Source: Styela clava (lineage: Eukaryota; Chordata; Ascidiacea; Stolidobranchia; Styelidae). From it: DNA of 64,000 nucleotides. The first letter of the stretch is position 1. Every line of letters starts with the position of its first letter. The notes beneath the pieces are model-generated. The model had not been told where the DNA came from and made no database searches. It saw nothing but the letters and a program-made list of their open reading frames with translations. Both the position numbers and the translations under genes were made by a program. The stretch lies in contig NC_135259.1 of NCBI RefSeq assembly GCF_964204865.1, forward strand, positions 6,768,974 through 6,832,973, read 5' to 3'. Positions 1 through 64,000 of this stretch are shown here, one piece after another.

Positions 1-215
1 AAAGTGGAAAGAGACAGTTTCCAGCCTTGAAAACATTATCAAACCTTCTTATCACGAATGAAAATTCAAATATATTAATACGGTGACTCTAAGATAACAG
101 AATATTCACCACGACCCTAACCGCACGGATGTCGCCCAACTTCTACATATTTTGTTATTTCAATTATCCCGTGCTTATATATGTACTCATATTAAGTTTC
201 ACTCATGTTTTTCAG

Positions 216-3200
216 ATAAAATAAGTACTATGGAGTCTCAGATGCCGGGTGCGTAAACAAATAATTTACTATAGAAAGTAGTAGATTAAACGTGAGATAA
301 GCTATTAATTAATATTTTTAGAAGCATTTTGTCTGCTTGGAATGAAGAGTGGAATGATACCTGACAGTGCAATAACTGCGTCTTCTGTACATTCTGCATC
401 CTATTGCAAGTTAGCAAATGCAAGACTAGACCATCACGGTGCTTGGTGCGCGGTTGCAAGTAAGTATTTTATTACAATCTTTCTTTAGTTTCAACTATTG
501 CAAAAATAGAATTTGCTCGTATATTAATAATTACTTATTATATACAATAAGTACATACTATATATGTTAAAACCTGAATTTGCAAAATCATGAAGACTAA
601 AATTGCTTATTTGTTGCTAATACCAACAACACGAGAAATGGCCTTCTTGAACGTTAGAAAATTGATCGTAACTTTTACAATAGCTATGTGACGCAAATGG
701 ACGAAAGTCGTCTTTATCAAGCATTTGCTTGACGAACAACCATTCAGTATTATTAAAAATAAAAAAGATATATTTCTTCCCAATTAGGTTTAGTATGTTT
801 GGATTTGACATTTTAATTAGTGTATCGATTTTTTGTGTTTTAAAGAATATATCAGTATAAACTAACCTCAAAACATGCTATGGGTGTATGTATACTACAG
901 CTCGGGTTCCAAATAGCGACTGTCAATAGAGCGACCACACGACAGCGATTAATTAGTTTAAAACAGCGACTGTCAATAGAGCGACTACACTACTGACTAC
1001 ACGACAGCGATTCATTTAAAACAGCGACTGTCATAACAGCGACCTCATTTAAAACAGTGGCTGCCACAACAGCGACATCACTTCCCTTATTAAATTGAAG
1101 GCTTACGCGCACACGCACTCATTTAATTACGTCGCTATTATGAAGTCGCCATTATGACAGTCGCTGTTTTGACAGTCGCTATCCGGCCTGGATACCGTAT
1201 ACTACTTCCAATGATCCTGACCGGCTTAGTTGAGATATTGTATTAATTCACATTTGAAAATAAAAATAATTATTCTAACCGCAGATACAATTGGGAGTCA
1301 GTGGGTTGAAGTAGATCTCGGCAAGATTCAAAAAGTGACGGGAGTTGTTACGCAAGGTCAAGGAAATTATCCAAACACAAATGAATGGATTACAAGTTTC
1401 AAAATTGAGTATGCTACCAGAGAGGGATCAAGGACAGCGTTAACAGAAAATAATAATTACAAGGTAAATAAGTTTTTACAGTATTTCAAATTCAAAAATT
1501 AGAAAAATTAGTTGAAATCAAGCTTTCCTGACCACCCAATCACACATGTCATGTCAACGGAGCCATGCCAATTTTAATGACATATCGCAGCATAAACACT
1601 AAACATGTTTACAAGTCCACTGAAACCAGTCGAGTAGACCAGAAAAGAAACTATTTCACGCTTTACTGGTTTGGGCGTTATTTCAATCTAAACCTTTTGG
1701 TCCGCTTCATTGGACCACCTATCGCGGAAGTTTTTTCGCCAAATGTAATATCGTTTCAGATACATCATAGCAAGTTCTATTTAAACCACCTCTTCTTCGC
1801 TTCCACATCTATCGTCTAACTGCTGAACACAAATTTGAAATAACGGCCGGTGCGGCGTAATTGTCAGATAGGTGGTTCTGTTTTAAAATATAAAACTAAA
1901 TCTGATTTGACAATGATTTATTTTTATAAAACTGGGTACGGTACAAACTTTGTTGATAAACTGTATTTTGTATTACCAAAATTTTCATAAAAATTTGTAG
2001 TGAGAAAATTTGACTGTGGTTACATCAAATGTGGTTTAATCAAAGCAGAAAATGACATTGAGCGAAAAGCACATTGTGTTGAACGTTAATGCTACGTTAC
2101 GTGCGAGCTTGTCTCTCAACAAGCCTCGACTTGATTTGATAATATTCAATATACCAGCTTCGCATTAATAATAAATTGCATGGGGATACATTCTCTCTTT
2201 TATCTTATATCAACATATCAGTGTGCGTCACAACAACAAAAAAAACTGGCAATAAAAGTGGATCGCGAAATGAAATAGATTGAAAAGCACTGCTTTAAAT
2301 GATAAACTGTCGCTGACAGTAACTAGTAGTCTACCGTCATTTCTTGAATGAATTGTGTTGTGTAAGGTGCCAGTAATCTTCATCATTGAACTTTCAGCCT
2401 AGTCATCGAAATGATTTGACTAAAGTTTTTTTCGAATATTTTTTATGTCATTACTTTAATTTGACTTTCTGTTCTTAGATTACGATTACGTGCTCGTCAA
2501 AACCGATCCATCGTAATGCAACCTCGATTACATGCCCACAACCAATAATATGATAAAAACAGTTTTAGATCTGCTTGAGTGGAGGAAATGAGTCATCACG
2601 ATTTGCAAACGCACTACATATAATACCTTTAATAATTTCCGAAATTCAATAAAAAAAATTCCATAAAATTAAGTAAAGTATCAGAATCAGATGCGAGTTG
2701 TCTAGAGAATGTTATGTTGCTTTCATGTTGAATTTATTCTACAACTATTGCCCGACGAATGAATCAGTGACGTGACGTAAATTTAGTTTCGCGAAACATG
2801 CTGGTAGTTCAACAGTGCAGAGTACTGGCACTTTACACCACACGATTCATTAGGTTTCTGTTAGCATGACAATATCGTAATCAAATACGTTTAAATTTTG
2901 TCAATCAAGCACTTATTGGGGAGTGAGATCATTGCCACATATCATCAGGATCAGGAACAATTCCAGCATTTTAATATCATAATCATAGTACTACTGCTAC
3001 GTTACCGGCAGTATAACATATTTATATGCAGTTACCGTTACAGTATGTACTGGTGACCGTTAGTAAGGTATGGTGAAATTTGGAAAATTTTGTTGATGCA
3101 AATTACAGTTCAGAATCGATGGTTGTACCGCAATGTATAACAATGAATTTTTAGCATATTCGATTTAATTTTATACAGATTTCGAGACAGAACCACCAAT

Positions 3201-4051
3201 CATGCAATTACGTTGCACTGTCACTCTACATTAGGCAAACGGTATTTCAATTTTGAGTTCAACAGTTACACGATAGATTTAGAAGAGTTTAAATTGAACA
3301 TGCTATGGCATAGCAAAAATTATGTTTGTCAAAAAAACAATTCGAGTACAAAACATAAAAAATAAAACATCTTAGGTACCTTTTTCGTCAAAGTGGGCAA
3401 CGGCGATTTCTCGGATATCACAACGAAGCAACTCAGCAAGAGCGGTGTATCTCATTTTTAGACCTCCTCTATAGGTGGTCTATTGTAGCGAATTGAATGG
3501 CTGTATTGAAATTACGCGCGAACCACAGAAGCGTGAAATAGTTTCTTTCGTGATCTTCTTGACTGGTTTTAGTGGACATATACTCAGGCTCAATTTCTGC
3601 AATCAGAAATCACCGATTTAAAATTGCATCTAATTTTGAATGTTTACTTAGTATTTGTATTGAATTTCGGAAATTATCAAGATATAAATATATGTAGGCT
3701 AGTACGTTTGCAAACAGGGATGACTCATTCATTCCAGCCAAGCAGCTTCAGAGCTGTCCTCATCACCTTGGTTGTGGACATGTAATCGAAGGCGCTAAAT
3801 GGTCTCTGAAACCACTTCGATTTTTCTGAACCTTCTCAATGGATCGGTTTTGGCGGACATAATCATATCTATTGTATACTCGGGATTTGAATTTCAATAT
3901 TATATTTCAGGTTTTCTCTCCAGTCAATTTCAATAAAAATACAATAGTAGTGACGAGATTCCCAGAACCCATACAAGCGAGGTACATCAGAATCATTCCT
4001 GCTTCATACCATAGTCACATGTCGATGCGTTTCGACGTCATCAATTGTTAG
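216..4051 (+). CDS. Discoidin (F5/8 type C) domain protein, 5' end incomplete
   Basis: Four exons join in phase: 216-248, 322-459, 1285-1463 and 3911-4051 (TAG stop). They encode a nearly whole discoidin domain. The start CLLGMKSGMIPDS matches the usual C-x-LG-M-SG-I-D opening, NARLDHHGAWC follows, then WVEVDLGKIQKVTGV and finally ARYIRIIP plus a closing Cys. The family is secreted or extracellular and typically binds sugars, phospholipids or collagen. An ATG at 230 has a fair context (A at -3, G at +4) and would give 158 residues, but that protein would lack a signal peptide, and the exon follows a good acceptor (ttttcag). More 5' exons, probably with the signal peptide, are therefore likely left of the window. 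The last intron (2.4 kb) is filled with repeats. The domain call is firm; the start is not. Confidence 0.85.
899..1196. mobile_element. Foldback DNA transposon (MITE) with 9-bp target duplication
   Basis: The ends are imperfect inverted repeats sharing ATAGCGACTGTCAA. The interior repeats an AACAGCGACTGTC-like unit in both orientations. The 9-mer GTATACTAC lies directly outside both ends (890-898 and 1197-1205), as expected for a target-site duplication. A 9-bp duplication suggests a Mutator-type (MULE) origin, but no transposase is present. It sits in an intron of the discoidin gene. Confidence 0.7.
1605..1760 (-). repeat. Dispersed repeat A, inverted relative to 3440-3590
   Basis: The reverse complement of this stretch resembles 3440-3590; both contain the core GCGTGAAATAGTTTCTTT followed by a GACTGGTTT..AGTGGAC stretch. 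Both copies are in the last intron of the discoidin gene. No coding content was recognised. Confidence 0.55.
2485..2655 (-). repeat. Dispersed repeat B, inverted relative to 3650-3870
   Basis: The reverse complement aligns with 3650-3870. Shared blocks include TTGAATTTCGGAAATTAT, GTTTGCAAA..GATGACTCATT and GGTTGTGG.CATGTAATCGA. Both copies lie in the same discoidin intron. The family is unknown. Confidence 0.6.
3440..3870 (+). repeat. Adjacent copies of repeats A and B
   Basis: Positions 3440-3590 pair with 1605-1760, and 3650-3870 pair with 2485-2655, both in inverse orientation. The two blocks occur in a different order on the other strand, so this is not one simple palindrome. It is probably a set of rearranged transposon fragments. 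Confidence 0.5.
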
Positions 4052-5083
4052 TAGAGCTGGTCTAAATGAAATTGAATATTGCCTCAAAATTGAATTTAAT
4101 CTGCAAATATTTCAGTTATTTACAATTTTACATCCCCAACAGCATAGGTTTTAACTCGTTGAATACTACTGATAAGTTGTTCCTTAACATTGCAAACTTA
4201 GTACTTTTCATTGTCATCCTTGGCGACCCAAGGTCAAACCAAAATCACCACTGAAAGTTGAAGAAGTCCTTTTTATAAGATGTGTCACAATACCTGTCGT
4301 TGGAGCTGTCCTGCGTTAATTTCGTCTGGAATATATTTTTGCATAGTTTCAAATTCTTGTAATAAGTCTCACAATGATATTATTGATGTTTCAATCATCC
4401 ACGTACGTATCTCAATTTCAAGATTTTTGAGTTTCTAAGCAAATATTTCAATAGAGGTATTTTTTTTTTTTGGTAGAATAGTTAATTTATTAGTCGACAG
4501 ATTTCTTGTAGATTTATCATTTTTAATATTGGAGTCACGCATCCGTGGGGAATGCATTTTTTTCAGCAGCGACCCCTAAACTATACAATACCTAAATACA
4601 TTATCGATAGAAATATTCATAAAAGTCAGACCTAGGATCCTGCTTTGTGTCTATTAATGTTATGAGTTCTCTCTGTTTATTTTCCCTCTATATTCAATAC
4701 CAAACAGAAAACAATATATATTTTGGATACTGCATTCTTATTTGACAAAAGTGCAGTCTCGAATAGCATAAACGTATAATGGGAAATGTATAAATACAAA
4801 TATACTAAACAACAACAATTTTGTCTTTTGTAAAGAAAAATAGTTTGACTCAGAGCTGTTGATATGACATTCATCTTAATCTTATATCACTTAAAAGAAG
4901 GTCATGTACAACCCATGTGTAAGGACTATGTTTTTTTGAAAAATCCAGGATTTTATCAATTCCACAGACCCTGTTTAATTTATCGTATTCTGGTAGAAGT
5001 AGCGACCATTCCATATAAACCCAACACTTTCAAACTACCTCCCAGCTCAACATGCGCAAACGCTTTGTCACAAATAATTGCGT

Positions 5084-8000
5084 TCATGATTTTTTGGGAT
5101 TTCGTTTGTTATTTCGCGATCGTTTATAGGTATCGGTTTTACTACGGCCATATTTTGGTCTAGCTTGTCTCTGATCCTCTCCGTTTGTATAAGTTGATGA
5201 TTCTCTTTTGTCGTTTGATTTACCATTGGATCTTTTGGAGGTCATTTTCTCCTCTTCTACCCCTCTTTTACTTCTTTTATTTACCCGTTTTCCTTCTTCA
5301 AATTTGCGAGAACTGGATGAAGCATTTTCCCTCCGTCTTTGTTTTTCCCGATTTTCATGTCGTGTTTTGCTAGTTTTAATTCTTGATAACTCTGTGTCTT
5401 CTTCTTGTTTTATTCTTCGTTTATAATAATCTCGTTCTCTTGTGGGTTTCCTTCTTTTATAGTCATTTTTTTCATGCCTTCTTGTATGTATTTTCTCTTC
5501 TTTCAACTCGTCTTTTTTATTAATTTTTTCATTATGATTTATATCACGATATGAGGCATTATTCTTCAACTTCTCATCATTTTTATCATTATGGGCAGTG
5601 AATTTAGTATCATACTTTTCTGTAATTTTTTTACCGCAATTCGAGTTTTTTGCAATAGGATCTTCAGGAATTTGATTGGTAGTGATTTGATGTTTAGGCT
5701 CTATCATCTCGTAATTGTGAGAATGATATCTCTGTGAAACTTGATTTGAATTCTGTTCTTCTTTAACCATTACGGATCTCGTGATGTCATGTATTTCTGT
5801 GTCGTCAGCAATTTCTTTCTTCTTTTTATTTTTTCGCCTATTAAAATTAAAAAAGCTACAATGCGCTCATTCATAGGCAAAAGGAAAAGCCCGAATTAAA
5901 TTATCGCTCATTTAATCGTTTTGATCTGCCATATAAAATAGGTGCACCAACCCATATTGTATTTGATATTAAGTAAAAAATCATAGCCTTTTTTATCAAA
6001 CTATCCAAAAATGACCTTGATAACGAACGCTCAAAAAAAGATCGATCGAACAATACCTCCTTATTTTGTATGCTGCAAACATCAAAACTGCAGCTACAAG
6101 TACAACCGCAACAATGATTGCAATATATTTGGCAGTATTCATACCACTGCTCCCTTCGGCTTGTTTTTCAGTCGTCTTAGGTACATTCCTATATCCTGGA
6201 TAAAGCGTTCGAGTAGGAGGTCTTCGTGCTGAAAGGCAAATAACGATAATTATGAATAGTATGATAATTGGCCGGATAATCCTGAAACTTACTTCGTAGA
6301 TGAATACATTTGTTATCGGGTAGTGTTGAAAAATTTACTTCTTTGTTTTCACGTATTTTTATGTTTTTTAATTTGTGTTGAAAAACTAAACCCTACTTTG
6401 ATAGTAAAAGTTCCCAAATTTAAAAACTCTCTTACTTTTCACTACGATTGGCCTTTTTATGATCCGTTTTGGTGGAATCCATCTTCCTGGAAATGTGGTG
6501 GGCCTATGAAATGACGTAACAAATGATTTTGTGATTTGACTTATTATATTGTGATTTGCTTCAGGGAAGAAAAGCGTGTTTATAGAAAAGTTTATTATAG
6601 GTTTTGTGAGCTTGGGCTTACCTTCGTTTTAAACAAGTGTCAACTCAATAAATAATTCAATGTTCGTCGACTTCTTTCTATCTCAATGCTATCATAATTG
6701 TTTTTTTTATCGATGGAAATGATTTTAAATGCTTGGCATTAGAGCATACTCAAAGCATATGTAGTAGAGTTTACTTTTCTATGAGGTATTTAACACCTTC
6801 ATTCTGATAAATTCTCTGAATAGGTAGCTATGTAAAATGCTCACGATTGTTAGGCCGAAATTAAAATAAGCTTTAATTTACTTGAGAGTAGGCTGAAACT
6901 TTTGGGGAACTGGCTTCGCTGGAGTAACAAAATTTTCGACTTTTCTTTCGTCATTTGCTTTATCATTTTTTAAATTTTTCAGCTGATTTCTGCGGTTTAT
7001 ACTTTCATTGTCGTTATCGTCAATAGTGTCATCCGTTGGCATGAGAGATGGCGCTACAGTGGCGCTTGGAACAAAATATTTTCTCCAGAGACCAGCTTTA
7101 TCCCGCACTGATATAAAAAAAAGAAAATTTTATATTTAGTTTTATATTTTAGTTTATATTTATTTAGATCTTTCTTCACTTTAAAATGTCATCAACTAAA
7201 CTGTAGTTACATTTAATGCTTTTAAACAATACCAATTACAGTATTTTTCCGTATTTTTATATAAACATACCATACACATGAACAATATCTTATACTCAAG
7301 AGCCAATGTAAAAAACACAGACATCTAGGTGGAGATACTTTATAATTTAAACTAAAAAATCGTAATTACTTACATACTTCAGATGTAGGTTCAGTAGTTT
7401 GAGTGTATGTAAACTTAAAACCTCTGTAAGGAATTCCAATATCTACGGAATCCGATTCCAGTTTGATTCGTAGGGTGTTAGCTGTAGGCATAAAAAATTA
7501 GATATATTTAATCTTTGCGAAGAAATGATGATAAATATCATATCAGTAACAAACGGAAATGGTAAAATAGAAGTTTAAAAGCATGTGATGGCAAACGATG
7601 ATGAGATGGTCACGAATATGGCTGAGGATGAGTGTGGGGTTTTGTGTGGTAATGAAGTAGTTCGCAATGGATTACTTGGAGTGATTTATTTTTAGGCTTG
7701 TTCATGGGGCATATTTAACTGTCCCATTCCCATCCCACCGCATAGCAAATATGCCTGTCCCCTCCCATCCCATGTGATTCCCATTGGAATACAATTAAAT
7801 AAAAATTCTTTCCGGTTTCGAGTCTACTGAATAGGACTACATGTACGAAGAGACATGCGAAAAAATAAAGTTTAGGGACTTTGTCAAGTTCATATTCATA
7901 ACTATTATACATGTGTCCATCAGCCCGTTCACGAAGTATATTGTTAATGCTGAATATATTTTTCTCTTTATAACTAACAAGAGAGCTATGCTTTAATATA

Positions 8001-9852
8001 TGGACACGAAATCCATAACGAAATGTTTTACCATTATTTCTCCAAAAATCATACGGTTTTCGTGCCGCACGTGTCCCATGAGAAATACAAATGTTTGCTG
8101 TCCCATCCCATTCCCATGGACAGACCTGTTTATTTTAGAATCAAAAATTCTACCTAAATGAAGATGGAAGTGGGTCGGACACAAAATTGAAAATTTCAGT
8201 CTTACAAACCTTTTTGGTTTTGTTTCACTCAACATTTCTTTAAATGAAATGACTAACCTGAAGATATTATTTCTTCTTTGGGCATTTTTCCACATAATGG
8301 CCCGTATTTCTTCCCAGTATAATCATCGGTGAAAAGAAGATATTGCATTTTACAGTTGCTATTTTGATTCAATAGATAAAAATCTCTTATCTTTGCTTTC
8401 ACTCTGAATCCTCTTGGAGCATGGATTCTGAAGAAATATTTAAATAAGCGATCAGCGCCATAATATCTGTGTATAGTTATATTGCAGCTAAAATTTCACA
8501 AATGTCATTTGCCTAGCTCGGCGCATTGGGAATCAATTAAAACATGAGAGAAAGTTTTTAGCCTTAGGTACTGTAAACCTGAATGCAATTGGGTCGGCAA
8601 TCGAAGAGAAATGTCGAGGCGATTTTATGTTTAGTAATCATAGGTGGCATCTGTAAACGACATTTAATTAAATGTCAGAAGAAGAACCTCATAAATATGA
8701 CATATAAGAATACTATTGTCTTGGTGAGTGACTAAACGTTACGAACATGTATTGGCTTTTATATAACGGTAAAAAAAATGATGACCCCACCACCATCACC
8801 ATAAGGTTCAACAAACTGATTCCGTTACAGCTCACAACACCATCTGTGCCTATGCATCTGTTATCTATTTTCACGTCGCATTAAATTTGATAATTTCAAA
8901 ACATGTCGTAAATCGCGACTTAATTGGGCGATTTAATTAATGTTATATCACATCGTTGGCTCTGATGAATATGGAATTCTTTCAATTATTGTCACAACTT
9001 TATAAAAGATGTAAACATTGTTCTAGGTACTCACAACCAAGTGCATTGTGTTTGTTCAGGAAATTCACCGGGATAACCAGGACTTGTAAACTCTTTCATT
9101 AGCGCATTTGCCATTAATTTCGTCAGTCCACATGCTAAATATAAAATTGTAAACATTTTTAACACCAGAATATTATTTCAAATACTCAGCATTGCACCAG
9201 TTCGTCATATAAATACAGTAAGGCGGAGGAAGATGGACCACCTTATTGAAAATTACCTATATTTCGAAAACCTTCCGTCGAATATTCCCAAAACTCGTCT
9301 AGTACTCTCGTACATTCTCAACTCTTTACCCATTCGGCGATGTCTGCCGGTCGCCAACCCTCGCAACGGCAGAGTTTTTTTTTTGCTAAAAAAGTCATCG
9401 GGGAGGATTGGACTGTACTGAAAATTTGTTCTGCTTCACCTCAGAATATCAAAATAAACGATATATTTGAAAGAATCTCAGTCCATTAAAAAATTCACCC
9501 CGTGTCCATCTTACCCTATAGATTTTCGCAGACAATTATGGGGCATAACCCATAAAAGTATCGAAAAACACTCTCTAATAAAGGAGTAATATTTTATTCG
9601 CTTGCACTATTTAAACTAATCTCAATCATAACAACAAAAGAACTCGTGGGATTGAGTGAAGGTCATGGTAGTAAAATTTAGCATGCTATGTGGAAGAACA
9701 TATTACATTTGGCAGATATACTACTTTTTTTTCGTCATTTATTTTAATCCATACTCACATGTTGTTTTCGGTTTTCCGCTTCGCTTTGGGGGAGCACTAA
9801 ATGCTGTGGTAAACGTCAGAAACAAAATCAAATAGCAATATTTACCACGCAT
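5084..9852 (-). CDS. CUB-domain single-pass membrane protein with long basic tail
   Basis: Eight exons join in phase: 9759-9852, 9035-9134, 8258-8427, 7374-7481, 6882-7107, 6436-6503, 6057-6228 and 5084-5837, giving 563 residues. Residues 1-20 form a signal peptide (MRGKYCYLILFLTFTTAFSA). A CUB domain spans about 33-148 with the four expected cysteines (33, 62, 90, 110) and the motifs FTSPGYPGEFP and C.W. A linker rich in Pro, Lys and Arg follows. A transmembrane helix lies at about 290-309 (AIIVAVVLVAAVLMFAAY), flanked inside by KIRRRKNKKKK. The 250-residue tail is dense in Lys, Arg, Glu and Ser, with no recognisable domain and RS/KR-rich stretches. CUB domains bind extracellular protein partners; the tail's role is unknown. 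A possible AATAAA lies at 4676-4681. No named family fits. The exon model is firm because every junction keeps frame. Confidence 0.85.
7700..8125. repeat. Repeat with CCCATTCCCATCCCA-like ends in CUB-gene intron
   Basis: C-rich blocks at about 7715-7785 and 8090-8125 (TGTCCCATTCCCATCC and TGTCCCATCCCATTCCCATG) flank AT-rich DNA inside the intron between exons 3 and 4 of the CUB gene. This looks like a degenerate interspersed element; no target duplication was identified. Confidence 0.3.
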
Positions 9853-12800
9853 ATTTTAAATCTTTTTATTTGCATCCTGCACGTAAATTAAGTTCAATTG
9901 ACGTTTACAAATGTTGTATTCACGTGTGTTATATCGTTCTCGAGTGCTAATTTTTTCAATGTTCTACAAGAGTCAGGATGAGCCACCAAGCCATATGTCA
10001 TGTGTTTAATTTCAATTTTAGAACCCCATAATATTGCAATGCAATAGTTTGGTCACTTATTTATACGATTACAATTGCCTATAATGTGCGCTGAGATCAC
10101 AATGACTCATTGTCAACGAATATCCATCGGAAAAAGCCAATTCTAATCCACTCTGCGCTTTTAAATGTGACGACAGTCTTTGATTAAATACACACCAACA
10201 GTCGGAAAAGATAAACTATGCTACAGGTATTGAACTATATAAAACATTTTCCTTATTATACTTTCACTCATTCCTCCCATCTGGGTTTATATTTGGCGCT
10301 CCCACATTATACATTACACTTTTTCAATACGTAAAAATATTATTAATATAATTCTACAAATTGAGTCTTCACAGCTCTCTCCAATAAACATTAACTAAAT
10401 CAACTACGTTGTTTGTTCTGTCATATTTCAATGTGATAATTATATCCTTGCAAGAACTATTTGATAATCTATCTGGATTCGCCAGTTTTATGATAATAGC
10501 CTGGAGCAAAATATGGCGGCGTTAAGACTCAGAAGCCCACAAAACGCGTAGTGTAATTGTATTCGTCCGTTGTTGTTATCATCAACCGTAATCTGATTTT
10601 GTTTTAACATTGCACCAAAAGTATATTTTCACTGAAATGTAACCGCATGTCTGGATGGCGCTGTAACCAGATTGCTCCTCCGGCGCTAAGCGGTTGTGAA
10701 TTAATCGTCTACTTGTCAGACTTTCAATTGAATATCAACATTAATGTAATAAAAATGTCAATTATAATTTATATATGTTTTTTTTACGTTTCTATAGTAT
10801 ATCAAGAATTCAACTGAAAAACGCCATACCAAGTGAACTTTCGTTCTATATTATATAAATTCAATACACTGATGTAGACGTCCGTCTCTGAATTGGTAAC
10901 TTAAACTACAATTTTCGGGAGGACCGAACTTCTAAGGTTTGTCACCACTACCCAAATTTATTGCAACGTCGGTGAGAGTTAGAGCGTGGGGATTGAAATT
11001 GTGACATTTTCTATATATACGACGACAGCGCGGCCGGTTTCTATAAATATGGCAATCGCATCCACTTTATTGTCCCAATTATCTGAATACATTTATTGTA
11101 AACAATGGTCATTTTCACGTCGACTAATTAAATAGTGATAAAACTTAATAAACGTAATATTAAAGTTTTAGCTAGAACAATATTTAGAGTTTCCAACCAC
11201 TTTGTATTATGTTCAATAAATACGAGGGCTGGTCGAGCTGATGCTGTTGAGTCATTTACCACGTCTATCAGGCAGGAGCAATATTTTTTTATCCACATTT
11301 TAAGAAAGTAAGGTACCCTGCACTCACCCCAATGTGCGCATATTCGTTTATTCGAGAAGCTGTTGAGCAATAACCACTCGTTAACCCATAGCAAAAAATA
11401 GAACTTGTATTTTGAGTGGAGTACATGGTAGCCTATCTGCTTTTTTTATTAATTCTTTATTGGTTTACATTTGATTGCTTGGATTTATGAAACAAAAGGT
11501 TGTGGTAATAAACCTAATTTTATTGTACAACTCATTCTCAACCGGATGTGTCTAAAAACACAAAGGTCGTAAAGGATAATAAATAATGAATAAAAAGTAC
11601 ACACCGTTAAATAAAATAATTCATCATTCTTTTGTCTTATGCTGTACCAGCGATTTAGAGTTTTAGATTAGAGAAGCATCGTGAACTGATATTAACCGAA
11701 AATTGATTGAGGTGCACGTAAGTGTTTTAATGCACGTGGTGTAGATACATAGTTTTTATTTCTGTGTCCAAAACAATCTTCACAAAAAGAATGAAACCCT
11801 ACTTTACAAGAATTATCGAATAGGAAGCAAAATACTATATACCAAGTGTAAAACGTGTGCAAAGCATACAGAAACCTCGTCAACAAACGGCATTTTTACA
11901 AGGAGCAGTTGAATTAATCTATATCCAATTAGAATATGTCTGATTAGATTCTTCTTTGATGACGACCGATTTGCATAAATATTCCCTCACATTCAAGCCT
12001 TCAATTTGTGGTCTACCTAACACGGGCTAAATGGCTCTCACTGTTCATAAAGATACTTTATTTTGTTGCTTGCATGCTTTTAATAAAATGTATAGAATCT
12101 TTGAATCGTTTTTTGTTGGAAATAAGAAGTGGTTAGTTAGTATATTCCTTATTACCAACTGTTTCGCTTGATGTTGCGCCATTTTGTATTTGTAGGTATT
12201 TTCTCGTTGGTTTGAAGGATGATAAGTGTTTGTAGAGAGTGTGATGTTTTATTGTTGATACATATTCGACGAAACGAAGTACAAATAGATCTTTTTGTTT
12301 CTTTGATCCCCAAATTCTGATATCTGAAAACAATATGACATATAATAAACAATATAACAACAGCAAGTTACATTTGGACCTTTCTTTAATAACAAAAAGC
12401 AAGCTTAATTTAATGTTTTGTCTTTGTTATTGTGATATCCGTGTCCTGGTACTTCTTACGAGGGATTCTACATACGCATGTTGGTTGCGTCCGTTTGCTA
12501 AGCAAACAAAAACCGTCGCTACCGCCGTCGAGTGTCGGTGGCGCTTTCAAGAGCGGTGGGAAAATCGCGCATGTAGCAAGAGGTTTGTGATCCGTGCTTG
12601 ATTCATTATGACACTATTTTTCCAAGGCGATTTGCCTAGGCAGAAACAACATCAATTCAACTAGGGACCCCAGAAGCGTTTTTCTTCAGTTAATCCATTG
12701 CGAGTGTTAGCAATGTAGACTCTTGTTCTATGAAAACCATTTAAATTAGCTCCCTTGCTGCGCAACGTGTACGTAAACTCGAGATCCAATCCATTACGTC

Positions 12801-13900
12801 GACTGAAGTGGGGATATTCTGCCATCGACGGCGTCACAGTTCTGTACGGCACGAACTGACGCCAATAAGAGGATCTTAGGCTGGTCAACACCTGCCCACA
12901 CGTCTGGAAATCAACAGTCTTGAATGAAGAAAATTTAATTAAATTCATGCTCATTCATTTCATATGCATCCGATTTGTTTGGTTGTGTTACGAAAACCAC
13001 ATTACGCCATCCAAAGTGTGCCATCCACACACGTGACGATAGTGCAATGGTGTTTAAAAGATCAATTAGTTCTCGCAGGCTTATAAAAAAACATGGACTT
13101 TTTTTCGATTTTCCACAATTGTCGAATCCGTACCATACAAAAACGGAGCAGTTGTCTGATTTAAAATATAAAATACACGAGTCAGTGGGCATAGCCATAA
13201 TTCATAAGTCCATCGAAAGATAAACCCTCGTGAGAAAATGAAAGTCGCTGATTCACAAGGTCGACGGTACTCAAGTGGATTTAAGTCGAGTGCGTGTTGC
13301 ACAACACCGTTTTGCTACTTGTAACAGATTTATTTTGGACCGAATATCACTATTCCTCATTAGCTACAATACTAGTTATATAGTCTCATACATAGCAGGA
13401 ACATATTCTAAAAATTTAGTGATGCTAACACTGAGAGTACAACTCAATCTTTGTAATTCGGTCGGTTCGGTAATTCTAAAATGAGGAATAAACATTGGGC
13501 TAATAATCTGGCAAATTGATACTAATGTGACAATCCTGTATGGAAAGCAATATAGACATAAATATTAATTTCGGATAACAAGTTATAATGGAACACAAAT
13601 ATGTGCTGTCTGATTCCAGATACAGTCGAGTAACTTCTCATGATTTGTGAGGAAAATTTTTGCGAGAATGTTCAAATACCATAAAATCCACAGTCAACTC
13701 TTGCCATAGGTAATTAAGTGAACTTTAGCACGATCATAAACAAAACGATATCATGAAAGTAGATATAAATCTGATCACAATTTTTAAAATAATTGGTCTC
13801 TAAAAGATTGTAGCAACTCCTGAAACACCTATACAAACGAAGACGTAACTGATGCGTGTTGTTATATTGGACAAAACAAACAAATTTAGAGGGATATTTT
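9853..13900. other. Non-coding interval, no supported gene
   Basis: Only short open frames occur here. The longest, on the minus strand at 12661-12954 and 12935-13198, overlap in different frames, have no recognisable domain and no convincing splice sites. A small patch of higher GC lies at about 12480-12590. No RNA gene was recognised. Confidence 0.5.
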
Positions 13901-13916
13901 GTTAACACTTCCAATT

Positions 13917-14112
13917 ATGAGATTTTATAATTTTGCTGTTAGTCTACGTCATTTTAGCTTCGTTTCAGCTGTTCCTAGCAACTGCTGCGTATCCAATTAA
14001 TGACTGGCCAAAGTTTGTTGAAATGTACCGGTGCTCTTGCCAATGGAATGATAATCTTGGTAAAAATCCAGGCGTAAATATCCCGAATTATGAGTTATTT
14101 TGTTACGCAAAT
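13917..14112 (+). pseudogene. First exon of a small secreted Cys-containing protein, start out of frame
   Basis: The frame from 13933 to 14112 reads LLVYVILASFQLFLATA, a clear signal-peptide core, followed by a short mature part with RCSCQW and a Cys near the end, then a good donor (AAT|gtaagc). The nearest ATG, at 13917-13919, is in another frame: it codes MRFYNF and stops after 27 residues. One base fewer in the T run at 13923-13926 would put this ATG in frame with the hydrophobic stretch. Either the gene is frameshifted, there is a base-call error, or the true start is in an upstream exon. A following open frame at 14669-14863 (RHGYVSMADN...PQQ) may be a later exon, but its phase does not match this donor. 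The family is not recognised. Confidence 0.4.
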
Positions 14113-17100
14113 GTAAGCATTGTTGCCTTCTGCTTGAAATAATCCAGATATACACAGCTGGCACACACTGCGTGCTGCATCAATATTTGGATTCCATTAC
14201 TTGACTTTTTGATTGAGTTAATATCGTAATCGGAATTTTGTCAAGCAAGCATTCTTGTATATATATATATACGTCATTGTATGGGAATCCATCGATTCGT
14301 GAATAAATTTTCCAACATTTGCCGCCACCCTATAGTTAATATAAAAATCGTAATCAAAATTGACAGTCACAATAACCTAATAAGAAATACAAATTGAAGA
14401 AAGCACAATGTCTTTACAAATCATGTGCGCAGGTGACATAAAGTTTGACAAACGAAGCGGGCGGTGTCCCTATTCGCATCATATCATTTTAAAGAATCAC
14501 TTGATTAAAGTTGGATGTATTCGAAAAGCGCAAAGAAATTGTTGAGTTGAGTCAACAACTATTAAATATGATTTTATTTGTAAACAAACGACAAATTTCC
14601 TATAGCTAATAATTGCCTCACAATAAGCAAATTGACTTACTGGGAGGCGCATTTGCGTTAGTTTTGTATTGCCGTCACGCCATGGATATGTAAGTATGGC
14701 TGACAATGCTTACCTTGCGCCTCGCGGTTTTATAACTGGTAACATCCAAACAAACACGACCTATTATTTCATTGACAATTTGCCGGAAACGTGGGGCTGG
14801 TGTAGCCAAACCAAACCTTGGACTACCTTTACAATAATAAACAGGGTACCCCAACAGGTGTGACATTATATGAGTAGATAAACAAGTCGTGTGCGACCCG
14901 TTTTACGGTTAGTGACTGTACAAAGAGAACTAGCACACATGATGATACACATGTTGATGGTACTAACTATGTGCGTATGACGTGTGGTAAGGCATGTGAA
15001 AGAAGATTTACGCCACAATACATATGCTAAGTCCTATCTGTCCAGAGTGTCAGTAGAGAATAATTACTTTGACTGAGATATGTATCACAGAGGAATTTAT
15101 GTATTGCTTTTTGATATTGAATTCCAAAACACAATATTGCGTGTGGTCCACAGTACCGTTAACGTCTGTCTTCGTGTAATAAATTACAAAATAATATCTA
15201 AATGAATACTCAGATATATGTACTGATAAGTTCTACCGAAATTGAAACAGTACTATCGCTTTTGCGCAATGAAATGAATTCGCCTGAAATAAAGGTGAAA
15301 CTGGATTCAGTATTGAAGATCAATAGGCATTCGTCAAAAACGTCACTTACATTTTCCCTTTTGTTTAGCATCTAGGACTACTTCCACCTGGGCACATTTT
15401 TACCGTTTTCTAACTGACGGGTTATAATTTACCGGAATTGATCAATACAGTAAGATTGCCGGCATGAATGATCACACTCCTTCGTTTATACATGGGTCGA
15501 CATGAACTAGTAAATAACTGAGTGTTTAATCCAGGGATGGGCAAGCTGTGTGCGACATGTAGCCCGACAAAGCATTTTATGTGGCCCCTGCTCTTGCATA
15601 AAATTGTGAACATTTCTTACAACAACATGCAAAATTTAGATTTTATTTGATGTACACAAATTTTAAATATATGTAAATATATGATAAGGCACTTTGCAAA
15701 AATGATTTTTTGGATGCGACTTTTGAGAAAAAACTCTGCCCACACATGCGGACAACGAAATTGCCGACAGTTGTCTAAAGCTCGTTAGCTTTCCGGAGTC
15801 CTATCAGAAGCAAAAGAGTGAAGTGCTCCATAAAATGAACATTGATATGGGCACGGAAAACTTCTTATTTGTGCATATTTATTTGATTATCTACAAGAGC
15901 TTCCAGACTCAAATGAAAATGTAGCGCCCACACATATAAATACCGCTGAAATTTAAGAATGCTGCTAATATGCACTGGCGTATAGAATACGAAATCATTT
16001 TATTGTGTATTATAAAACTTGATAATTACGTGTATGTAATCTATGTTTGGTATTCGTTGTTTCAATTCTCAACCCGCGAATCCGCGAAGCTTTTGAATTC
16101 GGAACTATATGCTCATTCCTAGCTGTTTACTGAGATGACCAATATAGGCTATTATAGGCTTCACAATACAATATACAACACGGTGAATGTCTTATAAAGT
16201 TTTTTTCACTTTGGCACATAGAAGCAGTAATCTGCTACAATAGCAGTCAAAATATGAATAGCGAAGGAACAAGTAAGAAATAAAGTAAATAGCAACTCAC
16301 GAAGATTTGATGTAGGCTACTAGTCTTTTATAATGATATTGATAGGGAAATTCAGCACTAAATGCAATCAAAGAACTAAAAATCTAATTGTATCTAAACA
16401 GCCATAATAGTCCAAAACTGTGTATTTATAATTATAACAACTATAACCATGATTTAAAATAAAATTGTAAATTATGTGGGTTTTACGTGATCTAATTGTA
16501 ATATTAAAACTTGCAATTACCGTGGATGAAAAACCCTCTAGGGCAAGGGTTTCCAACCTTTTTGGTAGAGTGAAAACCTAATGAAATATGTCAGAGGCTT
16601 AGAGTATTTTTTATATCAAAAATTAGGAGAAAAAAAATTGAAGAACAGCATTATAAAAATATATTTAGCACACGATATGTAATCTATCTACTTTTAAAAA
16701 ACCGAAACCGGATCCAAGTTGAAAAATAAAATCCTCAGCCCTAATTCATTTTCCGTGAATTTTTCACCCTAAAATAACTTAATCAATAAAATAACGAATA
16801 ATAACTAGCGTCATCAATAGCATGTGCTATAATTGATGGCCTATGATGGTATTTGTGACCATTTTTTCTTCTTCTTCAAAACGAAAATTGAAATGCAATG
16901 CCCGATCAAACTTACGTCATATTGATTCAATAGCTGAACGGAGCATTCGCTAAATTTGGCCTTTTATCAGAAACGAAATTTTTGTAGTAATTTATAACAT
17001 TCTTGCAGTTTACAATAATATTGGTGAGTAGTGTTCCAGTCCTCAAGACTGCATATTTTCCGAATCTCGCCCAGCGAGTTATTTTGTCGTCGACTAGTAA

Positions 17101-17113
17101 ATACAGTATATTA

Positions 17114-20100
17114 TCATAATGTCTTAACGCCAGGCGCATTTCTCGGCACTACGGGACCAGTTCTTGTTGTTTGTTGAATCAAAGCGTTGCTAATTCCGCG
17201 AAATGGTGCCAGGTTCGCCGGCGTCATGAATGGAAAGGCAGCTGCAAATGCACTAAATGGTGGTTGAGTTGTTAGTTGCGGCAAAAGTCCGAAATCAGGT
17301 CGTGATGTCGGCATCGTTCCACACAAAAGATTCGGACCTGAAATTCTTTGATCAGAAATGCTGTGTTGATGAAGTGGTGGCAAAAATGGACCACAGCCAA
17401 TAGGGGGCATTGACGTCCACTGCGCTTTCACGTCTGAAAAGATAATTGGAATAATTTATGATTTGAAACAAAGACAATGTACTTATAATATGAGTATATA
17501 AGTTGAAGTTTTCGAAACATTATTACACTATCGTACACTATCGTCACATTATACACTATCGTCAGTATTTCTGTCATCAACAAAGGGAATCCTTAGAAGA
17601 AGATAGAGAGCTTGTAACAACAAGCTAGCTAGGAAATATCTCTATCGTGTTTGTCCTTCATAAAGTCACGTAAATGAAGCTAGGACATACCTCAAGCTCA
17701 TATGCAATCACGTTGGGTAAACCACGTTTTGAACAAGCTTATTCAACGCCATTTTATATATATCTAGACTTCAAACATACCTTCATGTTCTCGTCTTGCT
17801 AGGGAGCTGTGAAGATGTGTAAGAAGTCTGACGGGCAAAGGTTCATGTGGCTCCATTCCTTCAATTGACATGAGATATCTGGCAACCTCGGCGGCGCATT
17901 CTCGAAATCCAGCACTTCTGAGGTCAAGTCCGGTTGTAGGAAGGTACAATGAACCTTGTAGCGCCTTAAATAACATTAACGGCCTCGTTTTAATTTAGTT
18001 ATACAGTAGTAAAGGTTGTTTGTTTAGAATTTATATTACATATATTTATAAAGGACAAAACTTCCAACATTGTAAATATTTCCACACGTCGCCAGTGTGG
18101 GAACAATGAAAAATATGCGAGCAGTTGAAACGAGAGGATAAACTGCATGTTAATTAATATTGCCTATATTATAACATTTGGTGTGAACGACCCATTGAAT
18201 CCAGAATCGCACTGTAATTCTACGGCTCATTGTAATGATGTAACCATGTATTGATATTACACATGCGCCGATATAGTCTTCTAATTAAATGAAGAAACCT
18301 CTTTTTTGCATGTGATTAAGACAGAGCTATTGTCATATTATGCTGTAATATCGAAATTACCTTCAAATGCTCGACTGTAAGTTGTAAAATTTCCGCCTTT
18401 TCTAATTTTGCGCAACCTTGTTTTTCGTTTGCTGTCGGTACCAAACGACGAAGTTCCGACAAACTGTTGTTTATTCTGTCTCGTCTTCGTTTTTCTATTA
18501 CCTATAAGTTGATAAAAATTGCTACTTTAATACTGATAGGTACTTTACTCTAAAATTGCTAAAAAGGAAAGTAATTTTAATTGATTAGTAAATATTATCA
18601 TAATTTATTATCATAAAAGCATACATAAGTCATATACGAAAATTAATAAAGCTATTTTTATGCATTTTAGTTCTTTGCACTTTGTTTTTATGGATCCCTA
18701 GCAATTCAATTTCATTTAACTTCTTTTATCAGAGACAATACCACCCGTTTAGATTTATCGAATTTCTTTTAATAGTGAGAGAGCGCAAGATAGATAGATT
18801 TCATTGTCCATTTTCGGCGGCAAAATAACAAATGTGTATTAAATCATTAAAATTTCTTTTCTTAAAAATGCTACGTCATGGAATGGTGACAAATCAAAGA
18901 TTCCTCCCCTATGACCTTTGACAATGTTTAAATAATACAACAACGGGAAAATAATTTATCGGGCTATTCTTGATTTTGTTTACTTATATCATTATTATTT
19001 TGCATGATATACTCTCTTTTCAGAATTTCACAATCGTGCATCCAAGTTTCAGTTTCCTGCTAAAAGATGGCGTGTTTTTGGAGAAACATGAATGATAGAA
19101 TAGATAGAAAACTTTATTCTGAAATCACCTGTTTGGCAGATTTCGCGATGAGATATAGAATAAATAGGCTGTGTGGGAACATTCAAGTGTCCGCCTTGTG
19201 TCTATCGTGTTTTGTTACGAAGAAGCGTGAGACCGCTGGCTGACACTTGTAAGAGCGGCGTTTCTATTGTCAATCGAGCGGGCCCGCAAATGGGAAAGGA
19301 CATTGTTTATATTGACTGCGACGAGTAATGTGTTTGTGGTGGTTTGTTAGGGCGGCGTGCCTCTGTAACCTGACACGGCGCAAGTGAAAACACCCTCTTT
19401 ACCGAACCGATAGTTCCCACGGTCCCGAAGCGTTTGCTATTCCTTCACATAAATAAGGACTTAAGAGTACGACACGGAGGTCCGCTTTACCCCCGCGACT
19501 ACTAATTGCATACACAGCTTCCGTTACACAACACAGCACTACGTAATACATAATATAAGTTTTGTTTGGCATCGAGATAAACAGTTTTAACCATTACTAA
19601 GCTATGCGGTCAACGTGACTGGGTATCAACTCACAATTCGGTGCTTTGGTTACTAATTCTCATTGTTCGCTGTATATTTATACTTTATTTATATATTTTT
19701 CAAGTGAAAAAATATTTGGCTTATCTGGCTCACGTAAGCTATAAGAAAACGCTTTAGTTTGGGATGATGGCGTTAATTTCAATCGTATCCATTCCAGGTG
19801 TTTTGTTTATATCCCTGACCCCGATTAAAGCTGTTTTGTTTGAGTTCGACTTTGGCGTTATTGGTTTTATTGACGTTTTCTCACGGTTCAAATTTAAAAA
19901 CGTCACTTTCAATCGACAAAGGAAACATCCCGAATTTTGTCAAGTTAATAAGAACGATAAATTCTTTATCATTTTAATGCATAAAAAACTCTGAATCCAT
20001 ATTTTAGAAGTATATATTGAAGTTTACATAGGATTTTGAGCAGGAACTCAAAATAAAAAGTGCTTCAAAATAAATGCGAGAGAAAATCAGCCCTCAATAC

Positions 20101-21748
20101 CACCAGAAAAGTTAAAAGAGCAACTTTTTGAAATATTAATAACACAATTTTAAGGCTTTATCGCCGCTGTAAGCAACAGATAGACTTCATGGAGAATTTA
20201 AGATGACGCGCCATTCGCTCAAGTATCATCTTCTAATATTTCTCTAAGATCATTGGCGACATGACTTCATCATATATAAATATTCCCGAAAACAAATTAT
20301 TAGACAAGACATTAGTACAATGTAGATAAATTTTCTTCATAAGCTGCAGTTTTGACCCCCAAAAAGCTTTGCGCGCGTCGGGAAAATATTCATGTAATAT
20401 TATATTATAACACGTGAGTCAATTTACGTGTGAAACACGTGTGAAAATTTACAATTGAGCTCAAAAATCGTTAAATACTAATTTATAAGATACTATTTGC
20501 ATTTCATCTGCAGTTTGAATGTGTTTGCGCTTCTGGCGAGGCATTATTTCTTACAATTATAGAACATAGTACGAAAATTTTAGTTAAAACCTCCGTTTTT
20601 TTGTTTGTTTATTTTTTACACTATATTTTGAGATATTTCTTTCCCACTTGCTGCGATGACATGACATAAACCTATGTTTTGTGCTTTTATTTCAAAAAAT
20701 TAGATTTTCCACTGTGGCAAAGCGATAAATAAATTATTTTATTGCCGATTATGGTGGGAGTAATGACAAAATTTTAAAAGAATGGAACAAAAGCGCAGAA
20801 TTATTTTAACATTTATTGAATTTGAAATATAAATTGAGATACGTAGGCCATCAACTCGAAAACTATATCTAATCAATTGGATACGAAATTACTACATTTT
20901 TGACAAAAAAATATTCAGTCTTTTTCGCAAAGTGTATCCAACCACTAAAATCACTCAAAAAATTGATTTCAAAAAATAATGAATGTAATTAAAACGTGTG
21001 ATTTGGGTTAGGGATTTCGAATTAGAATCCCGTTAATACATTTTTATCGGAAATCATTATCCAAAAATCCGATCATACAATATAATAGTCATAAACGGAA
21101 TACAAGTCATCATTTCAAATTTAAACATTGATTTTGTAAATTAGATCCGTCGCTCTCTCAGATATGATTATCAATATTCGAATCATTAAAATTATTTCAA
21201 CTTTTAAATGTATTTCAGAAATTGAAATACAATTATTTTATGAGATCAGAGGTTACGCTTATTGCCTTTGTCTCGTTTTAATCTCGAGTTTTCTTGTGCA
21301 ATCTTTGTTTTCGTAATTTCGAAGTATTTAACACGTTTAACATTTTAAATATAATATTCTTCACATACCCCTCTACGTTTCTTCCTTGCAACTGACTGGG
21401 GATCGCTCGAAGATGAGTATCTAAATAATTTAAATAAAAAACTAGAATCAGGTTAATTTACACAATTGTTTTATAAATACGTGTTTTAAAATATGTAAAA
21501 ACGATGTAAATGGATATAAATTAATTTTTTTGTCAAATGAGTAAATTTTGGTGATAGTTGGTAAACATCTACAAAAAATCCGTGTTTTTGATCAGGTGAG
21601 AATATACGGTGCTTTGTGCTGCCAAAGTGAGAAAAGATTCATTTTGATGAAAATAAAGATTTTTGTATAAATGTTTTGAATCAAATATAAATAATAAATA
21701 CCTTCCATTTTCTCCGTCCGATTCTGAATCACTGAAATATCTTTTCAT
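17114..21748 (-). CDS. HEY: HEY-type bHLH-Orange transcriptional repressor
   Basis: Five exons join in phase: 21702-21748, 21369-21420, 18361-18501, 17781-17964 and 17114-17433, giving 247 residues. The N terminus [11 protein letters not shown] resembles vertebrate HEY (MKRP..ES.SD). The basic region and helices read [18 protein letters not shown] and [11 protein letters not shown]. The glycine at residue 33 of the basic region is typical of HEY; HES proteins have proline there. The Orange domain (about 97-135) contains [13 protein letters not shown] and RLLTHL. Family members are nuclear repressors acting downstream of Notch, bind E-boxes and dimerise with HES proteins. The C terminus ([10 protein letters not shown].. 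ending GVKTL) lacks the usual YRPW and TEIGAF motifs. The bHLH from VIEK onward is in one exon. The large second intron (2.9 kb) carries most of the candidate Notch-response sites. The family call is strong. Confidence 0.93.
18096..18103 (+). promoter_or_regulatory. CSL (Su(H)/RBPJ) consensus site in HEY intron
   Basis: TGTGGGAA matches the YGTGRGAA consensus bound by the Notch effector CSL. It lies in the intron between the bHLH and Orange exons. Binding is inferred from the sequence match only. Confidence 0.4.
19172..19179 (+). promoter_or_regulatory. CSL consensus site in HEY second intron
   Basis: TGTGGGAA, a YGTGRGAA match, lies in the intron between exons 2 and 3 and starts a relatively GC-rich stretch (about 19180-19430) that stands out from the AT-rich surroundings. 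Confidence 0.45.
19414..19421 (-). promoter_or_regulatory. CSL consensus site in HEY second intron
   Basis: On the minus strand this reads CGTGGGAA, the high-affinity form of the CSL site. It is 242 bases from the site at 19172 and in opposite orientation, at the other end of the GC-rich patch. Confidence 0.5.
19878..19885 (-). promoter_or_regulatory. CSL consensus site in HEY second intron
   Basis: The minus strand reads CGTGAGAA, matching YGTGRGAA. It is the third such match within about 700 bases of the second intron. Confidence 0.4.
20411..20441. promoter_or_regulatory. Paired CACGTG E-boxes in HEY second intron
   Basis: CACGTG occurs at 20411-20416 and 20436-20441, 25 bases apart, with a related TACGTG between them. 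CACGTG is the class B E-box that HEY/HES-type factors bind, so autoregulation is possible. USF/MYC-type factors bind the same motif. Confidence 0.35.
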
Positions 21749-22731
21749 TTTTCAAAAAGTGTTGCTAATTTATTATATTTGATGTATTTTATATTTACGG
21801 TTTTCTGTAAAAAATAAAACAATTTCTGAAAAAAAAAAAATTTGATGCGAATCCACCGGAAATATAAAAGTCATTCCATTTTATTCAATAGTCATAATTA
21901 GCTTACCTATACCTTTCTTCAACCAATTTTTAAGTAACTCTGAACACAATGATACTGAAATATTGCCACCTAAAAATATCCGCCACCCATCTCGACGATA
22001 TCCCTCAAATGAAAACAACATTAGCGAGGTCGATGAGAAGTTTGCTACTCGACATGCCTTTTTTGCTACGTGAATTATACCCTCCATTTTGTTCTCAACA
22101 ATGTCGGTGGATGAAACATGCACCTGAATATCGAACTATTTTCCCATTTTAAGGTGAGTCAAGCTAGGACTTATGATCAATCTATACTTCAGCTATAGGC
22201 TGTAATCATGATCACGCGTGATGTAATCTGAGTTTGTTTTTACCAAAATATTTCATATCGCCAGCCGCAACAAAAAGTTTTCACACGCGGGATTCAGTCA
22301 CCCGCGTACGCCGCAGTCGTGTAGGCGTCGTCTCTCTTTTCTGTATCTCTCGAAAAGACAAGTGTCGTTGATTGATGTCACAATGCTAGTAATGATGGTC
22401 GACTTGAAAAAAAACATTTGCTTTGATATATTTAATGCCTTGTACTCAAGATATTTCACAAATACACTCTTATTTTTGTTCTTTAATGTTTTAAATTCTC
22501 TTAAAAGTTTCTTTTTTGATTATGTTTAAAAGTTATTTTGATGTCCGAACAGCATTGCTACTTATTACACTTAAACAAAAAACGGGTCTTTTGTAGAAAC
22601 CCCTCGCCACTAAAGCGAAAATATGAGATTTGAGAAAAAACGCCACGTTTTAAAATAAAAAAGTAGTAATTATCCAGTTAGGGTTAGAATAAGTTGAATT
22701 TCCAACGTAATCTGTACTTGTTACCCTAACC

Positions 22732-23150
22732 CAGGGGTCGGCAAACTACAGCCCGCGGGCCAGATCCGACCCGCGACGCTTCACTGAATTATATTAACGA
22801 AACAACTGTATCGACGAATCTCAACCTCACGTAACAGAATTTGTTTTGAGCCACTGAATTATAATATAACCTAACAAGTATATAGTTCACAATCACTCGT
22901 TTAATGAGCCTACAAACTGATTATAATTAGACAAATGGCAACAGAACTTGATGTTGAGTGCAAATGGTTCAATGGCGCAGAAAATATTCAAATGATCAGT
23001 CTTCGCGCGCTGCTTAAAATTTAACTGAAATCTGTGTGAAAAATGTGATTTATTGTCCATTTCCTCGGTTTTCAACTTTCTAAAAATATGCCAATGACTT
23101 GCAACCTTTAATTTAATAGCCCGTGAACGACAAAAGTTTGCCGACCCCTG
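22732..23150. mobile_element. Non-autonomous hAT-type element with 8-bp target duplication
   Basis: The terminal inverted repeats are perfect: CAGGGGTCGGCAAACT at the left and AGTTTGCCGACCCCTG at the right. The 8-mer CCCTAACC flanks both sides (22724-22731 and 23151-23158). An 8-bp duplication and ends of the CAGGGGT..GCAAACT kind, with an inner GCCCGCGGGCC, are typical of hAT elements. At 419 bp it has no transposase. Confidence 0.9.
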
Positions 23151-23158
23151 CCCTAACC

Positions 23159-26100
23159 GAATAATAACTACTTTTTTTTTAGCGATGGCGGTGGTGTTTT
23201 GGGGCGTTTTTTTTTACAAAAGATTCAAAAAACATCTTATTCTTACTTTACCTTCTTTAACAATGAAATACTCGTGGCAGTCTGTAGAGTAGCAGGGGAT
23301 ATATATATGGAAACAAGGCCAAAAAGTTTGGAAGGTGGATGAAAACTCATAACATCGTTATCCTTCTCAAATTGAAAAACAAACTTCGATGAACACAACT
23401 AGAATCGCTGCATTATATATATTGTATAGTTGTGGCCATGAAAACAAAATTGCTTTCCTCGTGGTCAAATCGCTTCCAACCTTTCAGTAACTAAAGTGTG
23501 GTGTTTCTCGTAGTATTGACATCACTTTATTTTTGACAATACATATCCTGTATCATTACAATTAAAATTGGTTGATTTGATTATAAGCTTTTTGATCTAT
23601 ATTTGAAATTATGTTGTTGGAAAATCGAACTTAAATCCGGTCGTATGTTTTATCCTCCGACACGTGGATGGCGTGTGTAAGAGCACTCCATTTATAACGA
23701 AAATTAGGGATTCGATACGGTATCGGTGACTTCAATTTAATTATATCCCAATATAAAAGGCGGTAAACGTATGGGATGCTTCGTCTTCAAATATACACTA
23801 TTCTAAAGATATTCAGTGTTACCGACTTTTTCTGTAGAATAGTAAAATATTCCAATCAATTTATACAGTTGTAAATATTTTTGTGGACAAATTTATGTCC
23901 AAGTGAAAAGGAGATGATCATAATTTTTGACACCTTAAAACTGGCCTAAATAATAAAATAGAGCATTCAAAAGCAAGCCAATCATGACTATCTGCTTTGC
24001 AAATAGGAAGAATTAAAGATGAGTGTATGAAATTCTCATATAATCCAAACTTGAACACCCATTCCGACTTATAACTCTGCGATACGATAATATAACATTA
24101 TTTTGAAATTCAAAGCGCCAGTTTCCTTTCTAAAGTAAATCTCTTCCTTCATTGTCACAGCCGTGTCCAAGAACATCCGATCTTTCAGTTTCGAACACAT
24201 GTCTTTGAAAGATCAAAAGATGTTCGAATGGTGTTTTATGAATAGGATATAGATCATTCAAAAGCTTACAAACATATATACTTATATGAATAAAATATCT
24301 ATATGTTGTTATTTTCTTCTTCTATAATATAGGCATTTCAAACCCTAGTCACCCCATCACCATGTGCATAATATCGTAAGCCAGATTTGCCACATTGCAA
24401 AGTTTTCGGCGTTTTCACCCAAAATAAATTTACATGTATCAGTCCTGACTAGTAATAACAATGTGCGCAGAGAAATACTAACAAAACCAAACAACTACAC
24501 GAAATGGAGAACAGATTTGATGGAAAGCTACTTTTTGTATACATTTTATATTTCCAGAATTCGTTAATTAGAATAAGACAGTTTTATATGAAAATATATT
24601 TTTATCACCAGGGAGGTTTGTTATCCAAAAGTTGCCTCTACTGTATAAATTTTAATTTTTCTGAACGCAAGCGAACAATTGGCACTAAGGAATAAATAGT
24701 TTACGGTATTTAAAATTGCGAAAAGTGGCGGATGTGAGGCCGTTATCCCGGCATTTATTCCCATTAAAAGGCACCCAGCCTTATCTAACAAATGTGTAGA
24801 TTTGTTGTAAGATTAGATCTTATCACCAAGAAGTTTTGGCGATTTTTATCAGCTTTTAGTAACAGACTTCTGACACCTAGACAAACGATTTTAGCGTAGA
24901 TACTGACAGGTGGATGTCAACCGGAAAGTCTGAACGGCGTCGACTACAAAGTTATTTTCTGTGACCTAATGTGACGTAACAAAAAACATATTTGCGCCTG
25001 CTGTTAGGTCATGTGGTGGGTTAGATTTAGATCAAGATTATAAAAATTGACTATAACCTTGTAAAAACATAAACCTGAATAAATAAGTAAAAAATGTAAA
25101 TATGAATCAATTTTTAGACAACCGGTATTTTTTTTATTTCTATGTTTTTTTTATTTTTGTGCTAAATCCAGAATTTCCGATGATACACATTGCACATTGT
25201 ACACATAACATTGTATTATTTATTTGGATCTGTTACATCTTAACGCAAGGAGTTTCTTTTTTGTGGGAAAGTAATCTACCGGCACTACCTATTCAAGTTA
25301 TTGCACTCTGGTTATGGAGGTGTACGTGTTGATTGAACCCGAGTCTTTAACACGAGAATCAAGCACAGAGAATTAAGTACAAAATAAACAAATATAATTT
25401 AACTAAAATATTGAAGTGTGTTATAAAAGCGGCCAAGCGCCAAGAGTTGATTTGAGCTTAGAATAATAAATCTAATAGAAAGAATATTCGGTTCGGTTCG
25501 GTGCTAGATGGCGAAAACCGGAACGTATCGTACGTGCTACAGCAATTGAAGCAAGAAAAGCTATTTACAATTTATAAAATAACTTTAATCGACGCTGTTT
25601 GATTCAAATGATGATTTACCCTCCTGTGGAGTTGCATTTGCTATTTGTGACACGCATTAAAATTTTTAAATAATAATAATGATTTAAAATACCAAATATG
25701 TTCTGAAATGACTAATATTCTGCACAAAATATTTTTCATATCTATCAAGCATAGAATGTTTGAACCTCTCTTTCGCATTCAAAAGTCATGCCATGTCCAA
25801 GAGCAGTCATCAAAAGTCAAATGCTACTTACGAGGTCAAAGATCACCTTTCTATTCTTCAATTATCGGTTCACGCAGACGTTTGCGGTCAACAGAGTATA
25901 TTTTAGGATTGGCATCATCTTTTTGAAATCTGCCAAACATGTAACATTTCTAATTCCCATATAGAAAGGTAATTTTAACGTCCATTCACGCTTGTTCGGT
26001 TCTGTCATTACACTACTCGGACAGTTATGATGCGCCCCATCGCCAGCCTTAACGAGTCCCACTTTCGAAAACGCCGCCGCGGTTCGCCGCTTTGCTGGCG

Positions 26101-29100
26101 TAAACAACGCTTTGGGTGCGGTGGGAAAAGTAGAGTCACGTGATATAAGTCAAGATTGGGTCGCGTCGGGCGGCGTCAGAGGACGGTTGTATCGTCTACG
26201 ATTTGGAACAAAACGGAGGCACAAATAAAAACAGGAAAAAATAAAAACAAGAATAATACGATAAACAAGACCCCAATGTCAAGTGCCAAGATCAAGCTCC
26301 TTTCACCCACCAGCAGAGCTAATTAATATTTTGCATGCATAATAAATTTCAACACAACGATAGTTTTATATATTTATTACGATGTATTGTATTCGAATTC
26401 CTGAGCTATTGTCAAATTAAAAAAATTATAGCATATGCTCTTGGCTGGTGTGTTGTCAAACGGTGATCGCTATGACCATATTGATATATATATATTTGGT
26501 TTGACCATATGAATCCAACATTTGCTTTCAAAATATTGTTTGTTGATGAAAAACAAAGGATGAGTTATTTTCATTGATACGTGCTATATTTGTGTGTTTT
26601 GAGCGTTCCTCAATATATTCGTGGAATAGTGCTCTGACCATTTAAATGTTTCAGTTGGACTCAAGTTAGCATAGAGGTTGTGAAACTGGATAATATCGGT
26701 TAAAAACTGAATCGAGCAGATGGACACATAGAAATGGAAAGAATCATCGTAATATATCATGGTGGTAAGAAAACGTTTCATGTTAACTTGTCTGTAGACG
26801 TGATCGTGTAACACACACTTAGAAGAAGTTTATTTCAGCGCCATGTTGTTTTATGCAAACATTGTTATGGAAGACAATAAAGACATATGGAAATCACAAT
26901 CTTATTGAGTTGGTTACCAGTCACTATTTTTTACAATAACAACTGAAAAATCAGTGTCAAATCTATAAAACAATTTTATAATCTACGCGTTATTCAACGG
27001 ACTGAAAACATTTAAGTCTTGATTGTCCAGAAATTTGCAAGTCATTTAGTCTGCTGGGATTTGCGCACATTCGATTCAGAAGGTATAAAAAAAGGTTATA
27101 TTTAAAATGTTCAAATGCTGCAATAATTTCTAGTGCAGTAAATTCTGCGGTTGATATGTGATAGGGGCTTTCACTTTTTGTGGCCAAGTTGAAAAGAATA
27201 CACTAGAGAGCGTGAGAAAATAAGCATTGACCTCCGTTCCCGGATTAACTGAACGCGATATCTTGAGCAAGACAAGTGGATCGTGGTTTGAAACGGCCGT
27301 TCTACCATTCACCCGAAGGAAAAATTGCAAATCAAAATCTCAATTGAAATGATATTTTAATTTGAGCCATTGCCTGATCCGAAATATTATCCAATCAATT
27401 TCGAACCGTTCGGAATTCAACTCTAAAGAATTTCGATTACAACGACCAACGTTTAGACCCCACTCGGAATAAATCTATTTTGTAAGAGAAGAAAAAATTA
27501 GGAAAAACTGATTTTTTGAAATTTTTTGAAAGTGTTTTTATTTCATTCTTTGAAATGTAAAGAAATTTTGCAAGAATACACTGCTTTGTTTTAAAATACA
27601 TCATGCACACAAGTCGTTATAGCCCTTCGCATGCGTCCCCACATTTTTGGAATTTTTTATCAATATGTTTTTCAAATATTTTTTTTTATCTAAGTGCGTT
27701 AATATTTCCTTCAATAGCATTCGAATTACATGTACATTTGGCCTACATTTTTTTATTACCTGAATGTAAAAATTGTGATTTATTACAAAAGTGACAATAT
27801 TTTCACAATTGAAAAAGATTTCTAATTAATGTATTTATGAAATCAATCATCAGTTTTAAATCATTATAGTTTTCAATTTTTAAACTTATGTTCCAATAAA
27901 AAAAATATTTGTTAACAATAATCCTTGGCATATTTTATTTAAGTTCAAGATAAGATTTTAGCTTAAACATTATAGTCGAGAAGACGTTTGTCATATAGTG
28001 TCATATTTCTTTTAACTTGAAGGTAGTTTCATTTTAACTTATCTAATATATCAGATTCAGGCCACTATTAAACTAAAACGTTTACGTGAACTCAGCAAGG
28101 AAGCACTCCTCAAATTAAAGGGTTTTTTGAAATACCATTTATCTGCAAGGTGTGTTCAAGTGCGCTTTATTGTGTGGGATCCTATACTACTATAGTCTAT
28201 TCTCGTACATTCTTGCTTAATGGAAAAGTGAAGTTTCCAGACCTAAGATATCAAAAACACGTGCTTAACTATGGTTGCTTCAAAAGTAAGTACCTGTAGG
28301 GATCACATTCACACGACATGGCATCGTTATTTACCGTAAATAAAGACGAACCTGACCGAACGTCGCGTCAACACCTTCCCACTTTTTAACGCGCAAAAGT
28401 GCGTGAAACCCCATATCTATACAACGTCAAGTTGCCACTCGTCGTAAATAGCCTACTCAATGAAATACAATCGTTTCAATATTCTATAAGGACAAAAGGC
28501 CATCAGTTAAAAACAACATATACGTGGTCCGCATCAGCGAAAATAGACCGAACATAGAAGCACTCAATTTCTCCTCTACTGAGCAAAGAGATATGACAAT
28601 CTATCAAACATGGAAGAAGCTTAAATATTCAATGGTACCGTGTGTTACCTTTGAACAGATATAAATTTATTCGTTGAACATTTTCATAATTATCAGCGAC
28701 AAACAGACTCACTTGCCACCCATAATGCGACCTTATTTTTGTCTTTCATACGAACGCCGCCTGCATTTGTATTCGTCACGCCGTATCGTCTTCGAAAAAG
28801 TCGCGACCCCGAAAGTATTTCTCTAATGCGGTTTTTCATTCAAACACGCTTTTGTCGATTCGGGTCGCGAAAGTAGTATTGTGTCATTTTGCCGCCTTTA
28901 GATTTAGCCAGGAGTTGGACCACCGGATTAGAAATATTGTCATGTACAAGGTTGGGGTTATCAACTCAGGAGTCAGTAGTAATTCATGTGTATATATATA
29001 CAGTATATATATATATATATGTTGAATTTCACATGGGACAGTGAAATCGAATCGGTTCAATTGAATTTAGACTTTTGAGCTACTTTGAACTGACAATGAT

Positions 29101-29560
29101 ATTGACTTTATCTGCCGACTCAAAGTTTAAAAAAATTGACTCTGGCCCCAACTATTGTCTTATGGTTAAAAAAAATATTCGGGTGTTCGATTGGATTTTC
29201 AACCACGGTAATTTTTTGGGTGAAATATAAAGCCGAAATTAGACCATGAGACACATAGGCTATGGTTGCAGAGACCTGTTTCTATACGCGAGAGTCGGGG
29301 AGCATTATCCCGTTACTGATTAATATGACATTACTGAAAAATAAAATTATCCTTCCATTTTCTAAATAGATCTAAATGAGTCTACCATAAAAAAGGTTCG
29401 GAGATAGTAAATTAAAATAAACCATAAGTTCGATGTTGCTAAGGTAAATAGTTAGTCTATAGCTAGACAATTATTAATTTAATTAAAAAGCAAACAAGTT
29501 TATTAAACTTTCAAATCGATTATATTCTGAAATAAACCTTTAAAATTAAAAGACGTCTTG
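23159..29560. other. Long non-coding interval upstream of HEY
   Basis: No exon chain with matching phases was found. Open frames are short and unrelated to known domains. A GC-richer patch at about 26010-26190 includes CACGTG (26137-26142) and could be regulatory. An AT microsatellite lies at about 28990-29022. Confidence 0.4.
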
Positions 29561-29568
29561 AAAATGAA

Positions 29569-29823
29569 TTATCGTTTCAAAGTGAATACCGGAGCCGCCA
29601 AGGCTTGAGGCCCATAGGCTTCAGCCCACCTTGTCTGATGGTAAATCCGGCACTGGTGAAATATCTTAGCTGTAGGCTTCGGAAAAATTGAAAAATAAAA
29701 GCAGTTGCTAGCGAATTTCCCATTAGTGGTGAAAAGAGCGAATTTTCTCTCATAACAACGACATTTAAACTTAGAGAAAGCACTTAGCACGAAAATAGCC
29801 ACCAAAAGAAGAACAGTTTTCAT
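29569..29823 (-). CDS. Possible small secreted protein, unrecognised
   Basis: An 84-codon frame starts with MKTVLLLVAIFVLSAFS, a good signal-peptide core, followed by CRCYER and two more cysteines. The second half contains GGGCTGAAGCCTATGGGCC-like DNA that could be repeat-derived, which weakens the case. There is no introns-and-neighbours support and no known family. Confidence 0.3.
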   Translation of the reverse strand: MKTVLLLVAIFVLSAFSKFKCRCYERKFALFTTNGKFASNCFYFSIFPKPTAKIFHQCRIYHQTRWAEAYGPQALAAPVFTLKR

Positions 29824-30311
29824 AAATCAGAACTAATTTATTGAGGTAGATGTCACAATTAAAAGCAAAAGCAAAAATAAAGCCCGAAAATAATGGATAA
29901 TCATGGGTCACTGTTTGCTGTCGGACTGGAGACGAATGGTAGAAATGTTTTCGTGAAAAGAGTCACAAATATCGGCGTTGTCGTCTGCTATCCCAGGCTG
30001 TCGTATTTTCATTAATTTATTTTATTAAGCTGAAACCATTAATAACTGAGCCCAAAATACGTCTGTGGATCATTTTGATTATTTGTTATTAAAATTATTT
30101 CTGAAAAAATGCCTGTTCGCCAATCGTTACTCGATAGTCGGTGATCGGTTAGAACCGGTACCGATGCTTGACCTCTGCGTTCCTATATATTTGGGCATAA
30201 AACTTGAACCCGACATTTAAGGTTTAAGGCTGTTTTTTTTTTTTGTTAATGTATAACAGATACTATGGATATGTCTTGGCAACGCTAAGATGCTTCGATA
30301 CGAAAGACTCT

Positions 30312-33300
30312 TCACAGAATGTCATCGACTTTGTCGGAGGCTACATCTTCAACCATATTGTTTCTCGTGCAGCAATAACTCGAACGTTTTATAAAGTATT
30401 GGATGAATTCAAACACCGTGATGAAACTCATACCTACCCATAAACCAAGCTGACCCCCTATAGTAAAATACAAAAAAATGAATAAGATCGTTTTCGTATT
30501 ATTAAATTTGATCAAAAAAATTTAGACTCGTAACATTGCTTGGGAAAAGTGGTACAACGTTACATATTTACCCTGTTGATGAACATGCTCTTTTCATTTG
30601 CATTTGTCATTGCTAATCACTAAATAATTTTTCTATGTTGTTACAAATTCGGCGTATAATGTCCGGACCGTTATTCATTCAAGAACAGAGAAGAATGGGT
30701 AAAAAAGGTATTAATGAAGTTGTGGATTCTTTGGTGTAAGACTAGATACAAACTACACTCTGATAAAAATCCGGTTACTCGATAACTCTTGCATACCTAC
30801 GTCACTCAAAAGTCCAGATTCGTCAATTTTTTTAGATTGTGTGTAAATGTTATAACTCATACTGTTGAAATAAACCTCTAAATTCAAGATATTTTTGAAC
30901 ACGTCTTCTTCTTGTATTTCATTGAATGCCTATAACAATACAGAAGTAATCGAATTTCATTTAGTTTATTAAAATATTTGGTAATGTCAATTAGTTGACC
31001 AAATCTTCATCCACCTTCTGAATAAATATATTTGATATGCTAAATACCATGCAACAAAGCAGAAATGAACTACTTGAAATGTCCCTCGTCAATCCATATG
31101 CAATAGCACCAGCAACGTTTCTTTTAAAAAACTTTTCTCATTTTTCAGAAGGTACCTTTGACCACTGAGTGTATAAATATACTTATTATAGTTAATGATG
31201 GTATTCAGGGGGTTCGGCACAGAATTCAGCGAACCCGGTCTGATTTTTTGGATTCAGACATTATACAATCGCAACATCGACTAGTGTTATATTCAGCAGT
31301 TATGTATTTGATTTTTGTAAAGCGTGACTAATGTAGCTTAGGTAATACATATTTATAAAAACCACAAACTTGGATCATAATATCATCTTGGCAAAAGTTA
31401 CTAAAGCTGATGAAACCGAGTGGGAAATTAGGAATATGATAGAATTAATGTTCCAAATAGCCATTGAATGACCTCCAAGTGTTGGGCTACTGTTTGGGCT
31501 ACCGCTTACCATTATGTTTTCCAATGTTGTAATTCCTGGAAAGGTTGCATATGACACTGAAACGTCATATTTCGTGAAGTGGCAAGGCGTAGTACAATTG
31601 CAATCACTTGTGGAATACTAATGATAGAACGTAAATATAAAATAATAAAAAATCAAGTCAAAAAACATATATATGTCGAAGAATCCATTTTGAACATGTA
31701 ATTCCAACTTGAATGTTGCTGTACCAATTTGATCGGCTAATCGCTATATTGAAACAGTATATATATATTTAAATTACATTATGCAAATTTTATAATAAAA
31801 TCCAACATATAGTTTATACATATGTACAGTTTTGTACTGTAAGATATATTGAATATTTCAACCGTAGTACTCACATTTTGTTTCAGTTCAAATAGAAATT
31901 GAGAGGCACATTTTCAAACTTGTCCCAGTGTACATTCATCTGCGTCCTCTTTGGCCCAGTGTTGCGTATGCCATCTGCATCCACATTGGCGAATTAACAA
32001 TTTGGTGAAACATTCTAAAATGATATTATTATCCATTAGTCATATAGTTTACATCATTAATTCATTTTAATATTTCATCTACAAATTTATATTAATAGGT
32101 CATATTGATGCTCACAAACGCATTCATAATATAGTATATTGGAGCGAGGTTTGGGTCATTTTGAACCAATCACTTTTAATAGGAATCGCAATTGTTTTCC
32201 TGACAGTTAAAATAGGCGAACATCGAGTCAATATTTTTATCGGGACCAGTTTGTAGCAAGGTAAATATCTAGGTACTACAAGCAGGAATCAAATTTATCT
32301 ATTGTGAATGGATCAATGTCGATTGTTGGATGAAATTAAAAACTAACGATTCACAGAAAACCACAAATGTATAAAATGCAACCTTGTTCGCAGTTGTGAA
32401 GAGTGTATGTGTTGAAGTATTTCAATTGTTCGTTCGTCGTATTACATCTTCCCCATGGTTCATACATCAAATTGTAATCTGTTCTTTTAACAGCAAGTAA
32501 TCCTTTTATTCCTGTTGGTATCGCTATACCGAATGTTTCCACGTCAGGAATTTCATATCTAGGATGAACCTGTGATTATATGAATCATCAAGACTGGCAT
32601 ACCTTTTGTAAAATTATTCGAATTTCGTGATTGATGAATATGAAAATACAATTGCAATTTTGTTAAAAAATGGTTGTAGATAGCAGGCTCATCTCGGATT
32701 AAACTGAGGTTTTATATTTGAGTAAGAGTTATCTTGAGAACATAAGTAAATAACCTATAGGACACCTGACCTGCATGCATTCACATTAATAGAATGACAC
32801 GTGCATTTTAAACCAAGTTCTGACAATGGAGACGCTTCAAAGTGCCCCCAAACGTAATATTAGCTCGGCCTTAGAGTTGTATGTATACAACGAGTGTAAT
32901 TCACAAAATGAGTTTAAACCAAGTAAATTGAGAATTTAGGATATCATTAAAATCGTTTATGAAACTTCATATCTGGTTTGGCAACAAAAATGGAATCGAA
33001 CACTACCTATAAATTGTGACCAAGATACAGATACTATCGCTAACAATGGTTGTGACTTATCGATCTCGGTCGGTAAGTATGTTGATAGGTATTTGTCTGT
33101 TTGTTTGTTTGTTTGTTTCGTATGTTACGCGATATCTCACGAAAGCGAGGCTGCTCCAAATTTTGCATGTGCGTTCATCAGGTATCGAAACCGCAAATCG
33201 ATCAGTCGGCGGTCTCCGATCGCTTTCTAGTTTAAAATTTCTTAGAGCATAATTAGAACAATTAAATTTAAACCTGAATTTTGATGCCTGCTTCCATAAT

Positions 33301-35464
33301 ACCATGCATAGGTTCTTCAGTATATCGCACTTGCTTGGCGTCGATTTCCATAGAGAAACCATTTCCCGCGCCGGGAACGTTTTGGTCCAATACTCTCCCT
33401 TCCTTATTAAAGGTAAAACATTTACCGAGTGAAGATATTGATTCTGTAAACTCCTCTTGACGACAAGATCTTGATCTATATCTGGTGCATAAACAAATAA
33501 TATCAAATATATCAACAGTGATTATTATTTTCGAATTGGACCTTGTATCATTTCGCCGTTGTTGTCGCTTTTCTCCTCGGCTACTGGATCAAACGATTGA
33601 AAATTTTAAACGTTTCGAAATGATGAAAGAAACCGATATTTTTTTCAAGTTTTTCTGGGATCGCTACTTCACTCTAAATTTTACCTTATTAATTTATGTC
33701 ATGTGAAAACTTTTGTACGATCTTTGGGCTTTGTGTCCATGTATTTAGGTGCTGCTCACTTGGTATCTATGGTATTATTGCTTTATTTGTATATGTGATA
33801 AATCTATCACTTTGGCCTATCACAAGTGTCGTAATTTCATGAATTACACAAATAAGCGGTCTTGTTCTCACGCTGTTTTCTCGAAAATATAGACTGAACA
33901 TCTATAATAGAGTTGCCAAACTGGGATACATGTACTCCCAGGAGTACATTTCGACTTTTAAATGGGGTACTATGAATAAAGTATATTGACATTCTTTCCA
34001 TAACTTCTAATCTGCCCTAAAATATTTCAAACCCGATGTTAATTTTTCGAAGTTGAGAACTTTTCAATTTCGAAGATTTTAGCAAATGTAGGGGGATATT
34101 ATGAGTTACATACCTATAAAAATATTAATTGTGCATCAAAGCAAGTTGAGCATAGCAACCAAAACTATGAAAAAATTTTGGGGGTACATAAACGAATCAA
34201 TATATTGTCCGAGGGGTACCGATGAACAATAACCCGGATCTATATAACAAAAATTTTCAATATTAAGTCACATACTTGCAACGCTTTATGTCTGGTCCAA
34301 TAAAGAATCCATATTTGTTGATATGAGCTGTTATATTGAAATTGTCACCAAGCTCGTCAAATTTTTCCTCGTTTTCTTTTGTTATATTTCTTGATATTTG
34401 GGTAAGGGATGTCAAACGATTCAACGCATGAAACTGTCTCAAATCAAGAACTGATGACCTAGGCTTAAAGCATCTGGGTGAAGAAAATAGATAACAAAAT
34501 TAAAAACTAAAATTTTCTTAATCTAAGCTATTATTAGGCGTTTAGTCTAAACTTGTTAACGCTCGTACTCGTTAGCTGACGATAGAGACATCAAATTATT
34601 CGTCTGTTATAGACATTGCGATCTGTGATTTTAATTTGAATAAAATATATATGAATATTTTTTATTGCACTATTGAAACTAAATTGCAATCTTTTCATGT
34701 GAAGATTTGTGAAACAATAGATTGTATAAATTCAAAATTTTCCCATCAGAGGTATGTGATTTCTGTAAATTTAATGTTGAAACTACTAGCTAATATTTTA
34801 TGATTATATAATTGTTCAACAGTTTTGGAAATATCTGAGCATATAGACATATTCAAAAACAGGAATAACTTTCAACTTTTCAAAAGAGATTGCATGGCGG
34901 GATATGCTAGTAATTTTCGTAACTTATTGTTTAATTGTATCCTTGTTCTTGATACCCGGCTTTATCTAAATATCGATGCAAGATACAAAAATTCAAAGCC
35001 TTTGTTCAATTTATTCACCACCTATCTGTATGAAGTGAGGGAAATTGAACGGTTCATTGCATACAAAAATGACAAAATAAAGGGCTAATATCAAAAATGG
35101 AGAATTTCAAGATACATATACAATAATTGATTGTATTTATATGATTATGCATGTATAATTTCTGATTGGTGATTATTAATGCAGTAACTGTGCCAATCAA
35201 CTGTGTTTTATATATTAATGAATATTTTGAAAAAATTCAATTTTAAATAATATATTATAGTTGAAACAACATAGTATATATATATTACTCTAAAACCATA
35301 CCTGCAATTAATACCAGCCATGTTATACGGACGATCATTTTCTCACCCGTGCAAAAATATGATATGCCGTGACATGATGTTGATGTCACAAATTCTTTGT
35401 CCGTCTCAGAGATTAAATTTGCAGTTTGCTGTTGTCGAGCATTCTTGTTTTTTGTATCAGGCAT
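30312..35464 (-). pseudogene. DEG/ENaC (degenerin/ASIC-like) sodium channel with in-frame TGA
   Basis: Eight exons were traced: 35302-35464, 34276-34473, 33274-33481, 32355-32569, 31875-31974, 31510-31617, 30797-30929 and 30312-30457. Hallmarks appear in order: the N-terminal HG gating motif (CHGISYF), the start of TM1, GKCFTFN (family YGxCYTFN), NGFSMEID, EPWGRC, the cysteine-rich CNCTTPC, then GGQLGLWVGMS, with a G-x-S selectivity filter leading TM2, and a C-terminal tail. Such proteins form trimeric sodium channels gated by acid, peptides or touch. All joins from the second traced exon onward keep frame. However, codon TGA at 31914-31916 falls between two conserved cysteines (C-x7-C spacing kept), removing everything after it, including TM2. 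The exon linking TM1 to the second traced exon was not found (required phase 1 in, 2 out). It is a pseudogene, a null allele or a base-call error. Confidence 0.85.
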
Positions 35465-35981
35465 CTTAATATCGAATTTTGGCGTTATCGAACTTTCATT
35501 TGAAAAAGGATAGATTTCTGTAGTCGTACTCGGTTAGATCCAGTGGACTGGACTTTGAAATGTTGGTTGTCAATGCTTCTAGTCACTGAAACATTCGTAG
35601 TGCCAAAATTGTTCATTCCTGATCATATTAGTTTGGACATTTACAAATTTTGCATCTTATCATTTAGTTATCGTTGGTGACTTTCCTCTGCTATAAATTC
35701 AAATCACACACAGAAAAGTGTGCGTGTGGCCATACTCAAATTCTCAAGAAGAGATGTTCAACAACAACATCCTTTCGTCAAAATTTAGCCATGAACATAA
35801 CCAATGTTATTGGTCATTACCTTCTTTAAATATGTCTTCGTTATAAGTTCCTCTTCGTTATAGTTCTCTTGTGTGCTTGTTTCTGGAACGTCCTACCCCA
35901 ACCCAGGAACTAAGACAACTGGTAAAGCCATTAGGCTTTTGAAACATGGTTAACCCAAGAATTTTACAGGAATTTCCCCAA

Positions 35982-36477
35982 TCATCGTTGTTTATTTATG
36001 ACACCATATTCATAATTTATGTTTCCTTGTAGCTGTGATAATTTGTTTTTATTGTCACAAATGATCAATTGGTCGTAGGATTTCCACGATATAGTTTGTT
36101 GGAAGTTGTGATCAATTATTGAAGTCTGCGCTGTAATATGAATTGGTACCTTCATGATTTGTTCAAATCTAATTTTCACATTCCAATCCAAGACTTTGAA
36201 GTCAGTCTGGAATTGAAAGATGTTTTTTGCAATATTTGAAAATTGGAATGATAAAGAAACCGTTGATTTGATTTGGTAAACGAATTGGCTACCACATATT
36301 TCCATATAAATTGCAACTTTGCGAATCGAGACGATTGATTGTATTTTACCAAGATAAATGTAATAATGTGTCATATAATGGTAAAAAACGGAAATAATAC
36401 CATATTTTTCCTGTCTTCTTTTTATAGTTTGCAAATGATCAATAGGTGTGACAGCCAATCGGTTCGGATCAATATAA
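35982..36477 (-). CDS. Unrecognised open exon, beta-rich composition
   Basis: After an acceptor-like ..cactcag the frame is open for about 164 codons to a stop. The composition alternates hydrophobic and polar residues (for example VSLSFQFS, VKIRFEQIM, VPIHITAQ), suggesting beta strands. No ATG lies at the start, so an upstream exon is required unless translation starts at an internal Met (MTHYYIY). A downstream-type donor is absent, so this would be a last exon. A candidate upstream exon ending at about 37096 (frame CELYGNWISVSWPF) has the wrong phase for a direct join. No family is recognised. Confidence 0.4.
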
Positions 36478-36539
36478 CTGAGTGTTCAATTTTTTATCAC
36501 CTTTTGTCGCAAGGTAATAAAAGGTATTGATAAGGAACA

Positions 36540-38870
36540 CAGGAGTAAAGAACAATTGAATCTGTTTACTCGTCTCAGCACAGGGAAAGAAGTTGAACAT
36601 ATGCTTGTGTTGCTCAAAACTATTCTTGTCTATTGAGCGTTTCCAATGCAGTCTACAATGCTCTTCGTGGTCTTTATTGTCTTACATTGAAATAACAACA
36701 AAAAAGGTATATCTAACCATGGAATCGGCTTAAAAACTGATACTGTACAGTTTATATTGGAAAGCAAATTGCTGATATTAAAATACATTTGTTTCTCAGG
36801 ATATCTCTACAATATAAAATCAAAATATAAATATTTGCAATAGCATGTGTATCTTTCCGAATTCATTTGATTTCGTATATATTTGTACACGGCCTCATTA
36901 TTTCTTTACCAACGGATAGGTTGTAAACATTTTAAAATTATTCTCAGGGTAAACATCGATTCGTTTTTCATTTTCATTGACGTTTTCTTGATTCTACTAT
37001 TGATTGAATTAGCCGAATTGTTCCCTTTTTTATGGTATTTTGATTGAGTTGCAGTAACCAAAAACCGACTACAAAAAGATTTATGGTAGGCTTACCTATA
37101 CTGTTTAACAGTACATTAATAGAACGAGCACCATCAAACGGCCAAGAAACACTTATCCAATTGCCGTATAGTTCACAGTTTAAATTTCACTACAGTCGTT
37201 GTGAGATCAGAAGACCATGAATTTCGGATCGGGTATTTATTGAAAACAGCAATTCGACACTTTAAATAGCAAAAGAATCAGAAACAACTAATAAAATTCG
37301 CAGGCGAATTTACCATGCGGTAAGGTAGGCTATGGTATAGTGACCGCAAGTTTCAGCAAATTCGATATAGATATTTGAACCATTAATCACTTTTGACAGT
37401 AAATTGTAAGTCGCTTTCAAATTTATAATAAAACATGATTCAAAATTTTTTTAAACTTTTATCAATTAAACATTTTTTAAAGGGTTACTAACAGATTTCA
37501 AATTCAAGTCCTTTCATTAAGAAATGATAATTTACCCTGTTATCGCCACTTCCCAATTTCGACACAAGTCTTTAGCACCGCCATATGACGTCATTTCACA
37601 AAACTTTAAAGTGAAAAACGAATCTCCTAATGACCACAAAAATGTTTGAAATGAATAAAAGTGGGGGTGTATGGGTGGTATGCTAAATTTTCTCATGGAC
37701 ATATATACTTATAAAACACTTTACAAGGCAATCCGTAGCTATTTCGTGCGCAATGAAAATTATTTATATAAGTGGTGATAATAGGATAATCGTAGTTCCT
37801 ATTATCGTCATAATGACATTTCAGCCAAATCGCGATGTATCGCTATAGAAATTCTTTTTGTGGGTCCCTGCTGTTGACATTTTTTCTTCCATCGGTAGCT
37901 GATGTTCCGGGACTATATATATAAAATGTTTCGTAAAGTATTGAAAACTTCAGATGGATTGCAATAAAAAAATGGCGATATATAATAGGATAACTCACTT
38001 GGCCCAAATCTTTACCGATCAAAAACTTAGAAAAAGAAATTTAAATTGGAAAATTCACCGTAATAATGCTTTTATTTTTTGAACAAAAGTAAGAAAAATA
38101 AGAACCATGCCCACTCCTCACCTTTTCCGACTACGAACGGGTATTATATATGACCCTAGGCTTTCTGGTACCATGGCGTTTTATTGCAAACTTGAGTTTC
38201 GTAAGGTCTTTTTCAATTTACCTTCAATATATAATCAATACGTATTTTCTCTACGATCAAAATTTTGTATTTCATGCGATATATAAAAATTGCGCTGTAA
38301 CACCGTAATACATTCTACAAAACCAGTAGATATCTTTTATGGATACGTAGATGATGAGTTTTTTTTTTTTACAATAATTATAAGTCAATTCATTGGTTTA
38401 GTTTCTAAATTCTACCAGTAATGAAATCCTATTATGAAACAACTTCATAATCACACTTTTTATTTACAGTTATGAAACGAACGAATCAAATTAAATAGAG
38501 CATAATCATGTGGAAAAAGATACCATACGCTGGAATATTCGAGCTAGTAACATAATTTAGTCTTTAAAGCAAAATTGGATTCACTTCTCCTGCAATCGAA
38601 GACACCCTTCAAATAAATAAACCGCTGTTATAATGATTGTGTTGGTAGATGGGAAGATTTAACGAGTCTATTTAAAAAAATAACTTAATTATACATCATT
38701 TAAAGCCATTTGAATGTTACAGGAATGTTTTCCAAACCTCCCCAGGTATACACAACCATGTTTTGGGAGAAATCAAAGTCAAAAGCCTTACAATGGAAGA
38801 ACATGAAAAATATATAGTAAAAGGTAACCGGTACAAAAAATAAATATGAAAAATAAAAACATTACATAGC
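36540..38870. other. Non-coding interval
   Basis: AT-rich sequence with no exon chain or RNA gene that could be supported. Confidence 0.4.
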
Positions 38871-38874
38871 GTAC

Positions 38875-39060
38875 AGCAGTCATAGAAAATATTTAGCATT
38901 TCAGAAAAATTAATTCACAAAGTAAATAGCAGCCATAGGAAATATTTTGCATTACAGAAAAATAGCTCACATAGTAAATAGCAATCATAAAAAATAGTTT
39001 GCATTACGAAAAAAATAGTTCATATAGTAAGCAGCAGTCATAGAAAAAACATTTGCATTG
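38875..39060. repeat. Tandem repeat, about 53-bp unit, 3.5 copies
   Basis: Units starting AGCAGTCATAGAAAA or a close variant begin at about 38875, 38928, 38980 and 39033. Each is followed by TTTGCATT.C.GAAAAA and a T-rich ..CA.A.AGTAA block. Confidence 0.75.
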
Positions 39061-39413
39061 AAGTGAAAGAAAATTTAGTATACAATTCAGCAACCAATGA
39101 AAGGGTAGGCCTTGTTGACCTCGGGCCAAGTCGAGAAAAAGATTAAAATTCAGCAGCTACACATGCCTTACAATTTTACATTCAATCAATAGAAGGGAAT
39201 TTTTGAGACTATTGCTATTTTACGCAACTCATGCAGTGAAAGAAAACACCCTTGTTAGCATGGTCTGGCAAGCAGTGGCAGCTTTGGACAGTAATGACTG
39301 AAAGTTTTAGAATCTTGTGAGCAATGAGCATGTTCCAAAGTTTTATCAATGTTCGAAACCACTTACATTTGCAGAAGCACTTTTTCCATCATGAAGAGTT
39401 TGAAATCTTATAG

Positions 39414-40142
39414 CAGGCATGTCCAACCTTTTTAGTGCCGCGGGCTACTTTCACATGAGGAAACTCATTGCGGCCGCAAACTTAAATACAGTATATATGT
39501 ATACACCAGTTATGATTTACGTTATGATTTGCGCGTCGCTGAATCAAACGCTCCTTTTGCACAAAGCTATTGCGAATATCTGAAGACAATATGCACGCAT
39601 TTTTAAGCAGTGACTGAATCTTAGAAGTTTCATTCGCCGCGAAAATAACATACACACGATAACAAAATACAAACAGAATAAAAAACGTATACCGGAGCCA
39701 GTAGCAAAGATACTGTACACTTTTTATTTTACGATGGGATGATCAAAGCCTACACAAAAGATAATATATATTCATAATGAATTGAATTTTGTTGCAAATT
39801 TATTCATATCATTTTCCTCGATCATTGATTGCACAATAGCTCGTTGTAAAGAGAGGTTTAATACAACAAGCTGAAATGGACAAATAGTCCATATCAGTGT
39901 TCACTACAGCCGAAGTAAATTGAAGGCGATGTCTCGAAAATTTCCATTTAGTCGTTTCCCTCGCGCGTTTGAAAGACGTTGAATAATTAACCAAAACAGT
40001 CAACAATGTCAATTGTGGCTCAAATATGTGGGAGAAATCGTGTTACGTTAATTTCATTTAATTTCGAAAAATACTGCGCGGGCCACTCGGAACTCTTCAG
40101 AGGGCGACATGTGGCCCGCGGGCCACGGGTTGGACGAACCTG
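39414..40142. mobile_element. Non-autonomous hAT-type element, 8-bp target duplication
   Basis: The ends are inverted: CAGGCATGTCCAACC at the left and GGTTGGACGAACCTG at the right, with GC-rich subterminal blocks (GCCGCGGGC and GCCCGCGGGCC). The 8-mer TCTTATAG flanks both sides (39406-39413 and 40143-40150). At 729 bp it carries no transposase frame. It belongs to the same superfamily as the element at 22732-23150 but not the same family. Confidence 0.88.
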
Positions 40143-40150
40143 TCTTATAG

Positions 40151-41560
40151 TGTATGTACATATACAAAAACTTTTTGTATGCTGTAATAAGTTTTCTGGT
40201 GGTTTTTGCATGTTTGAGCTTGATAAATGACAAACACTGATCAATGTGTTTGCACAAAAAAGTGTTTGCTATGTATTTCTCTGTTTACCTATTCTCCATA
40301 TCCAACAAACCGTGCTGTCGGACGACGTAAAAAGGCATGGCACAATGAAATAATGAGTACCGGTAAAGCGTTGGAAGTTTCTGCTCGTTGTATAATATGA
40401 TCATTGTACCGGAATACATTGTTTGCATTTGATACTGGGTTTTTTGAAGCATGCTACTGCTAGTGCTACTCAACATGATCCTAATCCGGAACGTTGAAAT
40501 GTTCAGTTCCACTCGTGACTGTTATCGTTGTTTGTATTGGATTACATGATTAGCTGCTTAGAAGGGTGATTCCGTGAGGCGTGGTTAAAAAATATTGTAT
40601 ATTGTGCAGAAGAAAGAACTCTTTTGCACTGATTCACAACCGAAAGAAATTGAGGCGTCATAATTAGAGCGATGTAGCAGCGCGCACAATGGATGTCAAT
40701 TTGTTTTTTTGGTTAACTTTTGGCTAAAATTTATACGCACCATCTTGGATTACGGTACTCGGTTCATTTTACTTGTTCAACTTGCAAGAATCTGTTCAAG
40801 AAGGCTAATTTTCAATTTTAGCTTACAGGTTTTGGTAAACACTTCTGAGTAGCCTATAAGCGTTTTGATAGTATTGTACATTTTTCGCACCTGCCTTTTC
40901 AGACTTGTTTCCTGTGAGTTCATAAAACCCACACTGATATTACAGTAATAGGTCAAGACAATGAGAAAACTTGGTGAGCTATGGCTATGAGCTAAACCTA
41001 TGGCTTAGATTTTAAGCAATTATTACCGGGATACGGTCTTAATTTCTGTCGTTTTGTATAAAGAATATTGGGAACCCCTAATCTTAGATAAAAAATTTCC
41101 ATTCCAATTAATTTTTCGATGCTTTAGATATTGGAACCGTGGGTTTCTGCTCGCAGGTTTGATAACTATCCTCGATTCCTCGCTGCTTTCTTTCGATTTG
41201 TTCTCCCGTAATATTATCTTTGACTTTTTCTCCTAGTTTGCTATACTGTTGTTTTTATATTTCACTGATATATACTGAAACGTTTCTCAACATGCCAATG
41301 AAGCCTATTCTTTGGCCATGAATTTTATTTCTGCGAAACATGTGGCGTTACGCACCCTCTATATCTTTCCAGTTACATTTTTTTGAATGCTTGAGATTTA
41401 GTTGCTGCGTTTGCGAAATAATTCGGCATCTACAACGTTTTGATATACAATGATTAAACAAAATCAATACAATGATAAACTTCTGGCTTCCATTTTTATT
41501 ACACAACAGTGGACAATATATCGCTATTTCATGTTTCCACAGCCTAATAAGCTCTAATAT
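40151..41560. other. Non-coding interval upstream of kelch gene
   Basis: No exon is recognised. The stretch just before 41565 is open in the kelch frame from 41472, but the residues encoded there do not match the family, so it is treated as 5' untranslated sequence. Confidence 0.4.
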
Positions 41561-41564
41561 CAAG

Positions 41565-43235
41565 ATGGAGCATTCCAACAAAAATAGTGATGATTGTGAA
41601 AAAATTGAAAAGATCTCAAAAGTTGAAGAATTGGAAGAATTGGGATTTCCGTCTGATTTTATTATCAAAGTCGAAGAATTTTCTTTTCCTGTACATCGAG
41701 TAATCATAGCTGCTGCATCTAACTATTTTCGTCTTATTCTGTCTAGTCAGATGAAGGAATCTAAAGATGGTTGTGTTGATATGGAGGAAGTTGACCCACA
41801 TGCAATCAAGAAATGCATTGCTTTTATGTACCATTCAGAAATGCCAATTGCTCTTACTGAAATAGAGGACGTTATTCACGCTTCCAAACTAATAAACTTG
41901 GATAGACTTGCTGAAAAATGTTTCTATCAATTAAACCAAGAGTTATCTCCAGATACTTGCATTGTGTCATTGAAGTTAGCCAAGTTGTATAATCGAAACC
42001 AGTATGAGTTACAAAATTATATTTTAAAGAACTTCAGAGCTATAGTTGCCTCTGATATGTTTCCATATATAGATCATGATGATCTAGTAGATTATATCGA
42101 ATTTTTCAGTGCAGGTGAAGATACCGAAAGAATTAAGTGGGAAGCAATTACAAAGTGGGTAAAATTTCAATCGGATCGAAAAGACAATTTCCCCAGCCTT
42201 TTTCAGCTCATGAACCTGGATCTGCTAAGTCCACAATTTCTTCAAGAAAGCGTACGAACCGATCCACTTGTGAACGACTCCGTGGACTGTATGAATATTA
42301 TGATGGAAAGTTTACTTCCACATACAAAATTGCGACAAAACATCATGAATAACACAGCAACAACCCCAAAAAATATTCATATAGCATGCTTGAACCTACG
42401 TGAGGGTTCAATTGATGCCTTCAATGTGCGGTCAAAGGGATGGTGTCGCATTTCTGGTTCTCCTATAACAGGACAATACAAGTTTGGCAGTATTTGTAGT
42501 TGTCTATATATTCTGGGTTATAATGGTGATTTCTTCATATTTGACAATAAAAGAGAAACATGGATTCGCAAACCAAGTGGAAGTCCTCATTACGAACACT
42601 TTTTTGTAATTGAGTTTCAAGGCAAACTATTTGTGCTTGTAAAGCATCACACTTTATGCTATGATCCCATTCAAGAAATGTGGGAAGCTGAACGTCTGCC
42701 TGGTTGTCGGCTACGGTTCTTCTGTGCCGCCTCTTCTGAAGATTTTATTTATTCAGTCGGAGGTGCAATTGGGACTTTTTGCCAGTGGGATCAAGCAAGA
42801 AGATATGACCCGCTACGTAAGAGATGGGCAAAAATTGCTTCCATGAATAAAGAACGAAATGGATCAGCAGCGGCGTATGCCTGTGAAAAGTTGTATGTAC
42901 TGGGCGGAGAATGGGACAAGAAATACCTGAGTACAGTAGAATGCTACAACCCGGATACTAACACTTGGACTAGTATTACAAATATGTGTGTAACGAGGGA
43001 TGATCCTACAACTTGCGTCTCCGATGATAAGATATATGTCGTCGGAGGAGCTAGGGATGAGGATGGCAATCCCGAACAAGATAATTCTATAGAATTATAT
43101 GACGTAATTTCAGGCAAATGGGCTATTATCTCAAAAGGCAGAATATACCCCGGACTCGTGCAATCATGCATTTATCCGAAGGATAGGCTCTCATCTGGGA
43201 ATTCGGTAGAATCAGGGGGATGTAAGACGCAATAA
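41565..43235 (+). CDS. BTB-BACK-kelch protein (KLHL family), single exon
   Basis: The frame encodes 556 residues from the ATG at 41565, which is preferred over an upstream in-frame ATG at 41472 because the family begins with a short polar leader before BTB. The BTB domain (about 31-128) contains DFIIKVEEFSFPVHRVIIAA and SQMKES. A BACK domain follows (CYQLNQ..; LKLAKLYN; ILKNF). Kelch repeats occupy about 270-540: the early blades are degenerate (ILGYNGDFFIF), the later ones carry the usual doublets (SVGG, VLGG, VVGG) with W spacing (RKRWAKIASM, TNTWTSITNM). KLHL proteins usually act as substrate adaptors of Cullin-3 ubiquitin ligases. The substrate cannot be read from the sequence. The lack of introns in an intron-rich neighbourhood suggests either a retrocopy or an ancestrally intronless member; the frame is intact. 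Confidence 0.93.
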   Translation: MEHSNKNSDDCEKIEKISKVEELEELGFPSDFIIKVEEFSFPVHRVIIAAASNYFRLILSSQMKESKDGCVDMEEVDPHAIKKCIAFMYHSEMPIALTEIEDVIHASKLINLDRLAEKCFYQLNQELSPDTCIVSLKLAKLYNRNQYELQNYILKNFRAIVASDMFPYIDHDDLVDYIEFFSAGEDTERIKWEAITKWVKFQSDRKDNFPSLFQLMNLDLLSPQFLQESVRTDPLVNDSVDCMNIMMESLLPHTKLRQNIMNNTATTPKNIHIACLNLREGSIDAFNVRSKGWCRISGSPITGQYKFGSICSCLYILGYNGDFFIFDNKRETWIRKPSGSPHYEHFFVIEFQGKLFVLVKHHTLCYDPIQEMWEAERLPGCRLRFFCAASSEDFIYSVGGAIGTFCQWDQARRYDPLRKRWAKIASMNKERNGSAAAYACEKLYVLGGEWDKKYLSTVECYNPDTNTWTSITNMCVTRDDPTTCVSDDKIYVVGGARDEDGNPEQDNSIELYDVISGKWAIISKGRIYPGLVQSCIYPKDRLSSGNSVESGGCKTQ

Positions 43236-43433
43236 ATGAGTGACAATATTACAGCGTTAATGAGTAGTAATGTAGTGAAAACATGAAAATAATATTTGTC
43301 TTATATCTAATTCAATTTTTGCAAATATAAATACAGAATATGTTCAATTTTAAATTTTTCAGCGGAATTACTCAAATTTAGCTAGATGATAATATAATGT
43401 TATCGAAAGTCAAAATATACACTTATAATCCAC

Positions 43434-43511
43434 AATAAAGGAATATCAGTTATATATAAGACGTGTCTTTAGAAGAAAGTCCAACATGTAACGCTATAGT
43501 GTCATAATAAA
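43434..43511 (+). terminator. Polyadenylation signals of the kelch gene
   Basis: AATAAA occurs at 43434-43439 and again at 43506-43511, about 200-275 bases after the stop. The second merges into a run of nine A residues. Confidence 0.5.
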
Positions 43512-43869
43512 AAAAAACGGTTTCAATTATTTACCCATGTTTCATGAAACATTTTATCTGTGGATGTGTATAATACTAAATCTTGTGTAGAAAATATAGA
43601 ATGTTTATTCTGAATGGTAATTAACTTCTTTGTATTATTAGCATACTGAATTTAATGAAAACAGGTCAATTTGGCCTGTTTTTTTTGATGATTTATAAGA
43701 AACATGCCTATATGTAGTGCGGGCTAAGTGATAAAAAGATTGAGGACGTGTTTTTGGGCTTTGTTAAGAGTGATGAGAATAATAGTGTTTTTCATTTATC
43801 TTGCACTACCTAATGAGATTTCAACAGCATAACTTGTATTATGATTGAAGTGAAGTGTATATTTGAAAA

Positions 43870-44797
43870 CATAGGTTCTCAAAGTGTTTTGTACTAATCC
43901 CCTGGGGTCTGTGAAGAAACCTAGAGGCGCTGCGAGCTATTTGTTTATTTTTCAAAATACTTCCTTGACTAATTTTGTATCTGTCAATAGAAGCAATAAC
44001 AGAATTAATAAATTTGACTACAGTAGCGTCTAAATAGGGCAAAATTCAAAAATGAAATCGGAAATTTGAGTTGCACTTCCAGCACTTGATATTATTTTTA
44101 AGCAAGATATTGCCATTACAAAAATCCCAAGGTTGGTGTTAAAATCTCAATGAGTACAGTTTACAATGCACCCAATTCTGGCGACTTTGGTTGGACCATA
44201 TTGGCAATATATTTTTAATAGAACATTTTCCTTACTGTTCACTGCCGTTTAGAAAATCCATCAATTTGGCAGTGGCAGTTGGCAATTAATATGGTGTTGC
44301 AATTAATTTTTATTTATTTATTCTCTGTTTTTATTTTTGTTTACTATGTAATATATCGTAAGTTTGTCGCCTTTTCTTACTTTATAATTTCTCTGCGGCT
44401 ATGTGTGTGAGATTATTAAGTATTTTATGTGAGTGAACATGTACCACTTCTTCTTGGTTAAACGTCCCATCTTATATAATGTACGTTTCAAACCTCGTCT
44501 GGGGTTTAAGACTTAGTTTGACTTTACCGGGTATTGCGAACTGAGCAGAAAACGAAGAATGTATGATGACCACTATTTGAGCTTTATACTCACGACAGTG
44601 AATAGCAAAGTTATACTCCGATGCGTTTAAGCCTAAACAATCTGAGCAATGACGCTATGAGACCAACACTTTTACAGCGCCATCTTAATAAAATGCAATC
44701 TGCCCATCACAAAAGCATTTTTTCATAAAAAAAAGGGGGAGCGAAGTTTGTAAAAAATTTTCAACGGGTGGCGGCTCAAAAAGTTTATAAACCACTG
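43870..44797. mobile_element. Probable degraded hAT-type element
   Basis: The left end, CATAGGTTCTCAAAGTG, and the right end, AAGTTTATAAACCACTG, are imperfect inverted repeats of the hAT CAGTGGTTCTCAAAGT kind. The flanking 8-mers (TTTGAAAA and TTCTAAAT) match only partly. No transposase was recognised. Confidence 0.4.
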
Positions 44798-44946
44798 TTC
44801 TAAATCACCCTGTTGCTTTTCACACATCTCCAGCCTGCTAATTGCCTTCTGGATCTTAGGAAAGATTAGAGCCACGTCATCTTGGAACTTGATGATATCC
44901 TCAGACTTGTTAGAAGCAGACAGTTGAGTTGAACGTTCCAATAGCT

Positions 44947-45241
44947 CAGTGGTTCTTGAAGTAATTTATATATAAATTATATAAATATATAATTAATATA
45001 TAATTATATAAATATATAATTTATCCGTGAAATTTAGATTTATTCATGACTTGTATTAACTCTATTAAATAAAGTTTAGTATTTAAATTAAGTGAAGTCA
45101 TTTTCACTTACTCAGAAACATTTATCGGTAAGTAACAATGTGCTTTTCGTTTAATTTATATTTAAAATTTAAATTGGGGGTCCGTGAATAATTGTCAACC
45201 TCCTTACGGGCTCCGTAACACCAAAAGTTTGCGAACCCCTG
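44947..45241. mobile_element. Probable short hAT-type element with AT-rich core
   Basis: It starts CAGTGGTTCTTGAAGT and ends AAGTTTGCGAACCCCTG, which are imperfect inverted ends. The core near 44965-45020 is an AT palindrome. The flanking 8-mers do not match, so the boundaries are uncertain. Confidence 0.4.
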
Positions 45242-48070
45242 TTTAATATATTTAAATCAATTGATTGTGCAACTTTGCAATACGAACATTTGGACTTACA
45301 ATCTATTATGGGCTCTATTGACATCTGAAAGCGTCAGATGGGAATTACTCCGCTGAAGTTCGTTAAATAGTACTGGTATGGGGAAACTAATATAGAGCCA
45401 TCTTTTTCCTATACTGTCGTGTAAAAAATTGTCATTATCCTCTACGGGAAACTACGGGAAAACAATGAACTGGAATAGAAGAGACTCCGTTGTTTCCAAT
45501 TTTAGCGGATTGAAGAGTGGAAACGTGAATCTTTAAGCGAGGGTTTTTGAATAACATTCGATAGAATGTGGGAGCGACTCCAGAACTTAGGACAGGTAAT
45601 CGATGGACGCGGATATCATATTATGGGTCTAAATATGAATCGGGAAATTAGCGACATTTGCAAACATTCTCAGTAAGAAGCTGAAGTTTCCAATACAGAA
45701 TTTACTTTAAAACCATAAATCGCGAATGTCAGCTTTTGAGATACATTCACATTGACGGTGAGAATTTGATATTCCGTATTAAGACATGATTACTGAATAT
45801 TTTCAAATATATATAAGGGTACTTGTCTCAGCCTCAAGGCCGATCGTTACAACGACATCGGCCGATGCGCTCGACGATTTTGAATAACCTTTATCGTGCT
45901 GTTATAGTTTTACATACAGGGTTAATACTTTTGTCTTTGCCCCTTAAGAACTGACTTCAATGAAGGTAATTTTTTTTGAACCACGTTCTATTGATATTCT
46001 GTTATAAATTAAATAATGTATTGTAACAGTTTATTGAAAATTGTTTGAGACGTAGCTAAAATAACTTATTCATGTATTATCACTGCTGCGCCTACCAAAA
46101 TTCGTTAGGGTTTTACATAGCCACAATACGTGAGGAAGACAAGATTAACACTATCATCTGACTCCATCTGCGACTGTTCATGTAGTAAATTTTGTGAGGC
46201 CACTCATGACTGAAGGATTCGAGAATGTGACTCGTGCACGTTGAATGACGCTATTTTAGTAATTAGATATAACAAAAGAGAACGTATGTTGTATTGTTTA
46301 TGAAACATATTACACAAGTCACCCTTCCGTGCCATTTTCCGGTTACCAGTGAATTCTTTAATATTATATTATACCATTTTATAAATAGTGATCGGTGTCA
46401 AGCAAACAACTAATCTAAAATTTTAGCGGGTTATGTAATTGCACCATGCCTTGAAAAAGGATTACGATTGACCACGTTTACGAGGTAATGCAAAATTTTT
46501 GAAAAGCACCAGTATCTAATCCAGTAATTTTTAACCGCGGTTCCGACAATATAGTCCAGGGGTTCCGCACGTTCCCATCCAAATCCGAGAGTATTCTATA
46601 TTGATATATGTATATAGTTGATGTAAAATTAAATGCCTGTCGATTTGCCACTTTTAATAAACTTTCTACACCTTAAAGATCATTTTATTTGGCATTTAGC
46701 TTTGTTTTTGAATGTGTTTGTAGTTCTTTACAATTCAGACAATTATTGAACAATTGCACAAGTGTTACTTGAGCCTCTGAAAGCTTACATTGGGTGTTCA
46801 TCTCCATCAAAATGATTGGAACTACTGGTCTAATAGATTGAATTAGTACAAGATATAATTGGGTCAGCTACCGATTTTAAAACAAGAATGCAAGATCCAA
46901 AAAACAATCTTCGCCTGAATACCTAGCTGATATAATCAGAAAGCAATTTTCTATTATTCAGTAATGCATGAGGAATTTTTAACAATTTTGCAATCTTGGT
47001 TGGAGTTGCTGCCATACTTAGGGTATATAAAGGGTATGGATCAATTATAAAACCTGATCAGATTTTTTATCTTATTGAAAATGCGTTTTTATCTGGTAGA
47101 TAAACCATGAATATGAACGAAAAAAAGTATGGTGTGGCTAAAAAGTATAGCAGAAATGGCAGAAAATAGTCTACTGGAGTGAAAATTAAAAATCAAGGAA
47201 ATACAAGGCCAAATATTTAATATATGGTTTTGATATTCAATCTTGCCTCATTTGAAGTTCCAACAATTGCCGCCCATATCACAATTATAAAATCAAATAG
47301 AGACGTTGCAACACATATACAACACGGTATAACTCGGTAACTTCTCAAGCCCAAGTCATAAATGAGAGGAAATTGAGATTGATCCAAATCTAAACTGTTG
47401 CATCGCCTAAAATATATATCTTTCCATGTTATTTGCAAGAACAACATCAAATTATGCCTGTAAAAAAATATTTTTGTTCTGCATTTACTGATTTGAAAAG
47501 TTGACATTCTTCACGTGATTCTATTCACAAAGGTGCGTGCTTTCACTCATCCGGTAAAATTAGATTTCTTTTCATAACGCTAGATGACGAGAACAATGTC
47601 TTGAAACATATTGAATGAAAGATTCTTCTGTGTCAACATCCGGCTATTAGAACGGTCCTAATTACCATAATGTACTGTATTTAGTATGTGAGGCTTATTG
47701 TTATATGATCGGTGCTATAAGCAAGGGGAAATGAGCAATATAACATAATAACCGGACCAAACCCATACGCTTTCTTCGGTAAATGCCGATGGTAATATGA
47801 TGTGGCTGCAACAGTCGAGATCGAATGTCTTCTTTGAGCACAGGGGCCGAAAGTGTACAAGCATACAAAATATAAATACCGGTGCAAGTCTTTGCACTTT
47901 GCAATCCATTTTGAAAACAATTATGTTTTCTATTCTTTTTGAATTTGGTCTCGCGAGCTGGAAAACAAAGATATGCGAACAGATATGATGACTGTATGAG
48001 AAACTTGATGACTTTCAGAAAAGTATTGAAATAATTGTTGTTTTATTAGATTAATTTACGATAAAAATTA
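45242..48070. other. Non-coding interval
   Basis: No exon chain is supported. Overlapping short frames on the minus strand at about 47680-47920 lie in three different frames and look like chance frames. The first phospholipase A2 gene begins just after this interval. Confidence 0.4.
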
Positions 48071-48078
48071 GAGAAATT

Positions 48079-51043
48079 ATGTTTGCCAAAATTCTACTTA
48101 TGTTGTCAGTCGTATCTTCAATTCGATGTAATCAAGAGGAAAGAATGGACAACTTGATTCACCACTTGAGCAAATTTGTGGTAAGAAAGTTAAATCATAG
48201 ATTTTGATATTGATTAGAATAGGGTTGGACTACTGAGTCAAATCATTTTTATGCCGTACAATAGCCGAACTTCAATGCATGTCACAACCTCGTTGTTAGT
48301 ACTAGTTGCCGTGTATAAAACACAGATGAAAAAATAAAATGAAATTGAAACGAAATTCATTTCAATTCTTGTGTTTAGTCTGAATGAATTTTTATTGTTA
48401 TATATTTATTGTTATATATATTGTCTATATATTTGATTTTAGGACGAAAATGCTGACCCGGAGTTTGATGTTGTAGATAACGAAGATGCCATGGCGGAAA
48501 TTCGTAAAATAATTGAAGATCATGGATTTAACTCTGACGATCTTTTATCTGATATAAGTTTCTTGTATGGAATTCCCGGTATTTTCAAATCAGGAGATGC
48601 AAAGAGATGGGCGAGCGTGAATTTTTCCTATCAATTGGCTTGTTATAGCGTATGTATCTGAAATTTAAAAAAAAAATATTAAACTTGACTCGCTTGCTTA
48701 AAAATCGTGTGCATTGCTATAACTTAAAATAAGTAATTGATCGCAATAGCTAATAATATGGTTTTGATTTGAAAAAAAAGTTGTTTTCGTTCGTATTCTA
48801 AATTTCGTTCTATTTAATGAGATTTTCAATGGTTTATTTATTTCTGATTTTTTTATACTCGTATACGCAATTTCGCATTTTTATTTGATTTAGGGAAAAA
48901 CTGGTTCACTCTTATCACAAGCATGGTGGGCGTACACGAGATTCAATGAATACGGATGTTATTGCGGTGGAGGAAATTATTATGGAAATTATTTGGATGC
49001 CACCGACCAGTAAGTAAACAAAAATTAGTACATTCACCTTTTTTGCATTGCAGTAATCGCTTATTACGTAATAGGCTTTTTAAATGATACTCCCGTAGTG
49101 TATGTACCAGGTTAGGGTTAGGCCATAATTTTATTCCGACTTTTCCTATTTTAGTTCTATTACGAGTTCGGGGACTGTCTGTGTTATTCAAGTGAATATA
49201 CCCGCTGCCCATAGGTTTCAGTCCCTTTACACAAGTTGATGTAAAGTAGGCAAACAAAATTAGTTACCTTCATATTGGTACCCACACTTCTGGAGCGTCT
49301 TTTAAAGTGCAATCCTATATGATATACCAGGATATTTAACAGTTAAAAAACAGGAAATACGATGTGTCTGATTGATACAAAATACGGCAGTGCTATAATG
49401 CCACGTTTCTTGTTTGTTTTAGTTGCTGTAAAGTGCATGACCGCTGCTACGATCGCGTTCAATCGAAATTCAAATTGGCACTCGGTTGTCATACCTACAC
49501 AACACCTTACACCGTCTCTTGCTGCAAAGATCAAAAATACACCAAATGCACAGATTCAGGCCCAAGTAAAATTTTTTGCACATTATTTATTAATGTGCCG
49601 CTGATTGATTCATACAGATGAATGGACGTATTTTTGAAAGAAGCCAAAATTCGAAACTAGCACGCTTGGCCACACACGCGTTGAAAGCTTTTCAGAAAAA
49701 TATGGTTATTCATAAATTTGGCTCGAATTTTGCCTTGAGTTTGAATTGAACGAAGAGACCTATTTAATAGTAATATCATGTCAAAGTTGATCAGCGCTCC
49801 ATAATCGATGTGCCTTCAGTGGGACTATACAATGTAACCCAAATGAGAATGAAGTGAGAGAAGAAATGCTTTTACAGCGCTATGGCATTAATTGTTTCAT
49901 ATATATGATTTAGCTTTCCTTACCGAACCGACAATGTAATTAAACTGTTTTCATAACAGGTGGCGGAAGGGGGCTTTGTGAATGTGATCAGGCTATGGCA
50001 AAATGTGTGGCAGCAACAAAAGGCAGTTACAATCCGTCATTATTAAAGAACAGAAGTAACTGCAGAGACCCTAACGGGAAGAAATCAAAACCCTTGAGCC
50101 CATGGGAGATTTTAAAAACATGCAAACATGCATTCTCTCCTGCTGTTACCGTCCCGCTTACATACGGGTGAGTAGACTAAAATATCACCTACCTTTATAA
50201 ATTTCTACGCGTTGTTGAACCATTCCATTAAATGTCACATTTGCAATTAATTCTATGCAATCCAATACCACAGCTCATAAAGTATACTGAACACAAAATC
50301 TAATATATATATATATATTTGCTGTAATGTTTTCTTTACAAAAACTAATTCAAACAAACAGCATTTATCAGGAATTGATTTACTTTTGTATCTACACTGC
50401 TAAATTAAACTAACCACAGTGATTCATCGAAGAACCCAGCAGAGCACAACTTAACTGCTGTGTTTAATATATATATACAAAGCCAGTTTTCTCCAATGTC
50501 ACTAGGGTACAACTTTCGGTGGTGAGAAATTTGTTGTATTCATTGTTCGTTTTTGATGGTACAGACTCATGTTTAACCGGTGTCTGTTTGGACATTACTT
50601 GTGTAACTCAATATTCTCCATACTAAATTAATACTCCTGGCTGATGGTACATATCACAATTTTCTTTGTCTAAGTGCATGAGCTATTCCGCCACACCAGA
50701 TTTTATTTTGAGGTTCATAGGTTATATCCAGAAAAAGTCAGTATTGTGTGACGTATGAACAAAATGCTTGTGTCACACATTGAGAATTTGTACTTCTGTT
50801 AATTTTTCCTACACATCAATACAATGTTCATGTAACTTTTTGAGCGTCCAGCAGGGATTTGCCAACAGCCCTACACCCTATAAATAGTTTTATAGGCCAT
50901 AGAAAAATATCTACTACCCTCCAAATTTGCGTATCTTCCACTTATAAGTCACTGTAACACTAAAATTAATCAATATTAATATTTTCAGTTCGCAAGGCAC
51001 TTGTCCCAAGAGTGGAGGAAGTAGTGGGTGGTTTTGGGGGTGA
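48079..51043 (+). CDS. Secreted phospholipase A2, paralog A
   Basis: Six exons join in phase: 48079-48180, 48443-48649, 48894-49009, 49423-49565, 49960-50167 and 50989-51043, giving 276 residues. A signal peptide (about 1-17) ends near SSIRC. Residues 35-103 form an acidic N-terminal region with no clear family match. The catalytic core follows: calcium loop YGCYCGGG (123-130), then CCKVHDRCY with catalytic His147 and calcium-binding Asp148, and CECD with Asp199 as the second active-site Asp. The protein should hydrolyse the sn-2 ester of glycerophospholipids in a calcium-dependent way outside the cell. The tail is Gly/Ser/Trp-rich (GGSSGWFWG). It is more than twice the length of pancreatic- or synovial-type enzymes (about 120-130 residues). 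All catalytic residues are present. A possible AATAAA lies at 51539-51544. Confidence 0.93.
49100..49205. repeat. Fragment of TTAGGGTTAGG-containing foldback element
   Basis: In the intron between exons 3 and 4 of paralog A. It shares GTACCAGGTTAGGGTTAGGC and the following stretch down to TTACGAGTTC with one arm and the centre of the element at 52916-53128, including ATAATTTTATTC and TTTTAGTTCTATTACGAGT. Confidence 0.6.
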
Positions 51044-52343
51044 TGAGACACAGAAACACTCCAGTATATGAATAATCTCAAGAAACACAAGAAAATTGTA
51101 TATTTATCTCAAATGTATCCACCTATATATATATATATATATATACCAGAGATGCCATCGTTGCTCAGATTATCATATTGATTGAATTTAAGGATGCAGC
51201 TTTTGATGGATACTTTAACATCAGTCATTGTGTCGTTTTTCTTTCTGTGATGGTCACCGATTACAATTATTTATCCAGAAGAAAACGTCGACAGTTGTTC
51301 AATAGTTTGAACGTAAATTTGATACTGTTAATTCTCAAATTGTGTTTTGGATTCTTCAATCACATGATGTGCAATTTAAAAAATATAAATACTAAATTCG
51401 TACCAGCTTTTAGTTGAAAGGCTCGCGCGAAAGATTGAAATTATAGTAACTATCCCGAAAGTGGAGTGGCGTTCGTCCTGAATTTCTGCCCTATGTATTT
51501 GAAACTTATTCATGTAAATTCATGTGAAAAATTTCAGAAATAAAATATGATTTCTACATACCTTTAGGTGGTGAATGTTAATCAAGAAAGTCGTAATTGT
51601 AATTCGCAATTTTGAGTTGGTAAATTTTAACTGAATAAAATAAATATATGTAATACGGATTGTTTATTTAATTTGAACTTACCCTCATTTTTTTTCTTTT
51701 TATTTGCTATGGCTAGCGCAGTTACAAAAAAAAAAAAACATAAAGTTATAAAATATAGATCATATATTAGCGACCAACGTAAATATACATATACGAAGCT
51801 TCGGAGGTTCACATGAGTAGTGTGAGACAAAAATTACAGATTTGAAGACGTTTCATCCCGTTAATATCCGTGTATATGCGGAAAATAAGTCGATTTCTAT
51901 TGCTACTAATTACTGAAATCATCTCTTTTGCATTCTCTTACTTTTCTATTCAACTTCACTAGTACTTAAAGAAACCTATTGAACTCTAACTAACATTCGT
52001 TTTTTGTAATTTCCATTCCTATTTACACATTCAGTAGTTTACCTAAAAACCACGCTCCTCTTGGGAGTTTCCCAATTATTTGATGCAAGGATTTGCACAC
52101 GAGTTACTCGCAGTCGCAGAATAATAGAAAATTCGAAGAATTGCTCAAAATATCACAGACCAAAATTATAAAAACAAGCATTCAAATTTCATAAATAAAC
52201 AACATTGCTACGTTCAATGTATATTTACCTAAAACCAATCTAGACGATATTTTAATACATTCACGTAATATCACTTTATACTTCTATAGTTAGGTATGTG
52301 AATGAGGTCTGAATGACATGTGTAATGTGTTAAAAATCTCTCC

Positions 52344-55223
52344 TCATCTCCAAAGCCAACTACCTCTACTTCCACCGTTTGGACAACTACCTTGGGACCT
52401 AAAAATAAAAAAGTTAATATCAATCAAGATCAAAATTGATTTTATGATAATATGAGAGAAGCTTTCCAGTGTTGCCAGTGTGGCAATTCGATTTTGTAAA
52501 AGAGACGAAAAATGTATATGGATGCAAACCTACCCGTATGTGAGTGGAAATTTAACATTTGGGTGAAAAGCATGTTTGCAGGATTTCAGCGTTTCCCAGG
52601 CAGTCATTGGTTTCCTGTTAACTCCACTGACGTTTTTGCACTTGCTCCTATTTTTCATCAGATCTGCATTATAAGTCTTAGCATTCTTAGCCGTGCATCT
52701 AGCCATATTTTGATCGCATTCACATAATTCCCTTCCAGCACCTATATATATATATTATACATACAATTAACACTGTAATTTCAGAGTGTAAAATTAGGTC
52801 CATATGAACTCTGCATTTGATACCGCGGTAGGCTTGCTGCGTACATTAATTCCACCGAAACTTAAATGTATTCTGGCTACGACATTTGCTTAGCAAAATC
52901 ATTTTCTGGTACCCCCGAAGTATGTGAACCAAGATGGCGGACACCGGAACGTAGGATGTTTACCAGGTTAGGGTTAGGCCCTACTTTCAGATACAAATAC
53001 TACGGGAGTCATTTGGCTAGTCCCAGAACTCGTAATAGAACTAAAATAAGGAAAACTAGAATAAAATTATGGCCTAACCCTAACCTGGTACACATACTAC
53101 GTTCTGCCATCTTGGTTTACATACTTCGAGAGCGCCCATTTGCTTAAGCTACTGAAATCTTTATTTCAACCAAGCATGTCTGTATTTCATGTACCATAAA
53201 TATATACCATCCCAATATTAAATCAGTTCGGACCATCTGTATCAGAAGATGATAACATTTAAAAACCTGTAAATAATCATAATATAATTCATGAAATATC
53301 TTACTTGGACCAGAGTCCGTACATTTTGTATATTTCTCCTTCTTACAACAGGAGACACTATAAGGGACAGTGTACGTATCGCAACCATATTTAAGATTGT
53401 ATTTCTTCATCACGCGTTCGTAGCAGGAATCATGTCCTTTGCAACATCTGGTAAAGTAATAACAAAATATAATCAGGCGATGCAAACAGCAGTGACTTTA
53501 GGCCTACGTTGAAAACTTAATGCTTCATTGAAAATTATTGTTCTGGTGTAGGCCTACGCCCAAATACTCACAGGTCGGTGGCATCCAAATAGTTTCCGAA
53601 ATAGTAGCCTGCACCGCAGTAACATGCATATCCATTGAATCTTCTGTAAGCCCACAATGCTTGTAGTAGGAGTGGTCCCGTTTTTCCCTATTAAAAATAA
53701 GATAGCGTACAATGAAAAATGATATAGTGAGTGTGAGGTTGGCCAAATGAGTCTTAAAAGTCTCTGTTTTCAAGCCAAATGAACACCTATGTGCAGAAGT
53801 ATTACGTAACGACAATGGAGCGATGCTCAAATATATGGACATGAAGGCTAAGACGAAGTTGTGCGGGTATGCAGTCTGTCACAGTAGACTACCGTTACCG
53901 CAGTCTTCACGTCTTCGCCCGAATACTATAACGCGAACGCGGAACCGCCATAAAGTACGCAATTTTGATGACGTCATCGCACACGAAAATAGGAAACCTA
54001 TAGAGCCCACAAAAAATTTTGAAATAAATAAAAGTAACAAGAAACAGCTTTCTAGCAAAATTTACAATCTTTAACCACTGAATATTCCAACGCAATTGGT
54101 CCCGGTAGTTATGAGAAAAGAAATTTTTTCACATCAAGAAGACAATAATGACTAACAACAATAATGCTCGATTTAATACGAAAGATTATACAAAAGTATA
54201 TAACTCGATCTTATATATAGTGCGCATTATTGATATACATATAAAAATAAATTCGAAAAATCCATAGACTATTTTCAAGACATAAGCTAAACATTTGAAT
54301 AACGTATGCAAATCAAGTTACTGTAATAACATACTCCATAACAGGCAAGCTGATACGCGAAATTCACAGTCGTCCATCTCCTCGCGTCTCCTGATTTAAA
54401 TATTCCAGGAAGCGATTTCAAGAAACTGATGTCCAATAAGACATCATCCGTATTGAATCCGTGATCTTCACTTATTCTGCGAATTTCTGAGACGACGTCA
54501 TCGTGCAAAACGTCAAAATCTGGATCTTTATTTTCTTCCTGAAACACGGTAACAATATATGTATTTGAATATATCAGTATATATGATTATATTATAGCTT
54601 TCAATGCAATGAACGAAATTCGTTTTCATCAACGTGGGTACGCACAGGGCCGACTTTAAATATTGAGCGGCCCTTCGCAAAACGGATCGCGACGCGCCTT
54701 ATCTGATTTGAGACAATAGCTGAAAATCAAGGAAAGTTTAACTTAATTTCTCCTTTAATCAAAGCATATTAATAAGTTTTATTTTATTTTTTATTATGTT
54801 ATTACGCGACCTTAATTCAGTTCAATATTGCTTTCTGAAATTTAATTTAAAAATAGACATAAAAAAAACTTGAAGCGGACCTAGTCTCTCGTTGGTGATT
54901 CACGAATATGAAACGGGCAATTTCTGAGGTAAATATTCCTTAGAAATTAGCTTCTGGTATAAGAGTGGAAACAACTGCGAACTGCTAACCATACGAATAG
55001 ACGCTAATGCAAAAAAGACATTCACCACCAAACACGATTCGGTAAATTGTAAATTAAATAGACTTCGAAAATAAACTCCAATATGAAACATAATGGCTTG
55101 AAAGTGGTTTGCACTTACCATAATGAAACTCAAATCTCTCAGAAACTCTTCTACTTCACGTTCTTGATTAGCGTACACGAAGGAAACCATAGAGGATAGA
55201 ATTAAGATCGTTTTACTAAACAT
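52344..55223 (-). CDS. Secreted phospholipase A2, paralog B
   Basis: Six exons join in phase: 55119-55223, 54335-54538, 53572-53687, 53305-53447, 52534-52741 and 52344-52398, giving 276 residues. The signal peptide MFSKTILILSSMVSFVYA is followed by the same kind of N-terminal region as in paralog A (shared SEDHGFN / EDHGFN and FLxSLPGIFKSGDA-like blocks). The core reads ACYCGAG (124-130), CCKGHDSCY with His147 and Asp148, and CECD with Asp199. The last exon reads GSQGSCPNGGSRGSW. Exons 3 to 6 have exactly the same lengths as in paralog A (116, 143, 208, 55), and exons 1 and 2 differ by one codon each in opposite directions. The gene faces paralog A tail to tail, 1.3 kb apart. The loop Gly of YGCYC is Ala here; all catalytic residues remain. 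It should be a secreted calcium-dependent lipase. Confidence 0.93.
52916..53128. mobile_element. Palindromic foldback element with telomere-like motifs
   Basis: In the intron between exons 4 and 5 of paralog B. The arms are CGAAGTATGTGAACCAAGAT and its near-perfect inverse at 53109-53128, with ACCAGGTTAGGGTTAGGCC and its inverse further in. The element could fold into one long hairpin. TTAGGGTTAGGC is part of the arm, not a telomere array. No target duplication is clear. Confidence 0.7.
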
Positions 55224-55830
55224 TTTAGTTTATTATACTCTCAAAATATTTGATCTTGATAAATAATTTTAAACTAGTCAACTATATATAATATACCTTA
55301 CTCTCATATACGATAGTAAAGAGATTTGTGTTCCAACTCAACTCCAAATTACTTTTACGGCTAACCGAAACCATCTACATACTGGTTTAGACTTTTATGC
55401 ATGATACACGATCCTACGCAAAAAATAATAATGTTGTAACGAAAGCCATCAAGAATTACATTCATTTTAATTCCTCGTATTCGGCGGATTCTAAATAATA
55501 TATAAATTAGTAACATGATTCCATATGTCATAATACAATGGACATATGCTGAATCCTATTTTGCCTTCAAATATCATGTTACGCAAACAGTTGTTCCAAG
55601 ATAGTGCGCCATTTCCGCTCAGGTGAGAATATTGTACTCCGTTTCATCGTCTCAATTAAAAGCAGTAAATCCCATTATGCTGTTGAGTGAGATGCAAATT
55701 TTCACGTGAGTATGTGAAATGTATATACGGTAAAGTAGTAGACTAACTACGTCTGAATAAATTTACATAATGTGCCAAGGCACGTGCAAAATTAGAGCCA
55801 TTGGGAAACATTGCAATCTTACCAATTTAC

Positions 55831-55886
55831 TAAATCTTGATAAACACACGACTTTCGGTAATCAGTTATGAGGAGTCGGCAAACGG
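55831..55886 (+). repeat. Direct repeat, copy 1
   Basis: Shares AATCTTGATAAACACAC.ACTTTCGGTAA.CAG.TATGAGGA..CGGCAAAC with 58331-58386, in the same orientation and 2.5 kb apart. The family is unknown. Confidence 0.65.
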
Positions 55887-58330
55887 CGAAGGAATTGTTT
55901 GATTGGACTATTTTTTCTGTCCCCTAATTCAGGAATTTCATATTATCCCTTAATCATACTGCAAGCCACGCCTCTTGTCCGGTTACAAGTTAATATCGGG
56001 TATGGGAATAGTTTATTTATTTGTTTCAAATGCAACAAGCGGTTAGGTGGACCCCTACAATTACCTTGTAAAACCAGGAGGGCAGATTATTACCGCCAGC
56101 AAAGACACGATTCATCGTTTGACCATAAGAAGGAAAGCATGTCCTAGCAATTCTTTCTTACTCCATAAATATAATCCTAGTGTTCTAGCCTTATGTTAAA
56201 TGGTAACCATGAGTCCGTTTATAAAAGAAAACTCATTTCCACGCAACGCAAGTTGAATATTTATTGATCTGAAGAATCAAGTATTTTCAAGAATATGAAA
56301 ACAAAGAAAAACAAAGAATAGAACAAACAATTTACAAACTAATAGCATCACTCATTAGGGATGAACACAAGGTCTATACCAAACATTACAATGTAAAAAT
56401 TAGCGCCATTAAGAATATAAACCCCAAATCAATTATTACTGTCTAAATACAACTAGTTTGGTCAATCAAATGCCATTGTAAGGATGTTTATTTTTGTAAT
56501 ATTTGGGAATAACAACTTATACAAGCGTTTTAACAAAAAATGAATACAAAGAAACTATGTTTAAATGTACAAAATTCCTGCGGAAATTCTTATTGTTCTT
56601 ACAAAATATAGCTTATGCAAAAGTGAGCACAAGTTAAGAAACGCCCCAGGATGAGCTTGATAAAATTCATATAACAAACGCAGAGACTAAATTCTATTAC
56701 AAGTACAGACAATTTTTCTCCATACATCGAATATATTTTCGCCCTTTAAGTACTAATAGTGAAGAGAAATATAAAAAACTATATAAGGGTCTTGTGATGA
56801 CAATAAGATACTGATTAAAAAACTTGGGGAATTCTAACTCTTGTTGGTGTTTAAATATCAAAATTCATAAATTGAAATTTTAGAGTTATTGTCGAATTGA
56901 TGATGATTAAAAATTAGTTGTCAAACGCTAAATTTTTTTTTTTTTAAATTTTGCCAAACTATAAATGAATGTTGTAGTCGAAGCATTGAAAAAATCATAA
57001 CACCAAAATATATATCAAGAAATCACTGCGTTAAAATCTCATGACTTTCTTTTTTAACCCAATCTAATAAAATTACCTGCATTGTTTTTTTATGAAAAAA
57101 CTGCATTTGGAGGTGAGAATGATATACCGAAGTTGAACCAAAACTGTATATTAATAATTATGTACATCATGTTTAGATGCACTAACCCGACGACAGAGAT
57201 GCCGTTAGTCATTTGAATAATGAGTCCTATGGACCTCTTTAACCAGAATAAATATGAAAATCCAATCCTATCCTTTTCAACTTTTCATAACATTGCAAAC
57301 GCTTCATTCAAATATACAGTGAGCTTCAATAATTGTTAATATACATAACTCCAGTTCATTTAGGCGTTACTTTCCCAGTTTATAACAAAGTTAGAAATTG
57401 AAATATAGATTACAATTTGAAATTAAATATCATTATCAATTATACAGGATGTTTTTAAAGTTCCATTACAGTTTCAATTTTGTCATAAAGTCAGTTCTCA
57501 ATATATCTTAACCAGGTTAGTAATATTTTATTAGGTTCGATTAATTTACTTTATATAACACACTTGTAGGGGCCTACAAACTGTATATATATGGTGTACA
57601 TAAATTTCCCTTGAAATTTGAAAAATCAGAAGTATTATGAACACCCTGTACTTTTCAAAGCTTTAAGTTTAAAGCAGGGGTGAGCAACCTGCAGCCCACT
57701 AGGAAAAATTGTGCGGCCCACAAAACGAATTTTTAATATGGTAAGTGTGAGTAATTGAGTTGTGTGTTATAGCAAGTGTAGCAAATACTAAATAATGTAT
57801 GAATCATTTTAAAAGCTGCAGATATCGCATTAGATAACAACAAAGCTTTGAATGGGCTACTTTGAAAAGTTCGGTTCAAATGATATTCATATTTCATAGA
57901 ATTTCAACTGCAACTAAATCTATGAAAAACACTATTTTTACTGTGGTAACCTTTTTTTCAACGTTCATTACTCTCATAAACAGATTTGAAAAAAGGTATA
58001 GAAAATGGCAAAAATTTTTTGGCAAATAAAAAAGCTCTGCAACATCTGATCTTGAATATACTCTAGATATCTATAGAAAATCTTGGTTATTACTTGAGAT
58101 AAAATATGTACATCTTGATGCTATCTACATAAAAATATGCAAACATGAAAAAATTTTGAGATTTAACCATAAACAAATATACATCTTTGTGAAGTGTGAA
58201 GAATTTTGAAGGTGATTTAAAAAAGAATTCAATTGAGTCAATGTAATAAATGCTTTCATAAGTTATTAGAAAATCAAATTGTGAATTTCTAAATTATTGT
58301 TGCTGTTGAAAAATTGCTTTTCTCCGCAAC

Positions 58331-58386
58331 TGAATCTTGATAAACACACTACTTTCGGTAAGCAGATATGAGGAAACGGCAAACAG
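58331..58386 (+). repeat. Direct repeat, copy 2
   Basis: Second copy of the repeat at 55831-55886. Similarity stops on both sides, so these are not obviously the ends of one long element. Confidence 0.65.
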
Positions 58387-59829
58387 TGCCCTGCACTATC
58401 AATTTCAAATTTTTAGTACTCAATTAAAGCCATTAGAAGGCTATTGATTCTCAATTCAATTTGCTCTTGGGCTATGTGACCATTATTTTAATTCTAATTT
58501 GAGAAATACTTCTATAGGACTTTTGTGTCCATATATTGTGTGAGTTACTTTCATTGCTTGTTTTTATTCAATGTGACAGCTGTGAACATTTGTCACCTTA
58601 TGTGAACAAGGAAAAAAATAAATTGACGCTGTCTAAACAGAATACAATATTTAGATGCACAGGGTGGTCGATAGAAAAAGAGAAAATTGTCAAACAGCTG
58701 TTTATTTTTACGAAAATAAACTTTTTTAGAGGCATATGTTATATTACCACTCATAGCTGCTCAAAATGTCATCCGTACACTTCAGAACAATGTCTTAATC
58801 TAGAAGTCCAAGCTTGTGTAGCATTTTGAAAGTTAGGTAATTTGTGAAATATCGTTCCAATTCAACCTAAATCATCGGACTTTCAATTTTTCTGCTTTTT
58901 TAGCGACCACCATGTATTATGGCCGAAAACACAACATTTTTATGTTCAGTGTACAAAGAATTGTTTCACAATATATAAAACACGGATCATTTTTAGGCAA
59001 TGCCCAGTTCTATCAAAACAAATTTACCATTTTCAACATTTACAGATCAATGACTTGAGAATGATATGAAACAAAACATGATTTTTAATAGTATTTTCTA
59101 ACATCAAGGAAATATATTATATGTGGAGTGAATAAAACACAATGTTGAAAAAAATAATATAATTAAGAATAATAGATTTGACATACATAATTGGAATGAG
59201 AAATAGTAATTTAAAAACAAAATAATAAAAAGTGGAATTATTTCAAGTGAAGGAAAAGATGATACATGGTAGTAGACTAGTGATTAAGTGATTCGACTAT
59301 ACAGACTTATTTACGGATTTAAATATATTAAATTCTAACAACAGAATAATAAATGCGGTTCATATTTATTTATTGTACAAAATAGGTTTTCTGTCATAAA
59401 TAGAGATTTCATGAATTCACTGTTAGGAATTTATAGACCCTACAGCCACAGGGTGACCCAACTAAACCCAAGTTATTTGGAACATATTATAGAGAGAACT
59501 TTTGTGTCCTAGCGTTCCAGATTATCGAAACTTTTGGGTATAGTCATAACCAAACAGAGGTTAAACTTTTATGTACAATCATACACAAATAGGGGTTCAC
59601 ACATTTTGTATAATTAGGATTTATGGATTCTGTTTTTAGACGCCCCGATCTCACATGCAAATTTTGAAAAGTGGCATCTAGGGTTGCACCAAGATTAAAA
59701 TCATTGTTTTTTTTAAACTTGTTGTTCTTTTTAAGCACTATGAGTTGATGACATACTCATTTATTAATCACATTGAGTCTGGCGGGTATACCAACATACA
59801 AATACTATTTTTGTTTAGATAAGACATTG

Positions 59830-62800
59830 TTACTTTATGTCTTGCTCAAAAAGTTGCAAATCCACTTTGACGACGACCTCTCCCGATTCAACTTCATGGA
59901 GAAGTAATCGTTTGGTTAGAGGTCCTTTGCTTTCTGCAGTGTCTCGTTTGATATCCGACACTTTGATTTCAGTTCGTCCGAGAAAATCTAGATAAACATT
60001 AATAATTTTTTTTCATAAAACTTCATAACCATAAAAGTTTAGCATGACTATGTCTGCGATGAGTCTCAACTATGCTAGTATCAATGATATAAAATACGCT
60101 CTGATTGAGGCATGGTTGCTTTGCTGCCTCAATGTTACTTTTTTTCTATAGTGGTATTCGAAATAATTGCCTAAATAAGATGGTAATCTTCAATGAAAAA
60201 ATCAGTGGGCATATTCAAAATGAAATGTCTACTGAACAACTGAAATCATACCATCAGGAGAGAACATGTCTTTCTGGAAAACAGAAATGCACAAAACATC
60301 TTCTTTGATATCCTTGACAAAAAACTGCATACTTGTCCCCCACTTTGGATTTTGTGTATCCTGGAATTTAATATATACTTTTGATCAAAATAAAATATTA
60401 CCATCAAGGGGTAGTGAGAATATTCCTACACTGATTACTTGAATAATCAAAAATTCTATCGTGGAATTAATTTCAATTTAAGTATTTTAAACCGATGAAA
60501 TATCTTGCAAAAATTTGGTTTAATGGAAAATAAAAAAATTAATCTCAAAATCGCAAATTTTAGGAAAAAAACGTATTTAGGTAAAAATAGTAACTAAAAT
60601 TATCAAAAAATTAATCTCAGAATCGCGAATTTAAAGAAAAAATCATGATTAGGTAAAAATAGTAACTAAAATTACCAAAAAATTAATTTCATAATCGCGA
60701 ATTTTAGAAAAAAATTGTGTTTAGGTAAAATATATTAACTAAAATTAACTGTAATCTGGAAAGGCCTAACTGTCAAAAATTGTTTAAAAAAAAATTGCAT
60801 TAGAATACTTTTTTCTGTGGGCGTCTAGGCCCTCAGGTACAGAACAAAAAATGACCTTATTAATGTATCGGAACATTAAAACATAATCTAATTAAGTTCA
60901 GATGATAAACAACACAATACCTGAATAGTTTTAGTCAAATGACTTTGCACTCCCATTGTTACTTCACAATATGGATCATTTCTCCCATTGGTGTTTTTAA
61001 CAAGGTTGCAACCTTCAACAATGTTAACCATAAGTCTTCCAATGCCGGCAGTCCTTTGTGATCGAGCTATCAAAACAGAAAATTAAAATACGATCTTCGA
61101 GCGTGTATTGCAAATTAAAAATATATTATCAGGGATGGTGAACCACTAGGCTGCCATGTCCCGATTAGTGTAAAAACCCACATTGTGTTTTTCGGTGATA
61201 CCACCCCCACATGTCCCGATTAATGAAAAACCCACAATGTGTTTTCGGTGACCCCACCACCACATATCCCGACTGATAAAAAAAAACACTATGTTTTTAC
61301 AATGAACCCACGCCCACATGTCACACATTAATGCAACAAAACATACTAACATTTTAAAGATGAAAATTGATAATAAAACGGCTTTAATTCAATCCAACAA
61401 TAATTAAATGATTATAGTAGCCGGTAAGCAGCTATTGGCAATAACACTGTTACAAAAAAGGTTCGTTATCCCTGTAAAAGGCCATTATCTACACTACATG
61501 AACAATTACCATGATAAGCTTTCTCTCGTTTCTTTTTCTCAGTGTCGATATAAAGTTGTGAAGCATTTTTAATTTTGTTTGTCCAAGCGGTTCGTTCATT
61601 AACATTCTCAGCACGAAGAGCATAAACTCTATCGACATGGGACAAATGAAAAACCGCTAATTCTTCATCATTTGTACTGCTCCCTCCCGCTGGACTAGGA
61701 TCGGTCGGAAGTCGAATGAGAACCTCATTTAAAAATATTGGCTGAAAAATAGAAAGTATTTTCAGAAATATTACCTTATACCAGTGTTTCTTAATATCAA
61801 GTTTTAATGTGGTTACATCTGTTGCTTTATGTGCCAGGTTTGTGCAAAATGATAGAAAAATGAATGCATCAGGGTTAAAAATTTAAATGCAGCACAGTCT
61901 TCTAATTTAACCTAATGTAGTCAAGTGGATTTTACCAAGTGTAGGCTCTTGCTTTCACTCAATTTAACATCAAATTTATAGGTCGCTAAATAAAGATAGC
62001 ACCTACTACTACTTTGGTGGAGGATAACTTAGTATTATAAACAATACAAAAAAAAATAAGAGCATGATACAAAAACGATTTAAAATATACAAATATAAAT
62101 AAAATGCAGGTACCAGGTCAATTATTGAAGAAAAAATCAATCAGCTACTTGAAAAAATGGTTTGATCATTTTTGGGATAATAGATTTTGCAAAGATATGG
62201 AAAAACATATCTCGACGCACCAATTGCTTAGGATTTTCATAAACCTTGTAATATTATAAACAAATAATCACCAGTAGGTAGTTTATATGACAGCATCACT
62301 AACACAACTCAATAAAATTTCTTATTTTAACAACATAATTCTAAAAAAATTTAAAATGTACCTGTTTATACAGACGAAATTGAAGATTATTTTTGGAACT
62401 GAATATAAAATCATTGACTGGCATATTGAGGGGTCTGGTGGCAGTTGTAAGAAGTAAAAAATCGTTGAATAGGAATCCGACTAAATCTTTGTTAGATTTA
62501 TGTTTATACAACGTTCCACAGTGCAAAAATCGACGCTGTCCAAGGCAATTGGTTGCTGAGTTGAAGACAAGTTTCTGAAATGAGTTTTATGGTTAGAAAA
62601 AGACATAAATATAAATGTTTTAAATGCCTAACTATATCGCATTGGAGTTTTTGTGTCAATACGACACACACTAACATTGCATAGAATGGCATTTGGTAAT
62701 CAATTTGAAAGAAAAGAATTTTGCTTGATAGATAATTTGTATAGCAGGCCAATTGTTGCTGAATGTTACCATTTCAAGCCTGCTATAATAATAGAGTATT

Positions 62801-63317
62801 CCTAATGCTTGACTAGATGAGACAAAACTATATCAGGTTTCAACAGATGGGAAAATGGGTTGAATGTCCAAAATTTAGCTATATGTCATCATTAATGAGC
62901 ATCAACAAGCGTATACAAATGAAAATATTTGAAACCTCATTAATAAAAGCACCAACTGCCAGGACCCAAGAATCTTATTTTTTTCTCTGGTGGGAAAATT
63001 TTCATTGTTTTTTCTACCAGTAATAATCAAGAACTATCGAAGGACACCTTTTTGGTATAGCCTTACATTTGGCATAGAATCATTATTTCCAACAATTCAA
63101 AAACAAACAAAAAACCTAAAAATATTCGGCACAACCTATACCAACTCACATCATTCAATCCTTCCAGTTGAACATGGGTTTGAATCCATTCCAATCTGTC
63201 AGCATTTTCTTTTTCTCTAACTCCTTCGTTCACTTGTGAGCAGATTTCTTCTGCTCTTTCTAATGCAAGTTTCAAATGATTGTGATCAACATGACCTTCT
63301 GGAGTATGTTTTAGAAT
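59830..63317 (-). CDS. ITSN: Intersectin, 3' end (end of DH, PH, C2), partial
   Basis: Six exons join in phase: 63150-63317, 62362-62574, 61510-61741, 60921-61066, 60252-60360 and 59830-59987 (TAA stop), giving 308 complete codons before the stop plus split codons. The first matches the end of the intersectin DH domain ([20 protein letters not shown]). The second and third carry the PH domain ([41 protein letters not shown]). The last three carry the C2 domain ([65 protein letters not shown]). Intersectin is an endocytic scaffold; its DH-PH module is a Cdc42 exchange factor. EH and SH3 domains and the start of DH must lie right of the window. Similarity to the vertebrate long isoform is high throughout. 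Confidence 0.95.
60534..60752. repeat. Tandem repeat, about 71-bp unit, 3 copies
   Basis: In an intersectin intron. Units starting AAAAAATTAATCTCA.AATCGC begin at about 60534, 60605 and 60677. Each runs through AGGTAAAAATAGTAACTAAAATTA or a close variant. Confidence 0.8.
61155..61335. repeat. Tandem repeat, about 54-bp unit, 3.3 copies
   Basis: In the intersectin intron just before the first C2 exon. Units begin CATGTCCCGATTA (61155 and 61209), CATATCCCGACTG (61262) and CATGTCACACATTA (61316), each followed by a CACA.TGTGTTTT..GGTGA..CCAC block. Confidence 0.75.
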
Positions 63318-64000
63318 CTGAAAAGCAACATTTTCCTCATAAATATCACCGGAACTGTTATACGGCAGTAGCATATTGCCTCAACTGGCTCTCACCCAAA
63401 AAGATGTAGATAAATGCAACAAGATAAATATTCACGTCACACAAAGAAAGATTTAGTTTCACAGCTTGTCTCTCCTCTCATTTTTGTTGTGAAATGGGAA
63501 TTTTTTTTTTTTTTGGGCTGATATAAACGCATAATAGAGGCCCATGGACAGTTAAAACTTAGGCCATATAATCGGCCACCTAAAATAAGCGCTCATAGGC
63601 GGACTGAAGACTGGGGACTTTCCGCGAAGAACCCTATCACAACAAGAACATAGAGGGTGACAATTAACAAGTAGCAAAAAGGGAAATAAAAAAACTTCAA
63701 TTTTACGAAGGAATTTGGATAAGATGAAAAACTTGCAACTTTCAATTTTTATTAAACAAGACGGTTCATCTATGTTGTTGGAATTTAAACGTTTAGAATA
63801 TTTTTAGATATTTTTCGCTCAACTCAAGCAATTGAAACTTTGCGATGACTTATTTTCATCTTACAAATTCAAAAATATCACACAAATCAATAAATGTTAA
63901 CTCTGCACTAGAATATTGAATATTCAGGATGAGTTTACTTAAACCAGCTCAATACAAATTTTCATAAAAAAGGGCTGTAAAGTCACCACAATGATTCAAA
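63318..64000. other. Intersectin intron, right edge of window
   Basis: No further DH exon was recognised up to the edge. A T run lies at about 63501-63514. The next upstream exon is expected outside the window. Confidence 0.4.

Follow-up and report, generated by a model that had tools for sequence, protein, structure and literature searches.

A probably disabled ASIC-type sodium channel gene in Styela clava, with an in-frame TGA and an exon that could not be found

We analysed a 64,000-nucleotide stretch of the Styela clava genome (contig NC_135259.1, positions 6,768,974 to 6,832,973; hereafter the window). By its sequence, the locus at 35464-30312 on the minus strand is an ASIC-type DEG/ENaC sodium channel gene, with eight exons recognisable. 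Its sixth exon carries an in-frame TGA, and we failed to find its second exon. We infer that the animal itself carries both lesions, that the locus would yield no functional product, and that the loss is recent. The locus is thus probably a recently disabled gene copy, either a pseudogene or a null allele, in which the second exon is gone or unrecognisable and the sixth is interrupted; this verdict is based on one assembled sequence. The gene model is as follows, with a slash marking exon boundaries in splice sites.

35302-35464, minus strand: E1, with the ATG, the HG motif (STSCHGISYF) and the first half of TM1 (ITWLVLIA)
34474-35301, minus strand: expected place of E2, with no trace of it in profile and motif searches
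34276-34473, minus strand: E3, the variable region from TM1 to the first conserved cysteine pair (...GFFIGPDIKRC)
33274-33481, minus strand: E4, YRSRSC...GKCFTFN...EAGIKIQ, with a weak donor CAG/GTTTAA
32383-32569, minus strand: E5, VHPRYEIPD...EPWGRCN...NCEQ, with a weak donor AAG/GTTGCA
31875-32014, minus strand: E6, CFTKLLIRQCGCR...ECTLGQV, stop, KCASQFLFELKQN, with donor AAT/GTGAGT
31914-31916, minus strand: in-frame TGA of E6, in the frame ...LLIRQCGCRWHTQHWAKEDADECTLGQV, stop, KCASQFLFELKQN
31510-31617, minus strand: E7, YSTSDCNCTTPC...LENIM
30797-30929, minus strand: E8, AFNEIQEEDVFKNILNLEVYF...LLSDV
30312-30457, minus strand: E9, GGQLGLWVGMS (TM2 and selectivity filter) to the terminal TGA

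Splice signals comprise AG before E3-E9 and GT after E1-E8, and an AATAAA lies at 30026, beyond the terminal TGA of E9. Judged by eye, and in agreement with the open frames obtained when exons are joined, phases match at all junctions except one: E1 ends in phase 1 (donor CAG/GTATGG) and E3 starts in phase 2, so that direct splicing of E1 to E3 shifts the frame. We place a missing exon, E2, between them. Single exons varied in how well they matched known channels: in tblastn with ASIC5, E1 matched with an E-value of 8e-4 and E3 weakly (0.43), the end of E3 being in phase with E4, and E7 alone reached only 0.08 against solved structures. The E4 and E5 donors are weak, with 40 and 32 percent of minus-strand GT sites scoring at least as high on a generic matrix; this may be either normal for the species or a sign of further decay.

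Family membership was assessed with the joined protein, in which X stood for the TGA and for E2. It matched the Pfam ASC family (PF00858) at 6.6e-66, with 223.6 bits against a cut-off of 23.6 and a best stretch covering profile positions 127-455 of 455. The best relatives among solved structures were ASIC5 (4.7e-51), ASIC2 (1.7e-48) and ASIC1 (3.9e-47). Fifteen solved ASIC sequences scored 159.1 to 177.4 bits and a sixteenth, a 78-residue ASIC1 fragment, 25.9 bits; the 13 non-ASIC solved sequences (ENaC, FaNaC, pickpocket, and one named only as an amiloride-sensitive Na+ channel) scored 44.8 to 83.2 bits. Scores to solved structures therefore suggest that the nearest relatives of the protein are the ASICs, with ENaC, FaNaC and pickpocket more distant.

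The locus shares with ASIC5 and ASIC1/ASIC2 the HG motif in the N-terminus, the extracellular cysteine pattern of E3-E7, GGQxGL, and the GxS filter before TM2. Identity to these channels is 26.9 to 28.5 percent over 371 to 383 aligned residues. Where a cysteine column was counted if at least two of three ASICs (ASIC1, ASIC2, ASIC5) had C, 13 of the 14 conserved extracellular columns were present, and the absent one falls in E2. Unlike these relatives, the locus has a TGA in E6 and no exon that we could find for the second half of TM1 and FPAVTxC; neither a complete TM1 nor this motif emerged from profile and motif searches. Proton gating in ASICs involves a histidine after TM1, and the corresponding region falls within the missing E2. 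No second ASIC-like gene was found in the window by tblastn, the remaining matches being the gene's own exons and chance-level matches (E at least 0.7). One survey reports ASIC genes from deuterostomes, protostomes and xenacoelomorphs but from nowhere else (PMC9949801), so that the ASIC-type match by itself points to a bilaterian animal.

The initial annotation had placed a nonsense codon inside a conserved exon, and this holds: the minus strand has TGA at 31916-31914, and the frame it interrupts is the one giving CGCR and C-x7-C. The cysteine spacing described there is also present, with a C-x7-C enclosing the stop and C-N-C-T-T-P-C one exon further on. The exon is in place but longer than the 31875-31974 given there, running from 32014 to 31875 (140 nt) between acceptor TTTTAG/AATG and donor AAT/GTGAGT, and it does fit both neighbours in frame, entering in phase 1 and leaving in phase 0 (by eye; frames open). 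In a frameshift-tolerant scan the ASIC profile of E6 scored 45.3, against a mean of 21.7 for 30 shuffles (sd 2.9, maximum 29.3), with the alignment ending at 31893, past the TGA. A six-frame profile search recovered E6 only as far as the stop; in tblastn, ASIC5 aligned in frame across the TGA, though weakly (E 6.6).

As first proposed, termination at this codon would remove TM2 and the filter, the end of E6 and all of E7-E9 being lost and GGQLGLWVGMS lying in the last exon. Three splice junctions lie downstream of the TGA, and a stop upstream of exon junctions is expected to trigger nonsense-mediated decay. A transcript of the locus would thus terminate before TM2 and be expected to decay, and joining E1 straight to E3 would additionally break the frame. 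CpG decay is not favoured as the origin of the stop, CpG observed/expected being 1.0 over the window.

In the ASIC alignment, E2 corresponds to 42 residues containing the second half of TM1 and FPAVTxC. We found no FP-x-[VI]-T motif in minus-strand 35301-34474. Per-exon profiles were built from three ASICs, with cuts guided by an alignment that included this gene, and were run on the six-frame window. With hmmsearch, the true exon ranked first for seven of the eight other exons (E1, E4-E9); the best E2 match in the window reached 8.4 bits and lay outside the E1-E3 interval, and with a lengthened E2 profile the best match, far from the interval, had 9.3 bits. The frameshift-tolerant scan gave a similar picture, with E2 at 18.3 in the interval against 19.6 +/- 3.0 for 30 shuffles, and seven of the eight other exons scoring 45 to 90 where null means were 20 to 26. 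The profiles have limits: E3 was also missed (22.2, with the null at 22.9 +/- 2.8, and absent from the top hmmsearch matches), and hmmsearch gave two of the recovered exons no more than 15.0 and 15.7 bits, so a diverged E2 could escape them. The FPAVTxC motif makes an overlooked diverged exon less likely, and the searches together suggest that E2 is probably gone or decayed.

Between E1 and E3, two stretches weakly resembling E2, ALYFVIFVCNEPFNFPHFIQI and KLLAYPAMQSLL, were set aside: no profile score there rises above shuffle level, and GT sites near them (by eye) give the wrong phase. Pfam found no match in frames of the interval, but likewise missed E1 and E3, so its silence carries no weight. 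Repeats of at least 25 nt in 28000-37000 gave no sign of an insertion replacing E2; all were imperfect, with 69 to 83 percent identity, and inverted arms were 70 to 76 percent complementary.

The gene had been described as otherwise well preserved, which is correct in that, apart from the TGA, the 422 counted codons hold no stop or frameshift, but not with respect to E2, a probable second lesion that the initial annotation missed. These clean codons point to a recent loss. Without constraint, the probability of so clean a record falls to 5 percent at about 1.6 to 6 percent divergence, a rough bound given the assumed mutation models and ratios, and exons partly chosen for being open. The same cleanliness counts against a disabled copy, being what a live gene would show. 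The locus nevertheless likely carries two lesions, each disabling, which makes recent disablement or a null allele a better account than an isolated base-call error or readthrough. Among the explanations offered by the initial annotation, recent loss or a null allele thus remains the best reading, while a lone base-call error and readthrough become less likely given the missing E2.

The strongest alternative, which we consider unlikely but well ahead of those that follow, is an assembly or sequencing fault. The gene would be intact in the animal, with E2 dropped by the assembler and the TGA a consensus error, or with a single bad haplotype represented in the contig. That one assembled copy was seen, and that its eight exons are otherwise open, fits this explanation. 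Against it, the TGA and E2 lesions are at least about 2.6 kb apart, the window contains no N, and a base-call error alone leaves the missing exon unexplained. Errors in long-read consensus are mostly indels, and the 422 codons contain no frameshift.

A live gene could also avoid the stop by splicing, with E2 too diverged to recognise or replaced, through one candidate site.

31917-31919, minus strand: possible alternative donor CAA/GTTTGA, last exon base 31920, in frame

Use of this donor would skip 45 nt (15 codon positions, the TGA included) while keeping the phase of the normal E6 donor. On a generic matrix it scores -4.11, similar to the donors of E4 (-4.58) and E5 (-3.75) that homology requires, but the normal E6 donor 45 nt downstream scores 4.11. 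The skipped piece also contains a cysteine conserved in ASIC1, ASIC2 and ASIC5 (column 353), which is presumably disulfide-paired, so that skipping would lose the disulfide; E2 is still unaccounted for. We regard such splicing as improbable, and its extension as more improbable again: a shortened ASIC-type gene, transcribed, skipping the stop through the weak donor and having no ordinary TM1/FPAVT exon, that would supply a non-canonical or dominant-negative subunit.

Readthrough of the TGA, or its decoding as selenocysteine, is highly improbable: the frame past it is open and ASIC-like, but its column holds K in ASIC1 and ASIC2 and F in ASIC5, not Cys, the base after it is A where C gives a favourable readthrough context, nothing in the window reached an Rfam gathering score, and none of the three matches up to E 10 in 26000-36000 was a SECIS element. 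A changed genetic code was rejected, Trp in the exons being encoded by TGG, so that the code looks standard.

A recently disabled copy would have parallels in the DEG/ENaC family. SCNN1D (delta-ENaC) is reported to have been lost in five rodent lineages (PMC8662647) and to have become a pseudogene in cetaceans through premature stops, indels and splice-site damage (PMC12227717), so lineage-specific loss of a DEG/ENaC subunit gene is known there, as proposed here. The cases differ in that SCNN1D is a vertebrate ENaC for which many species were examined, whereas ours is a single assembly; and cetacean SCNN1D is described as having multiple indels and splice-site mutations (PMC12227717), whereas our locus has one stop and one missing exon. 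Titles and abstract openings from a literature search by topic, not species, contained no description of such a locus. If real, the loss would add one more DEG/ENaC gene copy to those known to have been lost, help to count ASIC-type genes in the lineage, and caution annotators against bridging the TGA. Recent gene death is an ordinary event and opens no wider question.

Elsewhere in the window, a tRNA scan found none. Short tandem arrays of 2.4 to 3.5 copies lie at 60533-60747, 61155-61319 and 38875-39059, with units of 72, 53-54 and 53 bases. Possible exons of a RhoGEF/PH-domain protein occupy 61469-63380 on the minus strand, with a PH_13 match at 61469-61882 (3.6e-20) and a weak RhoGEF end at 63066-63380 (2e-4, below the Pfam cut-off). 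An open frame at 53147-53497 on the minus strand weakly matches phospholipase A2 (CCKGHDSCYERVM), with an E-value of 0.008 that falls short of the Pfam cut-off. At 41454-43232 on the plus strand lies what is apparently a single-exon Kelch-like gene, an open frame of 593 aa containing BTB, BACK and Kelch domains.
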